Assembly (NCBI RefSeq): GCF_900156345.1
Contig: NZ_FTPP01000001.1
Span: 310,001 to 374,000, forward strand
DNA from: Pontibacter indicus
GTDB taxonomy: Bacteria > Bacteroidota > Bacteroidia > Cytophagales > Hymenobacteraceae
Direction of reading: 5' to 3'
Length of the DNA: 64,000 nucleotides
Part shown: in pieces, positions 1 through 64,000 of the stretch
Layout of the letters: each line of letters opens with the position of its first letter
Numbering within the stretch: the first letter of the stretch is position 1
The notes under the pieces: model-generated
What the model was told of the DNA's origin: nothing
What the model saw: only the letters and a program-made list of their open reading frames with translations
The model's database searches: none
Program-made: the position numbers and the translations under genes

Positions 1-659
1 ATGGCTCCCATCAACACACCACGCTCCCCGGTCAGGTCGCTGTATACTTCTTTCTTAAAATCTGTCTCAAACAGGTAACCGCTCCCTATGGCTATGCCCA
101 ATGCCAAAGCCCGCTCTTCGGCTCTGCCGCTGACGTTCTGGTACACAGCATAGCTCGAGTTCAATCCCTGTCCCTCAAGAAAAAGTGTGCGTAAAGAAGT
201 ACCCGAGCCTTTAGGCGCCACCAGAAAGACATCCACATTAGCGGGCGGAACGATCCCGGTTTTTTCATGAAAAGTAACGCCAAATCCGTGCGAGAAGTAC
301 AGCGCTTTCCCTTCCGTCAGGTGTTTTGATACAACCGGCCAGGCGGCAATTTGCCCGGCATCTGAAAGTAAGTTCAGTAGTATAGTTCCTCGTTGGCAGG
401 CTTCCTCCAGTGCAAAAAGGGTTTCGCCTTCCACCCATCCGTCTTTTAAAGCTTTTTGCCACGATGCTGAATCTTTACGCTGGCCTACGATCACATTGAT
501 CCCGTTATCGCGCAGGTTTAATGCCTGTCCCGGGCCCTGCACGCCATAGCCGAGCACGGCTATAGTTTCGTTCTTCAACACTTCCTGCGCTTTTGCAAGC
601 GGAAATTCATCGCGGGTGACTACATTTTCCAGTTCTCCGCCAAAATTTATCTGTGCCAT
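1..659 (-). CDS. ilvC: ketol-acid reductoisomerase, partial (C-terminus beyond window)
   Basis: It converts acetolactate or acetohydroxybutyrate to the dihydroxy acids, the second step of Val/Ile synthesis, using NAD(P)H and Mg2+. The translation starts MAQINFGGELENV from the ATG at 657-659. It holds the dinucleotide-binding GYGVQGPG motif at residues 37-44 and the FSHGFG segment expected before the catalytic region. Only the first 219 codons are inside the window; the knotted C-terminal Mg-binding domain is missing because the window ends, not because the gene is broken. It is the last visible gene of the ilvE-D-B-N-C operon and is separated from ilvN by a 222-nt spacer. That is wide for this operon, so it may have its own promoter or a processing site. 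Confidence 0.96.
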   Translation of the reverse strand, partial: MAQINFGGELENVVTRDEFPLAKAQEVLKNETIAVLGYGVQGPGQALNLRDNGINVIVGQRKDSASWQKALKDGWVEGETLFALEEACQRGTILLNLLSDAGQIAAWPVVSKHLTEGKALYFSHGFGVTFHEKTGIVPPANVDVFLVAPKGSGTSLRTLFLEGQGLNSSYAVYQNVSGRAEERALALGIAIGSGYLFETDFKKEVYSDLTGERGVLMGA

Positions 660-881
660 TTTCTGAGTTGTTTTTAATGTTTTTTTGATTGTTTTAGTCT
701 TCGATTTGGTTTCTAGATCACCCTCGCTCGCCGGAGGCAAGTGTGTGCAACTTGCGGACTCCGGCCACTTTAAACTATAGTTTAGTTGAAGATCGAATCA
801 TTAAGCTGTGGCAGGACGCCACAGGTAGCTCAGCAAGCCACAACTATAGCAAGTCACGCGCATGGACGTTCGGGCCATGAA

Positions 882-1124
882 CTATAATTTGCTTTCTGCC
901 TTCAGCTTTGCATCGGCCACTTCAATAATCCGTTTTAGTTGTGGGATAACCTTTAGTGCCAGTTCCGGGCTGATGTCAGCTGATACACAGATCAGGCTTA
1001 GGTCCTTCAGGGCATTGGCACGTAAGTTCAAAGTCGTGATGTTGACTCTGTTACGGGTGAATACTGTGGTTACTTTTTCCAGCACGCCTATCTTGTTTTC
1101 GGTGTAAATTTTTAGGGTTTGCAT
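882..1124 (-). CDS. ilvN: acetolactate synthase small (regulatory) subunit, single ACT domain
   Basis: The 80-residue product starts MQTLKIYTENKIGVLEK and is essentially one ACT domain, the fold that binds the feedback inhibitor valine in acetolactate synthase. I chose the start at 1124 because the open frame extends 14 codons further into the end of ilvB, and the ACT domain begins exactly at MQTLKIYTE. With this start the gene follows the ilvB stop by 10 nt. Small subunits are usually about 160-180 residues with a second C-terminal domain; this one has only the ACT half, like the short IlvM type of enterobacteria. Assignment rests on the ACT pattern and the position directly after ilvB. Confidence 0.88.
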   Translation of the reverse strand: MQTLKIYTENKIGVLEKVTTVFTRNRVNITTLNLRANALKDLSLICVSADISPELALKVIPQLKRIIEVADAKLKAESKL

Positions 1125-1134
1125 AGGTTCAGAT

Positions 1135-2895
1135 TTATTCGAGTAACATGCCATCAACTGCCGCACCGGTAGGCATCATCGGGAATACATTTTCTTCGTT
1201 CTCGACCAGCACATTCAGCAAAAAAGGCTTTTCGCTATGTAGCATTTGCTGTATGGCTCCGGGCAGTTCTTCACGTTTCTCAACACGTAGCGCGTTTATC
1301 CCAAACGCTCTGCTGATCTCGGCAAAGTCCGGGTTTTCCATTTTCACGAAAGAGTAGCGGCCATCAAAGAACATATTCTGCCACTGGCGCACCATCCCCA
1401 GGAAATTATTATTCAGTACCACCACCTTCACGGGTACTTTATATTGGGCTATAGTTGCCAATTCCTGTATCGTCATCTGGAAACACCCGTCGCCGATAAC
1501 AGCTACAACTTCGCGGTCCGGGGCGCCAGTTTTTGCACCTAAAGCTGCCGGCAAGGCAAATCCCATAGTGCCCAGGCCCCCGGAGGTAAAGTAGCTTTTG
1601 TGTTTCTGGAAAGGGTAGTAGCGCGCGGCCATCATCTGGTGCTGCCCCACATCGGCAATCACCATCGCTTCGCCGTTCGTCTGCTCGCCCAGCACCCGGA
1701 TCACCTCGGGCATCGTTAGTTTTACTTTGGCAGGATACAGCGCCTTCCGGCGTACTTTTTCTTCTTCCTGTGCATCCAGTTTTGCAAACTCTACCAGCCA
1801 TTCAGTATGGGAATAGGTGTGCAGTAAAGGAGTGAGTTGCTCAAGTATCGTGAGGGCATCACCCAGCAAAGGCACATCCGCTTTTACAACCTTGTTCAGC
1901 TCCGAAGGGTCTATTTCGATGTGGATGACCTTGGCCTGCTTCGCATAAAAGTTCAGGTTTCCGGTTACACGGTCGTCGAAGCGCATGCCTATGGCCAGCA
2001 ACACATCGGCTTGGTTGGTGAGCAGATTGGGCGCATAATTGCCATGCATACCCAGCATACCAACATACAGCGGGTGACTGGTAGCGATACATGACAAACC
2101 ATGCAGGGTGCAGGCCACAGGGGTTCCGGTCTTTTCTGCCAATGCCAATAACGCTGCTTCGGCTCCAGCTATACCTACTCCGTTTCCGGCCAGTATCAGC
2201 GGGCGCTGCGCTTGGTTCAGCAAGGTAGCAGCCTGCTGCAGCTTCTTCCGGGTAAAGCCGGGTTCTTTTTTATAGTAAGGCAGCTCGATTACAGGCGTAT
2301 AGTTAAATGACTTTTTGAGTTCGGCAAACTGGGCATCTTTTGTCACCTCTATCACCACCGGACCGGGTTTGCCACTTCGGGCTATAAAAAAAGCTTTTGC
2401 CATCGCGTCGGCCACTTCATCGGCATCCGTTACCTGGTAGTTCCATTTGGTTACTGCCGCGCAAACGCTCATGATATTGGCTTCCTGAAAAGCATCCGTT
2501 CCCAACAACCCCGAACTTACCTGGCCCACCACACATACCATCGGTACACTGTCCATCAGGGCATCGGCGAGGCCGGTTATAAGGTTGGTAGCACCGGGGC
2601 CGGAGGTGGCAAACACCACCCCGACCTTTCCGCTTGCACGGGCATAGCCTTCGGCGGCATGGGTGGCTCCCTGCTCATGGCGCACCAGGATGTGGTTTAC
2701 TTTGTGGTTGAAATCATAGAGCGCATCATAGATCGGCATGATCGCGCCACCCGGATAACCAAAGATGGTATCTACGCCTTCGGCTACCAGGCTGCGCATC
2801 ACGGCTTCGGCGCCGGTACAGGTGCTTTTAGCGGTCGGTGAGGCAGCCTTCTGAGGCGCAGCCAACTTGCCTGGCATATTTGTATAAGATTCCAT
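1135..2895 (-). CDS. ilvB: acetolactate synthase large (catalytic) subunit
   Basis: This 586-residue ThDP enzyme condenses pyruvate with pyruvate or 2-ketobutyrate, the committed step to Val/Leu and Ile. The N-terminal domain (about residues 28-195) opens with [20 protein letters not shown] and has the [16 protein letters not shown] segment carrying the catalytic Glu. The middle domain spans about 215-350. The C-terminal ThDP domain has the GDGCFQM...[12 protein letters not shown] signature. Its 5' end overlaps the end of ilvD by 68 nt, which points to translational coupling; a start at the internal Met 7 (2877) is equally possible. Length and motifs are complete, so it should be active with the small ACT subunit encoded next. 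Confidence 0.96.
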
Positions 2896-4507
2896 TTTTA
2901 ACTTTTAAAGGTGGCTGATTCCAGTTCTGTTTTCTGTTTTCGAGGGTTTGGTCATCTACCAGCAGGTTAATTTTCCGGTTCAGGATGTCGAGCTCGATGG
3001 TATCTCCGTTTTGCACCAGTGCCAGCGGCCCGCCATCGTAGGCTTCAGGTGAAATATGCCCCACCACAAATCCATGCGTGCCCCCGCTGAACCTTCCATC
3101 AGTGATCAGGGCTACTTTATCGCCCAGGCCGGCGCCCATAATGGCGGAAGTAGGTTTGAGCATTTCTGGCATGCCGGGACCACCTTTTGGACCCACATAC
3201 CGGATCACAACTACACTGCCAGGCAAGATTCCTTTGCGGGAAAGGCTGTGCATTAGGTCGGCTTCGCTGTCGAATACCTGGGCTGTTCCTTTAAAGTATA
3301 AGCCTTCTTTACCGCTTATCTTTGCCACACAACCCTTGGGGCTCAGGTTGCCATACAACACCTGCAGGTGGCCCGTTTCCTTCAGGACCTGAGCCAAGGG
3401 CTTCACCACATCCTGGTCTTCAAAATTCAGATCCGGAACATCCTGTAAATTATGAGCTATAGTTTGGCCGGTAACTGTCAGGCAACCGCCGTGTAAAAAG
3501 CCTTGCTGCAACAGATATTTCATTACGGCAGGTACGCCACCTACCCGGCACAAATGCTCCATCAGGTATTTTCCGCTTGGTTTTAAATCGGCCAGCACCG
3601 GGGTTTTGTCGCTGATATGCTGTACATCTGCTTGGGTTAGTTCCACGCCTGCAGTGGCGGCGATGGCCAGTAAGTGCAGCACGGCGTTGGTGCTTCCACC
3701 CAGTGTTACTACTACTGTCAGCGCATTTTCCAGCGATCTTCGGGTGATGATGTCGGATGGTCTGAGGTTCAGTTCGAGCAGGTGCAGCATGGCTTTCCCC
3801 ACGTTCTGGCATTCGTCTTTTTTACCTTCGCTCAGGGCAGGAAGCGAAGAGGAATAAGGCAGACTCATACCCAGCGCTTCGATAGCCGCTGCCATCGTAT
3901 TGGCTGTGTACATACCGCCGCAGGCACCAGGCCCGGGGCAAGCATTTTCGATCACGCCGCAGTAATCTTCCTTCGTTATTTTACCAGAAAGCTTTTCACC
4001 CAATGCCTCGAATGCCGATACAATATTTAACTCTTTGCCTTTATAGTTGCCGGGCGCTATAGTGCCACCATAGATCATCAGAGAAGGGCGGTTAAGGCGT
4101 GCCATGGCCATCACGGCACCAGGCATGTTTTTATCACAGCCGGCTACAGTTACAAGGCCATCGTAATAATGGGCGGCACAAACTGCTTCTATCGAGTCGG
4201 CTATCACTTCGCGGCTTACGAGCGAGTAGCGCATCCCTTCGGTTCCGTTAGTAATTCCATCACTGATGCCGATGGTGTTAAAGATAAGCCCTACCTGTTG
4301 TTGTGCGTTCACCCCGGTTTTTACCAGCGCGGCCAACCCGTTCAGGTGCATGTTGCAGGTGTTGCCGTCGTAGCCCATGCTAGCGATGCCTACCAACGGT
4401 TTCTGAAAGTCGGTTTTGGTAAGGCCAACTCCATGCAACATCGCCTGTGCGGCAGGAAGGGTATCGTCCTGGGTAAGCGTTGCACTGTATTTGTTTAATT
4501 GACTCAT
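2828..4507 (-). CDS. ilvD: dihydroxy-acid dehydratase
   Basis: The 559-residue enzyme dehydrates 2,3-dihydroxy-isovalerate or -methylvalerate to the 2-keto acids, the third common step of Ile/Val synthesis. Iron-sulfur ligand segments are visible: the [12 protein letters not shown] signature (about residue 120) and [16 protein letters not shown] (about 190). The second family signature, [21 protein letters not shown]-like, lies near residue 465. Length matches the short-form family. It starts 28 nt after ilvE and overlaps ilvB, so the block behaves as one operon. No defects are seen. Confidence 0.97.
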
Positions 4508-4535
4508 GTTGGTTTTGATTCCCGCTTTAGAATGA

Positions 4536-5429
4536 TTACTGTTCGTTTGATACTAATTCTGGCTGAGGTTGCCGTACCAGTTTGGAGTAGTGTTCCTGTA
4601 GTTTTTTGCCAAGCGATTCCGACCAATCCAGCGGGAATCTATAGTTGTCTAACTGTGCAATGCCTATGATCTCGGCTGCCGTTCCGCAGTAAAAGGCGCT
4701 GTCGGCTGTTTTCAATTCTTCGGGGGTAAACTGTTTTTCTTCGCAACGCAGGCCAAGTTCGGCGCACATTTCCAACACGGTGGCGCGCGTAATGCCGGGT
4801 AATATGTTGCCCAGCGCAGGCGTAAACAGTTTGCCGTCTTTTTCCATAAACAGGTTGGCTCCGGGCCCTTCCGCTACAAAACCTGCCGCATCCAGCAGCA
4901 GTGCTTCGTCGTAGCCGTTTTCTTTGGCGTGCACTGTGGCCAGTATAGAATTGATATAGTGGCCGGTAACTTTGGCTTCCACATGCACCGATTTCGGGTT
5001 AGGGCGCTGGTAGGGAGAAGTGCACAGGTTCAGCATTTTGTCGCCCAGGTAAGCGCCCCATTCCCAGGCTGTGATCAGCAGGTTTACACCGGTCGGTTTG
5101 CTCAGGCTCATGTTCGGGTCCAGGTACACCACGGGGCGCAGGTAAGCATCCTGCAGGTTGTTCTGGGCCAGCACCTTGTACGAGGCCTCCACCAGTTCTT
5201 CCACCGAATAATCAAGCTGGATGTGGATCAGGTCACATGATTTTTTCAGGCGTTCGTAATGCTCTTTTGCTTTAAAGATGCTGGGGCCATGTTCGGTTGC
5301 GTAGGAGCGTATGCCTTCGAATACCCCATAGCCATACTGAAGGGTCTGGCTGTAGAGGTTCCCGTTAGCTTCTGTGGCCTTTACCATTTTCCGGTTCAGG
5401 TAAACTACTGTGTCGTGGTTATAATACAT
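4536..5429 (-). CDS. ilvE: branched-chain amino acid aminotransferase
   Basis: A PLP fold-type IV transaminase that makes Val, Leu and Ile from their keto acids with glutamate. I start it at [14 protein letters not shown] (297 residues) because the open frame upstream runs through a terminator hairpin and the end of a leader peptide. [13 protein letters not shown] (31-43) is the family's substrate-side motif. Lys153 in [10 protein letters not shown] is the expected Schiff-base lysine. GPGANLF and the FYCGTAAEI segment follow as in bacterial IlvE. It is the first structural gene of the operon and lies directly behind the tandem attenuators at 5484-5824. Confidence 0.95.
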
Positions 5430-5483
5430 GGTACTTGGGTTTAAAATAGTTGATGAAAAGTGAGTTTCGGATTTGGAGTGGGC

Positions 5484-5519
5484 TAAAACAAAAGCGCCAT
5501 CCTTGTTGGGGATGGCGCT
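5484..5519 (-). terminator. second ilv attenuator terminator
   Basis: On the minus strand a perfect 10-bp stem (arms 5510-5519 and 5493-5502, 7-nt loop) is followed by TTTGTTTTA. It lies 24 nt after the stop of leader peptide 2 and 54 nt before the ilvE start. The 5' arm and loop contain CATCCCC (5508-5514), complementary over 7 bp to GGGGATG in the last codons of leader 2 (5552-5558). That gives the mutually exclusive antiterminator expected of ribosome-mediated attenuation. Confidence 0.85.
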
Positions 5520-5542
5520 CAGCTGCTTTCTATAGTTCAGTT

Positions 5543-5626
5543 TCAGCAATACATCCCCCGCACGATTGGAATAATCGCGATAATAATAATGCTGATAATG
5601 ATTATGGTGCTGTGCAGGTGGTTCAT
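5543..5626 (-). CDS. ilv leader peptide 2 (Ile-rich attenuator peptide)
   Basis: A 27-codon ORF reads MNHLHST, then four Ile, Ser, four Ile, Ala-Ile-Ile-Pro-Ile-Val-Arg-Gly-Met-Tyr-Cys and stop; 11 of 27 residues are Ile. It is too short and biased to be an enzyme, and its place between two terminator hairpins upstream of ilvE is that of an attenuator leader. Stalling on the Ile run when charged tRNA-Ile is low would leave the Arg-Gly-Met codons (5552-5558) free to pair with the terminator 5' arm. No Shine-Dalgarno site is seen. The codon pattern and C-terminal G-x-Y-C resemble leader 1, so the two probably arose by duplication. Function is inferred from layout. Confidence 0.82.
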   Translation of the reverse strand: MNHLHSTIIIISIIIIAIIPIVRGMYC

Positions 5627-5673
5627 TGGGGTATGGTTGCTTGTGGTTTTATGGTTGTTGCTATAGTTGCGTT

Positions 5674-5705
5674 AAATAAAAAAGGCCGCCCTGGTGGGGC
5701 GGCCT
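5674..5705 (-). terminator. first ilv attenuator terminator
   Basis: On the minus strand a perfect 9-bp GC-rich stem (arms 5697-5705 and 5683-5691, 5-nt loop) is followed by TTTTTTATTTAA, a strong intrinsic terminator. It lies 29 nt after the leader 1 stop. Its 5' arm contains CCGCCC (5697-5702), complementary to GGGCGG in the Met-Gly-Gly codons near the end of leader 1 (5751-5756). Confidence 0.87.
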
Positions 5706-5734
5706 CTGTGCTATCTTCAGTTTTATACTTCCAA

Positions 5735-5824
5735 TTATATGCACATATATCCGCCCATGACCGGTGAAATAATCACGGCGATAATAATAGAGCGAATAAT
5801 AATTTGTGCAGCTGTGTTTTTCAT
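5735..5824 (-). CDS. ilv leader peptide 1 (Ile-rich attenuator peptide)
   Basis: A 29-codon ORF reads MKNTAAQ-III-RS-III-AV-II followed by SPVMGGYMCI; 9 of 29 codons are Ile and 2 Val. It is followed by an intrinsic terminator, and its Met-Gly-Gly codons can pair with that terminator's 5' arm. This is the arrangement known for amino-acid biosynthetic leader peptides such as those of enterobacterial ilv operons, though the sequence itself is unrelated to them. A TAnnTTTG promoter box ends only 7 nt upstream of the ATG, so the transcript has almost no 5' leader. Function is inferred from layout. Confidence 0.84.
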   Translation of the reverse strand: MKNTAAQIIIRSIIIAVIISPVMGGYMCI

Positions 5825-5831
5825 GATGGCA

Positions 5832-5863
5832 CAAAGGTAAAATTATTTTTTCCTGAGAATCAA
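5832..5863 (-). promoter_or_regulatory. promoter of the ilv leader and operon
   Basis: On the minus strand TTG (5861-5863), a 21-bp spacer and TACCTTTG (5832-5839) match the Bacteroidota housekeeping promoter pattern. The -7 box ends 7 nt before the leader 1 ATG. No other good candidate is seen between here and the tRNA-Glu terminator. The rest of the 5864-6064 spacer is AT-rich and holds nothing I recognise. Confidence 0.68.
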
Positions 5864-6064
5864 GTAAAAATTAACTTAAAATTTAAATTCCATGAATATT
5901 ACAATTAATTTACTGTGCATTAGGGGACATATAATATTAGTTACTGGAGCTTACTTTAGTGAGTAAGTGGAAATATTCTTGACATAGACATCAGATGATA
6001 TAGCAATGAAAGGACTAATAAGAAAGAGTAGCAACGCTAAAAGGGTTTCTTCTTCTCTGGAAAC

Positions 6065-6101
6065 AAAAAAGCCGCTCCACATGACGTGAGGAGGCTTTTT
6101 T
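6065..6101 (-). terminator. terminator after tRNA-Glu (bidirectional)
   Basis: A hairpin with AAAAAGCC/GGCTTTTT outer arms and an imperfect CTC-rich inner stem lies just after the tRNA 3' end; both strands end in a T-run. Confidence 0.7.
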
Positions 6102-6108
6102 ATTGTAG

Positions 6109-6180
6109 TAGTCCGTAGGGGAATCGAACCCCTGTTGCCAGAATGAAAATCTGGAGTCCTAACCCCTAGACGAACGGACC
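6109..6180 (-). tRNA. tRNA-Glu (UUC)
   Basis: The minus strand folds as a cloverleaf. The acceptor arm is GGTCCGT/ACGGACT with a terminal G-U pair. The anticodon stem CCAGA/TCTGG encloses loop TTTTCAT with anticodon TTC. The T-arm is AGGGG-TTCGATT-CCCCT. CCA is not encoded. The 3' end faces the ilv block, the orientation expected if a foreign segment had integrated at this tRNA. Confidence 0.95.
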
Positions 6181-6200
6181 GTGCTACTGTATTGCGGGTG

Positions 6201-6231
6201 CAAATATACAAGCCTATTCTTAGGAAGCAAA
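6201..6231 (-). promoter_or_regulatory. tRNA-Glu promoter
   Basis: On the minus strand TTTG (6228-6231), a 19-bp spacer and TATATTTG (6201-6208) form a full-consensus Bacteroidota promoter, 20 nt upstream of the tRNA 5' end. Confidence 0.8.
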
Positions 6232-6378
6232 GATATTTTTAAAAAAATGAGGGCTGGCGTTTTTTATACCTTAGTAGTACGCTCGCACAGCTGACGATAA
6301 AGGTTGACCTGATCATTTTTGTAAACTTCGTCTTATCTTGTGCCGTTATACCTTCATTCAGTGAAAAATTTAAATACT

Positions 6379-6654
6379 ATGTCAAAAAGAGCATTTTATA
6401 CTGGTGTAACGCCAGAAGCATACAACGAACTCAAGAGCAAACTACAGACCTACGGTATGAATTTGCAGGGGAACAGCGGGCGCATAAACGAGAAAGGCGT
6501 CAATGCCAACTTCAATTACGACCCCAATGCCGGGTCGCTCGAGATCAGCGATCTGTCAGTCGGCTTCCCGGCCAGCATGATGATCAACGCCGACAGCCTG
6601 ATGCAGCGCATGGACGAGATGATTTCTAAGTATGGGGGCCGCGCTGAGGTATAA
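6379..6654 (+). CDS. conserved small hypothetical protein
   Basis: I do not recognise a family. From the start MSKRAFYTGV the product has 91 residues, is polar and mixed alpha/beta, and has no signal peptide or membrane segment. An upstream in-frame Met at 6340 exists, but the sequence between (MPLYLHSVKNLNT) looks untranslated. The C-terminal half carries FPASMMINADSLMQRMDEMISKYGG, probably an amphipathic helix. A second small gene follows 75 nt downstream in the same direction, and a terminator ends the pair, so they are probably co-transcribed. Confidence 0.75.
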   Translation: MSKRAFYTGVTPEAYNELKSKLQTYGMNLQGNSGRINEKGVNANFNYDPNAGSLEISDLSVGFPASMMINADSLMQRMDEMISKYGGRAEV

Positions 6655-6729
6655 GCCATATCCTGACGCAGATAATGCCGTATAAGAAAACCACTTGAAC
6701 TTAATACCTAAACGAAACCGAAAATAACT

Positions 6730-7038
6730 ATGGAAAACGATAACAAGAGCAACCAGAATGCCGGCGAAAGCAAACAAAGCCAGGGCAAGAAGGAACCAAG
6801 CGCTCTCAAACTTCTGCAGCCACACGATATGTCTAAAACAGTGGAGTCGGCTATGCACGTATTTCAGGGTAAGCACGACAAACTGCCCGAATTGCTGCAC
6901 GACGTAGGGAAACTGGTGCTGCAGGGCGCCCGCCGCATGAGCACCACACAGCTTATTCTGACTGCAGGCGCTGTAACGCTCGGTGCGGTGCTGGTTGCCA
7001 AGTATGTGGCCGAACAGGACTTCGACTTTGAGGATTAG
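6730..7038 (+). CDS. small hypothetical protein with C-terminal membrane segment
   Basis: A 102-residue protein with no recognised family. The first 30 residues are very polar and rich in Lys, Asn, Gln and Ser. Residues 35-72 look helical (MSKTVESAMHVFQGKHDKLPELLHDVGKLVLQGARRMS). A hydrophobic stretch at about 76-93 (LILTAGAVTLGAVLVAKYV) could be a single membrane span, followed by an acidic tail EQDFDFED. This resembles a cytoplasmic domain anchored at its C-terminus. It follows another small gene and is closed by a strong terminator. Confidence 0.75.
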   Translation: MENDNKSNQNAGESKQSQGKKEPSALKLLQPHDMSKTVESAMHVFQGKHDKLPELLHDVGKLVLQGARRMSTTQLILTAGAVTLGAVLVAKYVAEQDFDFED

Positions 7039-7059
7039 CAGTTTATATAAATCTGACAG

Positions 7060-7091
7060 AAACCCTTCACCAAATAGTGAAGGGTTTTTTT
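7060..7091 (+). terminator. intrinsic terminator
   Basis: AAACCCTTCAC and GTGAAGGGTTT form a stem followed by TTTTTTTG, directly after the 6730-7038 gene. Confidence 0.85.
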
Positions 7092-7187
7092 GTGCCTGCC
7101 CATTTCTGGTACGTCCTTTGCAATTGGAACCTATATAGCAAGCGTCTATATTTACCGCATTGTTTCTAACCCTTTTTCAACAGAATT

Positions 7188-7898
7188 ATGAAAAAAGCAT
7201 CTTTTATTGCCTTGGTATTTTTGCTGGCGGCCATGTTCCCTGCTCTGGCCCAACAACAAATACTGCCTCCCCTTATCAGCGTGAACGGAATAGGGGAGGT
7301 GAAGCTCGAACCGAACGAAGTAGTGGTCACCCTGGGAGTGGAAACACGCGAGAAGACCCTGGACCAGGCACGCAAACAAACTGATAAGCAGGCAGCCGCC
7401 ATCATCGCCTATCTGCGAAAGCAGGGGGTGGATGCCAAAGACATCCAGACTTCTTTCGTTAACCTGCAGCCCATTTATGCAGGTAACGAATTTGGGAAAG
7501 CCCAGCCCGAGTTTTATATGGCGCAGAAGACGATGACCATTGTGATCAAAAAAATCAATAAGTTCGACGAGCTGCTTTCCGGGCTGTACGACAATGGCGT
7601 GAACCGCATCGATAACATCTATTTCAGGGTGTCAGACATTGAAAAGCACCGTGCTGAGGCCCGTAAGAAAGCAGTAGCCGACGCCAAGCAAAAAGCCAAT
7701 GCTCTGACAGCTGAACTAGGAGCCAAGGTAGGCAAGGTATACTCCATCAATGAGCACACCTCCAATGGTTCGCCACGCATGGGTTATGCGAAAATGGCAA
7801 TGGACATGGAGATGGCACAGAGTGGTGGCCCTTCCATTGCTGGTGGCGAAGTGATCGTAACATCAACCGTCAACGTGAGCTTTGTGATAGAGCAATAG
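7188..7898 (+). CDS. SIMPL domain (DUF541) periplasmic protein
   Basis: The 236-residue product has a signal peptide (MKKASFIALVFLLAAMFPALA, cleavage about residue 21) and then the DUF541/SIMPL fold. Family features visible are VNGIGEVKLEPNEVVVTLGVETREKTLDQA near the mature N-terminus, the GVDAKDIQTSFVNLQPIY segment and the C-terminal GGEVIVTSTVNVSFVI strand. SIMPL proteins are periplasmic or outer-membrane associated and of poorly known function; some are linked to oxidative stress or porin-like assemblies. Single gene: terminators lie on both sides. A weak promoter (TTG at 7124, 20 bp, TATATTTA at 7147) precedes it. Confidence 0.85.
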   Translation: MKKASFIALVFLLAAMFPALAQQQILPPLISVNGIGEVKLEPNEVVVTLGVETREKTLDQARKQTDKQAAAIIAYLRKQGVDAKDIQTSFVNLQPIYAGNEFGKAQPEFYMAQKTMTIVIKKINKFDELLSGLYDNGVNRIDNIYFRVSDIEKHRAEARKKAVADAKQKANALTAELGAKVGKVYSINEHTSNGSPRMGYAKMAMDMEMAQSGGPSIAGGEVIVTSTVNVSFVIEQ

Positions 7899-7920
7899 CC
7901 CATACAGATATACAGCATTA

Positions 7921-7955
7921 AAAAGAGCTCTCTGGTTTGTCAGAGAGCTCTTTTT
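7921..7955 (+). terminator. intrinsic terminator
   Basis: A near-perfect stem AAAGAGCTCTCTG/CAGAGAGCTCTTT with a 6-nt loop and flanking A and T runs lies between convergent genes, so it probably works on both strands. Confidence 0.85.
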
Positions 7956-7985
7956 GGTTTGATGTCAGGTATAGGACAGGGTTGA

Positions 7986-8984
7986 TTAGCCCTGCTTCTG
8001 AAAGCGTTCGATCGGCCTGAAGTTGTTCACATCATCGAGCAGAAAACTGATCGGCTTGCCGGGGTCTGCCAATATTTCTTTTTCGCGGATATCCCAGGGC
8101 TTGAGCATCTCCTCGAGCATGTGTGCGTAGGCGGTCATCTCCCAGGGGTTGAAGATTTCGTTCGTCACATCGTCGATGATGGTGTCAAGCGTGATGTGCG
8201 TGTCACTGGGCTGGAGGGGCCGTTCGAAATACTCTGGTATCACATTGAAAATGTAGGCCGCATAGAACACCCGCGCCTTGAACTCCGCCACCTGAACCGG
8301 ATGCAGCTGCTGCCCCTGTGTGAGGCGGTAAAGTTTGCCCAGTGCCCTGCCGATGATGCCATTGTCGAGGAGCGTGCAGACTAGCACAACCGGACCCAGC
8401 TTGATACTGAAAGCCATGGTTGTCAGCTCATCCTGATACTCAAATGGCAGATCGTCTTCCGTAGGGCTCACCTCCAGCATAAAGAGGGAGCAGGGCAGAA
8501 AATCAGCGAACTCCACGGGCACCCGCATCGATTGCAGCACTTTGAAGAACTCCCGGAACTTGCCCAGCATCTTCGGGTTCTCACTCACCGGATTTTGGGG
8601 CATAATCAGCGGGTCAGCCTCTTTGATCAGTTCGGTGATCAGGGTACCGTAATACATCTTGCCAATCCACTGAAACAGCTTTTTAGGGTCCAGCGCCTGC
8701 AAGCCTGCTATACCTTGTTCAGTAGCCACCGCTATTTCCTCTTCAAGCGGAATGACATGCTGGGTATGGCAGTGGTCGCAGCAGGGAATGGTCAGTTCAC
8801 CGTATGTTGTAATGCTCTTATCGAGCAGCAGCAGTTCCTTGTCGCGCAGTTGGTATTTGTCCTGCAGCCAAGTCGCAAAAACCGGCGTTCGATTCTCAGG
8901 TTCGGTATGAGCCCCGCACAGAAAGCAGTGCTTGTCGCTGAACTGCATGTTCGGAAACGGGTCGTATAGTTTCAATTCCGTCAT
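7986..8984 (-). CDS. hypothetical protein with N-terminal CxxC...CxxC zinc-binding module
   Basis: A 332-residue cytoplasmic protein I cannot assign. Residues 19-24 (HCFLCG) and 68-76 (CCDHCHTQH) make a CxxC...CxxC pair 45 residues apart, with extra His at 73 and 76. This spacing is like a treble-clef or HNH-type zinc module, but I do not see a convincing HNH catalytic His-Asn pair. The remaining 250 residues are alpha-rich with acidic stretches and no membrane segment. It is transcribed alone from a TATCTTTG box at 9005-9012, 20 nt upstream of the ATG, and ends against the shared terminator at 7921-7955. Confidence 0.72.
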   Translation of the reverse strand: MTELKLYDPFPNMQFSDKHCFLCGAHTEPENRTPVFATWLQDKYQLRDKELLLLDKSITTYGELTIPCCDHCHTQHVIPLEEEIAVATEQGIAGLQALDPKKLFQWIGKMYYGTLITELIKEADPLIMPQNPVSENPKMLGKFREFFKVLQSMRVPVEFADFLPCSLFMLEVSPTEDDLPFEYQDELTTMAFSIKLGPVVLVCTLLDNGIIGRALGKLYRLTQGQQLHPVQVAEFKARVFYAAYIFNVIPEYFERPLQPSDTHITLDTIIDDVTNEIFNPWEMTAYAHMLEEMLKPWDIREKEILADPGKPISFLLDDVNNFRPIERFQKQG

Positions 8985-9004
8985 GGTCGTGTCGTTTGGA
9001 GGTG

Positions 9005-9012
9005 CAAAGATA
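9005..9012 (-). promoter_or_regulatory. -7 promoter box of the zinc-module gene
   Basis: TATCTTTG on the minus strand matches TAnnTTTG, 20 nt before the 8984 ATG. No clear -33 TTTG is visible. Confidence 0.5.
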
Positions 9013-9039
9013 CGAAGAAGTGCTTGTCGGTATCAGGAT

Positions 9040-9620
9040 TTTCAGATTTAAGAGCGATCCTACCCCCAGGGATTAGCTGGATTACGGTGCACGATTGACA
9101 CACCCCTGCCCATCTCGAGAGGGGAATTTCTGCTATTGCAAATCCTAAAGTAGAAGCTTCATAGATTTTGTGACCGTACATACCACTGGCAGGTATAGCA
9201 AGGCTAACTTGCACGCTCACGATGAAACAGATAGCGGTGCCAGGTGCGTTTTTCGACGCTCCACTGTTGGGGGTGAAGGGGTCCCCCTGTCAAGAGCGTT
9301 CAGCGAGTTTGGAGCGTCTTGACTTTTTGCTTACTGGGGGTAGGGGCCCTCGATTTTTGTGTCAAGACAAAAAGTGAGTGCCCGCCGCACAGGCGAAACA
9401 GAAGCCCTCATGGCTAAGGCAAGCTATGAAACAAGACCGGTTGCTATACCTGCAACTACACCAGATACAAGTATACAGGTACTATGCACCAGCGGCCAGA
9501 GTCCGCCTGCTAGCTCACACTCGCGGGACGCGAGCGAGGGCATAGAAGTAGCTATGCTTATACCTATACCTGGCCAGAGGCCCCACGTTAGCAGACACGA
9601 GCGTGGATGCTCGTGCCATA
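9040..9620. repeat. dispersed non-coding repeat, copy A
   Basis: This gene-free stretch is matched piecewise by the reverse complement of 40200-40817. Shared blocks include CACGATTGACACACCCC near 9090, the GTGCCAGGTGC...CTCCACTGTT block near 9240, GGGGGTAGGGGCCCTCGAT near 9340, the inverted-repeat block TTTTTGTGTCAAGACAAAAAGTGAG, and the CCCGCCGCACAGGCGAA block near 9380. A further match is the AGAGGCCCCAC...CACGAGCG block near 9580. The rest of 8985-9692 holds no credible gene. Confidence 0.8.
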
Positions 9621-9692
9621 ACCGGTATTTACAGGATCATCCTATGGAAAATTCAGAAATGATCAGAAAAAGAGAAGTGAGAAAAAAAGTTT

Positions 9693-10138
9693 AACAGCAA
9701 GCCTGTAAGCCGGGTTCTGTCGCTGGGCCGAATCCCAACGTCTTATCATTTATCTAGGCCTGCACTCGCGCGCAGGCTCCATCGACCTACCCACTGACAT
9801 CGGACGAGCAGCCCTTAGCCCCGCCGAAGCGAGGCGCTGTCAGCCTATTTGGTCTTTCAACTCCTAAGGTTTACCCAGCCGGACTGGTCACCCAGCCGCT
9901 GGTGCGCTCTTACCGCACCTTTTCACCCTTACCGGACTAATGACTAATGATGAATGAATAATTATTAATTACTCATTACTGATTAATCATTAAATAGCCC
10001 GGCGGTAATTTTCTGTGGCACTGGCTGTAGCCTTCCCGTCTCCCGGAGGGCCCCTTCCCGTTAGGAAGTAGGATGCTCTGCGTTGCCCGGACTTTCCTCT
10101 CCTCCCAAGCGGGAGCAGCGATAAGACGGCTTGCTGTT
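9693..10138 (-). ncRNA. rnpB: RNase P RNA, bacterial class A
   Basis: The catalytic RNA of RNase P, which trims tRNA 5' ends. On the minus strand the 5' end AACAGCAAGCCGTC pairs with the 3' end GGCTTGCTGTT (helix P1). The conserved GAGGAAAGTCCGGGC block is at about 10085-10108 and the ACAGAAA block near 10010. The TAAGGGTGAAAAGGTGCGGTAAGAGCGCACC segment follows, and the 3' conserved GGCCCAGCGACAGAACCCGGCTTA is near 9712-9735. The 446-nt length is on the long side because an AT-rich 59-nt repeat is inserted in the P12-type stem (9936-9994). Confidence 0.95.
9936..9994. repeat. TAATGA-type hairpin repeat inside rnpB
   Basis: An AT-only-like segment, TAATGACTAATGA...TGATTAATCATTA, interrupts the GC-rich rnpB sequence between ACCGG and CCCGGCGG. 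Its arms are imperfectly self-complementary, so it would extend a stem rather than destroy the fold. Same family as the spacers at 27128, 28190, 42145, 52457 and 59705. Confidence 0.8.
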
Positions 10139-10154
10139 AAGCTTTCTATACCTG

Positions 10155-10162
10155 CAAAGGTA
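10155..10162 (-). promoter_or_regulatory. -7 promoter box of rnpB
   Basis: TACCTTTG on the minus strand ends 16 nt before the rnpB 5' end. The -33 region is a weaker TTTA about 18 bp upstream. An AGGTATA word lies between box and gene. Confidence 0.6.
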
Positions 10163-10165
10163 TAA

Positions 10166-10353
10166 TTAATTGTTGATGGTTAAATTGTTAAATTGTTGTA
10201 AGAAGGGAATGGTTCCAATTCCTATGTTGCTTTACTGACGCTGGTTGATGGTCACCTGATCCTAAATCTTTGGTTATAAAGAATCATGGAGGAAACAACA
10301 ATTTAACCATCAACAATTTAACAACTCACTCGCTAAATCACTCAGTCACTCAA
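10166..10353. repeat. CAATTTAAC/CACTCA-type inverted-arm repeat
   Basis: The left arm (TTGTTGATGGTTAAATTGTTAAATTGTTG type) and right arm (CAACAATTTAACCATCAACAATTTAAC type) are inverted copies around a unique core. The right side continues as CACTCGCTAAATCACTCAGTCACTC. No gene is seen here. Confidence 0.75.
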
Positions 10354-11310
10354 TTATCTGAGCCTCACCAGCGTGGCCCCATACCCGAACTTCTCTTTCT
10401 TGGCGTCTTCGAAGAAGCGGATGCCGGGGGTGCGGCTCAGGATTTTCTGGATCTCTTTGCGGAGCACGCCGTTGCCGGATCCGTGTATGAAGATGATCTC
10501 GTGCATGTTGGCGGCCATGGCGCGGTCCAGTGCGTCCTGAAACCGCTCGAGCTGTAGCTTGAGCATGGCGCTGTTGCTCATGCTGCTGTGGTCCTCCACC
10601 AGTTTTTCGATGTGCAGGTCTACTTCGTGCTCAGGAGCCTGTACCTTGATTTGCTCCTGCGAGCCGGGTTTTTCAGAAAGCTGCTCTTTGATCTTGTCAG
10701 TGTCAACGGCTACCGGTTTGGTGTCGAGCTGGAAGAGGTAGGCCTCTTTGTTGAGCACCGGCGCGGTTCTCTTGCTCTTGTAAAAGGAGTTGGCGCGGAA
10801 CTGCACTTTCTTGGTCACCGGCTCAAACAGGCTCGGAGCACCATTTCGGTGCTGCAAAAACTGCACGATCAGCGTCGGCCATTTCTCGAAATCCTTCATG
10901 TGGTAGTGGCTCACCACGCGGCTCGCCTTTGGGGCCAGCTTGTCGTTCTGCAGTCCGCGGTACTGGTTGTTGCGCTCCTCACCAGAGGTAAAAAGCACAT
11001 CGTAATCGGTGTTGTTCACCACCGTGGCGGCCAGCAGCTCGTCTGACTGGTGTACCATGGCCAGGTAGATTCCCTTTTCGGCCAGCACAGGGGCGGGTGG
11101 TTCTTTGCGGGCCGATGGTTTTGCTGCTTCAGGCTCGGCATTGCGGAAAGCCCTGGCTTCTTCCGGCGCAATCAGCACGATTTCCCGGCGCGAAACAGGT
11201 ATCGTAAAGTCATTGTCGATGGCAACTTCCACAATGTTGTTGTTCAGTATGCGGGTAATGATGCCCTCTTCACGGCCCGACATCAGGCGCACGCGATCTC
11301 CTACGTTCAT
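10354..11310 (-). CDS. DUF2027 and Smr domain protein
   Basis: A 318-residue protein. The N-terminal 45 residues (MNVGDRVRLMSGREEGIITRILNNNIVEVAID) form a small SH3/KOW-like domain. The middle third is a beta-rich DUF2027 region (about 75-200). The C-terminal 85 residues are an Smr domain: VDLHIEKLVEDHS gives the LDxH-like motif and FIHGSGNGVLRKEI the HGxGxG motif. Smr domains are nicking or RNA-cleaving nucleases in MutS2 and ribosome-rescue proteins. This domain layout is common in Bacteroidota, but its job is not established. A TATCTTTG box at 11386-11393 is the likely promoter. Confidence 0.87.
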   Translation of the reverse strand: MNVGDRVRLMSGREEGIITRILNNNIVEVAIDNDFTIPVSRREIVLIAPEEARAFRNAEPEAAKPSARKEPPAPVLAEKGIYLAMVHQSDELLAATVVNNTDYDVLFTSGEERNNQYRGLQNDKLAPKASRVVSHYHMKDFEKWPTLIVQFLQHRNGAPSLFEPVTKKVQFRANSFYKSKRTAPVLNKEAYLFQLDTKPVAVDTDKIKEQLSEKPGSQEQIKVQAPEHEVDLHIEKLVEDHSSMSNSAMLKLQLERFQDALDRAMAANMHEIIFIHGSGNGVLRKEIQKILSRTPGIRFFEDAKKEKFGYGATLVRLR

Positions 11311-11424
11311 AGTCTTTTATGTTTATGGCCAGGGTATAAGCTGTTGCTGGCTATACCTTGGTGTGTACATGCAAATAGATTTTACGCAAAGATACGATTT
11401 GTGCGGCGGAATAAACGACCTGAT

Positions 11425-12330
11425 TTAGAAGTATACCGGATGGAAACGCAGGCCGTCCGTGCGGTTATACTCCAGGGCGGGAGCCGGGATTTTGATGATG
11501 TTGAGCACGTAGAGCGTGGTGTTAAGCACCTTGCTGCGCCCTTTGAAGTGCATCAGGTTTAGGTCAGGGCTCAGGTAAAACTGTCGTCGGTCGTTAAAAC
11601 CACGGGCTTCGTTCAGTTCCGGATCGTTGTAGACCATACCCTCCGCACCGTAGCCAACCGCTATACTCAGCCATTTGGGGTATTTGCTTTCCTCTTTCAG
11701 AAAATCCCCCACATTCACAGAGAGCCAGTACGTTTGCCCGTTGTAATCTTTGAGTACCTGCTCGGGCATTGTATGGCCCAGCACATTGGGTCGTTCCGCA
11801 GCGTAGTGGGTAGTCTGGAAAGAGAACTTTGGCATGATGCGCACCTCCCGCCAGGCCAGTTCCTGCGCTACCACGGCCGCCGAGCCGACCGTGTTGGCAA
11901 TGGCATCACCAACCGAGGCACCATAATCCGCCTGAAAGCCGTCGAAAACTTCGATGGGCGTCTGGAGCAGGATACCCGTCAGGCCGCCGTACAGGATGGC
12001 TTTTTTATCCGGTACGCCGGCCCAGCGCAGCAGGTCTATACCTGCCCGGCTCTCGTGGAAGGCGCCCCAGAAGTGCCCCGCTTTGTCCATTTGCTTCCAC
12101 TGGCGGTTGTCGTTAAAGAAGTGAAAGCCTGTGCGCTCCTGCTCTTTGTACCAAGCCTTGTTTAGTGAAACCAGCATAGCCGTATACCCCACCGCAAAGC
12201 CGGAGCCAAGCACCAGCAGCCGGTCCTTATTTACCTGCGCGGCCGTAGAGTCAGAAACAGCGGCCATACCCTGGAGGGGTTGGAGCAGCAGCAGTATACA
12301 AAGCCAGAAAAGAAGCAGGTAGCGGTACAT
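11425..12330 (-). CDS. DUF2279 family exported protein
   Basis: I take the start at MYRYLLLFWLCI (12330) rather than 21 nt upstream, because a TATCTTTG promoter box overlaps the longer frame. The first 24 residues are a signal peptide ending near QGMAA. The mature protein has the DUF2279/YfiM-like pattern: DKAGHFWGAFHESRAGIDLLRWAG (about 85-110) followed by FDGFQADYGASVGDAIANTVGSA (about 130-152). These hydrophobic helices probably associate with the envelope. The C-terminal half is beta-rich (SVNVGDFLKEESKYPKWLSIAVGYGAEG). Function is unknown. It is monocistronic and runs towards the Smr gene. Confidence 0.78.
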   Translation of the reverse strand: MYRYLLLFWLCILLLLQPLQGMAAVSDSTAAQVNKDRLLVLGSGFAVGYTAMLVSLNKAWYKEQERTGFHFFNDNRQWKQMDKAGHFWGAFHESRAGIDLLRWAGVPDKKAILYGGLTGILLQTPIEVFDGFQADYGASVGDAIANTVGSAAVVAQELAWREVRIMPKFSFQTTHYAAERPNVLGHTMPEQVLKDYNGQTYWLSVNVGDFLKEESKYPKWLSIAVGYGAEGMVYNDPELNEARGFNDRRQFYLSPDLNLMHFKGRSKVLNTTLYVLNIIKIPAPALEYNRTDGLRFHPVYF

Positions 12331-12335
12331 CGGGC

Positions 12336-12343
12336 CAAAGATA
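12336..12343 (-). promoter_or_regulatory. -7 promoter box abutting the DUF2279 gene start
   Basis: TATCTTTG on the minus strand ends 5 nt before the 12330 ATG, which would give a leaderless or nearly leaderless mRNA. No good -33 TTTG is seen. Confidence 0.5.
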
Positions 12344-12493
12344 CACAACACCTGCCTATTGTGCGCTGCTTAAGTGCCGCCGCTTTCTTTAAAATCAAGG
12401 ATTCGATTTCCTTTCTATCTGGAGGCTATACCTTGGGCAGCAGCCGGGCTAATTCGTGAAAAGCGGGTATCATATTGATTCAAAAGAGATGAG

Positions 12494-13159
12494 ATGAATA
12501 TTCTGGTTGTTGAGGACGAGCCAAATGTGTTCGCCTTTATTAAAAAGGCCTGCAGGAACAATCCTATGATGTGGATGTTGCCTATGACGGACAGACTTAA
12601 GTCTTGCCCTGCAAAAAGATTATGCGTTGATCGTGCTGGACGTGATTCTGCCCAATTGCAACGGCATACAGGTATGCAGCGAGATCCGAAAGCACAACCT
12701 GCATGTGCCCATCCTGATGCTCACCGCGCTGGGAACCACCGAGGACGTGGTGAAGGGCCTGGATGCGGGGGCCGACTACTACCTCACAAAACCCTTCAAA
12801 TTCAAGGAATTGTTGGTACGGGTAAGGGCGCTCACAAAGAGAGCAATCTGATGCAGTCAAACGGGAAGCTGGTAATCGCTGACCTGGAGGTAGACCTGGA
12901 CACCAAAGCCGTCACACGAGGCGGCGAAGAGATCATCCTGACTGCAAAGGAGTTGTCCTTGCTCGAATACTTTATCCGCAACAAGGGCAAGGTACTATCG
13001 CGCCTCGACCTGCTCGAAAGCGTGTAGGATCTGAATTTTGACCTGAGCTCCAATGTGGTGGATGTTTACGTGAACTACCTGCGGAATAAAATCGAAAGAG
13101 GCTTTGATACAAAGTTGATCCACACGGTGATCGGCATGGGATATGTGCTCAAAGCGTAA
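12494..13159 (+). pseudogene. OmpR-family response regulator, degraded
   Basis: The pieces of one response regulator are spread over different frames. MNILVVEDEPNVFAFIKK (frame of 12494) is followed by a shift to QEQSYDVDVAYDG. Another shift leads to DYALIVLDVILPNCNGIQVCSEIRK...LMLTALGTTEDVVKGLDAGADYYLTKPFKFKELLVRVRAL (from about 12612). The DNA-binding winged helix (LTAKELSLLEYFIRNKGKVLSRLDLLESV) then hits TAG at 13025 where TGG (Trp) is expected. The rest, [26 protein letters not shown]...GMGYVLKA, reads on to TAA at 13157. At least two frameshifts and one nonsense change mean it cannot make the full protein. Confidence 0.9.
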
Positions 13160-13170
13160 ACGGAATTGGC

Positions 13171-13250
13171 ATGACTTTCAGAACCAGACTGGCCCTTTAT
13201 TTCATCCTGCTGTTCGCTGCGATCAGCTTACATTCAGTTGTATCTGGTCA
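13171..13250 (+). pseudogene. sensor histidine kinase N-terminal remnant
   Basis: ATG at 13171 begins MTFRTRLALYFILLFAAISLHS, a typical first membrane helix of a sensor kinase placed directly after an OmpR-type regulator. The frame then decays into stop codons within about 30 codons, and no kinase core follows. It is the partner of the broken regulator at 12494. Confidence 0.7.
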
Positions 13251-13504
13251 GGCTTGTGTCTGGTGTTATACGCACGTATGATGGTGTGGGCCGGAAATAA
13301 GGTATAAGGAATTTAGGATTATAACCTTCTGAAGAAAAAACCTGTACTAACAGAAGTTTTTGAAGAACAGCCTCCTTAAATTATACCTGTTCACAGACAG
13401 CTTTTTCTTTACCTTATAACTCATACCAGCCATAGCGGCACGCGCATGCTGTATTCTGCTTGTATCGAAACCTATGTAATAGCTATACTTACATCTCACC
13501 TTAT
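13251..13504. other. spacer after the decayed two-component system
   Basis: No gene or RNA is recognised. It is probably what remains after deletion of the kinase body and contains the likely start region of pyc. Confidence 0.5.
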
Positions 13505-16500
13505 ATGAAAATCAAAAAAGTACTTGTCGCTAACCGCGGCGAAATCGCGATTCGTGTGCTCAGGGCCTGTACGGAGCTCAACATCCAGACGGTGGCCATC
13601 TATACCTACGAGGACCGCTACTCGCTCCACCGCTACAAAGCCGACGAGGCCTACCAGATCGGCAAAGACAACCAGCCGCTGCAGCCCTACCTCGACATCG
13701 AAGGCATCATCCGCATTGCCAAAGAAAACGGCGTGGACGCGATTCACCCAGGCTACGGCTTCCTGTCCGAAAACCAGCATTTCTCCCGCAAGTGCGCCGA
13801 AAACGGCATCATCTTCATCGGTCCGCGTCCGGAGGTGATGGGATCGCTCGGCGATAAGGTATCGGCGAAGAAAGTGGCCGTGAGCTGCGACGTGCCGATT
13901 ATCCAGAGCAACGACCTCGACCTGAACACCTACGAAACAGCCCGCGAGGAGGCACACCGCATTGGCTACCCGCTCATGCTGAAAGCAGCGGCAGGCGGTG
14001 GCGGACGTGGCATGCGCGTGATCCGCAACGACGAGCAGTTGGAGAAAGGCTTTTTTGAAGCGAAGAACGAGGCCCTGAAAGCCTTCGGTGACGACACGCT
14101 TTTCCTGGAAAAGTATGTGGAGAACCCGAAGCACATCGAAGTACAGATCGTGGCCGACAGCTATGGCAACATTACCCACCTGTTTGAGCGCGACTGCTCG
14201 GTGCAGCGCCGTTTCCAGAAAGTGGTGGAGGTGGCCCCGGCCATCAGCCTGAACGAAGAAACCCGCCAGCAGCTCTACGACTACGCCATTCGTATTTGCA
14301 AGGCGGTGAACTATAATAACGTGGGCACGGTGGAGTTCCTGGTGGAACCGCAGACAAACAACATCTACTTCATCGAAGTGAACCCACGCATCCAGGTGGA
14401 GCATACCGTGACGGAGATGATCACCGGCATTGACCTGATCAAAACGCAGATTTTCATCGCCGACGGCTATACCTTGGATCACGAAGAGGTACAGCTCGGA
14501 CCGCAGCATACCGTGCGTGCCAACGGCGTGGCCATCCAGTGCCGCATCACCACCGAAGACCCGGAGAATGATTTTAAACCAGACTACGGCACCATCATCG
14601 CCTACCGCAGCGCCGGTGGTTTCGGCATCCGCCTCGACCAGGGCAGCGTGTACCAGGGCGCCAAGATTAGTCCGTTTTTCGACTCGCTGCTGGTAAAAGT
14701 ATCGGCGCAGGCACCGACTTTGCGCCACGCCGCCATGAAGATGTCGCGTACCTTGGACGAGTTCCGAATCCGGGGGGTGAAGCAGAACATCCAGTTTTTG
14801 CAGAACATCATCACGCACCCGACCTTTATCTCCGGCGACGCCACGGTGGATTTTGTGAAGAACCACTCCGAGCTGTTTATCTTTAAGAAAAGCAAAGACC
14901 GGGCAACCAAAATGCTCTCTTTCCTGGCCGATGTAATTGTGAACGGAAACCCGGATGTGAAGAAGGTAGACCCGAACAAGGTGCTGACCAAGCCTGACTT
15001 TCACGGTTTCAACCTGAACAAACCCTATGAGCCGGGCACTAAGGACCTGCTCACACAACTCGGGCCGGACGAGTTCTCGAAGTGGCTGCGCAACGAAAAG
15101 CAGATTCACTACACCGACACCACCTTCCGCGATGCACACCAGTCCCTGCTGGCGACCCGCATGCGCTCGTTCGATATGCTCAAAGTGGCTGAGGCCTACG
15201 CCAAGGATCATCCGCAGACCTTCTCGATGGAGGTATGGGGCGGTGCTACCTTCGACGTATGCCTGCGCTTCCTGCACGAAGACCCGTGGCGCCGATTGGC
15301 CGAATTGCGTGAGGCTATACCGAATATCCTGCTGCAGATGCTGATCCGCGGTTCGAACGGGGTAGGGTATAAGGCTTACCCGGATAACCTCATTGAGTCC
15401 TTTGTGGAAAAATCGTGGGAGACGGGGGTGGACGTTTTCCGCATCTTCGACTCGCTCAACTGGATGAAGAGCATGGAGCCTTGCATCAACTTTGTGCGCA
15501 AGCGCACGGGCGGTCTGGCCGAAGGCGCCATCTGCTATACCGGTGACATCCTCAACCCGAGCAAGACCAAGTATAACTTAGACTACTACCTGCAGCTGGC
15601 CAAGCAGCTGGAAGATGCCGGGGCGCACATCCTGGCTATCAAAGACATGGCCGGTCTGCTCAAGCCCTACGCGGCGCAGGTGCTGGTAGAGGCGCTGCGC
15701 GACACGGTGAAGCTACCGATCCACCTGCATACCCACGATACCTCTTCTGTGCAATCAGCCTCCTACCTAAAGGCCATCGAAGCGGGCGTAAATGTGATTG
15801 ACGTGGCGCTGGGCTCTATGTCAGGTTTGACGTCGCAGCCAAACTTTAACTCGATGGTAGAAGCCATGCGCTTCCAGGAGCGGCATCGCGAGTTCGACCA
15901 GAAAAGCCTCAACCGCCACTCTAATTACTGGGAAACGGTGCGGGAGTACTATTATCCGTTCGAGTCAGGTCTGAAAGCCGGCACCGCTGAGGTATACCAC
16001 CACGAGATTCCGGGAGGACAGTACTCTAACCTGCGTCCGCAAGCCAATGCGCTGGGGCTGGGCGACAAGTGGGAGCTGATCAAGGAGACGTTTGCGGAAG
16101 TAAACCAGCTGTTCGGCGACCTGGTGAAGGTAACGCCAAGCTCCAAAGTAGTAGGCGACATGGCGCTATACCTGGTGTCGAATGGCCTAACGACGGTAGA
16201 CGTGCTGGAACGCGGCGACCAGATCTCGTTCCCGGAATCGGTGCGTTCGCTCTTCCGTGGCGACCTGGGGCAACCGGTTGGCGGCTTCCCGAAAAAGCTG
16301 CAGGCGATTGTGCTCCGGGACGAACAGCCTTACGAAAACAGGCCAAACGAGCACATGGAGCCGATCGATCTGGAAGAGGAGTTCAAGGCATTTCAGGAGA
16401 AATTTGGCGAGAACACGAAGTACACCGATTTCCTCTCGCACCAGCTTTACCCGAAGGTATACGAGGATTTCCACAAGCACCTCGAGCAGTACGGCAACGT

Positions 16501-16948
16501 CTCCAAAATCCCGACGCGCTTGTTTTTCTACGGCATGCAGCCCGGCGAGGAGGCCATCATCGACATCGCCCGTGGCAAGTCCATCGTGATCATGTACCAG
16601 TCGCTGGGCCACGTGGACGAGGACGGCATGCGCACCGTGTTCTTCAAACTCAACGGCCAGACGCGTAACATCGAAGTGCGTGACAAGTCGGTGAAAGTGG
16701 AGCGGGTGCAGCACCAGAAAGTGGACAAAGGCAATCCGAAGCACATCGGGGCGCCGCTGCAGGGACTCCTTTCGAAGATACTGGTGGAGAAAGACCAGGA
16801 GGTGAAGAAAAACACGCCGCTCTTCGTAATTGAGGCCATGAAGATGGAAACGACCATTACCGCCTCGGAGGCTACCAAAATCGCCGATCTGCACTTGCCG
16901 GAGGGCTCGCTGGTAAATACTGACGATTTAGTAGTGAGTCTTTCCTAA
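13505..16948 (+). CDS. pyc: pyruvate carboxylase
   Basis: The biotin enzyme makes oxaloacetate from pyruvate, bicarbonate and ATP to refill the TCA cycle. The start MKIKKVLVANRGEIAIRVLRA (1147 residues) is preferred to an upstream in-frame Met, since biotin carboxylase domains begin there. The order is complete: biotin carboxylase (about 1-455) with ATP-grasp loop AAAGGGGRGMR and EVNPRIQVEHTVTE; carboxyltransferase (about 535-800) beginning YTDTTFRDAHQSLLATRMR with the metal-site HTHDTSS; tetramerisation/allosteric region; and a C-terminal biotinyl domain with EAMKMETT, biotinyl Lys1113. A terminator follows, so it is a single-gene unit. Confidence 0.97.
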   Translation: MKIKKVLVANRGEIAIRVLRACTELNIQTVAIYTYEDRYSLHRYKADEAYQIGKDNQPLQPYLDIEGIIRIAKENGVDAIHPGYGFLSENQHFSRKCAENGIIFIGPRPEVMGSLGDKVSAKKVAVSCDVPIIQSNDLDLNTYETAREEAHRIGYPLMLKAAAGGGGRGMRVIRNDEQLEKGFFEAKNEALKAFGDDTLFLEKYVENPKHIEVQIVADSYGNITHLFERDCSVQRRFQKVVEVAPAISLNEETRQQLYDYAIRICKAVNYNNVGTVEFLVEPQTNNIYFIEVNPRIQVEHTVTEMITGIDLIKTQIFIADGYTLDHEEVQLGPQHTVRANGVAIQCRITTEDPENDFKPDYGTIIAYRSAGGFGIRLDQGSVYQGAKISPFFDSLLVKVSAQAPTLRHAAMKMSRTLDEFRIRGVKQNIQFLQNIITHPTFISGDATVDFVKNHSELFIFKKSKDRATKMLSFLADVIVNGNPDVKKVDPNKVLTKPDFHGFNLNKPYEPGTKDLLTQLGPDEFSKWLRNEKQIHYTDTTFRDAHQSLLATRMRSFDMLKVAEAYAKDHPQTFSMEVWGGATFDVCLRFLHEDPWRRLAELREAIPNILLQMLIRGSNGVGYKAYPDNLIESFVEKSWETGVDVFRIFDSLNWMKSMEPCINFVRKRTGGLAEGAICYTGDILNPSKTKYNLDYYLQLAKQLEDAGAHILAIKDMAGLLKPYAAQVLVEALRDTVKLPIHLHTHDTSSVQSASYLKAIEAGVNVIDVALGSMSGLTSQPNFNSMVEAMRFQERHREFDQKSLNRHSNYWETVREYYYPFESGLKAGTAEVYHHEIPGGQYSNLRPQANALGLGDKWELIKETFAEVNQLFGDLVKVTPSSKVVGDMALYLVSNGLTTVDVLERGDQISFPESVRSLFRGDLGQPVGGFPKKLQAIVLRDEQPYENRPNEHMEPIDLEEEFKAFQEKFGENTKYTDFLSHQLYPKVYEDFHKHLEQYGNVSKIPTRLFFYGMQPGEEAIIDIARGKSIVIMYQSLGHVDEDGMRTVFFKLNGQTRNIEVRDKSVKVERVQHQKVDKGNPKHIGAPLQGLLSKILVEKDQEVKKNTPLFVIEAMKMETTITASEATKIADLHLPEGSLVNTDDLVVSLS

Positions 16949-16971
16949 AGTTATGTGATATTTAAACCTTG

Positions 16972-17005
16972 AAGCCACCGCACTGGTAACAGCGGTGGCT
17001 TTGTT
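16972..17005 (+). terminator. pyc terminator
   Basis: AGCCACCGC and GCGGTGGCT form a 9-bp stem with an 11-nt loop followed by TTGTTTATT. Confidence 0.8.
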
Positions 17006-17029
17006 TATTCCGACACGCTACCTTTCTTT

Positions 17030-19279
17030 ATGCTCAATTACCAGAATCACCAGGTTGACCTTTCCAACTGCGACAACGAACCCATCCATTACATCGGCCG
17101 CATACAGGCCCACGGATTTCTACTGATACTCCATGCGGAGTCCTTTGAGATTGAACAGGCTAGCGATAATTTACCTTCCTTTTTAAACGTAGCAACTCCC
17201 GACAAAAGCACAGGTATACGGTGGCAGGATTTTGCGGACGATTTCACCCGAGCGCAACTTCTCCCATACCTGACGAGTGATTTGAAAGAGCCGAGTATGT
17301 TCCTGTTAGAGCTGCAAAGCCAACGGTTTCTCTGTTTTCTGCATCGGGCCCAGGATAAATTGGTGCTGGAGCTTGAACGCTATGTGCCGATTACGGACGA
17401 GCAACTGCACTTGAGCACCTCGCACCGTTTGCTCCGTTTTTCAAGCGAGTTGGAGCAGCTGCCTACCTTGCCCGAAAAAGCAGACCTGACTGTTCGCTTC
17501 GTGCGGCAGCTGCTGGACTACGACCATAGCATGCTCTACCGTTTCGATGAGGACTGGCACGGCGAGGTGATAGGGGAGGAGACCCAATCGGGCGATCAGG
17601 TATACCTGCACCATCATTTTCCGGCGACCGATATACCTGCCCAAGCGCGCCAACTGCTCGTCGAGAAGCCGATTCGCCAGATTGCCAATGTGGGGGCACA
17701 GGCCGTTAACATTCGCCCCTACCTCAACCCCGATACGGGGCAGCCTGCATTTCTCTTCAGGTCGGAGCTGCGCAACCCTTCTGAGATTCACCTCGAGTAT
17801 CTGCGCAACATGGGCGTGCAGGCCTCGCTGTCGGTGTCGCTGGTGGTGCAGGGTAAGCTCTGGGGGATCATTGCCTGCCACCACAAAAGCCCGCTGCTCG
17901 TCAACTACTGGAAACGCCAGGCCTGTTTGCACATTGCCCAGATTTTCAGCAGCAGCATACTGGCCCTGCAGGAGCAGCGCGATTTGCAGGAGATGGCGGC
18001 GCTTCGCAAAAAGGAAAAAAAGCTGGTCAAACACCTCAACAACAGCGATGATCTACAGAAGGAACTGCAGCGCCAAAGCGACGCGCTGCTGCACCTGACC
18101 GGAGCAAGCGGTATGGCGCTAAAATTAGGAGGCAAGCTATACCTGGCAGGCACAACACCCACGCAAGAGCAGGTCGAGGGCTTAATGGACTGGTTGAGCC
18201 GGAACATCAAGCAGCCACAGTTCCAAACCCGCGAGCTCGCCAAGGTCTACCCGGAGGCAGCGGCCATACGCGAAACGGCCAGCGGTTTGCTGGTGACCGA
18301 AATCGCCCGGCACGACCAGGAATACCTCCTCTACTTTAAACCCGAAATCTCTGAAAAGCGCATCTGGGCGGGCAACCCCGAAAAGCCCATGACGCAAGGG
18401 CAACTACACATTCATCCGCGTGAGTCGTTTGAGCAGTGGTCGGAGCTGATACGGGGCAAATCGCACCCCTGGACGCTGAACGAGCAGGAGATAGCCCAGA
18501 CGGCCGTGAAATCGCTTATCTCGGCGGTGCTCAGGCAACAAAAAAGTCATTTGCAAGACTTGAATCAGGAGCTGCAGCATACCTCCGAACTGCTGCAGTC
18601 CAAAAACGACCGACTCGAAGACTTCACCCAGATCATCGCCCACAACCTGCGCTCACCGCTCTCGAACATGAAGGGGCTGGCGCAGATGTATGCCGACGAA
18701 CCCGAGATGGGTGCAGAACTGATGGGGATGATGAGCAACGTGATCCAGAACATGAACACCACGCTGAACGAGCTGAACGTGATTCTGGAGTCGGAGTTGA
18801 AGCTGCCTGTGAGCGAGCCCGTATACCTGCCCGCGGTAGTGGAGCGGGAACTGCAGAACCTGCAGGCGGTACTGATCGAAAGCGGTGCGCAAGTGGAGCT
18901 TGACCTGGAGGTGGAAACGCTGAAAGCGCCCCGCGTATACCTGGAGAGTATCGCCCACAACCTGATATCCAACGCCTTGAAATACCGCTCGTCACAGCGT
19001 CAGCCCCAGATTAAGATCCGGTCATGGCAATCGGAGAAAGGTGTCTGCTTTTCGGTGACAGATAACGGTTTAGGCCTCGACATTGCTAAGTACGGCGACA
19101 AGCTGTTCAACCTCTACAAGACGTTTCATGGCAACAAAGACGCCAAGGGCCTCGGGCTATACCTGACCAGGATACAAGCCGAGGCCCTTGGAGGCTATGT
19201 GGAGGTAGAGAGCACCCCCAACCATGCTACCACGTTTATGGTGTGCCTGGGAAAAAACACGCTGCAAACAAAGCAATAG
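17030..19279 (+). CDS. bphP: bacteriophytochrome sensor histidine kinase
   Basis: A 749-residue red/far-red photosensor kinase. The PAS domain opens with DLSNCDNEPIHYIG, and Cys14 is where biliverdin attaches in bacteriophytochromes. The GAF domain has DHSMLYRFDEDWHGEVIGEE, PATDIPAQARQL (the conserved Asp of the SDIP motif) and NPSEIHLEYLRNMGVQASLSVSL with the chromophore-contact His. The PHY domain has the tongue motif PRESF at about 462-466. The kinase part has a HisKA box with His538 (FTQIIAHNLRSPLS) and a HATPase with DNGLGLD and GLGLYL motifs. No heme oxygenase or response regulator gene is adjacent, so both chromophore and partner come from elsewhere. Confidence 0.95.
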   Translation: MLNYQNHQVDLSNCDNEPIHYIGRIQAHGFLLILHAESFEIEQASDNLPSFLNVATPDKSTGIRWQDFADDFTRAQLLPYLTSDLKEPSMFLLELQSQRFLCFLHRAQDKLVLELERYVPITDEQLHLSTSHRLLRFSSELEQLPTLPEKADLTVRFVRQLLDYDHSMLYRFDEDWHGEVIGEETQSGDQVYLHHHFPATDIPAQARQLLVEKPIRQIANVGAQAVNIRPYLNPDTGQPAFLFRSELRNPSEIHLEYLRNMGVQASLSVSLVVQGKLWGIIACHHKSPLLVNYWKRQACLHIAQIFSSSILALQEQRDLQEMAALRKKEKKLVKHLNNSDDLQKELQRQSDALLHLTGASGMALKLGGKLYLAGTTPTQEQVEGLMDWLSRNIKQPQFQTRELAKVYPEAAAIRETASGLLVTEIARHDQEYLLYFKPEISEKRIWAGNPEKPMTQGQLHIHPRESFEQWSELIRGKSHPWTLNEQEIAQTAVKSLISAVLRQQKSHLQDLNQELQHTSELLQSKNDRLEDFTQIIAHNLRSPLSNMKGLAQMYADEPEMGAELMGMMSNVIQNMNTTLNELNVILESELKLPVSEPVYLPAVVERELQNLQAVLIESGAQVELDLEVETLKAPRVYLESIAHNLISNALKYRSSQRQPQIKIRSWQSEKGVCFSVTDNGLGLDIAKYGDKLFNLYKTFHGNKDAKGLGLYLTRIQAEALGGYVEVESTPNHATTFMVCLGKNTLQTKQ

Positions 19280-19371
19280 CGCAACTGTTAAAATACGGAA
19301 CAGGTATACTTGCAAATGTGATGCATGCATACTATTTTTGAGACGGTACCACTTTAACGATTAGCAGACGG

Positions 19372-19704
19372 TTAATCGTCTTCATAGTCAAGCCCCATAA
19401 ACTTGTTGTAAGCCTGTTGCAGCTCGGCGAACGCGTGCATGTTGCCTTCCTGGCGGCTCACGAGCATCCCTTTCTTATAAGTTTGCTCGGCTATATCGTT
19501 TTGTCCAAGTTCTGCGTACAGACTGGCAGCGTGGTAATACGTACCCACGTAGCGCTCATGTTCGTTGAGCAGTTTCTCGTAGAAATCCATGGCTTTTTGC
19601 GGCTCAGAACCACGTAGTTCTGTCGCGATAGCGTACAGCGTGAACGGATCATTCGGGTCTTCTTCCAGAAACTTATAGAGCTGTTCTAATCTAGTTTGAG
19701 ACAT
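19372..19704 (-). CDS. small TPR-like protein
   Basis: A 110-residue all-helical protein with two to three tetratricopeptide-like units: RLEQLYKFLEEDPNDPFTLYAIATEL, PQKAMDFYEKLLNEHERYVGTYYHAASLYAELGQ and NDIAEQTYKKGMLVSRQEGN. There is no signal peptide, so it is probably a cytoplasmic scaffold or interaction module. It is divergent from etfB, with a 67-bp gap holding both upstream regions. Its partner is unknown. Confidence 0.82.
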   Translation of the reverse strand: MSQTRLEQLYKFLEEDPNDPFTLYAIATELRGSEPQKAMDFYEKLLNEHERYVGTYYHAASLYAELGQNDIAEQTYKKGMLVSRQEGNMHAFAELQQAYNKFMGLDYEDD

Positions 19705-19771
19705 TTCTATTTGGCTATATTTTAACTAACTTCGCATCAAATTTAACTTTTAAAGCTAACTATTTTATCAT

Positions 19772-20512
19772 ATGAAAATATTAGTTTGCATCAGTAACGT
19801 TCCGGATACGACCTCCAAGATCAACTTTACTGGCGATAATAAGAACTTCGATAAGAACGGTGTGCAGTACGTGATCAACCCCTGGGATGAATACGCGCTG
19901 ACCCGCGCCATAGAGCTGAAAGAGGCCAAAGGCGGCAGCGTAACCGTGCTGAACGTGGGCGAAGCAGACGCTGAGCCAAACATTCGCAAGGCGCTGGCCA
20001 TCGGTGCCGACGACGCGATCCGCGTGAACGCACACCCGAAAGACGCTTACTTTGTGGCGCAGCAGATCACTGCCGTGGCTAAGGAAGGCGGCTACGATAT
20101 GATCCTGATGGGCAAGGAGTCCATCGACTACAACGGCTTCCAGGTGCACAACATGGTAGGCGAGATGATGGGCATTCCGTCTGTAACGCCAGCCTTCAAA
20201 CTGGACATGGTGGACGACAGCACCGCCCGTCTGGAGCGTGAGATCGAAGGTGGCAAGGAAGTGGTGGAAGTGAAGCTGCCTTTCGTAGCCAGCGCGCAGC
20301 AGCCCATGTGCGAGCCGCGAATCCCGAACATGCGTGGTATCATGACGGCCCGTACCAAGCCATTGAAAGTAGTGGAGCCAACAGGCGCTGAAGCTAAGTC
20401 GGAGTACGTGAACTACAGCAAGCCTGAGAAAAAGAGCGGCGTGAAAATGATTGACGCAGAGAACGCTGGCGAAGTGATTAAACTATTGAGAAACGAAGCT
20501 AAAGTACTGTAA
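19772..20512 (+). CDS. etfB: electron transfer flavoprotein beta subunit
   Basis: The 246-residue subunit of ETF, which carries electrons from acyl-CoA and other dehydrogenases to the quinone pool. It begins MKILVCISNVPDTTSKINF and has the AMP-binding region NPWDEYALTRAIELKE. The family recognition loop region EREIEGGKEVVEVKLPFVASAQQPMCEPRIPNMRGIMTA lies at about 155-195. It is followed after 1 nt by etfA, which fixes the assignment. No fatty-acid dehydrogenase gene is next to it in this window. Confidence 0.96.
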   Translation: MKILVCISNVPDTTSKINFTGDNKNFDKNGVQYVINPWDEYALTRAIELKEAKGGSVTVLNVGEADAEPNIRKALAIGADDAIRVNAHPKDAYFVAQQITAVAKEGGYDMILMGKESIDYNGFQVHNMVGEMMGIPSVTPAFKLDMVDDSTARLEREIEGGKEVVEVKLPFVASAQQPMCEPRIPNMRGIMTARTKPLKVVEPTGAEAKSEYVNYSKPEKKSGVKMIDAENAGEVIKLLRNEAKVL

Positions 20513-20513
20513 T

Positions 20514-21494
20514 ATGTCTGTATTAGTATTTGTAGAAGGTCTGAACGGAGAGATCAAAAAGTCCTCGCTGGAAGCAGCGACGTATGGCAGCCAGGTGGCA
20601 CAGGCCATGGGCACCTCCGCAACAGCCGTAGCCATCGGCGACGTAAACGAAGACGCTTTGTCCAGACTGGGCGAGCAGGGCATCAGCAAAGTATTGTACG
20701 ACGCCGATGACCGTCTGAAGCAGTTTGTAGCCGACGCCTACGTGAAAGTGATTGCCAAAGCGGCGCAGCAGGAAAACGCCAAAGTGCTGGTGTTCTCCAA
20801 TTCCAACATTGGTGCAGCGGTAGGTTCCAAACTGGCCGTTCGTCTGAATGGCTCCCTGGCTACCAACGTAACCGAACTTCCTAAAATCGACGGCGGTAAT
20901 TTCACCGTAACCCGTGGCGTGTTCTCTGGCAAAGCATTTGCCGACGTGAACCTGACTTCTGATGTGAAGATTATCGCGGTGAAGAAAAACAGCACCGACA
21001 TCATCAGCAACGCCGGCAGCACCGCTACAGTAGAGAAGCTTTCGGCTGATCTGGCGGACGCTGACTTTGCATCCGCTCCGAAAGAGACCGTGATGCAGGA
21101 CACTTCCGGTGGCGTACTGCTGCAGGAGGCTGAGATTGTAGTGTCTGGCGGACGTGGTATGAAGGGCCCTGAGAACTGGCACCTGATCGAAGAACTAGCT
21201 AAAGAACTGGGTGCTGCAACGGCCTGCTCCAAGCCTGTTTCGGACATCGGCTGGCGTCCGCACCACGAGCACGTAGGCCAGACGGGTATCACCGTAAGCC
21301 CTAACCTGTACATTGCGGCGGGCATCTCCGGTGCCATCCAGCACCTGGCCGGGGTTAACTCTTCTAAAGTGATTGTCGTTATTAATAAGGATCCGGAAGC
21401 GCCGTTCTTCAAAGCCGCTGATTATGGCATAGTTGGCGATGCGCTCGAGGTACTTCCTAAATTAATAGAAGCTGCCAAAGCTTTAGACAAATAG
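20514..21494 (+). CDS. etfA: electron transfer flavoprotein alpha subunit
   Basis: The 326-residue FAD-binding partner of EtfB. The N-terminal domain (1-185) is the usual alpha/beta fold, starting MSVLVFVEGLNGEIKKSSLEA. The C-terminal FAD domain carries VVSGGRGMKGPENWHLIEELA and the signature SKPVSDIGWRPHHEHVGQTGITVSPNLYIAAGISGAIQH. All recognised FAD contacts are present. It lies 1 nt after etfB, and the DUF151 gene follows 17 nt later, so all three share a transcript ending at 22133-22166. Confidence 0.97.
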   Translation: MSVLVFVEGLNGEIKKSSLEAATYGSQVAQAMGTSATAVAIGDVNEDALSRLGEQGISKVLYDADDRLKQFVADAYVKVIAKAAQQENAKVLVFSNSNIGAAVGSKLAVRLNGSLATNVTELPKIDGGNFTVTRGVFSGKAFADVNLTSDVKIIAVKKNSTDIISNAGSTATVEKLSADLADADFASAPKETVMQDTSGGVLLQEAEIVVSGGRGMKGPENWHLIEELAKELGAATACSKPVSDIGWRPHHEHVGQTGITVSPNLYIAAGISGAIQHLAGVNSSKVIVVINKDPEAPFFKAADYGIVGDALEVLPKLIEAAKALDK

Positions 21495-21511
21495 AATAGA
21501 AGAATTAAACT

Positions 21512-22111
21512 GTGAAAAAAATACAGCTAGAGATACTCGGGCTCTCCTCCAGCCAATCGCAGACGGGATCGTTTGCACTGGTGTTGGGCGAGCGTGATGG
21601 AAACCGCAGACTGCCGATCATCATTGGCATGTTCGAGGCGCAGTCCATTGCCATACAGATAGAGAAAATTAACCCCAACCGTCCGCTCACGCACGATCTG
21701 TTCAAGACCTTTGCTGAGCAGATGAGCGTGAACATCACTGAGATTCTGATCTCCGACCTGAAGGAAGGCGTGTTCTATTCCAAGATCATGTGCACCGACG
21801 GCGAGAAGGAGTTTGAACTCGATGCGCGTCCGTCCGACGCCATCGCGATCGGTTTGCGATTTGGGGTGCCAATCTATACCGTGGAAAGTGTACTGTCGGA
21901 GGCCGGCATTATTCTGAGTGATCTGGAAGAGGAGGAGGACGAAAGCGAAGAGATGGCCGTGAAAAGCACTTCTTCATCTACTTCGAGCACTAAAGAGCCG
22001 CTTAACCAGACATCGGTTGATGATCTGAACAAGATGCTCAGCGAGGCCCTTGAGAAAGAGGACTACGAACGCGCCGCCAAAATCCGCGACGAGTTGAACA
22101 AGCGAAACTAG
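21512..22111 (+). CDS. bifunctional-nuclease (DUF151) domain protein with C-terminal UVR motif
   Basis: A 199-residue protein with a GTG start at 21512. Residues 1-135 are the DUF151/bifunctional nuclease domain (EILGLSSSQSQTGSFALVLGERDGNRRLPIIIGMFEAQSIAI, then DARPSDAIAIGLRFGVPIY). A serine/threonine-rich acidic linker (about 138-165) leads to a UVR-like helical hairpin (LNKMLSEALEKEDYERAAKIRDELNKRN), the motif by which UvrB and UvrC or McsA partners bind. DUF151 members are reported as nucleases or stress regulators; the substrate here is unknown. It is cotranscribed with etfBA. Confidence 0.88.
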   Translation: MKKIQLEILGLSSSQSQTGSFALVLGERDGNRRLPIIIGMFEAQSIAIQIEKINPNRPLTHDLFKTFAEQMSVNITEILISDLKEGVFYSKIMCTDGEKEFELDARPSDAIAIGLRFGVPIYTVESVLSEAGIILSDLEEEEDESEEMAVKSTSSSTSSTKEPLNQTSVDDLNKMLSEALEKEDYERAAKIRDELNKRN

Positions 22112-22132
22112 CATAACATACGCTATACTTTG

Positions 22133-22166
22133 AAAGTCCTGCCCCTAATCGGGGTGGGACTTTTTG
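22133..22166 (+). terminator. terminator of the etfBA-DUF151 operon
   Basis: AAAGTCC-TG-CCCC and GGGG-TG-GGACTTT form a stem followed by TTTTTG. It rules out a TTG start at 22130 for the next gene. Confidence 0.8.
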
Positions 22167-22193
22167 ATTTAAAAGATATTCGCCTTACTTTTG
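22163..22193 (+). promoter_or_regulatory. promoter of the nucleoside transporter
   Basis: TTTG (22163-22166), 19-bp spacer and TACTTTTG (22186-22193), 20 nt before the ATG at 22214. The -33 element overlaps the T-run of the preceding terminator. Confidence 0.75.
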
Positions 22194-22213
22194 GCCAAAT
22201 TTTTTCAGCCTGT

Positions 22214-23515
22214 ATGTTTGATATTTTTCGGGGTGGGATAGGACTACTGGTTCTGTTATCCATCGGCTTTTTGTTTTCCAGAGACAGAAAATCAATTGAC
22301 TGGAAGCTGGTAGCCTACGGTGTGTTTCTCCAGTTGCTGTTTGGCGTGCTGGTGACACAGGTGCCATTGGTAGCCGATGCGTTTGCTTTTGTGAGCAAGG
22401 CCTTCGTCAAGCTTTTGAGCTTTTCAAACGATGGCGCCAGATTCCTGTTCGGTAACTTGGCTGACCCTTCTCAGAACGCTGGTATGGGCTTTATCTTTGC
22501 CTTTAATGTATTGCCAACCATCATTTTCTTCTCAGCGGTATCATCGGGGCTCTATTACCTGGGCGTGCTTCAAAAGATTGTATTTGGTATAGCCTGGGTC
22601 ATGTCGAAGGGCATGCGTTTGTCAGGTGCGGAGAGCCTCTCTGCTGCTGGCAATATTTTTATGGGCCAGACAGAAGCGCCGCTGTTGGTACGCCCGTTCA
22701 TTAGCCGCATGACGCGCTCTGAGCTGATGTGCTTGATGACGGGAGGTATGGCGACGCTGGCCGGCGGTGTGTTGGCGGCCTACGTGTCCTTTCTGGGAGG
22801 AAGCGACCCAGCGCAACAGGCCATATTTGCCGCGCACCTGCTCACAGCCTCTATCATGAACGCCCCGGCAGGTATTGTGATGGCCAAGATGCTCGTTCCC
22901 GAAACCGAGAAGGATCAGGTAAATACCCGCCTTGAAGTAAACGAAGAGCAACTGGGCGTAAACCTCATTGATGCCGTTTCCAAGGGTGCTGCAGATGGCC
23001 TGCGACTGGCTGCCAATGTGGGCGGTATGCTGCTTGCCTTTATCGCTGTCATTGCCCTGCTCAACTATGTACTGCTTAAGATGGGAAGCGTTACCGGACT
23101 TAACGACTTTGTAGTGGCCAGCACCAACGGCAGCTTCAACGGCTTCTCTTTCCAATACATTCTGGGGCAGATCTTCCGGATCTTTGCCTTCATCATGGGC
23201 GTGCCGTGGGAAGATACCTTGCAGGTGGGTAGTTTGTTGGGCCAAAAAACGGCCGTTAACGAATTTGTAGCTTATCTGGACCTTGCCAATATGAAGGAAG
23301 CAGGCACTCTTTCCAGCAAATCGATCGTGATGGCGACCTACGCACTCTGCGGCTTCTCTAACTTCAGCTCCATTGCCATTCAGGTGGGCGGTATAGGCGG
23401 TATGGCACCAAATCAGCAGGCCAATATCTCGAGATTAGGGCTTCTGTCGCTGGTTGGAGCGTCTGTGGCCTGTATGATGTCTGCGACGGTGGCTGGTATG
23501 CTGTTCAGCTTCTAA
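22214..23515 (+). CDS. nupC: concentrative nucleoside transporter (NupC/CNT family)
   Basis: An ion-coupled importer of nucleosides in the inner membrane. From MFDIFRGGIGLLVLLSIGFLFS the product has 433 residues and about 10 hydrophobic segments. CNT hallmarks are visible: MGFIFAFNVLPTIIFFSAVSSGLYYLGVLQ, GAESLSAAGNIFMGQTEAPLLV (the substrate-site region), TGGMATLAGGVLAAYVSFLG, NAPAGIVMAKMLVPE and the C-terminal TYALCGFSNFSSIAIQVGGIGGMAPNQ. The ATG start is set by the promoter and terminator just upstream. It has its own terminator and stands alone. Confidence 0.93.
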   Translation: MFDIFRGGIGLLVLLSIGFLFSRDRKSIDWKLVAYGVFLQLLFGVLVTQVPLVADAFAFVSKAFVKLLSFSNDGARFLFGNLADPSQNAGMGFIFAFNVLPTIIFFSAVSSGLYYLGVLQKIVFGIAWVMSKGMRLSGAESLSAAGNIFMGQTEAPLLVRPFISRMTRSELMCLMTGGMATLAGGVLAAYVSFLGGSDPAQQAIFAAHLLTASIMNAPAGIVMAKMLVPETEKDQVNTRLEVNEEQLGVNLIDAVSKGAADGLRLAANVGGMLLAFIAVIALLNYVLLKMGSVTGLNDFVVASTNGSFNGFSFQYILGQIFRIFAFIMGVPWEDTLQVGSLLGQKTAVNEFVAYLDLANMKEAGTLSSKSIVMATYALCGFSNFSSIAIQVGGIGGMAPNQQANISRLGLLSLVGASVACMMSATVAGMLFSF

Positions 23516-23537
23516 GCATTTAAATAATCCTCATTTA

Positions 23538-23575
23538 AAAAGCCTCCCTTTTAAGCAGAAAGGGAGGCTTTTTTG
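23538..23575 (+). terminator. nupC terminator
   Basis: AAAGCCTCCCTTT and AAAGGGAGGCTTT stem followed by TTTTGTG. Confidence 0.88.
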
Positions 23576-23605
23576 TGATGAGTCAGGTATAGCCGAGATA
23601 GTGTT

Positions 23606-23637
23606 TATACCTATACATATACCTATACCTATACCTG
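23606..23637. repeat. short tandem array of the TATACC word
   Basis: About five hexamer units of CTATAC type (one variant ATATAC) lie between nupC and the end of the MlaF gene. Confidence 0.85.
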
Positions 23638-23647
23638 GCAAAGGAGG

Positions 23648-24565
23648 CTATAACTTATTATTGCCGGATTGGGTGGTGGCGGAAGGTCCTTCCGGATTTT
23701 CCGGCTGTGACTTGGCCTGCGTTTCGATTGTTTCTTCCGAGGGCGCTTTTTCATTGCTTTGTGCGGCAGGCTCGTGGTGGTGCTGGCGCTCTTCCTCTTC
23801 TTCGCGCTCCTCTTCCTCTACCTTTTTGGCGTCCCGCATCAGGCGGTTGGCAAAAATAAAGTCGTTGAGCTCTCTGATGTCGGTGTCCATGATCTCGTCG
23901 CGGGTGCCTTCCCATAGCTTTTTGCCCTCGTACAGGAAAAAGATCTTGTCCCCGATCTCGATCACCGAGTTCATGTCGTGCGTTACGATGATGGTGGTGA
24001 TGTTGTATTCCTCGGTAATCTCCTTGATCAGCTCGTCTATTTTAAGAGCCGTTTGCGGGTCCAGGCCCGAGTTGGGCTCGTCGCAGAAAAGGTAGGTACA
24101 GTGCGGGGCAATGGCGCGGGCTATACCTACGCGCTTCTTCATACCACCGCTTATTTCAGAGGGCATCTTCTTGTGCGCCCCTTCCAACCCGACGCGCTGC
24201 AGACAGAAGTCCACACGCTCCCGACGCTCCTCGCGGCTCATGTCGGTGAGCATCTTGAGCGGGAATTCCACATTCTGCTCTACCGTCATGGAGTCGAAGA
24301 GGGCAGAACCCTGGAAGAGCATGCCGATCTTGCGACGGATCTCCTGCCGGATGTCGAGCTTGTTGTTGGTGAAGTAGGTGCCGTCGAACGTCACGCTGCC
24401 GAGGTCGGGTTTGATGAGGCCCACGATGCACTTGAGCAGCACGCTTTTGCCTGTGCCGCTGGCGCCGAGCAGGAGGTTGGTTTTCCCGGTCTCAAAGACA
24501 CCGCTCACGCCATCGAGCACTTTCTTGTCGCCGAAGGTTTTGTGTATGTTGTGTATTTCAATCAT
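23648..24565 (-). CDS. lipid-transport ABC ATPase, MlaF/Mkl type
   Basis: The ATPase of an MlaE-type transporter that moves phospholipid between the membranes. It has Walker A LLGASGTGKSVLLK, signature ISGGMKKRVGIARAIA and Walker B YLFCDEPNSGLDPQ. The MlaF-type pattern MTVEQNVEFPLKMLTDMSREER lies between. The catalytic part is about 250 residues. The last 55 residues are a low-complexity acidic then Ser/Thr/Pro-rich tail (EEEEREEEEERQHHHEP...), not typical of the family. It follows mlaE by 26 nt. The usual MCE-domain (MlaD) gene is not downstream, where the array and nupC lie instead. Confidence 0.9.
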   Translation of the reverse strand: MIEIHNIHKTFGDKKVLDGVSGVFETGKTNLLLGASGTGKSVLLKCIVGLIKPDLGSVTFDGTYFTNNKLDIRQEIRRKIGMLFQGSALFDSMTVEQNVEFPLKMLTDMSREERRERVDFCLQRVGLEGAHKKMPSEISGGMKKRVGIARAIAPHCTYLFCDEPNSGLDPQTALKIDELIKEITEEYNITTIIVTHDMNSVIEIGDKIFFLYEGKKLWEGTRDEIMDTDIRELNDFIFANRLMRDAKKVEEEEREEEEERQHHHEPAAQSNEKAPSEETIETQAKSQPENPEGPSATTQSGNNKL

Positions 24566-24591
24566 GTGTTTTCAAAAATAATAAGGCAGAC

Positions 24592-25323
24592 CTAAAGCAG
24601 GACGTAGGCCAAAACGAAGTCGCCGATCAGGATGGCGATCACGCTGCTGGTTACGGCAGCCGTACTGGCAGCCCCTACCTCCAGCGCTCCACCTTGTGTG
24701 TTGTAGCCTCTGAACGAAGAGATAGAAGAAATCAGAAAGGCAAACACCACCGATTTGATCAGGGCGAAGGTAATGTTGTAAGGAATGAACTGGTCGCGTA
24801 TACCGGTAATGTATTCCTGCGGCGTGAGTTCACCTGAAAGCGTTCCGGCCAGGTAGCCGCCCAAAATTGAGAGGAACATGGACAAAATCACCAGCATCGG
24901 GAAGACCAGAATGGCAGCCACAACTTTCGGCAGCACCAGGTATGAGGCTGAGTTGATGCCCATCACCTCCAACGCGTCCACTTGTTCGGTTATTTGCATC
25001 GTGCCCAGCCCGCCCGCAATGCTCGAGCCGACCTTGCCTGCCAGCACGATAGAGGTAATAGTGGGGGCCAGTTCCAGGATGGTCATTTCACGCACCATGA
25101 AGCCGATGGTGGAGCGGGGGATGAACGCGTTGTCGAGGTTGTAGGCCACCTGCACACAGGTAACGGCACCGATGAAGGTGGAAACGATGGCAACGATGGC
25201 GATAGAGTTAATGCCGATCAGAATAGCCTCGTCGATGGTGCGGCCGAACAGAATTCGGGTCGACTCTTTGCGGGTGAAAAGGCTTTGCATGAACAGCAAG
25301 TATTTCCCAAAGGATTGTAGCAT
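24592..25323 (-). CDS. MlaE-type ABC transporter permease
   Basis: A 243-residue inner-membrane permease of the MlaE/YrbE family, with about five hydrophobic segments. Typical motifs are VAYNLDNAFIPRSTIGFMVREMTILELAPTITSIVLAGKVGSSIAGGLGTMQITEQVDALEVMGINSASYLVLPK, read in segments around residues 85-150. The second family part GVEVGAAST-like segment (GGALEVGAASTAAVTSS) lies near the C-terminus. The first codon at 25323 is a TTG or other near-cognate; an internal Met 12 (MQSLFTRKE) is a possible alternative. It is followed by the ATPase gene. Substrate specificity is inferred from the family. Confidence 0.88.
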   Translation of the reverse strand: MLQSFGKYLLFMQSLFTRKESTRILFGRTIDEAILIGINSIAIVAIVSTFIGAVTCVQVAYNLDNAFIPRSTIGFMVREMTILELAPTITSIVLAGKVGSSIAGGLGTMQITEQVDALEVMGINSASYLVLPKVVAAILVFPMLVILSMFLSILGGYLAGTLSGELTPQEYITGIRDQFIPYNITFALIKSVVFAFLISSISSFRGYNTQGGALEVGAASTAAVTSSVIAILIGDFVLAYVLL

Positions 25324-25439
25324 ACAAGCGATACGTGTTAAACAAGGTTTTAAACGTGTTTCTAAACAAAAATACTGTTTAAATGCCTATATTACGGTTA
25401 AATTTCGAAATCGTATTACCTTATACCTATATAGAGCAC

Positions 25440-26147
25440 ATGCAGCAGTATATTTTGGTGACAGGCGGCACAAAGGGCATTGGCAGAGCTGTAATTGAGC
25501 AATTTGCCAAGGCGGGCTTCCACATCATCACCTGCTCCCGAAACGAGGGCGACCTGAAAAAGCTGAAGCTGGAGATTGAAGAGCGCTATACCTTCTCAAA
25601 GGTATTTTACCAGGAGGCCGACCTGAGCGACATGAACTCTCTCAAAAACTTCATCAATTATGTGAAAGGCCTGAAGGTAAAGCTCGAGGTGATCGTCAAC
25701 AACAGTGGGCTGTTTATACCTGGCAAAGTGCACGAAGAGGACGATGCGGCGCTGCCAATGATGATCAACACCAATCTGTACAGTGCTTACTACATCACCA
25801 AAGCCTTTGTGCTGGACATGAAAAGGCGCCGCAGCGGCCATATCTTCAACATGTGCTCCACGGCCAGCATCACACCCTATACCAACGGCGGCTCCTACTG
25901 CATCTCAAAATATGCATTGCTAGGTATGTCGAAAGTGCTGCGCGAAGAGATGAAGGAGCACGGCGTGCGCGTAACGGCCATTCTGCCAGGTGCTACGCTT
26001 ACAGCCAGCTGGGAAGGCGTGGACCTGCCACCGGAACGCTTCATGCGGGCCGACGACGTAGCCATGGCCATCTATGGGGCCTATACCATGTCACCGAACA
26101 GTGTGGTGGAGGAGATCTTGATCCGACCGCAGTTAGGAGACATTTAA
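25440..26147 (+). CDS. SDR-family oxidoreductase
   Basis: A 235-residue short-chain dehydrogenase. From MQQYILVTGGTKGIG the NAD(P)-binding TGxxxGIG motif is at residues 8-15, the NNSG segment stands for the usual NNAG, and the catalytic YxxxK is SYCISKYALLG near 155. An upstream in-frame Met (25383) would add an unlikely 19 residues. Substrate unknown; a ketoacyl or keto-sugar reductase is equally possible. A second SDR gene lies downstream, with a repeat-filled 238-bp spacer between, so they may be separate units. Confidence 0.88.
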   Translation: MQQYILVTGGTKGIGRAVIEQFAKAGFHIITCSRNEGDLKKLKLEIEERYTFSKVFYQEADLSDMNSLKNFINYVKGLKVKLEVIVNNSGLFIPGKVHEEDDAALPMMINTNLYSAYYITKAFVLDMKRRRSGHIFNMCSTASITPYTNGGSYCISKYALLGMSKVLREEMKEHGVRVTAILPGATLTASWEGVDLPPERFMRADDVAMAIYGAYTMSPNSVVEEILIRPQLGDI

Positions 26148-26233
26148 GTTAGAAAGTTAGAAAGTTTGGGAGTTAGGAGGTTGAGGAGGTAAATTTATTA
26201 AGAATTCTGAGTCGCGCGAATGACGTTTTGTAG

Positions 26234-26253
26234 GGACAGGTCGCGACCTGTCC
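26234..26253. repeat. perfect 20-bp palindrome, copy 1
   Basis: GGACAGGTCGCGACCTGTCC is fully self-complementary; flanks TAG on one side and GAATCG on the other are shared, inverted, with the copy at 53916. After it (26288-26376) come CAATTTAGCAATCACTC-type repeat arms. Confidence 0.9.
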
Positions 26254-26385
26254 GAATCGTGCACAGAAAATTATTTAACAGATTCTCCTTTATTGAGATG
26301 CAGGTAAACAATCATCAATTCAACAATTTAGCAATCACTCAATCACCCAATCACTCATTCACTCATTCACTCAATCAAAATAACT

Positions 26386-27090
26386 ATGAAACTGGAAAAT
26401 AAGATAGCAGTTGTAACCGGTGTAAGCCGGGGTATAGGACTGGCCACCGTGCAAACGCTGCTGGACAAAGGTATGAAAGTGGCAGGCTGGGGTAGAACAG
26501 CTCCGGAGGTGCAGCATCAAAACTTTGAGTTTGTGGAATGCGACGTACGCCGTATTGACTCAGTACAAATGGCTTACAAGCATACTGTGGAGCATTTCGG
26601 TGGGCAGATCAGCGTGCTGGTGAACAATGCCGGACTAGGGCGTTCCGCTGCACTTGAAGACCAGGATCTGGATGAGTGGCACCTGATGTTCGACACCAAT
26701 GTGCACGGGCTCTTTTACTGCACCAAACTTGTGGTGCCGGGCATGAAGGAAATGGGAGAGGGTCACATCATCAACATCTCATCCATAGCAGGCACCACAG
26801 GTATAGAGCAGATGTCGGCTTATTGCGCTACCAAGCACGCGGTGCGCGGCATCTCACACTCCCTCTACAAAGAGGTGCGCGACTACGGCGTGAAAGTGAC
26901 CTGCATCTACCCTGGCTCCGTGCAAACCAACTTCTTCGACAACATCGACAGCGTGACGGTGAACGATAACATGATGCGCCCCGAGGACATCGCCTCCACC
27001 ATTCTGCACTGCCTGGAGTCGCACGCCAATTACCACCACGTCGACATAGAGGTGCGCCCCCTAATGCCGAAGGGCAGAAAGAAGGTATAG
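26386..27090 (+). CDS. SDR-family oxidoreductase
   Basis: A 234-residue short-chain dehydrogenase with TGVSRGIGLATVQ (residues 11-23), NNAGLGRSA, and YCATKHAVRG with the catalytic Tyr and Lys. SSIAGTTG supplies the Ser. The mid-sequence HIINISSIAG and the C-terminal PEDIASTILHCLESHANYHHVDIEVRP match the broad 3-oxoacyl/sorbitol-type SDRs; its substrate is not evident. Together with the upstream SDR it leads into the gliding genes. Spacers on both sides are filled with repeats. Confidence 0.9.
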   Translation: MKLENKIAVVTGVSRGIGLATVQTLLDKGMKVAGWGRTAPEVQHQNFEFVECDVRRIDSVQMAYKHTVEHFGGQISVLVNNAGLGRSAALEDQDLDEWHLMFDTNVHGLFYCTKLVVPGMKEMGEGHIINISSIAGTTGIEQMSAYCATKHAVRGISHSLYKEVRDYGVKVTCIYPGSVQTNFFDNIDSVTVNDNMMRPEDIASTILHCLESHANYHHVDIEVRPLMPKGRKKV

Positions 27091-27127
27091 CAGATATTTA
27101 AAACAGCTTTTGTAGCTTTGCAGGACT

Positions 27128-27275
27128 TAATTAATGACTAATGACTAATGAATAATGAGGAATTATGAATGACTAATGAATAACAATAATTACTTATTCT
27201 CTGCTATCCATTCATTATTGCTGATTGCTACTCTCACACGCTTCATTACTCATTACTCATTATTCATTCTGAAAA
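27128..27275. repeat. TAATGA-armed hairpin repeat
   Basis: The left arm is built of TAATGACTAATGAATAATGA units and the right arm of the inverse TCATTACTCATTATTCATT units, around a short unique core. It fills the spacer before gldA. Confidence 0.85.
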
Positions 27276-28187
27276 ATGTCAGTTGAAGTAAAGAACCTTA
27301 CCAAAATATTCGGATCGCAGCGGGCCGTGGACGATATTTCGTTCAGCGTGGGGCAGGGACAGATCCTGGGTTTCCTGGGGCCGAACGGTGCCGGAAAGTC
27401 CACGACCATGAAGATCGCGACCTGCTACCTACCGCCTACCACCGGTACCGTGCTCGTGAACGGCTACGATGCCGTGCAGGACTCCATCGCCGTGCGCCGA
27501 AGCGTAGGTTACCTGCCGGAGCACAACCCGCTATACCTGGACATGTACGTGCATGAGTACCTGCAATTCGTGGCCTCCGTCTACGGCCTGAAAGGCAGAC
27601 AGGCAAAGGAGCGGGTACAGGAAATGGTGGAGCTGTGTGGCCTCACGCTGGAGCAGGGCAAGAAGATCGGAGCACTTTCCAAAGGCTATCGCCAACGGGT
27701 GGGCCTGGCACAGGCGCTGGTGCACGACCCACAGGTGCTGATTCTGGATGAACCTACTACTGGCCTCGACCCGAACCAGATCGTGGAGATACGCTCCCTG
27801 ATCAAGCGCATCGGGCAGGACAAAACTGTGATCTTCTCTACCCACATCATGCAGGAGGTAACCGCCATTTGCGACCGGGTCGTGATCATCAACCGTGGCA
27901 AGCTGGTGGCCGATAGCGATGTGGCCAGTCTGCAGGCCGGCGCCCGCAACGAAAAGACAACCCTGGTAGAATTTGAGCAGCCTATCCCTTTGGAGGCCCT
28001 GGAGCAGGTACCGGGTGTGCTGAGTGCGACCCTCGCAGAGGGCACGACTTACCGGGTGGTTTCGCGCAAGGACACCGATATCCGGGCTACTATTTTCCGG
28101 GTAGCCGCCGAGCGCCAATGGCCACTGGTAGGCCTGCGGCACGAAGAAAACTCCCTCGAAAAGATATTCCAACAACTGACGAAGTGA
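27276..28187 (+). CDS. gldA: gliding-motility ABC transporter ATPase GldA
   Basis: A 303-residue ABC ATPase required with GldF and GldG for gliding in Flavobacterium johnsoniae. Walker A is GPNGAGKSTTMK (about 37-48), signature LSKGYRQRVGLAQAL and Walker B VLILDEPTTGLDP. The start MSVEVKNLTKIFGSQRAVDDISF is typical of GldA, and the C-terminal 90 residues match the longer gliding subtype. The gldF partner lies after a repeat-filled gap of 293 bp. An alternative is a generic ABC-2 exporter ATPase, but the gldFG context favours GldA. Confidence 0.9.
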   Translation: MSVEVKNLTKIFGSQRAVDDISFSVGQGQILGFLGPNGAGKSTTMKIATCYLPPTTGTVLVNGYDAVQDSIAVRRSVGYLPEHNPLYLDMYVHEYLQFVASVYGLKGRQAKERVQEMVELCGLTLEQGKKIGALSKGYRQRVGLAQALVHDPQVLILDEPTTGLDPNQIVEIRSLIKRIGQDKTVIFSTHIMQEVTAICDRVVIINRGKLVADSDVASLQAGARNEKTTLVEFEQPIPLEALEQVPGVLSATLAEGTTYRVVSRKDTDIRATIFRVAAERQWPLVGLRHEENSLEKIFQQLTK

Positions 28188-28189
28188 GT

Positions 28190-28480
28190 AATAATGAGAA
28201 ATGAATAATGAGTAATGAATTATGAATAATGATTAATGAAGAATGATTAATGAAGAATGGAATTCAATAGTTAAATTATTAAAGCTAGAGCCAGTATAAG
28301 GTGCAAGCTGGAGTACGGTTAATAACGAGTGGCATAATGTTCATTTTCTTCCACTCACCCTTCCATACCCATTTTCATTAGTGATAATACTTCTACCAAT
28401 ACCCATTATTCATTATTCTTAATTACTCATTCGTCATTACTCACTAGTCATTAATAATTCGTCATTAGTCATTAACATTA
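28190..28480. repeat. TAATGA-armed repeat between gldA and gldF
   Basis: Long TAATGA-type left arm (28190-28262), a unique core of about 110 bp and a TCATTA-type right arm ending at the gldF ATG. It separates two genes whose products work in one complex. No gene is seen in the core. Confidence 0.85.
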
Positions 28481-29209
28481 ATGCTCGCTATACTTAAGAA
28501 AGAATTCAACGGTTTCCTGAACACCCTGATCGCCTACATTGTGATCACGGTGTTTTTGGTGGCGATCGGCATGTTCATGTGGGTGTTCCCCGAAAGCAAC
28601 GTGCTTGATTACGGCTTTGCCGATATGCAGACGCTCTTTAACATGGCGCCTTGGCTGTTTCTGTTTCTGATCCCGGCCATCACCATGCGGACCTTTGCCG
28701 AAGAGAAGCGCGAAGGCACCATCGAACTCCTGCTCACCAAACCGATCTCGGACTTGCAGCTGATCCTGGGCAAATACTTCGCGGCACTTCTGCTGGCGCT
28801 GTTTGCGCTTATACCTACCCTGATCTACTACTATACTGTGTACGAACTCGGCAACCCGCAAGGCAACGTAGACTCTGCTGCGGTGGTAGGCTCATACCTG
28901 GGGCTGGTATTCCTGGCGGGCGTGTTTGCGGCCATCGGCGTGTTTGCCTCCTCCGTTTCCGACAATCAGATCATCTCCTTTGTGATTGCCATTTTCCTGT
29001 GCTACATCTTCTATGCCGGCTTCGAACTGATCGCTTCTATACCTGTGTGGGGCGGAAGCGGCTACTTCATCAGTCAGTTAGGTATAGAGTACCACTATGC
29101 GGCCATCAGCAAAGGCCTGATCGACTCCCGTGACGTGCTGTACTTCCTGAGTGTGATCGCGATCATGATTCTTTCCACCAAACTTGTATTGAGCAGCCGA
29201 AAATGGTAA
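28481..29209 (+). CDS. gldF: gliding-motility ABC permease GldF
   Basis: A 242-residue ABC-2-type inner-membrane permease with about six membrane helices. The first is FNGFLNTLIAYIVITVFLVAIGMFMWVFPES, and the last ends VLYFLSVIAIMILSTKLVLSSRKW. The TFAEEKREGTIELLLTKPISDLQLILGKYF loop is the typical coupling segment of the family. It overlaps gldG by 7 nt. Part of the GldAFG complex, implicated in gliding and possibly polysaccharide or protein secretion. Confidence 0.93.
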   Translation: MLAILKKEFNGFLNTLIAYIVITVFLVAIGMFMWVFPESNVLDYGFADMQTLFNMAPWLFLFLIPAITMRTFAEEKREGTIELLLTKPISDLQLILGKYFAALLLALFALIPTLIYYYTVYELGNPQGNVDSAAVVGSYLGLVFLAGVFAAIGVFASSVSDNQIISFVIAIFLCYIFYAGFELIASIPVWGGSGYFISQLGIEYHYAAISKGLIDSRDVLYFLSVIAIMILSTKLVLSSRKW

Positions 29210-30903
29210 CAGAGCAGGCAACGATCCCTAAAAACAAGCGCAGCCGCGACCTGACCCGCTTTCTAATCGCGCTGGCGGCCATTGTGCTGCTCAACGTGCT
29301 GGCATCCAACTTCTTTTTCCGCCTCGACCTGACCGAGGACAAGCGCTTTACCATCTCGCCGGTCACCAAACAAATGCTAGGTGAGCTACCCGAGCAGGTG
29401 TTTGTGGAGGTATACCTGGAGGGCGAGTTTCCGGCCGGTTTCAAGCGCCTGCAGCAGTCAGTGCGCGAGACGCTGGACGAGTTCCGCATTTACTCAGGCG
29501 GCAACGTGCGCTACGAGTTCATCGATCCGAACGACATCACGGACGAGCAGGAGCGGGCGGCGTTTTTCCAGAAACTGGCACAGGCAGGTATACAGCCGAC
29601 GAACCTGCGTGCCAATGAAGGCGGCAAGCAGGTGGAGCGCTTAGTGTTTCCAGGTGCCCGCGTGATGTACAAAGGCAAAGAAACCGGCGTGATGCTGCTG
29701 AAAGGCAACCTGGCGGCTTCGCCTGATGAGCGCCTGAACCAGTCGGTGGAAGGCGTGGAGTACGAACTGGCCACAGCGATCCGCAAAATGGCTTTTCAGG
29801 GAAACAAGACCATCGGTTACATCAGCGGCCAGGGGCAGTTAGAGACGCAGTATGTAACGGATCTGCTGGGCTCGCTGCAGGAGTTTTACCGGGTGGCCCG
29901 CGGCGAACTCCGCGACATTCCTTCGCTCGAGGGACTGGACCTGATCATCATCGCCAAACCGACGGAAGCCTTCACTGAGGCTGATAAGTATAAGATCGAC
30001 CAGTTCATCATGAACGGGGGCAAGGCCATCTTCTTTGTGGATGCCCTCAATGCCAACATGGACAGCGTTGGGGCTGGCGGCATGTTTGCCATGCCGTATA
30101 ACCTGAACCTCGACGACATGCTTTTCCGCTACGGCGTGCGCCTGAACCCGACCATGATCATGGACCTGAATTCCGGTTTTATTCCGATCGTAACGGGGTA
30201 TATGGGCGAACGGCCGCAGACAGAGATGATCAACTGGCGCTTTTACCCGCTACTCAATACCTTCAGCAAGCACCCGATCACGCGCAATATCGACGCGGTC
30301 TATTCCAAATTTATTGGAACGATGGACACCGTGCGGGCCGACGGCATCCGCAAAACGCCGCTCGTCTATACCTCGGTTTATTCCCGCGTGATGCAGGCGC
30401 CGGTGCCGCTTACGCTTGAGGAAGCCCGTATGGAAGTGAAGCCGGAACAATACCAGGCCGGTCAGCAGGCGGTGGGTTATCTGCTGGAAGGCGCCTTTAC
30501 CTCGCTCTTCCGTAACAGGAGGGCACCTGAAGGAGCGGCCAACCCGCAGGTGCGGGAGCAGGGCGCGCCGACCAAAATAGCAGTTTTCTCGGATGGTGAC
30601 CTGGTGCGCAACGAGGTGAACCCACGCACCGGACAGGCCTACGAACTGGGCTTCGACCGGTATAACAACGTGACTTTTGCCAACCGCGAGCTGGCCATGA
30701 ACACCATCCACTACCTGTTGGACGCTGAGGGCTTGATCAACGTACGCAGCAAAGAAATCCAGCTGCGGCCGCTGGACAGGGTGCGGGTGAAGGAAGAGCG
30801 TACGTACTGGCAACTGCTCAACCTGGTGGCCCCGATCGTGCTGCTGGGCCTGTTTGGCGTGGTTCGCTATTACCTGCGCAAGCGTCGCTACGAACGCTTC
30901 TGA
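29203..30903 (+). CDS. gldG: gliding-motility protein GldG
   Basis: A 566-residue partner of GldF. One membrane helix near the N-terminus (about 20-40, FLIALAAIVLLNVLASNFFFRLDLTEDKRF) is followed by a long periplasmic IFT52/GIFT-like domain, which includes GNKTIGYISGQGQ and FIMNGGKAIFFVDALNANMDS. A final helix (LLNLVAPIVLLGLFGVVRYYLRKRR) anchors the C-terminus. The start ATG sits inside the end of gldF, suggesting coupled translation. Length and layout fit GldG of gliding Bacteroidota. Confidence 0.94.
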   Translation: MVTEQATIPKNKRSRDLTRFLIALAAIVLLNVLASNFFFRLDLTEDKRFTISPVTKQMLGELPEQVFVEVYLEGEFPAGFKRLQQSVRETLDEFRIYSGGNVRYEFIDPNDITDEQERAAFFQKLAQAGIQPTNLRANEGGKQVERLVFPGARVMYKGKETGVMLLKGNLAASPDERLNQSVEGVEYELATAIRKMAFQGNKTIGYISGQGQLETQYVTDLLGSLQEFYRVARGELRDIPSLEGLDLIIIAKPTEAFTEADKYKIDQFIMNGGKAIFFVDALNANMDSVGAGGMFAMPYNLNLDDMLFRYGVRLNPTMIMDLNSGFIPIVTGYMGERPQTEMINWRFYPLLNTFSKHPITRNIDAVYSKFIGTMDTVRADGIRKTPLVYTSVYSRVMQAPVPLTLEEARMEVKPEQYQAGQQAVGYLLEGAFTSLFRNRRAPEGAANPQVREQGAPTKIAVFSDGDLVRNEVNPRTGQAYELGFDRYNNVTFANRELAMNTIHYLLDAEGLINVRSKEIQLRPLDRVRVKEERTYWQLLNLVAPIVLLGLFGVVRYYLRKRRYERF

Positions 30904-30975
30904 TTTTTTTGCCTTGTATGTAAAGAAATTGTGAAATGCCGCCCCGTGTCAGGTAGTTTAAATGCGAAATATTTT

Positions 30976-30983
30976 TAACTTTG
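30976..30983 (+). promoter_or_regulatory. -7 promoter box of dnaN
   Basis: TAACTTTG fits TAnnTTTG, 26 nt before the ATG at 31010; the -33 region lacks a clear TTTG. Confidence 0.55.
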
Positions 30984-31009
30984 TCCAAATAACATTATAG
31001 CTATACATA

Positions 31010-32134
31010 ATGAAATTTATCGTCTCTTCTTCTGCTCTTTTGAAGCAGCTAGCCAGCATAAACGGGGTAGTAACCAACAACCCGGTGGTTCCAATCCTCG
31101 AAAACTTCCTGTTCGAGATCAACAACAGCACCCTTACTATCACAGCCAGTGACCTGGAGACTTCCATGATTACCGAACTGCAGGTAGAGGCGAAGGAGAG
31201 CGGCCGCATTGCTGCACCTGCCAAGATCCTGATCGAGACCCTGAAGAACCTGCCGGACCAGCCGGTGACCTTCACCATCGACGAAGAGACCTATACCATC
31301 GAAATCAGTTCCTCAAACGGCCGCTACAAGCTATCTGGTGAGAATGCAACTGATTTCCCGCGTGTACCTGTGCTGAAAGGCGGTAGTGCCATTGAGATTC
31401 CGTCCAATGTGCTTTCTCGCGCCATCAACAAGACCATTTTCGCAGTTAGCAACGACGAGCTTCGCCCAGCCATGACGGGTATTTTCGTACAGCTGCGCTC
31501 TGATAACGTGACATTCGTAGCTACAGACGGCCACCGTCTGCTGCGCTTCCGCCGTACCGACATCGCCACTGCCCAGGAAGCATCGCTCATCATACCACGC
31601 AAAGCCTTTACGCTGCTGAAGTCTACGCTGCCTTCTGAGGCAACTGCCGTACGCATGGAGTTCAACCAGTCAAACGCCTTCTTCAGCTTCGATAACATCC
31701 GCATGATCTGCCGTCTGATCGACGAGCGCTACCCGGATTACGAGAATGTGATTCCTGTACAGAACCCGAACAAACTGGTGATTGACCGTGCCGCTTTGTT
31801 GAGTTCTGTACGTCGTATCTCCATTTACTCAAACAAAACCACGCACCAGATCCGTCTGAAGCTGTCAGGCTCTGAGTTGCAGGTGTCTGCTGAAGACCTC
31901 GACTTCTCAAACGAGGCAAACGAGCGCCTGACCTGCCAGTACGATGGCGAGGACATGGAAATCGGCTTCAACGCGAAGTTTTTGATCGAGATGCTCAACA
32001 ACATCGACGCCGATGAAATCTCCTTCGAGCTGTCCACACCGAACCGTGCTGGCCTGCTCATGCCGCTTGCAAATGAAGATAATGAAAATGTTCTGATGCT
32101 GGTGATGCCTGTAATGCTGAACAATTACGTATAA
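31010..32134 (+). CDS. dnaN: DNA polymerase III beta subunit (sliding clamp)
   Basis: A 374-residue clamp that tethers the replicative polymerase. Three similar domains of about 120 residues are present; hallmarks are MKFIVSSSALLKQLASINGVV, ASDLETSMIT, LKNLPDQPVTFTI, FVATDGHRLL and the C-terminal LMPVMLNNYV end. dnaN is next to gldG rather than dnaA; no origin features (DnaA-box clusters) are visible here. A dispersed replication gene beside gliding genes is known from other Bacteroidota. A terminator follows. Confidence 0.97.
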   Translation: MKFIVSSSALLKQLASINGVVTNNPVVPILENFLFEINNSTLTITASDLETSMITELQVEAKESGRIAAPAKILIETLKNLPDQPVTFTIDEETYTIEISSSNGRYKLSGENATDFPRVPVLKGGSAIEIPSNVLSRAINKTIFAVSNDELRPAMTGIFVQLRSDNVTFVATDGHRLLRFRRTDIATAQEASLIIPRKAFTLLKSTLPSEATAVRMEFNQSNAFFSFDNIRMICRLIDERYPDYENVIPVQNPNKLVIDRAALLSSVRRISIYSNKTTHQIRLKLSGSELQVSAEDLDFSNEANERLTCQYDGEDMEIGFNAKFLIEMLNNIDADEISFELSTPNRAGLLMPLANEDNENVLMLVMPVMLNNYV

Positions 32135-32156
32135 GAAGATAATTTCTCCTAATGCA

Positions 32157-32192
32157 GAAAGGCGGGCCATTTGGTCCGCCTTTCCTGTTTTT
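32157..32192 (+). terminator. dnaN terminator
   Basis: GAAAGGCGG and CCGCCTTTC form a 9-bp stem followed by CTGTTTTT. Confidence 0.8.
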
Positions 32193-32230
32193 AAAAGATA
32201 CCTCTTCCGTGCCGTTTCCGCGCCTCTAGC

Positions 32231-33271
32231 TTACTTCGCCTGCTGCAGTTTGATGTACACCGGGAAGTGATCGCTATACCCTCCCAGGTATAAGGTATGC
32301 GACCAGGTCTGTCGCGGGGTGTCCTTATACCTGCCGAAGGTGAACTTGGCAAATTCCGGGTCGTGGATTTGGGCCGAGCCGTGAACATAATGCAAGCCTG
32401 ACTGGGTATTCATCAGTGACTTGGAGACCATGATCTGGTCACGCATTTTGTTGTCGTTTCGGGTATGGAAGCTGCCCTTTCCCTGCACAAACCACAGGTA
32501 GAAGGTATTGAAAAGCTCATTCTGATAAGCCGGATTCGGCCGGCCTGTGGCCTTCAGTACCTTTTCTACGCTTGCAGCATTGGGTTCGTCCGCAAAGTCG
32601 CCCAGCACGATGATTTTCGCGTTCTTGTCTGCTTTCTGCTGCGCATCCACTTGCCGACGCAGTTCTGCCGCCGCATCGCGTCTGCGGGTAGCGCCTAGGG
32701 TGGCGCTGCCCCGATCTTCCGGCCAATGGTTCACATACACCGTTACGGGCTCACCAGCCAGCGTTCCTTTCACTTGCAGGATGCCGCGCGAAGCGAAGCC
32801 CTTCTCAGAGAACCGGATGGGCAGGTTGTTATGTGAAGTTGGCTTGAACACTCTTGGATTATAGAGCAGCGCCACGTCGAGTCCTTCAGGATCTGGTGAG
32901 TCGTGGTGGATAATGCCGTAGCGGCGTTTTCGAAGTGGGGAAGATTTCACCAGGTCATCCAGCACCTGGCGGTTTTCCACTTCACTTAGCCCAACCAGAT
33001 CAGCCCCGTTCTTGCCCCCGATGGTTTGGATCACTTGTGCTACATGGCGTATTTTGGTCTTGTACCTGTCCTGGTCCCACTGCATGACCCCGCCCGGAGT
33101 AAAGCCGTCGTCGTCTGTTTTAGGGTCGTTCTGTGTATCGTATAGCTTCTCTGTATTATAAAAAGCGACAGTATGGAGTTTAGGTTTTTTGATGGAAGAG
33201 GTTAAGCTGGCGCATCCCGAGAGGATGGTCAGGCTAAAAAGCAATAAGAAGGTTTTTATTCCGTGGCGCAT
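32231..33271 (-). CDS. endonuclease/exonuclease/phosphatase-family lipoprotein
   Basis: A 346-residue protein with a lipobox, LTILSGC, where Cys20 would be lipidated. The body is the EEP (DNase I-like) fold: VAFYNTEKLYDTQNDPKTDDDGF near the start, LVGLSEVENRQVLDDLV with the metal-binding Glu, VYVNHWPEDRG with His, IVLGDFADEP with Asp-Phe, and SDHFPVYI with the closing Asp-His. Members cleave phosphodiester or phosphomonoester bonds in DNA, RNA or lipids; the exact substrate cannot be told. An envelope location favours nutrient scavenging. Monocistronic, divergent from gldC. Confidence 0.88.
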   Translation of the reverse strand: MRHGIKTFLLLFSLTILSGCASLTSSIKKPKLHTVAFYNTEKLYDTQNDPKTDDDGFTPGGVMQWDQDRYKTKIRHVAQVIQTIGGKNGADLVGLSEVENRQVLDDLVKSSPLRKRRYGIIHHDSPDPEGLDVALLYNPRVFKPTSHNNLPIRFSEKGFASRGILQVKGTLAGEPVTVYVNHWPEDRGSATLGATRRRDAAAELRRQVDAQQKADKNAKIIVLGDFADEPNAASVEKVLKATGRPNPAYQNELFNTFYLWFVQGKGSFHTRNDNKMRDQIMVSKSLMNTQSGLHYVHGSAQIHDPEFAKFTFGRYKDTPRQTWSHTLYLGGYSDHFPVYIKLQQAK

Positions 33272-33275
33272 CGCG

Positions 33276-33283
33276 TAACTTTG
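33276..33283 (+). promoter_or_regulatory. -7 promoter box of gldC
   Basis: TAACTTTG on the plus strand, with a T-run about 20 bp upstream and the gldC ATG 66 nt downstream. It overlaps the first codons region of the divergent lipoprotein gene. Confidence 0.5.
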
Positions 33284-33349
33284 TACTTGGTTTTAGTTTT
33301 CAAGCATAGTACGAGATATATATAGCCCAAAGTTTAAAAAGAAAAGAAA

Positions 33350-33691
33350 ATGAAGAAGTCTGAGATATACTTTAGCATAGCGCTTGACGAGCAGCGCATA
33401 CCGGAAGCCATCAGTTGGAGAGCCACTGACGCAGGCGAGAAGATTCATTTTGCCAAGGCCATCAACATCTCTTTGTGGGACCGTGACGAGGCAGGTACGA
33501 TGAAGATTGACCTGTGGACGAAGGACATGCCGATCGACGAAATGAAGTACTTTTACATTGATACGATCGGTGCCATGGCGCAAAGCATTGCCACAGCTAC
33601 CAGCGACAAGGTAATGGCCGATAAGATGCGCGCCCTTTGCGAGGACCTGATGAACCACGTGGAAGAAGAGCGCAAAAAGGAAAACAACTAG
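33350..33691 (+). CDS. gldC: gliding-motility protein GldC
   Basis: A 113-residue soluble protein. The opening KKSEIYFSIALDEQRIPEAISWRATDAG and the WDRDEAGTMKIDLWTKDMPIDEMKYFYIDTI segment are characteristic of GldC, which supports gliding in F. johnsoniae but is less essential than GldA, F and G. There is no signal peptide or membrane segment, and the last 20 residues are a charged helix (MNHVEEERKKENN). It is a single gene with a terminator. It lies 2.4 kb from gldG, beyond dnaN. Confidence 0.93.
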   Translation: MKKSEIYFSIALDEQRIPEAISWRATDAGEKIHFAKAINISLWDRDEAGTMKIDLWTKDMPIDEMKYFYIDTIGAMAQSIATATSDKVMADKMRALCEDLMNHVEEERKKENN

Positions 33692-33699
33692 CCTATAAA

Positions 33700-33732
33700 T
33701 AATGAAAGCCACCCTAAGAGGTGGCTTTTATG
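33700..33732 (+). terminator. gldC terminator
   Basis: AAAGCCACC and GGTGGCTTT form a stem with loop CTAAGA, followed by TATGC and an upstream A-run; it probably serves both convergent genes. Confidence 0.78.
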
Positions 33733-33754
33733 CTTTTAAGAAGTCTGATTGGGT

Positions 33755-34201
33755 CTAGTTTACGTTAGAGGCGAGCGCGTTTTTTTCAGCTTTCTGGTCA
33801 GAGGCCAGATCCTGTGAGCCTGTCTGGTCGAGGCTCGCTACAAACTCACGGTCTACTTTAGAGTACATTTTGCGGTCGCCAAAGTAGTCGTTGTACTGTA
33901 CAGTGCTCAGGATATCTTCAAACTGCAGGTCACGGGCAGCCAGTACGCCTTTGCACTCCTCTGCAATCAGCTGCTCGTTTCCAGCGTTCTTTTGCTCGAT
34001 GGCAGTGATTTTAGCTGCTACGTCCAAATTGATCTCTCTAACTTTGTTAGCCTGGTAGTTATTCAGACGAAGCTCACGAATCATCTGCTCAGAAAGGTGG
34101 TTGGCACGCTTCTCAGCAACAACAGTTATGTTGTTACCTGTAGCGAATACGCCGAATACGGTTCCGAATACCATCAATGTTGTTACCAGTAGCTTTTTCA
34201 T
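33755..34201 (-). CDS. small exported helical protein
   Basis: A 148-residue protein with a signal peptide (MKKLLVTTLMVFGTVFGVFA, cleavage about residue 20). The mature part is helical: NITVVAEKRANHLSEQMIRELRLNNYQANKVREINLDVAAKITAIEQ, then LQFEDILSTVQYNDYFGDRKMYSK. This resembles the small periplasmic helical proteins of Bacteroidota related to the DUF4890/Spy-like set, but I do not claim a family. No operon partner. Confidence 0.78.
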   Translation of the reverse strand: MKKLLVTTLMVFGTVFGVFATGNNITVVAEKRANHLSEQMIRELRLNNYQANKVREINLDVAAKITAIEQKNAGNEQLIAEECKGVLAARDLQFEDILSTVQYNDYFGDRKMYSKVDREFVASLDQTGSQDLASDQKAEKNALASNVN

Positions 34202-34368
34202 AATTGTAGTGTTTTTGGTGTTGTCAGTGCTTTTTCAGATTCTTTTCTGGGGCAGCACAGTTTTAAAACGTGGCTTGTCTGTAAATGATTCCGGCCTTTT
34301 AGAATTTTTTTTGTGCTGAATCCCCAGTGTTGAATACAGACTAAATAGTGCAGAAATAATGCCAAAGA

Positions 34369-34402
34369 GGCCAAATGGATGCCCATTTGACCTCTTTTTT
34401 TG
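34369..34402. terminator. hairpin between the exported protein gene and dcd
   Basis: AAGAGGCCAAATGG and CCCATTTGACCTCTT form a long stem, with a T7 run on the plus strand and a shorter T-run on the minus strand. dcd ends at 34418, so it most likely ends dcd transcripts. Confidence 0.65.
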
Positions 34403-34417
34403 ATTTTATTTTGGATT

Positions 34418-34954
34418 TTACCACTCGTTCCGCCACATCATCGACTCGACGGGCTTGGTCGTGCGGTTGTTGTATTTGGCGTTAGATTTACTGTTGTAGT
34501 AGTTCTCAATACCGCCTTTTACTTCAAAATAGATCAGCTGTCCGATCGGCATGCCATGGTACACGCGCACCTGCTGGGTCACCGAAATCTCCAGGGTCCA
34601 GGTATTGCAGAAGCCCACGTCGCCCTTGCCGGCCGTAGCATGAATGTCAATGCCCAAACGGCCCACACTCGATTTGCCCTCTAGGAAAGGCACGTGCGCG
34701 TGCGTTTCGGTGTACTCCAGGGTCACACCCAGGTATAGCGTGTTGGGCTGCAGGACGAAACCTTCTTCCGGAATCTCAAAAACATCAATCTCGTTGTGCT
34801 GGCGGGCATCCAGCACTTCGTTGCGGTAAGTGGCCAGGTAGCGGCCCAGGTGTACGTCGTAAGAGTTGGTGCCCAGGCTGGAACGCTTAAACGGCTCGAT
34901 CAGAATGGTGCCTTTCTCAATCTCTTCTAAAATCTGCTTATCTGTAAGTATCAT
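34418..34954 (-). CDS. dcd: dCTP deaminase
   Basis: A 178-residue trimeric enzyme turning dCTP into dUTP for thymidylate synthesis. Motifs are SSLGTNSYDVHLG at the N-terminus, LEGKSSVGRLGIDIHATAGKGDVGFCNTWTLEISV (catalytic Glu region and nucleotide contacts) and the C-terminal YHGMPIGQLIYFEVKG. Length fits the family. Single gene. The TTP-forming (bifunctional) variant cannot be excluded by sequence alone. Confidence 0.95.
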   Translation of the reverse strand: MILTDKQILEEIEKGTILIEPFKRSSLGTNSYDVHLGRYLATYRNEVLDARQHNEIDVFEIPEEGFVLQPNTLYLGVTLEYTETHAHVPFLEGKSSVGRLGIDIHATAGKGDVGFCNTWTLEISVTQQVRVYHGMPIGQLIYFEVKGGIENYYNSKSNAKYNNRTTKPVESMMWRNEW

Positions 34955-35222
34955 GGGGGTGCAATGTTATGACCGTAAAAGTAAGCAAAATGGGTGAATT
35001 GTTGATTGTTAATTGTTGATTGTTGGTCCACAAGGAGGTGCAATAATAACGGTGTCAGAGACTTTGTCTCATTAGTATCTCTCCAACTACGAAGCTGTAC
35101 CTATACCTATACCTATACCTATACCTATACCTATACCTATACCTATACCTATACCTATACCTGGTGAGCTACCAGGATCTAGCGTTGAGAAGCATACTAG
35201 CAGCTCCTTGCTATACCTAATC
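34955..35222. other. spacer with CAATTGTTGATTGTT repeat and the hexamer array
   Basis: Holds a short GAATTGTTGATTGTTAATTG repeat arm (about 34993-35025), an unremarkable 70-bp segment, and the CTATAC array at 35098-35164. No gene is recognised. Confidence 0.6.
35098..35164. repeat. CTATAC tandem array (10 perfect units)
   Basis: Ten perfect CTATAC hexamers (35101-35160) are flanked by partial units GTAC and CTGG. It is a microsatellite of the dispersed TATACCT word. Confidence 0.97.
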
Positions 35223-35255
35223 AAAAAAACGGCAGCCCTTCGTAGAGCTGCCGTT
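35223..35255 (-). terminator. hemL terminator
   Basis: On the minus strand AACGGCAGC and GCTGCCGTT form a 9-bp stem followed by TTTTTTGA. Confidence 0.87.
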
Positions 35256-35276
35256 CCCAAATATCCAATGGATAGC

Positions 35277-36575
35277 TTATCGCAGTAATGCCTCTTTTAA
35301 CGCCTCGCCGTTAGCTTTGATGTACTCTTGCACCAACTCGTCGGTAATGGCGGTAGACACGAACAGCGACTCGTACTGCGACGGGGCCAGGTATACGCCG
35401 CGCTGCAGCATGCTGTTGAAGTAACGACCGAACATAGCCGTATCGGAAGTTTTGGCGCTCTCGAAGTCCGTTACAGCTTGTGAGGTGAAGAAGATGCTGA
35501 ACATGGAGCCTACGTGGTTGATCGTAAAGTTCAGGCCAAGTTCCTGCATGTTTTGATTCATGCCGTTCACCATATTAGTAGTAGTCTGCTCCAGTGTGGT
35601 GTATACCTCCGGATGGCTTTGCAGGTACTGTAGCATCGCCATACCTGCCGACATGGCAATCGGGTTGCCGGAGAGCGTGCCTGCCTGGTAGACAGGGCCG
35701 GCTGGCGCCACAAAGTTCATGATCTCTTTCTTGCCACCGTAAGCACCTACGGGCATACCTCCGCCGATGATCTTACCGAGTGTGGTCATATCCGGCGTCA
35801 CGCCGAACAATTGCTGCGCGCCACCCGGAGCCAGACGGAAGCCCGTCATCACTTCGTCAAATATCAGCACAATGCCTTCTTTGGTGCAGAGGTCACGCAG
35901 ACCCTGCAGGAAGCCTGGCGCTGGCAGCACCAAGCCCATGTTGCCGGCCACTGGCTCCAGAATGATGGCTGCTACCTGATCTTTGTTAGCTTCTACCAGT
36001 GTCTTTACTGCTTCCAAATCATTGAACGGAGCGGTGAGCGTATCGGCGGCTACGCCCTGCGTCACGCCCGGGCTATCCGGAACGCCAAGCGTAATGGCGC
36101 CACTACCGGCAGCGATCAGGAAAGAGTCGCCGTGACCGTGGTAGCAGCCCTCGAACTTGATCATTTTGTTGCGGCCGGTATAGCCTCTGGCCACACGCAC
36201 AGCCGACATAGTGGCTTCCGTACCGGAGTTCACCATGCGCACTTTCTCAATCGAAGGCACCATGTCCACGATCAGCTCCGCGATCTCAATTTCCTTGCGG
36301 GTAGGAGCACCAAACGAGAGGGAATTAGGTATAGCCTGCTGCACAGCTTCCTGCACCACCTCAGCGGCATGACCCAGGATCATCGGCCCCCAGGAGTTGA
36401 TGAACTCCATGTAACGGTTGCCGTCCTCGTCATACATATAAGGACCCTTAGCCGAAACCATAAAGCGCGGATTGCCGCCCACAGCCCGGAAGGCACGGAC
36501 AGGCGAGTTTACACCGCCCGGTATGGAGTTTTGCGCACGCTGGAAAAGTTCTTCGCTGATTGGAGCTATTTTCAT
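35277..36575 (-). CDS. hemL: glutamate-1-semialdehyde 2,1-aminomutase
   Basis: A 432-residue PLP enzyme that makes 5-aminolevulinate from glutamate-1-semialdehyde (C5 pathway of heme). Features are PGGVNSPVRAFRAVGG near the N-terminus, NSGTEATMSAVRVARGYTGRNKMIKFEGCYHGH, LIFDEVMTGFR with the PLP-contacting Asp, and TTLGKIIGGGMPVGAYGG with the Schiff-base Lys. Length is standard. hemA and other heme genes are not in this window. It supports heme, and so possibly biliverdin, being made by this cell. Confidence 0.97.
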   Translation of the reverse strand: MKIAPISEELFQRAQNSIPGGVNSPVRAFRAVGGNPRFMVSAKGPYMYDEDGNRYMEFINSWGPMILGHAAEVVQEAVQQAIPNSLSFGAPTRKEIEIAELIVDMVPSIEKVRMVNSGTEATMSAVRVARGYTGRNKMIKFEGCYHGHGDSFLIAAGSGAITLGVPDSPGVTQGVAADTLTAPFNDLEAVKTLVEANKDQVAAIILEPVAGNMGLVLPAPGFLQGLRDLCTKEGIVLIFDEVMTGFRLAPGGAQQLFGVTPDMTTLGKIIGGGMPVGAYGGKKEIMNFVAPAGPVYQAGTLSGNPIAMSAGMAMLQYLQSHPEVYTTLEQTTTNMVNGMNQNMQELGLNFTINHVGSMFSIFFTSQAVTDFESAKTSDTAMFGRYFNSMLQRGVYLAPSQYESLFVSTAITDELVQEYIKANGEALKEALLR

Positions 36576-36710
36576 GATATCGATATGCTTGTGTTTTGTT
36601 AAAGATACGAAGCAAATCCCACACCTTAAAGTAACCCGGCTTTCCTGGTGGAACCCTGAGAGTTTAAGGTGAAGGTATACTGCTTGCTAAATGTTACGAG
36701 ATTCGGAGAA

Positions 36711-38414
36711 TTAAAAAACCGGATTCACCACCGTAAGCTGCAGGTTCTCCAGCTTGGTGATCGGGATGTACTGATTGTCGTGGTGCACCTGGTTTTGGGC
36801 GGAGCGATCGGTATAGCCTATGCCCTTGTAGAAAACACCCGGTCTGAGCCCCTCTGAGCCCAGCGCCAGATTAAAGCGCGGACCATAACTCTGGAGTAAG
36901 GTTCCGAAATAATAAAGCATCTCAAAACCCGCATAGGCATAGGGCGATGGCGGCATGTTATACCTGGCCGCGTATTTTTTGCGGAAATGACGCACCGCCG
37001 GGCTCATCTGATCAATGTATTTCGGGTTCACGAAGTAGATCTCCAAATCATCGAGCTGGCGTAGCGTCAGCTGACCTATGCCCAGCCAACTCTCGAAGGT
37101 AACGAGTGGGAGCGTGGCTGCCCTGGACTGTAGGGTGCTGACGGTGTTGGCAGCAGCCGTCATCTGGTCTGAGAAGACAGCCAGATGGCCCACATTCTCC
37201 AGTTTCAGCTCTTTGAAAACAGCGGCAGTGGCAGCACTCTGCGTAGAGGTTATCTTTTTGAAAGCCGCTACCTTACCCCCCAGTTTCAGGAAATGGTCAC
37301 GGTAATGTTGGCTGAACGCGATATCATCCTTGCTGTTTTCATACAGAATGACAGCTGTTTTCGGCTCAAAAGTATGGTAGGCGTATGTCGCCGCCTGGCG
37401 TGCCTGTGTCGCTACCGAAGACTCGAACAGAAATACGTTCGGGTTCTCGCCAGCTACTTCCAGGTCCTGCGAAAGGGGGTTGATCGTATTCACGTTGTTC
37501 TGCGCTGCGAAGCGGCCTGCAATTTTGGCCGCCGACCTGTAAACGGGCCCGATGACCAGGTCCATACCTTTCAGTTCCGGGGTTTCCAGTAGACGCTTTA
37601 CGGCTGTGGTGTCGGTGCCTGCATCGTATGCATACAGATTGATGTTGATGCCTTGTCGTTTAAGGGAGTCCTGCGCCATTTTCATGCCGGCGTAGAGGTC
37701 GGTGGCAAACTGGTTTTTGCGGGCAGCCTGACCTGGGTCCTGATCCAGTTGAAAGGGTAGGAGCGTGGCCACACTGTAGGCCTGCTTGCGCATGGCGTTG
37801 GCACTCAGGTAGCGGTTGCGGTCCAGGCGGTGCTTCGTTACAATGTCCTCCAGCGTGGACCTGTCTTCCGGGCGGTACCAGCCAGCCAGCAGCTTGTCAG
37901 CGAAGGTCTGGGCTACGGCTTTGTCATCCGGGTAGCGCTGTAGTAGCTGCTCGAAGGTGGCGCGTTCGGTGATGCGCATCAGGTAGTGGCGCTTCAGCTT
38001 TTCAACATCGCCCTGCAGTTTGGTGGAGCGGAGGCTGTTCAGTTCGGCCAGCGCCTGCTCGTATTCACCCTGCTCAAAGAGTACGTTGCCGAGCAGATAA
38101 CTCGCTTCGGCCTGGTTAGGCCAGTTGGGGTGCTGCCCCTGCAGCTGTTGCAGCATGCGGCGTGCCTCCGGAAGTTTGTTGGCCTTAAGCGCCGCTACGG
38201 AATAAAGGTAGGAAGCCTCAGGAGCATACTGATTTTTAGGTCCAGCCTGTGTGATTGGCAAAAGCTCGGCCATGGCCTTATCGTACTGCTCACGCTCGAT
38301 CAGGACCTTGCCATTGCTATAAGTCGTGCTGTAATCCTGCTGGGCCTGTGCTGGCAGCGCAAGCGCAGCCATTAGCAGCAAACCTGCCGCATGCTTCAAA
38401 AAGCTTCCTTTCAT
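36711..38414 (-). CDS. periplasmic TPR plus type-1 periplasmic-binding protein (LpoA-like)
   Basis: A 567-residue exported protein with signal peptide MKGSFLKHAAGLLLMAALALPAQA. Residues 30-215 hold TPR-like helices (SNGKVLIEREQYDKAMAELLPITQ, LPEARRMLQQLQGQHPNWPNQAEASYLLGNVLFEQGEYEQALAEL). From about 230 it has a leucine/isoleucine-binding-protein fold: VATLLPFQLDQD, LVIGPVYRSAAKIAGRFAAQNNVNTINP and AVILYENSKDDIAFSQHYRDHFLKLGGKV. This is the plan of LpoA, the penicillin-binding-protein activator, but a substrate-binding role is possible. It lies between guaA and hemL on the same strand with repeat-filled or short gaps. Confidence 0.83.
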   Translation of the reverse strand: MKGSFLKHAAGLLLMAALALPAQAQQDYSTTYSNGKVLIEREQYDKAMAELLPITQAGPKNQYAPEASYLYSVAALKANKLPEARRMLQQLQGQHPNWPNQAEASYLLGNVLFEQGEYEQALAELNSLRSTKLQGDVEKLKRHYLMRITERATFEQLLQRYPDDKAVAQTFADKLLAGWYRPEDRSTLEDIVTKHRLDRNRYLSANAMRKQAYSVATLLPFQLDQDPGQAARKNQFATDLYAGMKMAQDSLKRQGININLYAYDAGTDTTAVKRLLETPELKGMDLVIGPVYRSAAKIAGRFAAQNNVNTINPLSQDLEVAGENPNVFLFESSVATQARQAATYAYHTFEPKTAVILYENSKDDIAFSQHYRDHFLKLGGKVAAFKKITSTQSAATAAVFKELKLENVGHLAVFSDQMTAAANTVSTLQSRAATLPLVTFESWLGIGQLTLRQLDDLEIYFVNPKYIDQMSPAVRHFRKKYAARYNMPPSPYAYAGFEMLYYFGTLLQSYGPRFNLALGSEGLRPGVFYKGIGYTDRSAQNQVHHDNQYIPITKLENLQLTVVNPVF

Positions 38415-38419
38415 GTTTT

Positions 38420-38593
38420 ATTCTATTTAGCGATTGAGTGAGTTAGCGATTGAGTGATTATTGCTTTGGTGAGTGATTAATTCGATCAAATTAAACCTAA
38501 ACACTTGATAATAGCCGTTTTATTAAAGCTTAATCAACAATTCAGCCATTTAACAATTAAACCATTCACTCATTCACTAACTCACTCAATAAA
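38420..38593. repeat. CACTCA/TGAGTG inverted-arm repeat
   Basis: The left arm (GCGATTGAGTGAGTTAGCGATTGAGTGATT) and right arm (CAATTTAAC-like, then CCATTCACTCATTCACTAACTCACTCAAT) are inverted around a unique core. It fills the gap between guaA and the upstream-lying PBP gene. Confidence 0.78.
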
Positions 38594-40123
38594 TTATTCC
38601 CACTCGATGGTAGCCGGTGGTTTCGAGCTGATGTCGTATACCACGCGGTTTACGCCTTTTACCTTGTTGATGATCTCGTTCGATACATCGGCCAGGAACT
38701 CATACGGTAAACGGCTCCAGTCTGCCGTCATACCGTCGATGGAGGTCACGGCGCGGAGGGCCACCACATTCTCGTAGGTACGCTCATCGCCCATCACACC
38801 TACTGATTGCAGCGGAGTCAGGATAGCGCCTGCCTGCCATACCTCGTCATACAGACCGGTTTTCTTCAGGTTGCTGATAAAGATGTGATCAACCTGCTGC
38901 AGGATGTGTACCTTTTCCGGTGTGATATCGCCCAGAATACGGATAGCCAGACCCGGACCAGGGAAAGGATGGCGGCCGAGAATGTTTTCGTCAATCTTCA
39001 GGGTTCTGCCTACTAAACGCACTTCGTCTTTGAAAAGCGTCTTGAGAGGCTCCACCACTTTCAGTTTCATAAAATCAGGAAGGCCGCCCACGTTGTGGTG
39101 CGACTTGATGGTAGCAGAAGGACCTTTCACGCTCAGTGACTCGATTACGTCCGGGTAGATCGTACCTTGGCCGAGCCATTTCACACCTTCTATCTTGTGC
39201 GCTTCATCATCGAACACCTCAATGAACACGCGGCCGATCGCTTTACGCTTGCCTTCGGGGTCAGAGATACCGGCGAGTGCGGAGTAGAAACGGTCTTTGG
39301 CATCCACACCTTTCACGTTCAGACCCATGTGCTTGTAAGAATCGAGCACTGATTCGAACTCGTCTTTGCGCAGCAGTCCGTTGTCTACGAAAATGCAGTA
39401 CAGGTTCTCGCCAATGGCTTGGTGAATCAGCATGGCAGCTACGCTTGAGTCCACACCGCCAGAAAGGCCAAGCACGACCTTATCGTTGCCTAATTGCTCT
39501 TTCAGTTCAGCCACGGTAGCGTCCACAAACTGCTCGGAGGTCCAGTCCTGCTGGCAACCGCAGATGTGCACCACAAAATTGCGAAGCAGGGTTTTGCCCT
39601 CGTCAGAGTGCGTTACTTCCGGGTGGAACTGAATACCGTAAGTTTCCTGATCGCGCAGCTTGTAAGCGGCTACGCGCACGGTTTCTGTACTGGCTATTAC
39701 TTCAAAATTGTCTGGAATTTCCTTGATGGTATCGCCATGCGACATCCAAACCACTGAACCCGGTGTGAGTTCTTTCATCAGGCGATTGGCGGTGTGCAGT
39801 TCAGAGAGTCTGGCGCGGCCGTATTCGCGGATAGTGGAGGGAGTCACTTCGCCCTGGTGCTCGAAGGCGATCAATTGTGCGCCGTAGCACACGCCCAGCA
39901 GGGGCAGTTTGCCCATAAACTGGTTCAGGTCGATGGTGGGGTGTTCGTGGTCGCGCACCGAGCAGGGGCTACCCGATAGAATAACGCCTTTCACATCTTC
40001 CGTTAGTTCCGGAACATTATTGTAAGGGTAAATCTCACAATACACATTTAGCTCGCGCACCCGTCTGGCGATCAACTGGGTGTACTGGGAGCCGAAATCG
40101 AGAATCAGTATTTTTTCTGGCAT
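38594..40123 (-). CDS. guaA: GMP synthase (glutamine-hydrolysing)
   Basis: It amidates XMP to GMP. From the ATG at 40123 ([25 protein letters not shown]) it has 509 residues. The class I amidotransferase domain (1-190) shows GVCYGAQL with the nucleophile Cys and [14 protein letters not shown] with His and Glu. The ATP-pyrophosphatase domain has the P-loop LSGGVDSS near 225. The dimerisation domain ends [17 protein letters not shown]. The upstream TTG gives only 2 extra codons. A consensus -7 box ends 3 nt before the ATG, so translation is probably leaderless. Confidence 0.97.
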
Positions 40124-40126
40124 GCG

Positions 40127-40159
40127 CAAAGGTAAGGCACTTTAGGCTTTTTTGCCAAA
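40127..40159 (-). promoter_or_regulatory. guaA promoter abutting the start codon
   Basis: On the minus strand TTTG (40156-40159), 21-bp spacer and TACCTTTG (40127-40134), then CGC and ATG. Transcription from this promoter would start at or next to the A of the ATG. Confidence 0.7.
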
Positions 40160-40199
40160 AATAGGGGAGATATGTTTTGAAGTAGGGATTTTGCGCCTG

Positions 40200-40535
40200 A
40201 CCGGCGGGGTATGGCGCGAGTGTCCTCGCTCGTGACTAATATAGTGGGGTCTCTGGCCCAGTGTCAGGTATACCTTTACCTATACCTATACCTATACCTG
40301 GCGTAGCTTCGGTCATTCTATACCTTAAGCTGTATTGCTTTGTAGCTTCGCCTGTGCGGCGGGCACTCACTTTTTGTCTTGACACAAAAAGTGAGCAAAA
40401 AAATCAAGACCCTCCAAATCGAGGGCCCCTACCCCCACTCGCTGAACGCTCAAACAGTGGAGTGTCGTTTGGTGCACCTGGCACTGCTATCCACTTTGTA
40501 GTGAGCGTGCAAGTTATTCTTGCTATACCTACTCG
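40200..40535. repeat. dispersed non-coding repeat, copy B
   Basis: Reverse-complement relative of 9220-9620. It contains CACGAGCGAGGACACTCGC-like and AGAGACCCCAC-like blocks, a short TATACC array (40266-40302), CTTCGCCTGTGCGGCGGGC, the inverted repeat CTCACTTTTTGT/ACAAAAAGTGAG (40367-40396), GAGGGCCCCTACCCCCACTC and CACTGTTTGAGCG in reverse. No credible gene. Confidence 0.82.
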
Positions 40536-40539
40536 TAAC

Positions 40540-40615
40540 TGTCATTTCGACCAGCGGGAGAAATCTGGATTATTGAGACTGGGCGGCGGATTTCTCACTG
40601 GCGCTCGAAATGACA
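40540..40615. repeat. GTCATTTCGA hairpin element
   Basis: Terminal arms TGTCATTTCGACCAGCGGGA and TCACTGGCGCTCGAAATGACA are near-perfect inverted repeats around GAAATC/GATTTC, so the 76-bp unit is one large hairpin (REP- or MITE-like). Confidence 0.85.
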
Positions 40616-40662
40616 GAATCATGCCTGAATATAGCACTATACTATAGAGCTTATACCTAATT

Positions 40663-40860
40663 AAATGGCAACACAAGGTTCCTCGCCTTAGACAAGGAGG
40701 GGTTAGGGGTGGTTGGATCCGGTGTAGCAAAACAGAAGCTACAGAGTCTATACAATAGGTATAGCAGCTACAGAAAAGTCCCCTCTCGAGAGGGGTAGGG
40801 GTGTGTCAATCGTGCACGAAAATCCCGTAAATCCTTGAGGCAGGGGCCCTGTGTATAGAT
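40663..40860. repeat. GGGGTTAGGGGTGG and CTCTCGAGAGG repeat remnants
   Basis: Contains CAAGGAGGGGTTAGGGGTGG near 40698 and CCCCTCTCGAGAGGGGTAGGGG near 40780, the latter matched inverted at about 9098-9127 together with GTCAATCGTGCACG. No gene is seen. Confidence 0.65.
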
Positions 40861-40874
40861 TCAGCCAAGCTGCA

Positions 40875-40979
40875 GACCTCGCGGTGTGCGCAGCTCCCGC
40901 GAGCGTCTAACTATACCTGTCTCTGCTCATTTACCGCTGTTCTGTTAGACGCTCGCAAGTCTAAACACACTGCGAGGTC
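40875..40979. repeat. GACCTCGCGGTGTG inverted-repeat element
   Basis: Arms GACCTCGCGGTGTG...GCGAGCGTCTAAC and GTTAGACGCTCGC...CACACTGCGAGGTC are inverted around a 40-bp core that holds one TATACCT word. The layout resembles a small non-autonomous element. From 40980 to 41149 follow AATCCTGTCAATCCT-type repeats and nothing else recognised. Confidence 0.8.
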
Positions 40980-41149
40980 CGCTATCCTTAACATCGATAT
41001 CAATCCTGTCAATCCTCTAATCCGGTAAATCCTGATTCAGACGTGCCATTCACGAGACATCAAATACCTTCATCCAAAACTAAACAACCTGATTAGTAGC
41101 ATGAACGCCTCCAAACGGCAATTCTAACAGATAAATCTTTAAAAGATGC

Positions 41150-41179
41150 TTGCACTGAAAGATATTCTTCGTACTTTTG
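41150..41179 (+). promoter_or_regulatory. promoter of the SRP RNA
   Basis: TTG (41150-41152), 19-bp spacer and TACTTTTG (41172-41179); the RNA starts about 5 nt further on. Confidence 0.8.
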
Positions 41180-41183
41180 TAAC

Positions 41184-41274
41184 GGCAAATCGGCACGGCC
41201 AGCTCCCGTCGAACTCCCCCAGGGCCGGAAGGCAGCAAGGGTAGACGGTCGATGCGGCGCGATGTTGGTTTGCC
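41184..41274 (+). ncRNA. ffs: signal recognition particle RNA, small bacterial (4.5S) type
   Basis: A 91-nt RNA that with Ffh targets nascent membrane proteins. The ends GGCAAA and TTTGCC pair, and the apical part CCCCCAGGGCCGGAAGGCAGCAAGGG contains the universal GGAA tetraloop and the symmetric and asymmetric loops bound by the Ffh M domain. Ffh itself is encoded at 60067 in this window. Confidence 0.93.
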
Positions 41275-41296
41275 ACTTTTTTTTGCCCCTACTTTT

Positions 41297-41325
41297 CTGA
41301 CCGGCCCGCTGCCGGTCTTTCTTGT
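41297..41325 (+). terminator. SRP RNA terminator
   Basis: GACCGGC and GCCGGTC stem followed by TTTCTTGTT. Confidence 0.82.
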
Positions 41326-41431
41326 TAAGCCAAACAGCGCTCGCTCTCCTTCACTATACCATGTCCTGTAGTCGGTTAACCCGCGATAAAGGCCTTATAC
41401 CTTATTTGTCCCGCATCTTTTGTGCAATGTC

Positions 41432-41462
41432 TTTTGACTTAGGGCATATTGCGTTAGATTTG
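41432..41462 (+). promoter_or_regulatory. promoter of the aldolase gene
   Basis: TTTTG (41432-41436), 18-bp spacer and TAGATTTG (41455-41462), 25 nt before the ATG. Confidence 0.7.
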
Positions 41463-41487
41463 TAGGAAAATCTACATCCTCAGCATT

Positions 41488-42144
41488 ATGAAATTCTTTG
41501 TTGATACTGCAAACCTGCAGGAAATTCAGGAAGCGCACGACCTCGGTGTGCTCGACGGTGTTACCACCAACCCATCGCTGATGGCCAAAGAAGGCATCTT
41601 CGGACACGACAACGTGATGGCGCACTACAAGCAGATTTGCGAAATCGTGGATGGCGACATCAGCGCGGAAGTAATCGCGACAGATTATGAAGGCATGGTG
41701 CGTGAAGGCGAACTGCTGGCCGAGCTGCACCCGAACATTGTGGTGAAAGTGCCCATGATTCGCGACGGCGTGAAGGCGATCCGTCACTTCAGCGAGCGTG
41801 GCATTAAGACCAACTGTACGCTGGTGTTCTCTGCCGGTCAGGCTATTCTGGCTGCCAAGGCAGGTGCTACATATGTGTCTCCTTTCGTAGGTCGTCTGGA
41901 TGACGTGTCAACAGACGGATTGCAGCTGATCGAGCAGATCGTGCACATTTATGGCAACTACGGTTACCAGACACAGGTGCTGGCTGCCTCTGTGCGTCAC
42001 GTGATGCACTTGGTGCAGTGCGCTGAGCTGGGTGCCGATGTGGTAACCTGCCCGCTTTCTGTGATCACGGGCCTGCTGAACCACCCACTGACTGACATCG
42101 GTCTGCAGAAGTTCCTGGCCGACCACGCCAAAGGAAATAAGTAA
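41488..42144 (+). CDS. fsa: fructose-6-phosphate aldolase / small transaldolase
   Basis: A 218-residue class I aldolase of the short transaldolase family (TalC/FSA). [32 protein letters not shown] is the family opening, and Lys87 in NIVVKVPM is the Schiff-base residue. [14 protein letters not shown] and [11 protein letters not shown] complete the signature. Small members act either as fructose-6-phosphate aldolase or as true transaldolase; many Bacteroidota use this form for the pentose-phosphate pathway, and sequence alone does not decide. Single gene with its own promoter. Confidence 0.93.
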
Positions 42145-42280
42145 TAATGAATGACTAATGAGTAATGGTTAATGAAGTATAGTGAATAAGGTATAATACT
42201 TAAACATTCTGCTTCATTAATCATTATCCATTCTATATCAGATCAATTATTCATTAGTCACTACTCATTATTCATTCAAA
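42145..42280. repeat. TAATGA-armed hairpin repeat
   Basis: TAATGAATGACTAATGAGTAATG left arm, unique core, and TCATTAGTCACTACTCATTATTCATTC right arm, between fsa and the next small gene. Confidence 0.85.
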
Positions 42281-42284
42281 AAAG

Positions 42285-42488
42285 ATGTACATCATCAAAG
42301 TAAAGGGCAAGGCCAAAATTCCGGATTACATTCAGCTGCGCGACGATAACTTCGTGCTGATCGCCTACTTTAGGGCAGACCGCCCGCTCAAGAACCTCGA
42401 CCGCTATGGTCTGGAGGGCAAGGAGGAGGAATTGGCGGCACTGATCGAGTCCCTTGAGTTTGGTAAACTGCAGCAACTAGACATTTAA
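42285..42488 (+). CDS. small conserved protein upstream of an FtsE-like ATPase
   Basis: A 67-residue protein I cannot assign. It begins MYIIKVKGKAKIPDYIQLRDDNFVLIAYFRAD and is alpha/beta with no membrane segment. The C-terminal half (YGLEGKEEELAALIESLEFGKLQQLDI) is probably a helix. The FtsE-like gene starts 7 nt after its stop, so the two form an operon; it may be an accessory factor of that transporter or of cell division. Confidence 0.75.
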   Translation: MYIIKVKGKAKIPDYIQLRDDNFVLIAYFRADRPLKNLDRYGLEGKEEELAALIESLEFGKLQQLDI

Positions 42489-42495
42489 TTTTCTT

Positions 42496-43209
42496 ATGAG
42501 CTTTTCTTCTTCCAACCCTGTAGTGTCGCTACGCGACGTGGCTATTTACCAGGATGTGAACACTGTGCTGAGCAATGTCAACTTCGACATTGACAAGGGC
42601 GAGTTCGTATACCTGGTGGGGCGCACAGGTAGCGGTAAAAGCTCGCTGCTCAAAACCCTCTACGGCGATCTGCCTCTCCAGACTGGCGTGGGTCATATTG
42701 CCGATTTCAAGCTGAGCAAATTGCCGCGCAAGCAGGTGCCTTACCTGCGCCGCAAGATCGGCATTGTGTTTCAGGACTTTCAGCTTCTTTTCGACCGCAC
42801 GGTGGCCGAGAACCTGGCTTTTGTGCTGAAAGCCACGGGCTGGAAAGACAAATCGAAGCGCAAGCAGCGCATCACAGAAGTACTCATGCGGGTGGGACTC
42901 GCTGCCGCTGCCACCAAACTGCCGCACCAACTCTCAGGAGGCGAGCAACAGCGCATTGTGGTTGCCCGCGCGCTCCTCAACGAGCCGGTTATCCTGCTGG
43001 CCGACGAACCTACCGGTAACCTCGACCCGATCGTGGCCGACGGCATCATGCAACTCTTCAACGAGATCAACAACAGCGGCACAGCCGTACTGATGGCAAC
43101 CCACAACTACGAGATCATTCACCGCTACCCGCACCGCGTACTCAAATGCGAGAACGGCAAAGTGCTCGACTCCAAGGTGGAAGACTTTAACCTGACGACC
43201 GGGTATTAG
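42496..43209 (+). CDS. ftsE: FtsE-like ABC transporter ATPase
   Basis: A 237-residue ATPase of the FtsE/LolD group. Walker A is VGRTGSGKSSLLKTLYGDLP, signature LSGGEQQRIVVARALL and Walker B ILLADEPTGNLDP, followed by HNYEIIHRYPHRVLKCENG. FtsE works with FtsX at the septum to control peptidoglycan hydrolases. No ftsX follows here, which leaves LolD- or MacB-type function open. The gene after it is on the other strand. Confidence 0.82.
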   Translation: MSFSSSNPVVSLRDVAIYQDVNTVLSNVNFDIDKGEFVYLVGRTGSGKSSLLKTLYGDLPLQTGVGHIADFKLSKLPRKQVPYLRRKIGIVFQDFQLLFDRTVAENLAFVLKATGWKDKSKRKQRITEVLMRVGLAAAATKLPHQLSGGEQQRIVVARALLNEPVILLADEPTGNLDPIVADGIMQLFNEINNSGTAVLMATHNYEIIHRYPHRVLKCENGKVLDSKVEDFNLTTGY

Positions 43210-43431
43210 TTTTTTGACTATTTGACAAAAGACTTTTCGAAAGGTGGCTTGGTAATTAGCTTTGGCACGAGCCATTAGGAGAGCTTAACTCCACTTGAGT
43301 CTGTTGCTCCGCATTCTTAGCTTTCATGCCAAAGGAAGTGTGGAGGAGCCGCACGCACGTTTCTGTAATCATCTCTTCTTACTCAAAAAAGTCCATGTCC
43401 TTTGTCAAAGAATTTCTTTGTCAAGAGACCT

Positions 43432-44907
43432 TTACACTTTTCTGCGCACGTAATTCAGCAGCCATTCGTTCATAGCGGGGTATACCCGCAGGCCCAGCAT
43501 CAGCCCCATGTAAATGGACGTGATAAGCAGGGAGCGCACCAGTATGTCCAGGTATAGGTTACCGAGGAAGGGGAGCAGGTATGAGGCGCCCAAGGCCAGC
43601 GCTGCAATGGCTGTCACGCCCACCGAGCTCCAGGCGAAAGGCTGCATTTTGTAAAGCCACTGCACAAAGAACAGGCGCAGCAGGTTGATCGTCACATAAG
43701 AGATCATGGAGGCAAAGGCTGCCCCGTCGATGCCGTAGCGCGGAATGAAAATTAGATTCGTCCAGATCGTAAGGCCAGCCAGCACCGCGTTAAAGAGCAA
43801 ATCCCAACGATATTTTTCGGAAGTAGCCAGAATGATGCCGTTTATACCCGTGGCCAGGTCGATGATGCGGGCCACGGACAGGAACAGCACCACATACTGG
43901 CCTGCCCGGTAGGTCTCCGGCATAAACGAGAAAAGATTGTCGATATTGGCCCAGATACCGATAAACAGCAGCAGGCCGATGATCAGGTTGATGAGCGTGA
44001 TCTGCTTGTATAGGCTCGCCATACCCGTCATATTCTTATCCTTCCAATACTCCGCCACTTGCGGAAAAGCAATTTTGAAGATAGAGCGGGCCGGCACCAT
44101 AATGGCGCTGGTCATAAAGAAAGCCGTGGTGTAAATACCATTGTCGCCCAGGCTGTAAGAGCTGATCATGATCTGGTCGACGGTGGTAATGATGGTAACC
44201 GAGATATTGCCCAGGAAGGTGAAAAAACCATAGTAGAGCATCTCGCGCAGGGGCACAATGCTGAGAGCGGCCAGGCGTGGGCGCAAAAACAACTGCTTCA
44301 GCCAAAGCGCATACACCACCAGCGTGAGCGTGATGGTGGCATTGATGACGATGTAAAGCAACACGAACTGCCTGAAGTCAATCCAGTCAATCGCGTAGAG
44401 CCCGATGAGCGCCGTGGTCAGGATGCGCAATAGGAAATCCTGGGCGAAAGACGAGATAATGGTCTTGAACAGGGAGCGCAGGTAGGCCGTGAGCAGGTTG
44501 AAGAGCAGCGTGAAAAAGGCCAGCGGGATGACGAAGTAATAGTAATCGAGCAGGAGAGGGGAATTCTCGATGTAATAGTCCACTACCACTGGCTTGAACA
44601 GCAGGAAGAGCCCCGTGATAGCGCCAAAGCCCAGCACAGGTATAGCCAGCAATAGAAACAGGAAACCGTGGTGCTCTTTGCTTTTGTCCCGGAAATAGGG
44701 GAAGTAGCGGACACTCATGTTCACGAAGCCGAGTGCTGAGAACTGCGCAAACATCACCGAAATCTGAATCAACAGGCGGGTGAGGCCCACTTCCTCCTCC
44801 TCCAGATAGTTCGGGAAAAGCAGGATGGTGTTCACATAGCCGATCACAATACCGGCGTATGAGATAATGGTGTTCCAGATGCCTTCTCGCTGGAGGTGTT
44901 TGCTCAT
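43432..44907 (-). CDS. polysaccharide flippase (MATE/Wzx-like)
   Basis: A 491-residue membrane protein with about 12-14 helices and the pattern of Wzx-type O-unit flippases: LLIQISVMFAQFSALGFVNMSVRYFPYFRD, the hydrophilic loop DQIMISSYSLGDNGIYTTAFFMTSAIMVPARSIFKIAFPQVAEYW, and several small-residue-rich helices. It probably moves a lipid-linked glycan across the inner membrane. It is the last gene of the minus-strand pse cluster, 39 nt after the glycosyltransferase-like gene, with a possible TACCTTTG box at 44922-44929 between. Confidence 0.86.
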   Translation of the reverse strand: MSKHLQREGIWNTIISYAGIVIGYVNTILLFPNYLEEEEVGLTRLLIQISVMFAQFSALGFVNMSVRYFPYFRDKSKEHHGFLFLLLAIPVLGFGAITGLFLLFKPVVVDYYIENSPLLLDYYYFVIPLAFFTLLFNLLTAYLRSLFKTIISSFAQDFLLRILTTALIGLYAIDWIDFRQFVLLYIVINATITLTLVVYALWLKQLFLRPRLAALSIVPLREMLYYGFFTFLGNISVTIITTVDQIMISSYSLGDNGIYTTAFFMTSAIMVPARSIFKIAFPQVAEYWKDKNMTGMASLYKQITLINLIIGLLLFIGIWANIDNLFSFMPETYRAGQYVVLFLSVARIIDLATGINGIILATSEKYRWDLLFNAVLAGLTIWTNLIFIPRYGIDGAAFASMISYVTINLLRLFFVQWLYKMQPFAWSSVGVTAIAALALGASYLLPFLGNLYLDILVRSLLITSIYMGLMLGLRVYPAMNEWLLNYVRRKV

Positions 44908-44946
44908 GTTTCTGATTCAGCCCACAAAGGTAAAGGATTCTTGTAA

Positions 44947-46230
44947 TTAGGCACGCTGCGTCAGAATCGCCTTCACAAAATCAGCTGCCAGCACACTGCT
45001 TTTGCCATCGTAGTCCGTTCCCACAGTTGCATTATAATATTTAGCCCGCAGGTATACCTCCGGTTTGTGCACTATACCTTGCGCGAGCATCGGTTTCAGG
45101 GTAGCATAGGAAGTCGCCTCTTCTACAAGGCCCTGTCTCACATAACCATAATAGTCGTGCAGTTCTTCTTTCGGATTGAAGTTAAAATAAACAGACCACA
45201 CATTCAGCAGCACAGCCTCCAGGTGGATGCCGGAGTTGCCACTCACCAGCATGTCTATACCTTGCAGGTACTCAAAAACGGACTCTTGCCTTGGGTTGGT
45301 CAGGATAACATTCGGGCTGATGCCGGTGGCAAAGGTATAGCTGCGTTTGTCGCGGGGGTGGGCGCGTAACAGGATACGGAGCTGTGGAAAATCACGGCTG
45401 ATCTGGCGGATCAATTGCTCCACTTCCTCCACCCGGTCCATCAGGTTGCAGGCAATGCCCAGCGTTTGCACTTGCTGGCTCCTGTTACGAAGCGGCACGA
45501 ACCTATCGGCTTTCGGCATCCCGATAAACTCCACCCGGCCTTGTACCGGCCCGCACTGTTTGTACTTATCCAGCGAATCCTGCCCCTCGAGCAGGTTCAG
45601 GTCAAAAGCCAGGGGCGGGAATAAGTTGCTCACGCTCGAGTGCTGCACATAAACAGTAGGTATACCTAGTTCTTTTGCTGCCAGCAGCATGGCCCGGGCG
45701 TCGGCGTTGTGGTCGTTGGCAAACACAATCGCCTGCGGACGGTAGTTCCGGAGCTTCTGCAGGTATACCTCATAAAAGCCGACGGCATCGTAGAGCAGGT
45801 CCACAAAGCGGAGCGTACTTTGTCTGCGATGTGACAAAAACTGGAAGAACAGGGGTAGAAATTTATAGTAGTAGAGCAGCTTTTTGCGGAGAGAGAGACG
45901 CGCGACCTGCTGGTTATACCTGCCAATGGCCTTGCTCTGACCCGCCACCAGCACGGCATCAGGTATAGCCGCCTCCAGAAAGTGCAGACTGTCGTAATTG
46001 TTCTGACTCACCACATACAGCCATACCTTGCCCTGCAGTCGTTCCGGCTGTTCCACGGACTTAAACAGGTTGCCCAGCAGCCGCACCAAGGTATAGCCGG
46101 CCATGCGCAGCAGTCGCATCCCCGGATTACTGGGTGAGGCGGCGTTTTTGGCGCTTTCCGGCAGTCGGTAAAAACCCTCGGAAAAGTGCAGGTATAGGAT
46201 GTTGCTGTAGCGCGTATACCAGTCTTTCAT
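44947..46230 (-). CDS. putative glycosyltransferase / glycerophosphotransferase-like protein
   Basis: A 427-residue protein without signal peptide. The C-terminal half has the Rossmann-type donor-binding pattern seen in CDP-glycerol and polysialyl-type transferases: ELGIPTVYVQHSSVSNLFPPLAFDLNLLEGQDSLDKYKQCG, RVEFIGMPKADRF, LRILLRAHPRDKRSYTF and EYLQGIDMLVSGNSGIHLEAVLLNVWSVYFNFNPKEELHDYYGYVRQGLVEEA. The N-terminal part binds the acceptor. Given its place between pseI and the flippase, transfer of pseudaminic acid from CMP-Pse is a good guess, but the family is only tentatively recognised. Confidence 0.75.
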   Translation of the reverse strand: MKDWYTRYSNILYLHFSEGFYRLPESAKNAASPSNPGMRLLRMAGYTLVRLLGNLFKSVEQPERLQGKVWLYVVSQNNYDSLHFLEAAIPDAVLVAGQSKAIGRYNQQVARLSLRKKLLYYYKFLPLFFQFLSHRRQSTLRFVDLLYDAVGFYEVYLQKLRNYRPQAIVFANDHNADARAMLLAAKELGIPTVYVQHSSVSNLFPPLAFDLNLLEGQDSLDKYKQCGPVQGRVEFIGMPKADRFVPLRNRSQQVQTLGIACNLMDRVEEVEQLIRQISRDFPQLRILLRAHPRDKRSYTFATGISPNVILTNPRQESVFEYLQGIDMLVSGNSGIHLEAVLLNVWSVYFNFNPKEELHDYYGYVRQGLVEEATSYATLKPMLAQGIVHKPEVYLRAKYYNATVGTDYDGKSSVLAADFVKAILTQRA

Positions 46231-46233
46231 GTG

Positions 46234-47277
46234 TTATACCATGTCCCAGCTCAGTGGCGTGCCCGCTTTGATGTCCTGCGCGGCGCTTTTGCCCAGCAGG
46301 CTTTCATAGTGCTTCGGCGGCAGCCCCAGGCCCGGCCTGATCACCCGGATGTTCTCTTTGGTGAGTGCTTCCCCTGCCTTGATGTCTTTGGAGGCATAAA
46401 CGGAGCGCTTGAAGAGCCGGCTCTTTTCCTCGGCTCGCTGCACACCGTACTGCACGTGCCCCAGCGCCAGCCAGGCCCTTTCCGACTCCACCACCAGCGA
46501 CCGCAACTCGGCAGGCTCCAGCGAGAAGGCTGAGTCCACCCCGCCGTCGGCGCGGCTAAGCGTAAAGTGCTTTTCGATGACAGTGGCACCTAGGGCCACA
46601 GCAGCCACGGAAGCACCCACCCCCATAGTGTGGTCCGACAGGCCGACCTGCAGATCGTAGAGCGCGTGAAGGTGCGGGATGGTGCGCAGGTTGGTGTTCT
46701 CTGGGGTGGCCGGGTAGGTGGAGGTGCACTTGAGCAGGATCAGCTCCAGGCAGCCCTCCTCGCGCAACACCTGCACCGCCTCGGCCACTTCTTGCACAGT
46801 GGCAGCGCCGGTGCTCATGATCACGGGTTTGCCGGTGGCGGCTACTTTGCGCAGCAGCGGGTGGTCGGTGTTCTCAAACGAGGCGATCTTGTAGGCCGGC
46901 GCTCCCAGGCTCTCCAGAAAATCCACCGCCGACTCGTCGAAAGGGGAGGAGAAGGCGATGATGCCGCGCTCCCGTGCCCGCTCAAAGATCGGCTGGTGCC
47001 ACTCCCAAGGGGTATAGGCTTCCTTGTAAAGGTCATACAGCTCACGGCCTTTCCACAGGGAACCCTCGTCCTCAATGGTGAGGGCGCCAGGCAGCGTCAT
47101 GGTGTCGGCCGTATAGGTCTGCAGCTTGATGGCGTCGGCTCCGGCATCCGCGGCGGCGTCTACGATGGCCAGCGCCCGCTCCAGCGACTGGTTGTGGTTG
47201 CCCGACATTTCGGCGATGATAAAGGGCTTGTGCGATGGCCCGACCAGGCGGCCGGCAATGCTGATATCGTTAATCAT
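46234..47277 (-). CDS. pseI: pseudaminic acid synthase
   Basis: It condenses phosphoenolpyruvate with 6-deoxy-AltdiNAc to make pseudaminic acid. The start MINDISIAGRLVG (347 residues) is chosen because the longer frame runs into the previous gene; FIIAEMSGNHNQSLERALAIVDAAADAGADAIKLQTY is the family opening. The TIM-barrel holds FDESAVDFLESLGAPAYKIASFE, STGAATVQEVAEAVQVL and LKCTSTYPA. The last 65 residues are a SAF/antifreeze-like domain (RSVYASKDIKAGEALTKENIRVIRPGLGLPPKHYESLLGKSAAQDIKAG). The alternative NeuB is less likely because the cluster has all Pse genes. Confidence 0.93.
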   Translation of the reverse strand: MINDISIAGRLVGPSHKPFIIAEMSGNHNQSLERALAIVDAAADAGADAIKLQTYTADTMTLPGALTIEDEGSLWKGRELYDLYKEAYTPWEWHQPIFERARERGIIAFSSPFDESAVDFLESLGAPAYKIASFENTDHPLLRKVAATGKPVIMSTGAATVQEVAEAVQVLREEGCLELILLKCTSTYPATPENTNLRTIPHLHALYDLQVGLSDHTMGVGASVAAVALGATVIEKHFTLSRADGGVDSAFSLEPAELRSLVVESERAWLALGHVQYGVQRAEEKSRLFKRSVYASKDIKAGEALTKENIRVIRPGLGLPPKHYESLLGKSAAQDIKAGTPLSWDMV

Positions 47278-47293
47278 GGTTTCTGTTTCTAAA

Positions 47294-48778
47294 CTATTCG
47301 CTGGCCTTTGGCTGCCAGATAAAACGGAAAGCTTTCGGATGTGCCGGATCAGGTTCGCCGTAAGCAAAACCGGCTTTTTCAAATGACCGAACTGAGGCTG
47401 TGTTCTGCTGCTCCACCAAACCCACCACCGACTTTACATCCGGTCTATTTTGCAGCAGTTGGTATATACCTTTGAGCAATACCGTGTGCCCGAGTCCTTT
47501 GCCCCGGAAGTCTGCCCCGATCAGGTAGCTGATGGTGGCTATACCTTGATTCAGGTCAAAGCGGATGTGGGCGGCTGGCTTTCCGTCTGCCTCGGCAAGA
47601 TAGAGCATGGCATCGGGGTTGTCAAGTTTGGTCTGAAACCAGCGGGTGTGGTCCTCCAGCAAAATAGGTTCCGGGTTGAAGGAGTGCCGGCGCACTTCCG
47701 GATCATTGGCCCATTCAAAGAGCAGTTGCAGGTCCTCAGATATAACTTTCCGCAGTTTCAGACTGGTTGCCAGCCCTAGCTTTCGGAATACCTCTAGTAG
47801 TCGCTCCGGGCTTTTGCCGTCGAAGTACTGACGCTGGGTAGCAACCTGAGATTCAAACTCCTGCTGACTTATACCTTGCTGCAGAACTTGCGAAAGGCTG
47901 TTATAATATCGCGCTATACCTGTTGAGGTTAAGAATTGGTACATCCCTGCCTGGTTATCCACGGTCTGCTTCACAAAAAGAGCGCCTCCTACGGCAGCAT
48001 ATTCATAAGAAATGCCGCTGGCGGAAGTGACGGCCGCATGGCAATTCGTCATCAAACGGCGCAAGTTTTCGGCAGACAAGTCACGGTGCAGTTTGGTCTG
48101 TGTATAGTTTTTTAGTTGCTGTTTCAGCTCGTGCAGGTAGGTATAAGCGCTGCCAACTACCACTTCGATATGCTTCACGGTAGGTATAGCCAATAGCGTT
48201 TCCAGCGCTTGTAAGGTATGGTTGTCCGGGTCGGCGCCTCCCATGCAGACCAACACCCGCAACTCGCCCTCCGGTAAGGGGCGGCTGGCTTTAGCTGATC
48301 TTAAAAAGGCAGGACGGAGTAGCGCATAATGTGGCCCCAGTAGCAGCCGGGTATAGGGGGCAGTATCATAGCGTTCAGGCGACACACCGCCGGCCTGGTT
48401 GATGACCGCATCGGCTACAAAAGGATAGGCATGGATGTCATCGATGCAGACTAGCGCAGCACCGCGTGATTTTAAGTTCTGTTGGTAAGCCGTGCCAAAG
48501 GTATAGCCGTCCAGCACCACGATCTCTTCTTCAGAAACGTAAGCGTCCAGCTCGTGAACAAAGCGGTCCGCATCCGGTTCGGCGGGCGGGAGCACGATGA
48601 TGCCGTCGCAGACCTCCCGGATCCGCTCCTGCAGCGCCTGGTCAGGCGACTGGATGGCGAACACGCATTCAAACTCCCGGCGCAGCATGTGCACCAGCGC
48701 CAACGAGCGCGTCACGTGGCCCAACCCGATGCGGCTGTTCCCGTCTGCTCTGAAAATGATGCGTGTCTTCTTGTTCAT
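47294..48778 (-). CDS. PseG-PseH fusion: nucleotide-sugar hydrolase and N-acetyltransferase
   Basis: A 494-residue two-domain enzyme. Residues 1-330 match PseG, which removes UDP from UDP-AltdiNAc: IIFRADGNSRIGLGHVTRSLALVHML, VLVCMGGADPDNHTLQ and MTNCHAAVTSASGISYEYAAVGGALFVKQ. Residues 337-494 are a GNAT acetyltransferase matching PseH, which acetylates the C4 amine: LRKVISEDLQLLFEWANDPEVRRHSF, IGADFRGKGLGHTVLLKG (acetyl-CoA loop) and NTASVRSFEKAGFAYGE. In many bacteria these are separate genes; here they are joined, covering consecutive steps (H, then G). It lies 16 nt before pseI. Confidence 0.92.
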   Translation of the reverse strand: MNKKTRIIFRADGNSRIGLGHVTRSLALVHMLRREFECVFAIQSPDQALQERIREVCDGIIVLPPAEPDADRFVHELDAYVSEEEIVVLDGYTFGTAYQQNLKSRGAALVCIDDIHAYPFVADAVINQAGGVSPERYDTAPYTRLLLGPHYALLRPAFLRSAKASRPLPEGELRVLVCMGGADPDNHTLQALETLLAIPTVKHIEVVVGSAYTYLHELKQQLKNYTQTKLHRDLSAENLRRLMTNCHAAVTSASGISYEYAAVGGALFVKQTVDNQAGMYQFLTSTGIARYYNSLSQVLQQGISQQEFESQVATQRQYFDGKSPERLLEVFRKLGLATSLKLRKVISEDLQLLFEWANDPEVRRHSFNPEPILLEDHTRWFQTKLDNPDAMLYLAEADGKPAAHIRFDLNQGIATISYLIGADFRGKGLGHTVLLKGIYQLLQNRPDVKSVVGLVEQQNTASVRSFEKAGFAYGEPDPAHPKAFRFIWQPKASE

Positions 48779-48801
48779 GCTATTGTATTGTTAGCAGCCG
48801 A

Positions 48802-49608
48802 CTAGAGCTTCCGCAGTGCCCGCGTAAATCCCCCGGCCTGCAGCAGCATTTTGGCAGCGGCCATTTCCTCTTCTTCGGAGTTGAAAACCTGCCGCTGCGA
48901 ATTAGCCGCGTTGAGTTCCTGCAACCAGGGCTGCTCCTGCAGCAAGGCGGCAATCTGCTCGTTTGTCACCGGCTGACCCGGTTTCCAAAGCCGCTCCATG
49001 ATCAGGGAGGCCAGAGCGTAGTCCGTAGGGTAGTCTACGGTCAGGCGCAGCGCTTCGATGGGAGAGGGGAACGGAAATGCTTGCTTCTTGAACCCGGCTG
49101 TTCTTCTGATATAAGGTGTCACATGTTCCCGGTCGGCAGCTTCAGTGGCTTCGGCGGCGGCTGCTTCCAGGGCCTGTCGCGTGAACACCTCCACATTAGT
49201 GCCGAGCGGCAGGCCGGTGGTGATGATATAATCTGATCCTGTTTCCAATAATCGGTTCACCGCCTGGTCAATCGTCTCGGACATCACAAAAGGGTTATCT
49301 CCCGTGAGACGCACGATCACATCCAGCTTATAGGTATAGGCCGCTTGCCGGAAGCGCTCCAGCACGTCGTCGGCCGGTCCGCGCATACAGGTTATGGCTT
49401 TTTCCTCACAAAAAGCCTCGATGGCATCGTCAGCACTACTCGTTGTAGTAGCAACAATTGTCTGTTGCAATGTGCTTGCTGCTTGCGCATGCGTCACCAC
49501 ATGTTCCAGCAGACTTGTGTTACCGCTGAATGGGAGTGGCAGCAGCGCCTTGCCCGGCAGTCGCTCCGAGCACAGGCGCACTTGTATGATCGAGCCGACC
49601 TTTACCAT
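48802..49608 (-). CDS. pseF: cytidylyltransferase, SpsF/PseF type
   Basis: A 268-residue nucleotidyltransferase-fold protein. VGSIIQVRLCSERLPGKALLPLP is the CMP-sugar-synthetase motif, followed by AFCEEKAITCMRGPADDVLERFRQAAY, VIVRLTGDNPFV and EAADREHVTPYIRR. It is closer to the SpsF-like group than to classical PseF or NeuA, but in this cluster it is the only candidate to activate pseudaminic acid as CMP-Pse. Assignment to PseF is therefore by context. It overlaps the upstream SDR gene by 7 nt. Confidence 0.83.
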   Translation of the reverse strand: MVKVGSIIQVRLCSERLPGKALLPLPFSGNTSLLEHVVTHAQAASTLQQTIVATTTSSADDAIEAFCEEKAITCMRGPADDVLERFRQAAYTYKLDVIVRLTGDNPFVMSETIDQAVNRLLETGSDYIITTGLPLGTNVEVFTRQALEAAAAEATEAADREHVTPYIRRTAGFKKQAFPFPSPIEALRLTVDYPTDYALASLIMERLWKPGQPVTNEQIAALLQEQPWLQELNAANSQRQVFNSEEEEMAAAKMLLQAGGFTRALRKL

Positions 49609-50390
49609 GCCGTCCAGCCTCCGTCCAGCACCAGGTTCTGCCCCGTCATGAAGGCCGACGCGTCCGAAGCCAGGTATACGAAGGCCCCCTTCAGGTCGTT
49701 TGGCTGCCCGATGCGGCCCAATGGATTCTTCTTTTTCAGTTGATTTACAAACCCTTCATTCTGCTGCACCTGCTCGCTCGGGAACGGTCCCGGCGTAACG
49801 GCATTGACGGTAATACCCTCCTTGCCCAGGTAACAAGCGAAATAGCGCGTAAGCTGCAGCACGCCAGCCTTGGCGGCTCCGTAGTGCGGCGGATTCAGAA
49901 AAGCCGGACTTTCGTCGTAAATGCTGAAATCCGGCGAAACCATGCCGTACATGGAGGACACGTTGATGATGCGGCCGCCGTTTTGCTTCAAGTATGGAAT
50001 CACCTCCCGGATGCAGCGGTACACACTGTTGAGGTTGCCGTCGATGCCGTAAGCCCACTCCTCGTCTGTAAGTTGCTCCGGATGCTGTCCTTTGGAGTAA
50101 AAGGCGTTGTTCACCAGCACGTCAATGCGCCCTGCTGCCTGCTGCATCTGTTTGAACGCTGCAGCTACAGTGGCCGTATCTGATATGTCGCAGTAGACGA
50201 AGGAGATTTTCAGATCGGGCTGCTGTCCGAAAGCGTCCTGGAATTTATCCTCGCTCCGGCCCAGCACATAGACAGTGGCCCCGGCCTCGGCCAGTCCTAG
50301 GCTGATGGCGGTGCCCAGGTGACCGTAGCCACCCGTGACGAGGGCCACTTTGCCAGTCAGGGAAAATAAGTCGGTCAGTTTGCTACTCAT
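49602..50390 (-). CDS. SDR-family oxidoreductase of the pse cluster
   Basis: A 262-residue short-chain dehydrogenase: VALVTGGYGHLGTAISLGLAEAG gives the TGxxxxxG cofactor loop, RIDVLVNNAFYSKG the NN motif, INVSSMYGMVSPDF the Ser, and PPHYGAAKAGVLQ the catalytic YxxxK. Its role is not part of the six-step Pse pathway, so it may modify the sugar or a linked residue. It overlaps the AKR stop by 4 nt and the cytidylyltransferase start by 7 nt, hence tight coupling. Confidence 0.88.
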   Translation of the reverse strand: MSSKLTDLFSLTGKVALVTGGYGHLGTAISLGLAEAGATVYVLGRSEDKFQDAFGQQPDLKISFVYCDISDTATVAAAFKQMQQAAGRIDVLVNNAFYSKGQHPEQLTDEEWAYGIDGNLNSVYRCIREVIPYLKQNGGRIINVSSMYGMVSPDFSIYDESPAFLNPPHYGAAKAGVLQLTRYFACYLGKEGITVNAVTPGPFPSEQVQQNEGFVNQLKKKNPLGRIGQPNDLKGAFVYLASDASAFMTGQNLVLDGGWTAW

Positions 50391-51286
50391 CGTGCGGGCC
50401 AGTTGTAGGGTAAGAGTATGTGCTCGTTTTCTTCTTTCAGTTCTAAAAGTGCGGTATAGAGCTCAGCAGGGAGTTCTACGCTGCTGTAGCGGATATTCTC
50501 CTGCAGGGTCTGCAGGCTCTCCACCCCAACCACCACCTGTGAAATATAGGAATTTGCCAGCGCAAAAGCCAGACAAACTGCTCCGATCGGGAGTTGATAG
50601 CTTTCGGCCATTTTTTGGAGCTGCTCCAGCTTGGGTGCCACTTCCTGCAGGTATAGCGGCAACTTGCCCGGCTGCATAAAGTAGAGCCCCTGCAGGTATA
50701 CCGAGCGGATGTGTGTTTCAATGCCACGGTTGCGCAGCTCGGGCAGCAGTTCCTCGAATCGCCTGTCGAATACGCTGTAGGGGAACTGCAACAGGTCGAT
50801 CAGCGCCTCCCTTTTCAGTAACTCCTCAGCCTCAGACGGATGGTAAAGAGAGATGCCCACTTTTTCGACCAAGCCTGACGCTTTCAGTTCCAGAAGCTCA
50901 TCTAGTATACCTGGCCTGCTGCTGTAACTGGCGTAGCTATGCAGCAGATAGCCGTAAAGCCTGTCAACGTGTAGGCGCTCCAGCGATTCCTGGAAGGCCT
51001 GCCGGATGCTTTTGTCGGGTTGGTTGGGCGGGTATTTGGAAATGATGCGGTATGAGTTTGGCAACGCGGGTAGGACATTGCTCAGGCACGCTTCGCTGCT
51101 GCCGTAAGCTGCGGCTGTGTCCAGGGTGCCTATACCTGCCTTCGCCGCCTCTTCCAGAATGGCGCTTACTTCGGTCTGAGGAATCTGACCGCGCTGGTTG
51201 CTGATACCATAGGCAAGTCCGAACTGCGCCGTGCCCAGGACCAGCCGCTGTCCCGTTGATGTTGTGTCCGGACTCAAGCCTTGCAA
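50387..51286 (-). CDS. aldo/keto reductase of the pse cluster
   Basis: A 299-residue NADPH-dependent reductase with an (alpha/beta)8 barrel. The tetrad appears as IGTLDTAAAYGSSEA (Asp, Tyr), YRIISKYPP (Lys) and YGYLLHSYASYS (His). The sequence GTAQFGLAYGISNQRGQIPQ is like AKRs found in surface-polysaccharide and legionaminate/pseudaminate clusters. It overlaps both neighbours (pseC by 13 nt, SDR by 4 nt). With the SDR it may make a non-standard Pse derivative; substrate unknown. Confidence 0.88.
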   Translation of the reverse strand: MQGLSPDTTSTGQRLVLGTAQFGLAYGISNQRGQIPQTEVSAILEEAAKAGIGTLDTAAAYGSSEACLSNVLPALPNSYRIISKYPPNQPDKSIRQAFQESLERLHVDRLYGYLLHSYASYSSRPGILDELLELKASGLVEKVGISLYHPSEAEELLKREALIDLLQFPYSVFDRRFEELLPELRNRGIETHIRSVYLQGLYFMQPGKLPLYLQEVAPKLEQLQKMAESYQLPIGAVCLAFALANSYISQVVVGVESLQTLQENIRYSSVELPAELYTALLELKEENEHILLPYNWPAR

Positions 51287-52452
51287 AACGCTTTTACTTT
51301 CTCGATCACGTATTGCTGCTCCTCGTCCGTCAGGCTCGGGTACATGGGCAGGCTCAGGCAGGCCTCGTAGTAGCCTTCAGCCTCTGGAAAGTCGCCCTTT
51401 TTATAGCCCACACCGCGGTAGTAGGGCATGGTGTGGGCCGGGATGTAGTGCACCTGCGCAAAGATGTTGTGCTCGCGCAGGAAGTCGTACAGCCCCTTGC
51501 GGTCCTGTACCTGAATCACATAAAGGTGGTAGGCGTGGCCTGTCTCGCCGTCTGCTGTCAGCGCTGCTGGGTTGGTGCCCAATACGTCTATACCTGTCGC
51601 GCCTGCGAAGGCTTCGTCGTATACCCGGGCGATCTGCTTCCGCCGGGCCATGCCCTCGTCGGCTCTGGCCAGTTGGGTGATGCCCAGGGCGCAGAGCATG
51701 TCGGGGATGCGGTAGTTGTAGCCCAGCTCCTGCATCTCCATATACCAGCCGCCGTGGTTCTCCTGCAGCAGCTCCGGATCACGGGTGATGCCGTGGGTGC
51801 GGTATAATAAAAGTTTCTTGTAGAGTTCCTCGTCGTTGGTCGTGATCATGCCGCCTTCGCTGGTGGCGATGTGCTTGACGGGGTGAAACGAGAAAATGGC
51901 CATGTCGGCATAGCGACCGTTGCCGCAGAACTGCTTTTTACCCTGGCTGTCGACAAAGAAGCCACCCGGCGCGTGTGCCGCGTCCTCCACGATCCACAGA
52001 CCGTGCTCGTCTGCCAGCTCGCGCAGTTGTTCCAGGTTGACAGGGTTGCCGGCGAAGTCCACCGGAATGACGCCACTGTAGTAGCCTTTTGGCTTGCTCT
52101 CCACCATTTGACGTACCTTGGCAATGTCGATCAGAGCCGTGGCCGGGTCGATGTCGGCAAACTCGACCGTGCCGCCGCAGTAGCGCACGCAGTTGGCCGA
52201 GGCCACGAAGGTGATGGGCGTGGTGATCACGCGCGAGGTCTCGTTCACGCCCAACGCCATGGCGCACAGGTGCAGGGCGGCCGTCCCGTTGCTCACCGCC
52301 ACAGCATATTTAGCGCCCACATACCTGGCGAAGGCCTGCTCAAACTCGGCCACCTTCGGCCCCTGTGTCAGGAAATCCGACTGCAATGTTTCCACCACCG
52401 CCTGTATGTCGGCCTCGGTGATGTGCTGGCGTCCGTAGGGGATTGGCTTCAT
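51274..52452 (-). CDS. pseC: UDP-4-amino-4,6-dideoxy-N-acetyl-beta-L-altrosamine transaminase
   Basis: A 392-residue PLP aminotransferase of the DegT/DnrJ/EryC1 family. It opens with IPYGRQHITEADIQAVVETLQSDFLTQGPKVAEFEQAFARYVG, as PseC does. NGTAALHLCAMALG is the PLP phosphate loop, VEDAAHAPGG the PLP-contact Asp, and FSFHPVKHIATSEGGMITT holds the Schiff-base Lys. It converts the PseB product using glutamate. Second gene of the cluster, after a 114-bp repeat-bearing gap from pseB. Confidence 0.93.
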   Translation of the reverse strand: MKPIPYGRQHITEADIQAVVETLQSDFLTQGPKVAEFEQAFARYVGAKYAVAVSNGTAALHLCAMALGVNETSRVITTPITFVASANCVRYCGGTVEFADIDPATALIDIAKVRQMVESKPKGYYSGVIPVDFAGNPVNLEQLRELADEHGLWIVEDAAHAPGGFFVDSQGKKQFCGNGRYADMAIFSFHPVKHIATSEGGMITTNDEELYKKLLLYRTHGITRDPELLQENHGGWYMEMQELGYNYRIPDMLCALGITQLARADEGMARRKQIARVYDEAFAGATGIDVLGTNPAALTADGETGHAYHLYVIQVQDRKGLYDFLREHNIFAQVHYIPAHTMPYYRGVGYKKGDFPEAEGYYEACLSLPMYPSLTDEEQQYVIEKVKAFCKA

Positions 52453-52456
52453 GGTT

Positions 52457-52566
52457 TTAATTCGTAATGAATAATGAATAGTGAGTAATGGTGAACGAAT
52501 AATGAGTAATAATTAATGTGGACTGCTACACCAAAGAGCAAATCATTATTCATTACTCATTATTAA
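52457..52566. repeat. TAATGA-armed hairpin repeat between pseB and pseC
   Basis: GTAATGAATAATGAATAGTGAGTAATG left arm and TCATTATTCATTACTCATTATTAATTAA right arm around a short core. It lies inside a biosynthetic operon. Confidence 0.82.
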
Positions 52567-53586
52567 TTAAACACTAAAGCTCGCGTCCACGTGCTGACGG
52601 ATCTGCTCGCGGAGCTGCTCCACGCTGAGCCAGTCGTTGTTAGTGCCGGAGTTGTACTTGAAGCCCAGTTCTACCATCTTGCCGTTGTGGGCCTTCATGA
52701 AGTCCTCCACTTTCCAGAGTGGGGTTGAAGGAACGATCACGTAGTATTTTTCGAGCTCCACGGTGTTGAGGGAGTCGGTTTCGGTGATCATCTCTTCGTG
52801 CAGTTTCTCGCCCGGGCGTATACCTACCACTTCCTGCTTGCAGGTAGGACCAATGGCCTCGGCCAGGTCAGTAATTACGTAAGATGGTATCTTCGGCACA
52901 AAGATCTCACCGCCCCAATGGTGCTCCAGCGCATGGAAAACCAGTTCCACGCCTTCTTCCAGCGAAATATTGAAGCGCGTCATTTCCGGGTGGGTGATCG
53001 GCAGTACGCCTTCTTCCCGCTTCTTCAAAAAGAAAGGAACCACCGAACCACGGGAGCCGATCACGTTGCCGTAGCGCACCACCGAAAACTTGATGTCGCG
53101 CTTGCCTTTCATGTTATTGGCGGCCACAAAAAGTTTGTCGGAGCACAGTTTGGTGGCGCCATACAGGTTGATCGGAGCGGCGGCTTTGTCGGTAGAGAGC
53201 GCCACCACGTGCTTCACGCCTGTGTCGAGGGCAGCGTTGATAACGTTCTCAGCACCTAGCACGTTTGTCTTGATGCATTCCATCGGGTTGTACTCAGCGG
53301 CTGGCACCTGCTTCATGGCGGCAGCGTGCACAATAATGTCGATGCCCTCACACGCACGTTTAAAACGGTCGCCGTCGCGCACGTCCCCAATAAAGTAGCG
53401 GACAGAATTATACTTGCTGTGTGGGAACACCTGCGACATCTCGAACTGCTTCAGCTCGTCGCGGGAGTAAATCACCACGCGCTTCACATCCGGAAAGCGC
53501 GCATATACCATCTCCACGAACTTCTTCCCAAACGAGCCGGTGCCGCCTGTAATCAAAATAGACTTATTGTTAAGGTCTAATGCCAT
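52567..53586 (-). CDS. pseB: UDP-N-acetylglucosamine 4,6-dehydratase (inverting)
   Basis: First enzyme of the Pse pathway: it turns UDP-GlcNAc into UDP-2-acetamido-2,6-dideoxy-arabino-hexos-4-ulose with C5 inversion. The 339-residue extended SDR shows KSILITGGTGSFGKKFVEMVYARFP, RDELKQFEMSQVF, AAMKQVPAAEYNPMEC (the catalytic Met-Lys replacing Ser-Tyr-type residues typical of this subfamily) and STDKAAAPINLYGATKLCSDKLF with Tyr and Lys. Length fits PseB or FlaA1. First gene of the cluster; upstream is a repeat-filled spacer. Confidence 0.94.
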   Translation of the reverse strand: MALDLNNKSILITGGTGSFGKKFVEMVYARFPDVKRVVIYSRDELKQFEMSQVFPHSKYNSVRYFIGDVRDGDRFKRACEGIDIIVHAAAMKQVPAAEYNPMECIKTNVLGAENVINAALDTGVKHVVALSTDKAAAPINLYGATKLCSDKLFVAANNMKGKRDIKFSVVRYGNVIGSRGSVVPFFLKKREEGVLPITHPEMTRFNISLEEGVELVFHALEHHWGGEIFVPKIPSYVITDLAEAIGPTCKQEVVGIRPGEKLHEEMITETDSLNTVELEKYYVIVPSTPLWKVEDFMKAHNGKMVELGFKYNSGTNNDWLSVEQLREQIRQHVDASFSV

Positions 53587-54001
53587 GTTTCTTTTTTACT
53601 TAATAAGCGGGCCAGTTAATCGTAACCCACGCCGAGGTGCAAGTTAAATATTTAATTGCTGATTGGTAATTGTTAAATTGTTGAATGGATAAATTGTTGG
53701 GTGCAGGTTGGTAGTTGCCCGTGGAAATTGTTAATTGCTCGTTGTTGGCCGTTTAGATTGCTGAGTTGTTAACTCTCTGAATATATACAAAGGGGCCTTA
53801 CCCCAGGATTTAGAGGATTTTAAAATTTTCAGGATTGGTACACAAGCATAATTGATGTTGAGAATCCTGTTAATCCTTTAAATTCTGATTCAGACAAATG
53901 ACTTGTGCTAGAATCGGACAGGTCGCGACCTGTCCCTACGAAGAACGCTGTTTCAATGTAGGGACTTTTTAACTCTTAAACTCCCAAACTCCACCTATTT
54001 C
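53587..54001. repeat. gene-free spacer with mixed dispersed repeats
   Basis: Holds, in order, AATTGTTAAATTGTTGAATGG-type arms (53645-53770), AGGATTTTAAAATTTTCAGGATTGG and AATCCTGTTAATCCTTTAAATTCTGATTCAGAC blocks (53810-53895), and the 20-bp palindrome copy 2 (53916-53935). The pseB and GT61 upstream regions must also lie here, but no consensus promoter stands out. Confidence 0.7.
53916..53935. repeat. perfect 20-bp palindrome, copy 2
   Basis: Identical to 26234-26253, with inverted flanks (GAATC on the left, CTAC on the right). Confidence 0.9.
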
Positions 54002-55099
54002 ATGTTAAAAAAAGCATTCTTCAGTTTGCTGCATACTCTGGGTTACTACTCCCGCTATACCTCCGTATTGCATCACCCTGGCAAACAATTGCTTAGCCAA
54101 ACTTGCGTGCTAGATTTCAATGCAGATGAGAAAGCTTTTCTTGAAGATTCGGCGAGCAGCTTTAACTACGCCATCGACTATAGCTTGGGCTACCGGCAAA
54201 AGGAGCAGTACCTGGTCCGGCTGCAGGATGTGGAATTGCTAGGCAACTCCGGTGCTTTGGTGCTGGACGGCAATGTGGTGGTGGAGTCGGTGGGGGAGGT
54301 GAGCCGTCTGGCTAAGTCCGATGCCTTTAAGGAGGTGTCTTTGCTGCTGCCCAAGCGAAAAGCCGGTCGCTATACCTCGGTGCTTTTCCTGCCCTGGGCT
54401 GATAACAACAATTATCACTGGTTTTTTGACTGTCTGCCGCGGCTATACCTGGTGCTGGAGCACACGCAGGAACCGATCAAGGTGATTATGCGCCGTGACA
54501 TGGCCCCTTACCAGCTGGAAACATTTGCTTTCGTGCTGAAAGATTATCCCCAGGCCGAACTGGTCTTCATTGATAAACATGAGAAATGGCGATTAGATGA
54601 ATTTGTTTTACCTTCTTTCATAACCAATGCCCAAAGCGGTTACCTGCCCCACGAAGTGGCCGAGTGGCTGCGGCACAAGGTATGGAAAGGCTATGCAGTG
54701 GAGCAAAGCGGTCGCAGAAGACGCATCTACATCAGCCGAGCCAAGGCCAAAACCCGCCGGGTGCTGAACGAGCAGGAGCTACTACCGCTTCTTGAAAGGT
54801 ATGGCTTTGAGATGGTGCGGGCCGAGGAACTGACCTACCAGCAGCAAGTGCAGCTCTTCTTTGAAGCCGAACTCGTCATTGCTCCCCATGGCGCCGGGCT
54901 CACCAATTTGCTATTCTCGGAGCAGTGCCAGGTGCTCGAGTTTCACCCGGCCAATCTCATCAAAACCCACTACTTTCTGCTCTGTAAAGCGCTTGGTTTC
55001 CGGTACAGCGCCCTGGTTGGAACGACAGGGGACAGGCTGGAGAATTATACCGTATCGGTTGAGGAGGTAGAAGCCTGGATGAAAGGTATAGGAGTTTAG
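54002..55099 (+). CDS. glycosyltransferase family 61 protein
   Basis: A 365-residue GT61 (DUF563) protein. Diagnostic pieces are FLPWADNNNYHWFFDCLPRLYLVLEH near residue 120-145, RRRIYISRAKAKTRRVLNEQELLPLLERYGFEMVRAEELTYQQQVQLFFEAELVIAPHGAGLTNLLF, and the end QVLEFHPANLIKTHYFLLCKALG. GT61 enzymes transfer various sugars; in bacteria they sit in capsule or O-antigen loci. It is divergent from pseB across the repeat spacer, so probably part of the same glycan system. Confidence 0.88.
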   Translation: MLKKAFFSLLHTLGYYSRYTSVLHHPGKQLLSQTCVLDFNADEKAFLEDSASSFNYAIDYSLGYRQKEQYLVRLQDVELLGNSGALVLDGNVVVESVGEVSRLAKSDAFKEVSLLLPKRKAGRYTSVLFLPWADNNNYHWFFDCLPRLYLVLEHTQEPIKVIMRRDMAPYQLETFAFVLKDYPQAELVFIDKHEKWRLDEFVLPSFITNAQSGYLPHEVAEWLRHKVWKGYAVEQSGRRRRIYISRAKAKTRRVLNEQELLPLLERYGFEMVRAEELTYQQQVQLFFEAELVIAPHGAGLTNLLFSEQCQVLEFHPANLIKTHYFLLCKALGFRYSALVGTTGDRLENYTVSVEEVEAWMKGIGV

Positions 55100-55215
55100 G
55101 TATATTTAGTTAAATTTAAGTTGTAGGGTGGGGCAGGTTTAGGCTTTATCCAGCTATAGTATGGATAGTGGGAGTAGGTACTTCTGCCAGCAAGTAGTTG
55201 GCGTACATTGGAAAT

Positions 55216-55725
55216 ATGAATAGACAACAAGACATTGAACAACTGTTTTCAATGTTTCACGACTTTGAGTTGAAGGGTGTGAGCAAAGACGGGGAAGCTT
55301 TGACTTTGGAGTTTGTGATTCCTTGGGGGCAGGTATGGAATCCTGTCGTTTTGGAATACCAAATAATAGTTGAGCTGTCAGGGTGTAGGGATTTACTTTG
55401 CGAATTCTTTGTGTTTAAAGACTATGAAGCTAACAAGTCAAAGCCTCTTGCACTCCAAGAAACAGAAAAAAGAATAACAAACGACCCACAGACCTTGGCG
55501 AAACTGGGGCTTGAAGTTCAAAGCTATACCTATACTACACCTGACATTTACGTGCTTCATTGCAATAGTTCTAAAGAAATTGCTGGTGGTGAATTGACTT
55601 TTACTGTAACAGATTACCAAATCTTCAATGATAACGGTGAACCTTTGACACTTGGCAAACTGAAGCAGTGGGCTAGTCAATGGTGGGATAGTATACAGGA
55701 GATGTGGGACGAGCAGAAAAAATAA
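55216..55725 (+). CDS. hypothetical protein
   Basis: A 169-residue protein with no recognised family, read from ATG (MNRQQDIEQLFSMFHDFELKGVSKDG); a TTG 18 nt upstream is also in frame. It is mixed alpha/beta, acidic, with no signal peptide. The Trp-rich end LKQWASQWWDSIQEMWDEQKK is a probable amphipathic helix. Base composition is visibly more AT-rich than in neighbouring core genes, suggesting recent acquisition. The layout resembles small immunity-like proteins, but that is only an impression. Confidence 0.72.
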   Translation: MNRQQDIEQLFSMFHDFELKGVSKDGEALTLEFVIPWGQVWNPVVLEYQIIVELSGCRDLLCEFFVFKDYEANKSKPLALQETEKRITNDPQTLAKLGLEVQSYTYTTPDIYVLHCNSSKEIAGGELTFTVTDYQIFNDNGEPLTLGKLKQWASQWWDSIQEMWDEQKK

Positions 55726-55818
55726 AAACAACGAAGCGCCAACAAAGCACATGTGTAAAGCAGAGTATACGCCTTGCTCACCTCATGTCTCAGCTGTTAG
55801 TATTCACCAACCCACCAC

Positions 55819-57063
55819 ATGAAACAACTTTACCTCGCCCTGTTCATCACTCTCGTCATTCTCTCCAGCTGCTCCACTTCATCCCCCAACTTCCAAAGCA
55901 TCTACCTCAGCGATCTGGAGCATGATCAGGCCAGGTATCTTGCAAACTTCAAGGAAATCCACGCTATTGTGGAAAGCAAGCATCCGTACCTGAAAACGAA
56001 AGGTATACAGCCAGACTCTCTTTATGCGAAATACGCTACCCTAGTCGCAAAGGCAGAAGACAATGCAGCTTATGGCAAGCTGATGCTTCAATATTTTGGT
56101 GACCTACAGAATGGACATTCCAATGTGTATTTCCGCAGGGGTGTCATCAACTGCAGTGCTGTTTTGGTAGAGGACAGGGTGTTTATCAGCAACGTGTGGG
56201 ACGATCGCTTTGCTGCAGCAGGTATAAAGGGGCGGGACGAGATCCTGGAGATCGACGGTATACCGGTGCTGGATTGGTTGGAGCGTGAGAAAACTTATGT
56301 GTCTGCTTCCACAACGCAGGGTAGAACCGCTTTGGTACTTAGCAATAACCTTTTTACCAGTTATTTCAAGGATACCCGGCGCTACCTCATCCAGACTGCC
56401 GATAGTCTGAAGGAGATTGCTATCACCTTCGATGATCAGGCTTCTTCGCAAGCGCCAGGCTATACCTTGGCTACCGGGAAAAGCAATTCTGAAGAGGTCG
56501 GTTATATCGCCATCAATGGGATGCGCGGCGATGTGGTGGAGCAGTTTGTGCAGCATTACCAGAGGCTTAAACACAAGCCATACCTGATCATTGACCTCCG
56601 AAACAACGGTGGCGGAAATTCTGCTCTGGGTGAGAAAATGGCTGCCTACCTGATCAAAAGGAAATACAAGGCGAGTGTTTCACGCAAGTCGCTCATCCCA
56701 GGCGCGGACAATTACCAAGGTAACTTACTTGTGCAGACGAGCGGCTATACCTTCTCGTCTGCCGAGAGCTTTGCCATAGACCTTTGGGAGGGTGCGGATG
56801 CCGTGCTGATCGGCACGCCCACCCACGGCGATACCGGCAATGGCGCCACCCTGTTTGCGACTAGTCAGGGCCTGACTTTCCGTATACCTACCCGCGAGCC
56901 CAGAGTTTCTGTCGGAGGCTTTCCGATGGAAGGCAAATCCATACCAACCGCCCACCTGGTAGCACCCACCGCAGCGGATTTCCTGAAAGGAGAGGATACG
57001 GTGCTGAGCTATACCCTGAACTTAATCAATCAAGGTATAGCAAGTAAAGCAGAAAAACAGTAG
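55819..57063 (+). CDS. S41-family peptidase lipoprotein
   Basis: A 414-residue protein with a lipobox LVILSSC (Cys18). The S41 (C-terminal-processing peptidase) core shows a central PDZ-like segment with AGIKGRDEILEIDGIPVLDWLE, KPYLIIDLRNNGGGNSALGEKMAAYLIKRKYKA, and SGYTFSSAESFAIDLWEGADAVLIGTPTHGDTGNGA. The Ser in the TFSSAE motif is the likely nucleophile. It is probably anchored in the envelope and cleaves peptides. Substrates unknown. It heads an accessory stretch with two further envelope genes. Confidence 0.88.
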   Translation: MKQLYLALFITLVILSSCSTSSPNFQSIYLSDLEHDQARYLANFKEIHAIVESKHPYLKTKGIQPDSLYAKYATLVAKAEDNAAYGKLMLQYFGDLQNGHSNVYFRRGVINCSAVLVEDRVFISNVWDDRFAAAGIKGRDEILEIDGIPVLDWLEREKTYVSASTTQGRTALVLSNNLFTSYFKDTRRYLIQTADSLKEIAITFDDQASSQAPGYTLATGKSNSEEVGYIAINGMRGDVVEQFVQHYQRLKHKPYLIIDLRNNGGGNSALGEKMAAYLIKRKYKASVSRKSLIPGADNYQGNLLVQTSGYTFSSAESFAIDLWEGADAVLIGTPTHGDTGNGATLFATSQGLTFRIPTREPRVSVGGFPMEGKSIPTAHLVAPTAADFLKGEDTVLSYTLNLINQGIASKAEKQ

Positions 57064-57106
57064 ATTTAATTTTCACCGATCCTTCCAAAGCCAAAGAAAT
57101 CAACAC

Positions 57107-57313
57107 ATGAAATTTCTCAAGATCCTATACCTGGTATTTGCTGCTGCCATGCTGGTAGATTTGGTAAGCTCCTTCTATACCTCAGAAGAAGTTTACCGGG
57201 TGTTCTTCTGGGAGACAAACGTCTGGTGGTACCGGATTTATAAGCTTTCTTTCCTGCTGCTATTTATCTCTGCCTTCTGGGAGCAACAGAAGCGTGAGAA
57301 ATTAGATGGTTAG
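57107..57313 (+). CDS. small membrane protein
   Basis: A 68-residue protein with two hydrophobic segments (FLKILYLVFAAAMLVDLVSSF and WYRIYKLSFLLLFISAFWE) and charged ends (EQQKREKLDG). No family recognised. It starts 44 nt after the S41 peptidase gene and may be cotranscribed with it. Confidence 0.65.
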   Translation: MKFLKILYLVFAAAMLVDLVSSFYTSEEVYRVFFWETNVWWYRIYKLSFLLLFISAFWEQQKREKLDG

Positions 57314-57442
57314 CAGGTGGCTTACATCTTAAATATAATTCTATTATTTATGCTTTTACTGAAATCATGGAACAGTAATTGCTTGTATAGAATATTAAGA
57401 ATACCTTGTATTTAGCGTCCCACCTTTAACAAAACTTAAATC

Positions 57443-58330
57443 ATGAAGAAACTTTACAGATCCTCGCTAGTTCTTGCCAGCCTTTCACTCCTGCTATACA
57501 GCTGTGACTCCAGCAAAGAAGATGAAACAGTACTGCCTACACAGGAAGAAGTAGAATATGTCGTAGTAGATGCCAACACCACTGATGTACCTGTCAAAGC
57601 TAGCAAATACGATGAAGTGGATGGGATTTTCATGTACACGGAGAATCATATCTTTACATCTGGCCCACCTTCTCAATTCACGATTGATAAAGGGTACTTC
57701 AAGGCCTCGTATCTCGGGAAGGATACAAATGGTCCCCATGTCCCGCTTCAAAGCAGCAAAATAAACGGGCAGACCATGTGCACCGAGACCTATATTAATA
57801 ATATCTGTGACTCTTCGAAACCCTCTACATCCTGGAACTTATACGGGAACCAGCACGAGGTGAGAAATTTGAAATGGGAGTACTTAAATAGTGATAAGAG
57901 CAAGGGGTACAGGGTGGAGATGACTGATGTTCCGAAAGCTGCTAAATGGCATGCAGTACCTTCGCGTATTTCATTTGATGAAGAAATTAACTTTCAATTC
58001 GAAAGAAATTCTGTAAAAGACAGCATTATAGTCGGTCTGTTGATTGTCCCTAAAGAAGGCATAGGTAAAGTCCTTTCATCGCCCACTATTAATCGGACTC
58101 GACAAGTCGGCTATTTAGTTAAACCTGGCGAAACATCTTTCACTATAACGAAAGAAAGGCTTGCAAACCTCTCACAATCAGCTTTAGGCACTCCCACAGC
58201 TGCTGACTCCATTTTTCTTAATTTAAGAACAACCCGCCACGTCATCAAGGTTATTGATAACAGAGAAATATTAATTTCCTATATAGTAGATGAATTCAGA
58301 CCCGTTACGGTAGACTGGAAAATTGACTAA
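57443..58330 (+). CDS. hypothetical lipoprotein
   Basis: A 295-residue protein with lipobox LLLYSC (Cys21) followed by DSSKEDETVLPTQEE, an Asp/Glu-rich tether common in surface-exposed Bacteroidota lipoproteins. The body is beta-rich with two internal Cys (CTETYINNICDSS) that could form a disulfide. No family recognised. Composition is AT-rich compared with the core genes around. It ends overlapping the convergent GT4 gene by 4 nt. Confidence 0.72.
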   Translation: MKKLYRSSLVLASLSLLLYSCDSSKEDETVLPTQEEVEYVVVDANTTDVPVKASKYDEVDGIFMYTENHIFTSGPPSQFTIDKGYFKASYLGKDTNGPHVPLQSSKINGQTMCTETYINNICDSSKPSTSWNLYGNQHEVRNLKWEYLNSDKSKGYRVEMTDVPKAAKWHAVPSRISFDEEINFQFERNSVKDSIIVGLLIVPKEGIGKVLSSPTINRTRQVGYLVKPGETSFTITKERLANLSQSALGTPTAADSIFLNLRTTRHVIKVIDNREILISYIVDEFRPVTVDWKID

Positions 58331-59661
58331 ACCTTAGCCTTCCCCACCAACCGCTTCACCACCTTGGCCAGCTTCTCTGTCAACTCACGTCTCGAAAACT
58401 GGGCGTGATTGAGGTAGGGCAGGTCAAGGTTCGGGTTGATTGTCCAGGCCTTGCTCATCAGCATCATGTGGTCGAGCATAAGCTCGTGAGCCGTATAGTG
58501 GAATAAACGACCGGCACCGCATTCGTCTATGATCCGGTCGGTGTCGGAGTGCACCGGGCCGAGGCAAATGATTGGCTTGTTCGACGCCAGGTACTCAAAC
58601 AGCTTGCCTGGCACGTTGGAGTACACAGCCGGCACATCGGCGATGGCCATCAGCAGCATGGTGCTTTCCATCAGGTACTTAATGGCCTCGGTGTGCGGCA
58701 CATGCGGCACAAACTCCGTTATACCTTCCAGACCCGCCTTTCTGATGCGCTCCTTTACACCCTCTGATACCTTCCCTACAAAACGCAGTTTGTAACGGAT
58801 GTCGCTGTTTACGGACCGCAGCTGCGAGATCACTTTGAGGAACACATCGATGTTGTAATTCTCGGTGATCGTACCGGTATAGGTGATCAGAAATTCGTCC
58901 TGCGGCGGTGTGGAAGGGTAGATGAAATCATCCTCGTCGTACCCGTTCGGGATCACATGGATCTTGTCGGGGTTGACGCGCACGGGCTTGTTCATGAACA
59001 GGCGTTTGGTGTCTTCGCTCGTCACGATCACGGCATCGGCCCGCTCCAGCACCTGCAGTTCGTACTTCCGGTCGATGCGTTTGGCAATGGGGGTGTGGTA
59101 GAGCTGATCGTAGTAGTGTATGTTCGTCCAGGGGTCGCGCAGGTCCGCGATCCAGGGCAGGCCGTACTTTTCCTTTAGCTTCAGGCCGATCAGTTGGGTA
59201 GAGTGGGGCGGACTGGTCGTCAGGATTGCCTGGATCTGGCCCCCCTTTAGTAACTCATCAGCCTTTTTGAGGACATGCTTGTTCCAGCCAACACGGGCGT
59301 CAGGTATAAACAGGTTGCCGCGCACAAACTTGAACACTTTGTCCAGAAAGCCGGTTTTGGCCTCTTCGTTGGCAAAGCCGCTATAAGGAATTTCTTTCTT
59401 GCCGGAGAGCTTCTTGTAATACTCGAAGGGCTCGGAGGTAGCAGTACGGTATACGGCTATACCTTCGGGCACTTCGCTTGCAAAGGTATGGTCTAGCACC
59501 GGATAGGAAGCTTGTTTTTCGTCAACCGTGAGCACGCTCGGCTGCACACCCGACTGTGGCAGGTATTTACAGAACTTCAGCCCACGCTGCACGCCCGGCC
59601 CACCCGATGGGGGCCAGTAGTAGGAGATGTATAGTAATTTGATCTGGTCTGTTTTTTCCAA
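58327..59661 (-). CDS. glycosyltransferase family 4 protein
   Basis: A 444-residue GT-B transferase. The N-terminal domain opens IKLLYISYYWPPSGGPGVQRGLKFCKYLPQSG, typical of GT4 acceptor domains. The donor domain has HVIPNGYDEDDF, LRFVGKVSEGVKERI and the FEYLASNKPIICLGPVHSDTDRIIDECGAGRLF segment with the E-x7-E-like motif. The start appears to be TTG (59659-59661), as no ATG is in frame nearby; a TATCTTTG box lies at 59691-59698. Donor sugar unknown. With the GT61 and pse genes it points to a surface-glycan region. Confidence 0.86.
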   Translation of the reverse strand: MEKTDQIKLLYISYYWPPSGGPGVQRGLKFCKYLPQSGVQPSVLTVDEKQASYPVLDHTFASEVPEGIAVYRTATSEPFEYYKKLSGKKEIPYSGFANEEAKTGFLDKVFKFVRGNLFIPDARVGWNKHVLKKADELLKGGQIQAILTTSPPHSTQLIGLKLKEKYGLPWIADLRDPWTNIHYYDQLYHTPIAKRIDRKYELQVLERADAVIVTSEDTKRLFMNKPVRVNPDKIHVIPNGYDEDDFIYPSTPPQDEFLITYTGTITENYNIDVFLKVISQLRSVNSDIRYKLRFVGKVSEGVKERIRKAGLEGITEFVPHVPHTEAIKYLMESTMLLMAIADVPAVYSNVPGKLFEYLASNKPIICLGPVHSDTDRIIDECGAGRLFHYTAHELMLDHMMLMSKAWTINPNLDLPYLNHAQFSRRELTEKLAKVVKRLVGKAKV

Positions 59662-59704
59662 AGCGATCAGCAGAGTATCTTCTTTCCCAAAGATAGCAAA
59701 TGAA

Positions 59705-59996
59705 GTTTAATGAGTAATGACGAATGAAAAATGATTAATGCGTCATGAATAAGAAATAATTGCTGATTAATGGGAATGACTTGTGGCCATACCTAATCAT
59801 GGCTGTATTCGGTAAAGCCAGGGAATAGGTTGGCTTGCAGATCAAAGCTGAAGCAAATAACAACATTCCTCAGCTTGTCAACTCTATCTGTCTACCCATT
59901 TATTATTCATTTCACGCTATACCTATCAATTCTTCATACTTGATTACTCATTATTCATTAGTCATTACTCATTAGTCATTACTCATTATTCATTCC
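59705..59996. repeat. TAATGA-armed repeat before ffh
   Basis: TAATGAGTAATGACGAATGAAAAATGATTAATG left arm, unique core with a TATACCT word, and ACTCATTATTCATTAGTCATTACTCATTAG right arm. Fills the 405-bp spacer, in which no gene is seen. A TAGTTTTG box (60036-60043) downstream is the likely ffh -7 element. Confidence 0.85.
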
Positions 59997-60066
59997 CCTT
60001 TCCTCATTCCTATAGCAACTATTCCTGATATTCCTTAGTTTTGTAGGTAAATCCAGAACTAGAGAG

Positions 60067-61407
60067 ATGTTTGATAATTTAAGTAACAAACTAGACCGCG
60101 CCTTTAAAACCCTTAAGGGCCAGGGAAGCATCACCGAGATCAACGTGGCCGCCACTATCAAAGAGGTACGCCGTGCCCTGGTAGACGCCGACGTTAATTA
60201 TAAAGTAGCCAAAACGGTAACCGACAAGATCAAAGACGAGGCCATGGGCCGCGACGTACTCATCGCCGTGTCGCCGGGGCAGCTGATGGTGAAGATCGTG
60301 TACGAGGAGCTGACCCAGCTGATGGGCGGCGAAAAGCAAGACATCAACCTGAAAGGCGAGCCGGCCATCATCCTGATCGCGGGTCTGCAGGGTTCTGGTA
60401 AAACCACTTTCACGGGCAAGCTGGCCAATCACCTTAAGAGGCAGGGCCGCAGCGTCATGGTGGCTGCCTGCGACGTGTACCGTCCGGCCGCGATCAACCA
60501 GCTGCAGGTGCTGGCCGAGCAGGTAGGCGTAGAGGCCTATACCGAGCTGGAAAACAAGAACCCGGTTCAGATCGCCCTCAACGCCGTTGCCCACGCTAAA
60601 AAGACTAACAAGAAAGTAGTCATCATCGACACCGCCGGTCGTCTGGCCGTGGACGAGGCGATGATGAAAGAGATAGCCGAGATCAAGGCGGCCATTAAAC
60701 CGACCGAGACGCTGTTCGTGGTGGACTCCATGACGGGCCAGGATGCGGTGAACACAGCCAAGACCTTCAACGAGCGTATCAACTTCGACGGTGTGGTGCT
60801 GACCAAGCTCGACGGTGACTCGCGCGGTGGTGCGGCCCTCTCTATCCGTTCTGTGGTAGAGAAGCCGATCAAGTTCATCTCTACGGGTGAGAAAATGGAG
60901 GCTCTCGACCTGTTCTATCCAGATCGTATGGCCCAGCGTATACTCGGCATGGGTGACGTGATCTCCCTCGTAGAGCGTGCCCAGCAGGCTTTCGACGAGG
61001 ACGAGGCGAAGCGCATCAACAAGAAGATCCGCAAAAACCAGTTCAACTTCGACGACTTCCTGACCCAGCTCGAGCAGATCAAGAAAATGGGTGACATCAA
61101 GGACCTAGTAGGCATGATCCCGGGTGTTGGCAAAGCGCTGAAAGATGTGGAGATTGACGAGAACGCGTTCAAGCCGATCGAAGCGATCATCAAGTCGATG
61201 ACGCCACAGGAGCGCGAAAACCCGGATATGATCAGCGGCAGCCGCCGTGCCCGTATCGCCAAGGGTTCCGGCACCGACATCACGCAGGTGAACAACCTGA
61301 TGAAGCAGTTCAACGACATGCGCAAGATGATGCGCTCCATGAACAAAATGGCCGGCACCAAAGGCGGTATGGCCAACCTTGCCAAAATGATGGGCGGTCG
61401 TCGCTAG
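60067..61407 (+). CDS. ffh: signal recognition particle protein
   Basis: The 446-residue SRP GTPase that binds signal sequences and 4.5S RNA. N domain: NLSNKLDRAFKTLKGQGSITEINVAATIKEVRRALVDADVN. G domain: IAGLQGSGKTTFTGKLANHL (G1), DTAGR (G3) and TKLDGDSRGGAALS (G4). The M domain from about 325 is Met-rich (MGDIKDLVGMIPG, MTPQERENPDMISGSRRARIAKGSGTDITQVNNLMKQF, KMMRSMNKM). Complete and typical. Its RNA partner is at 41184. Terminator follows. Confidence 0.98.
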   Translation: MFDNLSNKLDRAFKTLKGQGSITEINVAATIKEVRRALVDADVNYKVAKTVTDKIKDEAMGRDVLIAVSPGQLMVKIVYEELTQLMGGEKQDINLKGEPAIILIAGLQGSGKTTFTGKLANHLKRQGRSVMVAACDVYRPAAINQLQVLAEQVGVEAYTELENKNPVQIALNAVAHAKKTNKKVVIIDTAGRLAVDEAMMKEIAEIKAAIKPTETLFVVDSMTGQDAVNTAKTFNERINFDGVVLTKLDGDSRGGAALSIRSVVEKPIKFISTGEKMEALDLFYPDRMAQRILGMGDVISLVERAQQAFDEDEAKRINKKIRKNQFNFDDFLTQLEQIKKMGDIKDLVGMIPGVGKALKDVEIDENAFKPIEAIIKSMTPQERENPDMISGSRRARIAKGSGTDITQVNNLMKQFNDMRKMMRSMNKMAGTKGGMANLAKMMGGRR

Positions 61408-61426
61408 GAGGTTTCCAGATATAAGC

Positions 61427-61466
61427 AAAAAGGCTGAGCAGGTATAAGCTCAGCCTTTTTCATTTT
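61427..61466 (+). terminator. ffh terminator with the dispersed word in its loop
   Basis: AAAAAGGCTGAGC and GCTCAGCCTTTTT form a 13-bp stem; the loop contains AGGTATAA. Confidence 0.9.
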
Positions 61467-61651
61467 TAGCAAGTTGTGCCTGCTGCTATACCTGCCAGGA
61501 TCATGCCTATACCTCCGCGGTGTCAATTATACTTGCCTATACCTGCACTAACCAGTTAAAGCTATACCTGTTTATACCCAAGCCTATACCTTCCTAAGCC
61601 CAAAGCTTTACCTGAAAATTCTTAAGCCTACAATTTAGCAAAGGTATAGCG

Positions 61652-62128
61652 CTAATATACCTGCTTGTCTTCTTTCTTCGCCCACTTTTCGAAGGCTTCC
61701 TGTGCTTCTTCTCGCAGCATCTGCACCATGGGTATGGACCTTTCGGGCGCGTCTTTGTCGATCTCGTCGTAGATGAACTGATCATCGAAACCGGCATCAG
61801 CGGCATCAGTTTTGGAGTTGGCGTAGTATACTTTGCGTGGACGGGCCCAATAGATGGCGCCCAGGCACATGGGGCAGGGTTCGCAGCTGGTATAAAGCTC
61901 ACAGTCCGTCAGCTGAAAGGTGCCTAGCGCCTGACAGGCCTTGCGAATGGCGTCTACCTCGGCATGGGCAGTCGGGTCGTTCGTAGCGAGCACATTGTTA
62001 TACCCACGAGCGATGATTTCGCCGTCCCGCACGACCACTGCACCGAAAGGCCCGCCAAAACCAGCCTCCATTTTCTCGACGGATAGCCTGATGGCCTCCC
62101 GCATAAAGTTTTTCTGTTCTTCTGTCAT
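61652..62128 (-). CDS. guaD: guanine deaminase
   Basis: A cytidine-deaminase-fold enzyme converting guanine to xanthine. From MTEEQKNFMREAIRLSVEKMEAGFGGPFGAVVVRDG it has 158 residues. Zinc ligands lie in DPTAHAEVDAIRKAC (His, catalytic Glu) and SCEPCPMCLGAIYWARP (two Cys). The C-terminal KTDAADAGFDDQFIYDEIDKDAPERSIPM segment is the pattern of the short GuaD known from Bacillus, which separates it from TadA tRNA deaminase. An in-frame Met 24 nt upstream exists. A run of TATACC words lies between it and ffh. Confidence 0.9.
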   Translation of the reverse strand: MTEEQKNFMREAIRLSVEKMEAGFGGPFGAVVVRDGEIIARGYNNVLATNDPTAHAEVDAIRKACQALGTFQLTDCELYTSCEPCPMCLGAIYWARPRKVYYANSKTDAADAGFDDQFIYDEIDKDAPERSIPMVQMLREEAQEAFEKWAKKEDKQVY

Positions 62129-62598
62129 AGGATATGCCTTACGCTGCAGCATACGTTATACCGGCAGAAATCGATGTATGATGCCGCTTTGTGATCGTGC
62201 TCCTCGTCGTCGTGAAAAAGCTGTAATTGTTAGTCATAAACCTATCCAAAACTGGCTGAGACAAGTATATAAAATAGCAATAGCTTACACTACACTTGTG
62301 CCTTTTAACGCATACTCGTAGTGCAAGCTATTCTAGCTAATGCTGCTCCTCAAAAGTGGGCAGCCCGTACCTTACTCAAATGAAATATCTAGTTTTGGAA
62401 GTATAGAGTTTATAATTTGGACTATAGCAATCTTTCTTAATTTATTACGCACCAATTATAGCATTGGTTTTGAATACAGAAAATACGTAGGTATATTTTA
62501 TTGAACCAATGCCTGAAAATGGAAATATCTGATAACTAATGATTCATATGCTTATGACTGCCAAATTTCAACTGTCGGTTACAGATCTTATTTTAAAG
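62129..62598. other. AT-rich spacer
   Basis: About 470 bp with no recognised gene, RNA or repeat beyond one AGGTATA word near 62491. Upstream regions of guaD and the lipoprotein gene lie here. Confidence 0.5.
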
Positions 62599-63195
62599 AT
62601 GAAGCACCAAGTGCGTTGGTGTGCTTTTGTACTTTTTAGCACGCTTTTGCTAAGCGCCTGCACCACCACGCGAGAGCAGGAGATTGAAGGGGACGTAAAC
62701 GAGTTTCGCTCCTGGGTGAATGCCCAGACAAACAAACTGGAGGAGCGAACCGAGGAGGACTGGAAAAAAACAAAAGAAGACTTTAGAACTCGCACCGAGG
62801 AGCTCGACCGCAAGCAGGAGCGCTTCTCCGAAAAGCTGCGTGCTGACTATCAGCAGATCAAAGAAGATTTTAAGGCCCGTGAGCGGGAACGAGACAGCCT
62901 GGCGAACAACGAGGCCGAGTTATCGAAATGGGAGCGCGACCTGCTGGGACAGTACGCCAATGGCACCGCTTTGAGTGAAGGAAATGTGGAGCAGGCCTAC
63001 CAGAACTTCATGAGCAACGTGCGTGCCCGAAGCAAAAACTGGAAACAGCAGGATTGGGACATGGCGGCCGCCGTGCTCGAGGAGCTGAACCAGCGCAAAG
63101 AAGCCTTCGATGAACTGCCCGACGAAACCGAGGTACGTATAAAGACCCTTCAGATGGAATTTGCCGCGCTAAAGGACAGCGAGACAACGAACTAA
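62599..63195 (+). CDS. coiled-coil lipoprotein
   Basis: From MKHQVRWCAFVLFSTLLLSAC the product has 198 residues; Cys21 is the lipidation site. The upstream Met at 62539 would put 20 non-signal residues before it. After the tether, residues 25-110 are a highly charged heptad-like helix (NKLEERTEEDWKKTKEDFRTRTEELDRKQERFSEKLRADYQQIKEDFKARERE), probably a coiled coil. The rest is helical too (NVEQAYQNFMSNVRARSKNWKQQDWDMAAAVLEELNQRK). It resembles envelope lipoproteins with helical bundles; no function known. Confidence 0.78.
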   Translation: MKHQVRWCAFVLFSTLLLSACTTTREQEIEGDVNEFRSWVNAQTNKLEERTEEDWKKTKEDFRTRTEELDRKQERFSEKLRADYQQIKEDFKARERERDSLANNEAELSKWERDLLGQYANGTALSEGNVEQAYQNFMSNVRARSKNWKQQDWDMAAAVLEELNQRKEAFDELPDETEVRIKTLQMEFAALKDSETTN

Positions 63196-63223
63196 AAAGA
63201 TACCCTAATAACAGCTACACCCT

Positions 63224-64000
63224 ATGACCAATACAGAGACCCTTACACCTGAGTTATACCTGGTCAAAGCATTTACAGAACAGCCAAACGGAGGGAACAC
63301 CGCCGGCGTCGTCCTCTTTGCCGACAAGCTCTCTCGTGAACGTCGCCAGAAAATAGCCGCCGTGCTGGGGCTTTCCGAAACGGCTTTTGTGTCCGCCTCC
63401 GATGTGGGAGATGTGAAAGTAGAGTTTTACACCCCGCTCAAGCAAATTCCGCACTGCGGTCATGCCACGGTCGCTGCCTTTAGTTTGCTCTGGCAAAAGG
63501 GACTACTGCTGGACGGAAGCGCTGTGAAAGAATCTATAGAGGGACCACGCCAGATCAGTTACGAGGAAGGCAAGGTATACCAGGCGCAGCTGCCACCGCA
63601 GTACACAACGCTGGGAGCGGCCGGCATTGATCCGAACGTGATTTCTACATCGCTCGGCTTGCCGGAGGGATTTGTCCTTCCACAAGCGCCTGTAGTCGCC
63701 AGCACCGGGGTTCCTTTTTTACTGGTGCCTATACCTGACGAGCGCACGCTCCACCACCTGCAGCCTGACCAGGAGCTGATCAGGGCCGTGTCGGACAAAG
63801 CAGGTTTGGTGGGCTTCTATGCCTTTACGACAAATACGGAAGTAGCCGATGCGAGCGCCCGCATGTTTGCACCGAGCTATGGTATAGCCGAAGAATCGGC
63901 CACAGGCATGGCGGCCGGCCCACTTGCCTGCTACCTGCACGATCATCTGCAGTATCACAAAGCGAATTTCCTCATTCACCAGGGCTACCTCATGCGCCAT
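63224..64000 (+). CDS. PhzF-family isomerase, partial (C-terminus beyond window)
   Basis: A member of the phenazine-biosynthesis-like PhzF family (DapF fold). It starts MTNTETLTPELYLVKAFTEQPNGGNTAGVVLFAD; NGGNTAGVV and the catalytic-Glu context GLSETAF follow. QIPHCGHATVAAF is the first-half glycine loop, and GIAEESATGMAAGPLACYLHDHL is the second-half counterpart. The window ends after 259 codons, so about 30-40 residues are missing. No phenazine genes are near; most Bacteroidota homologues have unknown substrates. It starts 28 nt after the lipoprotein gene. Confidence 0.9.
   Translation, partial: MTNTETLTPELYLVKAFTEQPNGGNTAGVVLFADKLSRERRQKIAAVLGLSETAFVSASDVGDVKVEFYTPLKQIPHCGHATVAAFSLLWQKGLLLDGSAVKESIEGPRQISYEEGKVYQAQLPPQYTTLGAAGIDPNVISTSLGLPEGFVLPQAPVVASTGVPFLLVPIPDERTLHHLQPDQELIRAVSDKAGLVGFYAFTTNTEVADASARMFAPSYGIAEESATGMAAGPLACYLHDHLQYHKANFLIHQGYLMRH

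Follow-up and report, generated by a model that had tools for sequence, protein, structure and literature searches.

Leader-peptide attenuation is a textbook mechanism of enteric bacteria, in which an operon usually carries a single gate. In the enteric model, a protector (1:2) hairpin brings about termination when the leader is left untranslated.

The accessible part of Naville and Gautheret (2010) states that leader peptides were known only in Proteobacteria and Actinobacteria, and adds the Firmicutes. In Actinobacteria, candidate single attenuators have been located before ilvB, and the same source, of which an excerpt was available, reports that changing the candidate regulatory codons of the Streptomyces coelicolor ilvB leader had no effect (PMC1262725). 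This cautions against reading the function of such leaders from their appearance. Serial elements are described, in sources likewise available as excerpts, for several systems. The Salmonella mgtCBR operon has tandem attenuators, mgtM and mgtP, which its authors call a singular example (PMC3641672). Tandem T-box riboswitches precede ilv, leu, trp and thrS in Bacillota (PMC12452182), two leader peptides, ermBL and ermBL2, take part in the induction of ermB (PMC8274638), and in several Gammaproteobacteria the rimP leader has two terminators in tandem (PMC2965389). For the Bacteroidota, the accessible text of a Flavobacterium psychrophilum map devotes one sentence to clues for leader-peptide attenuation of amino-acid operons (PMC9723704), and that of a Bacteroides thetaiotaomicron map refers to sORFs resembling leader peptides.

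No tandem leader-peptide attenuator of an amino-acid operon appeared in the titles and abstract openings among the literature matches listed, although a prior mention in a 2010 comparative study of attenuation (PubMed 20198868) is not excluded. Here we describe a locus of Pontibacter indicus that very probably carries two complete ribosome-mediated transcription attenuators, arranged serially on one leader RNA before ilvEDBNCA. Their function is inferred, in the absence of expression data. Within the limits of that literature search, this is a known mechanism in a new arrangement.

Anatomy of the Pontibacter indicus locus

The window, i.e. the whole 64,000-nucleotide stretch of P. indicus DNA that was analysed, contains the following features. 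Coordinates refer to the window unless stated otherwise.

5832..5863, minus strand: putative promoter, TTG at 5863-5861, spacer of 21 nt, TACCTTTG at 5839-5832 (direct reading)
5735..5824, minus strand: leader peptide 1, 29 aa, 9 Ile, MKNTAAQIIIRSIIIAVIISPVMGGYMCI
5755..5778, minus strand: possible hairpin within leader 1, spanning the Val-Ile-Ile codons, its 3' end touching the gate-1 antiterminator strand
5751..5756, minus strand: gate-1 antiterminator strand GGGCGG, in the Gly-Gly codons
5697..5702, minus strand: its partner CCGCCC, 5' arm of terminator 1
5674..5707, minus strand: predicted terminator 1 including the T-rich tail (consensus scan; -21.3 kcal/mol)
5543..5626, minus strand: leader peptide 2, 27 aa, 11 Ile, MNHLHSTIIIISIIIIAIIPIVRGMYC
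5552..5558, minus strand: gate-2 antiterminator strand GGGGATG
5508..5514, minus strand: its partner CATCCCC, 5' arm of terminator 2
5484..5520, minus strand: predicted terminator 2 including the T-rich tail (consensus scan; -19.3 kcal/mol)
4536..5429, minus strand: ilvE, branched-chain aminotransferase, first structural gene (TIGR01122, 275.8 bits, cut-off 245.55)
2828..4507, minus strand: ilvD (TIGR00110, 710.4 bits, cut-off 618.15)
1135..2895, minus strand: ilvB, acetolactate synthase large subunit (TIGR00118, 702.1 bits, cut-off 538.35)
882..1166, minus strand: ilvN-like short ACT-domain protein (acetolactate synthase small subunit match below cut-off, 34.1/119 bits)
1..740, minus strand: ilvC, which exits the window; genome ORF 309616-310740 (TIGR00465, 319.4 bits, above cut-off)
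Genome 308311-309609: ilvA, outside the window after ilvC (TIGR02079, 603 bits, above cut-off)

The minus-strand order, as read from the sequence, is promoter, leader 1, terminator 1, leader 2, terminator 2 and ilvE. The preliminary description of this DNA had announced two ORFs of 29 and 27 codons with 9 and 11 Ile, which is exact by direct reading, and a terminator within 30 nt of each leader. The consensus scan placed the terminators 27 nt (gate 1) and 22 nt (gate 2) downstream of the leader stop codons. The stem of terminator 1 (5707..5681) has 11 bp, 8 of them GC, and that of terminator 2 (5520..5492) has 11 bp with 7 GC, both being followed by a T-rich tail; termination itself is inferred. 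The two pairings that had been proposed between leader ends and terminator arms were recovered at the same bases, and both are helices in the predicted fold of the RNA preceding the terminator 3' arm. The whole folded stretches containing the antiterminator reach -22.7 kcal/mol for gate 1 and -17.3 kcal/mol for gate 2. The single promoter of the earlier reading corresponds to TTG-21-TACCTTTG, which we take to be a promoter from the consensus of the Bacteroidota, and the idea of one recognisable start upstream of both modules agrees with the motif counts among relatives given below.

Taken together, the two leaders contain Ile and Val and a single Leu. This composition fits an operon that includes ilvC and ilvA, in a genome where a profile search with the LeuA family TIGR00973 gave no match anywhere. 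Compared with its counterpart in the nearest relative (G015), leader 1 shows three synonymous and no nonsynonymous codon changes, and leader 2 two synonymous and four nonsynonymous changes. The possible hairpin within leader 1 comprises 8 pairs and is not significant when considered alone (p = 0.17); a smaller palindrome, GTGATTATTTCAC (5776-5764), was spotted by eye in the same leader. Elsewhere in the window, the Rfam scan located a tRNA gene (6109-6180, minus strand) and a class A RNase P RNA (9690-10137, minus strand).

The closest named genome to the window IlvE is Pontibacter fetidus (94%). With G015/P. fetidus excepted, the window IlvE is at most 59% identical to those of other Pontibacter, as against up to 66% for Flavobacteriaceae. 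A first IlvE tree grouped it with the Flavobacteriaceae (97/91), but this tree contained a mistranslated row (L037). After the tree was rebuilt without that row, the AU test did not reject a single clade with the other Pontibacter/Hymenobacter-type rows (p = 0.11). Horizontal transfer of the operon is thus neither established nor excluded by these sequence comparisons.

Leader modules in other Bacteroidota

To count as a module, an ORF of 9-60 codons needed 7 or more I/L/V among 12 residues and, no further than 90 nt behind it, a stem of 8 bp or longer with 4 GC and a T-rich tail. The scan covered as much as 600 nt in front of ilvE. Among 142 ilvE loci, a set in which some genomes are present twice under different handles, 58 had two modules, 2 had three, 43 had one and 39 had none. 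The corresponding numbers for the 128 distinct N-free 600-nt upstream regions, nearly all from Bacteroidota and unevenly sampled, were 51, 2, 40 and 35. No module was found in 1,280 dinucleotide shuffles of these 128 regions (ten per region), and the background was one module in 2 of 1,504 tiles and in 3 of 128 reverse strands. Chance is therefore excluded as the source of the modules.

The tandem is not peculiar to P. indicus but occurs in several families of Bacteroidota, with up to three modules. Named carriers of at least two modules include Pontibacter, Chryseobacterium, Flavobacterium, Aequorivita, Kordia, Bizionia, Aureisphaera and Fluviicola. By family, named loci with at least two modules amounted to 4/5 in Hymenobacteraceae, 24/26 in Weeksellaceae, 9/14 in Flavobacteriaceae and 3/4 in Crocinitomicaceae, in addition to two unranked records and one doubtful Saprospiraceae locus; the three named Chitinophagaceae loci had a single module. 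Three modules were detected in Aequorivita (L040) and in a MAG (L042). The extra module of L039 flanks an N run, may be an assembly artefact and was excluded from the three-module evidence. Sampling was biased, the 26 named Weeksellaceae loci weighing on one side and 19 unnamed loci of one other genus (L019-L037) on the other. This other genus belongs to the family of P. indicus, and modules are absent from 18 of its 19 loci. The preliminary description had held that relatives lacking the Ile-rich ORFs would refute the attenuation reading. The carriers above do retain branched-chain-rich ORFs and terminators, and that genus, one locus excepted, does not.

Within the genus Pontibacter, an IlvE of this type was found in 15 of 50 genomes (E 1e-80). 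Two modules were detected upstream of 12 of these 15 ilvE genes and fewer in L008, L009 and L011. The leaders are degraded in L008 and missing in L011, which are apparent natural losses of gates. Some Pontibacter loci begin with ilvD, and there the modules precede this gene; both were recognised by eye in L186, L192 and L195, and only the first in L179, L182 and L183. Anchoring the search on ilvD revealed at least one module in 36 of 56 loci, a set that overlaps the ilvE set, and in 31 of 60 further regions. The latter are only about 1.2 kb long and the first module may be clipped, as illustrated by L225, which shows one module where L134, at the same place, shows two; they are therefore of no use for denying tandems. 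On an IlvE tree of 89 rows, at least 14 changes between tandem and non-tandem states are required (L065 and L132, tandem under a relaxed detector, were counted as single), so that the tandem state has been gained or lost often.

Two side observations were made in the genus. No IlvD match at E 1e-100 was obtained in 23 of the 50 genomes and this IlvE was absent from 35 of 50 (E 1e-80), possibly reflecting a patchy loss of Ile/Val synthesis. In addition, 10 of 27 genus loci (L177, L178, L179, L182, L186, L189, L191, L193, L195 and L197) have an exact copy of AGAAATAGTA, an unexplained element, at a distance of 116-228 nt ahead of ilvD. This element occurs 11 times in the 260 kb of the 56 loci, where 0.5 would be expected under uniform composition. 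Near-matches were seen by eye in other genus ilvD loci, and the element is absent from the window.

Of 53 two-module loci, 40 have the motif TAnnTTTG no more than 75 nt ahead of the first module, and none has it so placed before the second. The motif was found in 14 of 38 single-module loci and in 187 of 8,707 background tiles. One of the 40 matches, that of L041, is probably due to chance; the first module of this locus was missed in the count and the match lies beside the preceding terminator. With a promoter before gate 1 and none recognisable before gate 2, the two gates most likely share one transcript. This inference of one promoter upstream of both modules is made without transcript data, and other promoter types are not excluded.

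Leaders were also detected before other amino-acid operons, with His, Trp and Phe/Tyr detectors whose thresholds differed from those of the branched-chain detector. His leaders precede hisG in 22 of 50 loci (the 30 best-scoring and 20 chosen loci of the 128 genomes with a match), all of them single; none was found at the hisG locus of P. indicus itself. Trp leaders precede trpE in 26 of 30 loci of the genus, again all single, in a sample of 30 of the 50 matched genus genomes that did not include P. indicus. Phe/Tyr leaders precede pheA in 5 of 20 loci of a class-wide sample, where they are single. Among 31 pheA loci of the genus, from 34 matched genomes, 25 had a single leader, 4 including P. 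indicus had a tandem and 2 had none. Tandem gates are hence not confined to ilv. In P. indicus, the region upstream of pheA (402858-403397, G000:C6, L364/L425) contains tandem Phe/Tyr-rich leaders, MNKQQKSYTFFFYFFPPQD and MHPTQQNSYYGFGFSFYFFGKRPGLY, with a terminator after each. In a leuA control, no leaders were found in any of the 16 loci examined out of 30, the other 14 being weak matches; loci without any leader are uninformative on tandems.

Leader-end pairing, ribosome position and gate identity

The pairing between leader end and terminator was assessed by a swap test on 62 modules less than 80% alike, in which each leader end was paired with its own or with a foreign terminator 5' arm. 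The mean energy was -14.0 kcal/mol with the native arm compared to -9.2 kcal/mol with swapped arms (permutation z of -14.5). The native arm was the very best partner in 10 of 62 modules and among the best tenth in 43. The 62-module set, also used for the ribosome model, contains doubtful modules, e.g. module 1 of L039 and L145.

Alignment of 17 Pontibacter gate-1 sequences gave an antiterminator helix of 8 pairs, with 91.9% of cells paired. In these 17 sequences, some antiterminator pairs were altered on one side or mismatched, and none was altered on both sides. In the same alignment, both-sided changes did occur in the terminator and the small leader hairpin, in 15 cells, a number matched by none of 500 shuffles. 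The whole-structure count of both-sided pairs did not stand out from that of shuffles (2, equalled or exceeded in 468 of 500, and 4, equalled or exceeded in 43 of 500). Non-compensatory changes in the arms had also been named beforehand as a possible refutation. In this respect the match was kept across families and compensation within the genus was not seen. The antiterminator would then have been preserved through sequence change, a conclusion that draws its support from the between-family swap test and remains unresolved within the genus. A hairpin at the position of the leader-1 hairpin covaries across the 17 sequences. However, only 5 of 18 gate-1 leaders and 3 of 18 last-gate leaders passed codon-order shuffles at p ≤ 0.1, and the hairpin inside gate-1 leaders is therefore called possible only.

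The effect of ribosome position was modelled by folding the RNA up to the terminator 3' arm after removal, codon by codon, of everything upstream of the ribosome front edge. Averaged over the 62 modules, the antiterminator had a probability of 0.75 with the ribosome at its best stalled position, and this fell to 0.10 with the ribosome at the stop codon. The drop exceeded twofold in 61 modules, and 60 had a stalled probability of 0.5 or above. I/L/V residues made up a fraction of 0.66-0.89 from 10 to 2 codons ahead of the last permissive codon, 0.32 one codon before it, 0.11 at this codon, and 0.14 and 0.20 after it. In the model, the antiterminator would thus be switched off just past the Ile/Val run in 61 of 62 modules. 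Swapped arms behaved similarly (0.63 stalled, 0.11 at the stop codon, 148 of 185 at 0.5 or above), so that the model alone discriminates native partners weakly. For the window, the modelled switch of gate 1 falls after ...AVIIS, from 0.6 to 0.1. That of gate 2 falls after ...AIIP, from 0.8 to 0.2, with a return to 0.4 at the stop codon, and is weaker than average.

In the absence of a ribosome, the mean antiterminator probability was 0.63-0.65 whatever the upstream length, including 30 or 60 nt more, and 46 to 52 of the 62 modules retained at least 70% of their stalled value. In full-length folds the antiterminator strand pairs with upstream leader sequence, in a protector-like manner. In nascent-RNA folds an enteric-type protector is not favoured in most modules. 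RNA without a ribosome being predicted to favour the antiterminator, an untranslated leader may read through, i.e. leak.

The two gates differ in their critical codons. In 18 tandem loci, Val accounted for 30 of the 72 last four branched-chain codons before the switch in gate 1 compared to 10 of 72 in the last gate. Counted by locus, Val was higher in gate 1 in 14, lower in 2 and equal in 2 (Wilcoxon p = 0.0024, an optimistic value since the 18 representatives share some ancestry). The critical codons of the window are IVII in gate 1 and IIII in gate 2. A codon bias was also observed in 54 tandem loci: ATT was used for 555 of 661 Ile codons in first and last leaders, versus 309 of 701 in ilvE stretches, and GTC for 142 of 273 Val codons, versus 72 of 828. 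Selection of whichever tRNA is most sensitive to starvation might account for this bias, as might RNA structure.

Between loci, modules resemble each other more when they occupy the same place (mean z 5.9) than when they occupy different ones (3.9), and the likeness of gates within a locus is intermediate (mean z 5.3, 20 pairs). In the other Pontibacter representatives, each gate, first or second, finds its best match in the gate at the corresponding place of other loci, which makes those pairs old. The two modules of the window reach a z of 9.8, the best match to its gate 1 from another locus being only 6.2; its gate 2 is slightly closer to the second module of L137 (10.4). The last two modules of L040 reach 19.3. 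From these similarities, the window pair and the last two modules of L040 look like local duplications. The peptides had been called homologous on first description, which holds for the window, whose pair is more alike than most, and not for most other loci, where the gates are not close copies and, at the critical codons, gate 1 is richer in Val and the last gate richer in Ile.

Two proposed gates in series and comparison with known systems

The proposed operation of each gate is as follows. A ribosome would translate the short Ile/Val-rich ORF with RNA polymerase ahead of it. When Ile- or Val-charged tRNA is short, the ribosome would wait on the Ile/Val run and leave the end of the ORF bare, and this bare end would pair with the 5' arm of its own terminator and block the terminator. 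When charging is adequate, the ribosome would pass the run and cover the end of the ORF, allowing the terminator to form. RNA polymerase must probably pass two such ribosome-operated gates before the pathway is turned on, and read-through should then be about the product of the two. If an untranslated leader reads through, a gate on its own would leak, and a second one behind it would lessen this. Leak reduction is a possible reason for the tandem, and, like the steeper response expected of a series, it is inferred.

The attributes of a ribosome-mediated attenuator that can be read from sequence are present. The leader ORFs contain a run of codons for products of the operon (9 and 11 Ile before ilvEDBNCA). 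The run is placed such that a stalled ribosome would free, and a ribosome at the stop codon would cover, the antiterminator strand, gate 2 of the window being only partly off (0.4). Two predicted intrinsic terminators stand between the leaders and the first gene, with termination inferred. The original reading of the locus as ribosome-mediated attenuation is thus supported by the tests performed on sequence, none of which refuted it; that ribosome position decides the outcome remains an inference.

Three other explanations were considered. One gate only might work, the other being a decaying duplicate kept by chance. The likeness of the two window modules (z 9.8), which exceeds that of any module from another locus to gate 1 (6.2), points in this direction, as do the single modules or remnants of L008, L011, L179, L182 and L183 and the weaker modelled switch-off of gate 2. 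We nevertheless consider it unlikely, as the terminators and branched-chain runs of both gates are undamaged in the window and its 94% relative alike, both antiterminator matches are present in the window, and the gates of other Pontibacter match by position and are hence old pairs. Control of the terminators by an aptamer, a tRNA or a protein, with the ORFs incidental, has a precedent in the tandem T-box riboswitches that, according to the available excerpt, fulfil this role for ilv operons of Bacillota (PMC12452182). It would leave the branched-chain codons at the switch point unexplained. Moreover, no Rfam family, T-box included, reached its gathering score at the modules, either in window positions 1-12000 or in 14 relatives; the best sub-threshold match at gate 1 was Phe_leader (31.9/55 bits), itself a leader-peptide family. 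This possibility appears very unlikely.

Alternatively, the ORFs could encode genuine small membrane proteins with a function in trans, in which case the hairpins would be ordinary terminators or sites of processing. The ORFs are indeed hydrophobic, and a leader peptide with a role in trans, peTrpL, is known from the accessible part of PMC7298713. However, the branched-chain run ends at the modelled ribosome switch point, and His, Trp and Phe/Tyr counterparts precede hisG, trpE and pheA, so that we give this explanation hardly any credence. Under the preferred reading of two serial attenuators, a further suggestion can be made, namely that the tandem is not a switch in duplicate but a coincidence detector in which gate 1 reads Val (and Ile) and gate 2 reads Ile, both being needed. 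Serial gates would repeatedly arise for pathways of two amino acids (Ile and Val; Phe/Tyr), His and Trp keeping one. This remains speculative, with the balance of our judgement somewhat against it.

Genomes with zero, one, two and three gates form a natural set in which the benefit of serial gating can be tested. The arrangement further suggests that a large phylum, where as far as the accessible sources go attenuation has only been hinted at, contains regulators that are not annotated. The F. psychrophilum clue concerns the same phylum, but is given without sequences or tandems in the excerpt available (PMC9723704).

The single attenuators of enteric ilvGMEDA, trp and his likewise combine an ORF rich in product codons, competition between antiterminator and terminator, and an intrinsic terminator before the first gene. 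They have one gate, whereas Bacteroidota ilv loci have two, sometimes three, in series; and, unlike the enteric attenuator, the Bacteroidota modules mostly show no strong protector effect in the model. The comparisons that follow are limited to the accessible portions of the sources. The mgtCBR leader resembles the present one in having two translated short ORFs on one leader, with an attenuator tied to each (PMC3641672). Its gates respond to unlike signals (ATP and proline) in an Mg2+/virulence operon, whereas the ilv gates contain codons for the products of their own operon. The ermB pair, unlike the ilv tandem, acts by translational attenuation in response to an antibiotic (PMC8274638). The rimP leader shares serial terminators with a potential antiterminator, leader-peptide logic not being mentioned in the part of the source available (PMC2965389). 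Tandem T-boxes are alike in placing two or three serial tRNA-charging gates before similar genes (PMC12452182). They belong to another phylum and their sensor is the tRNA itself, whereas that of the ilv leaders would be the translating ribosome. In our reading, the serial leaders of Bacteroidota and the tandem T-boxes of Bacillota are a convergent solution. A serial form that recurs in another phylum would show that bacteria build logic from such gates, in the manner of the tandem T-boxes of Bacillota.
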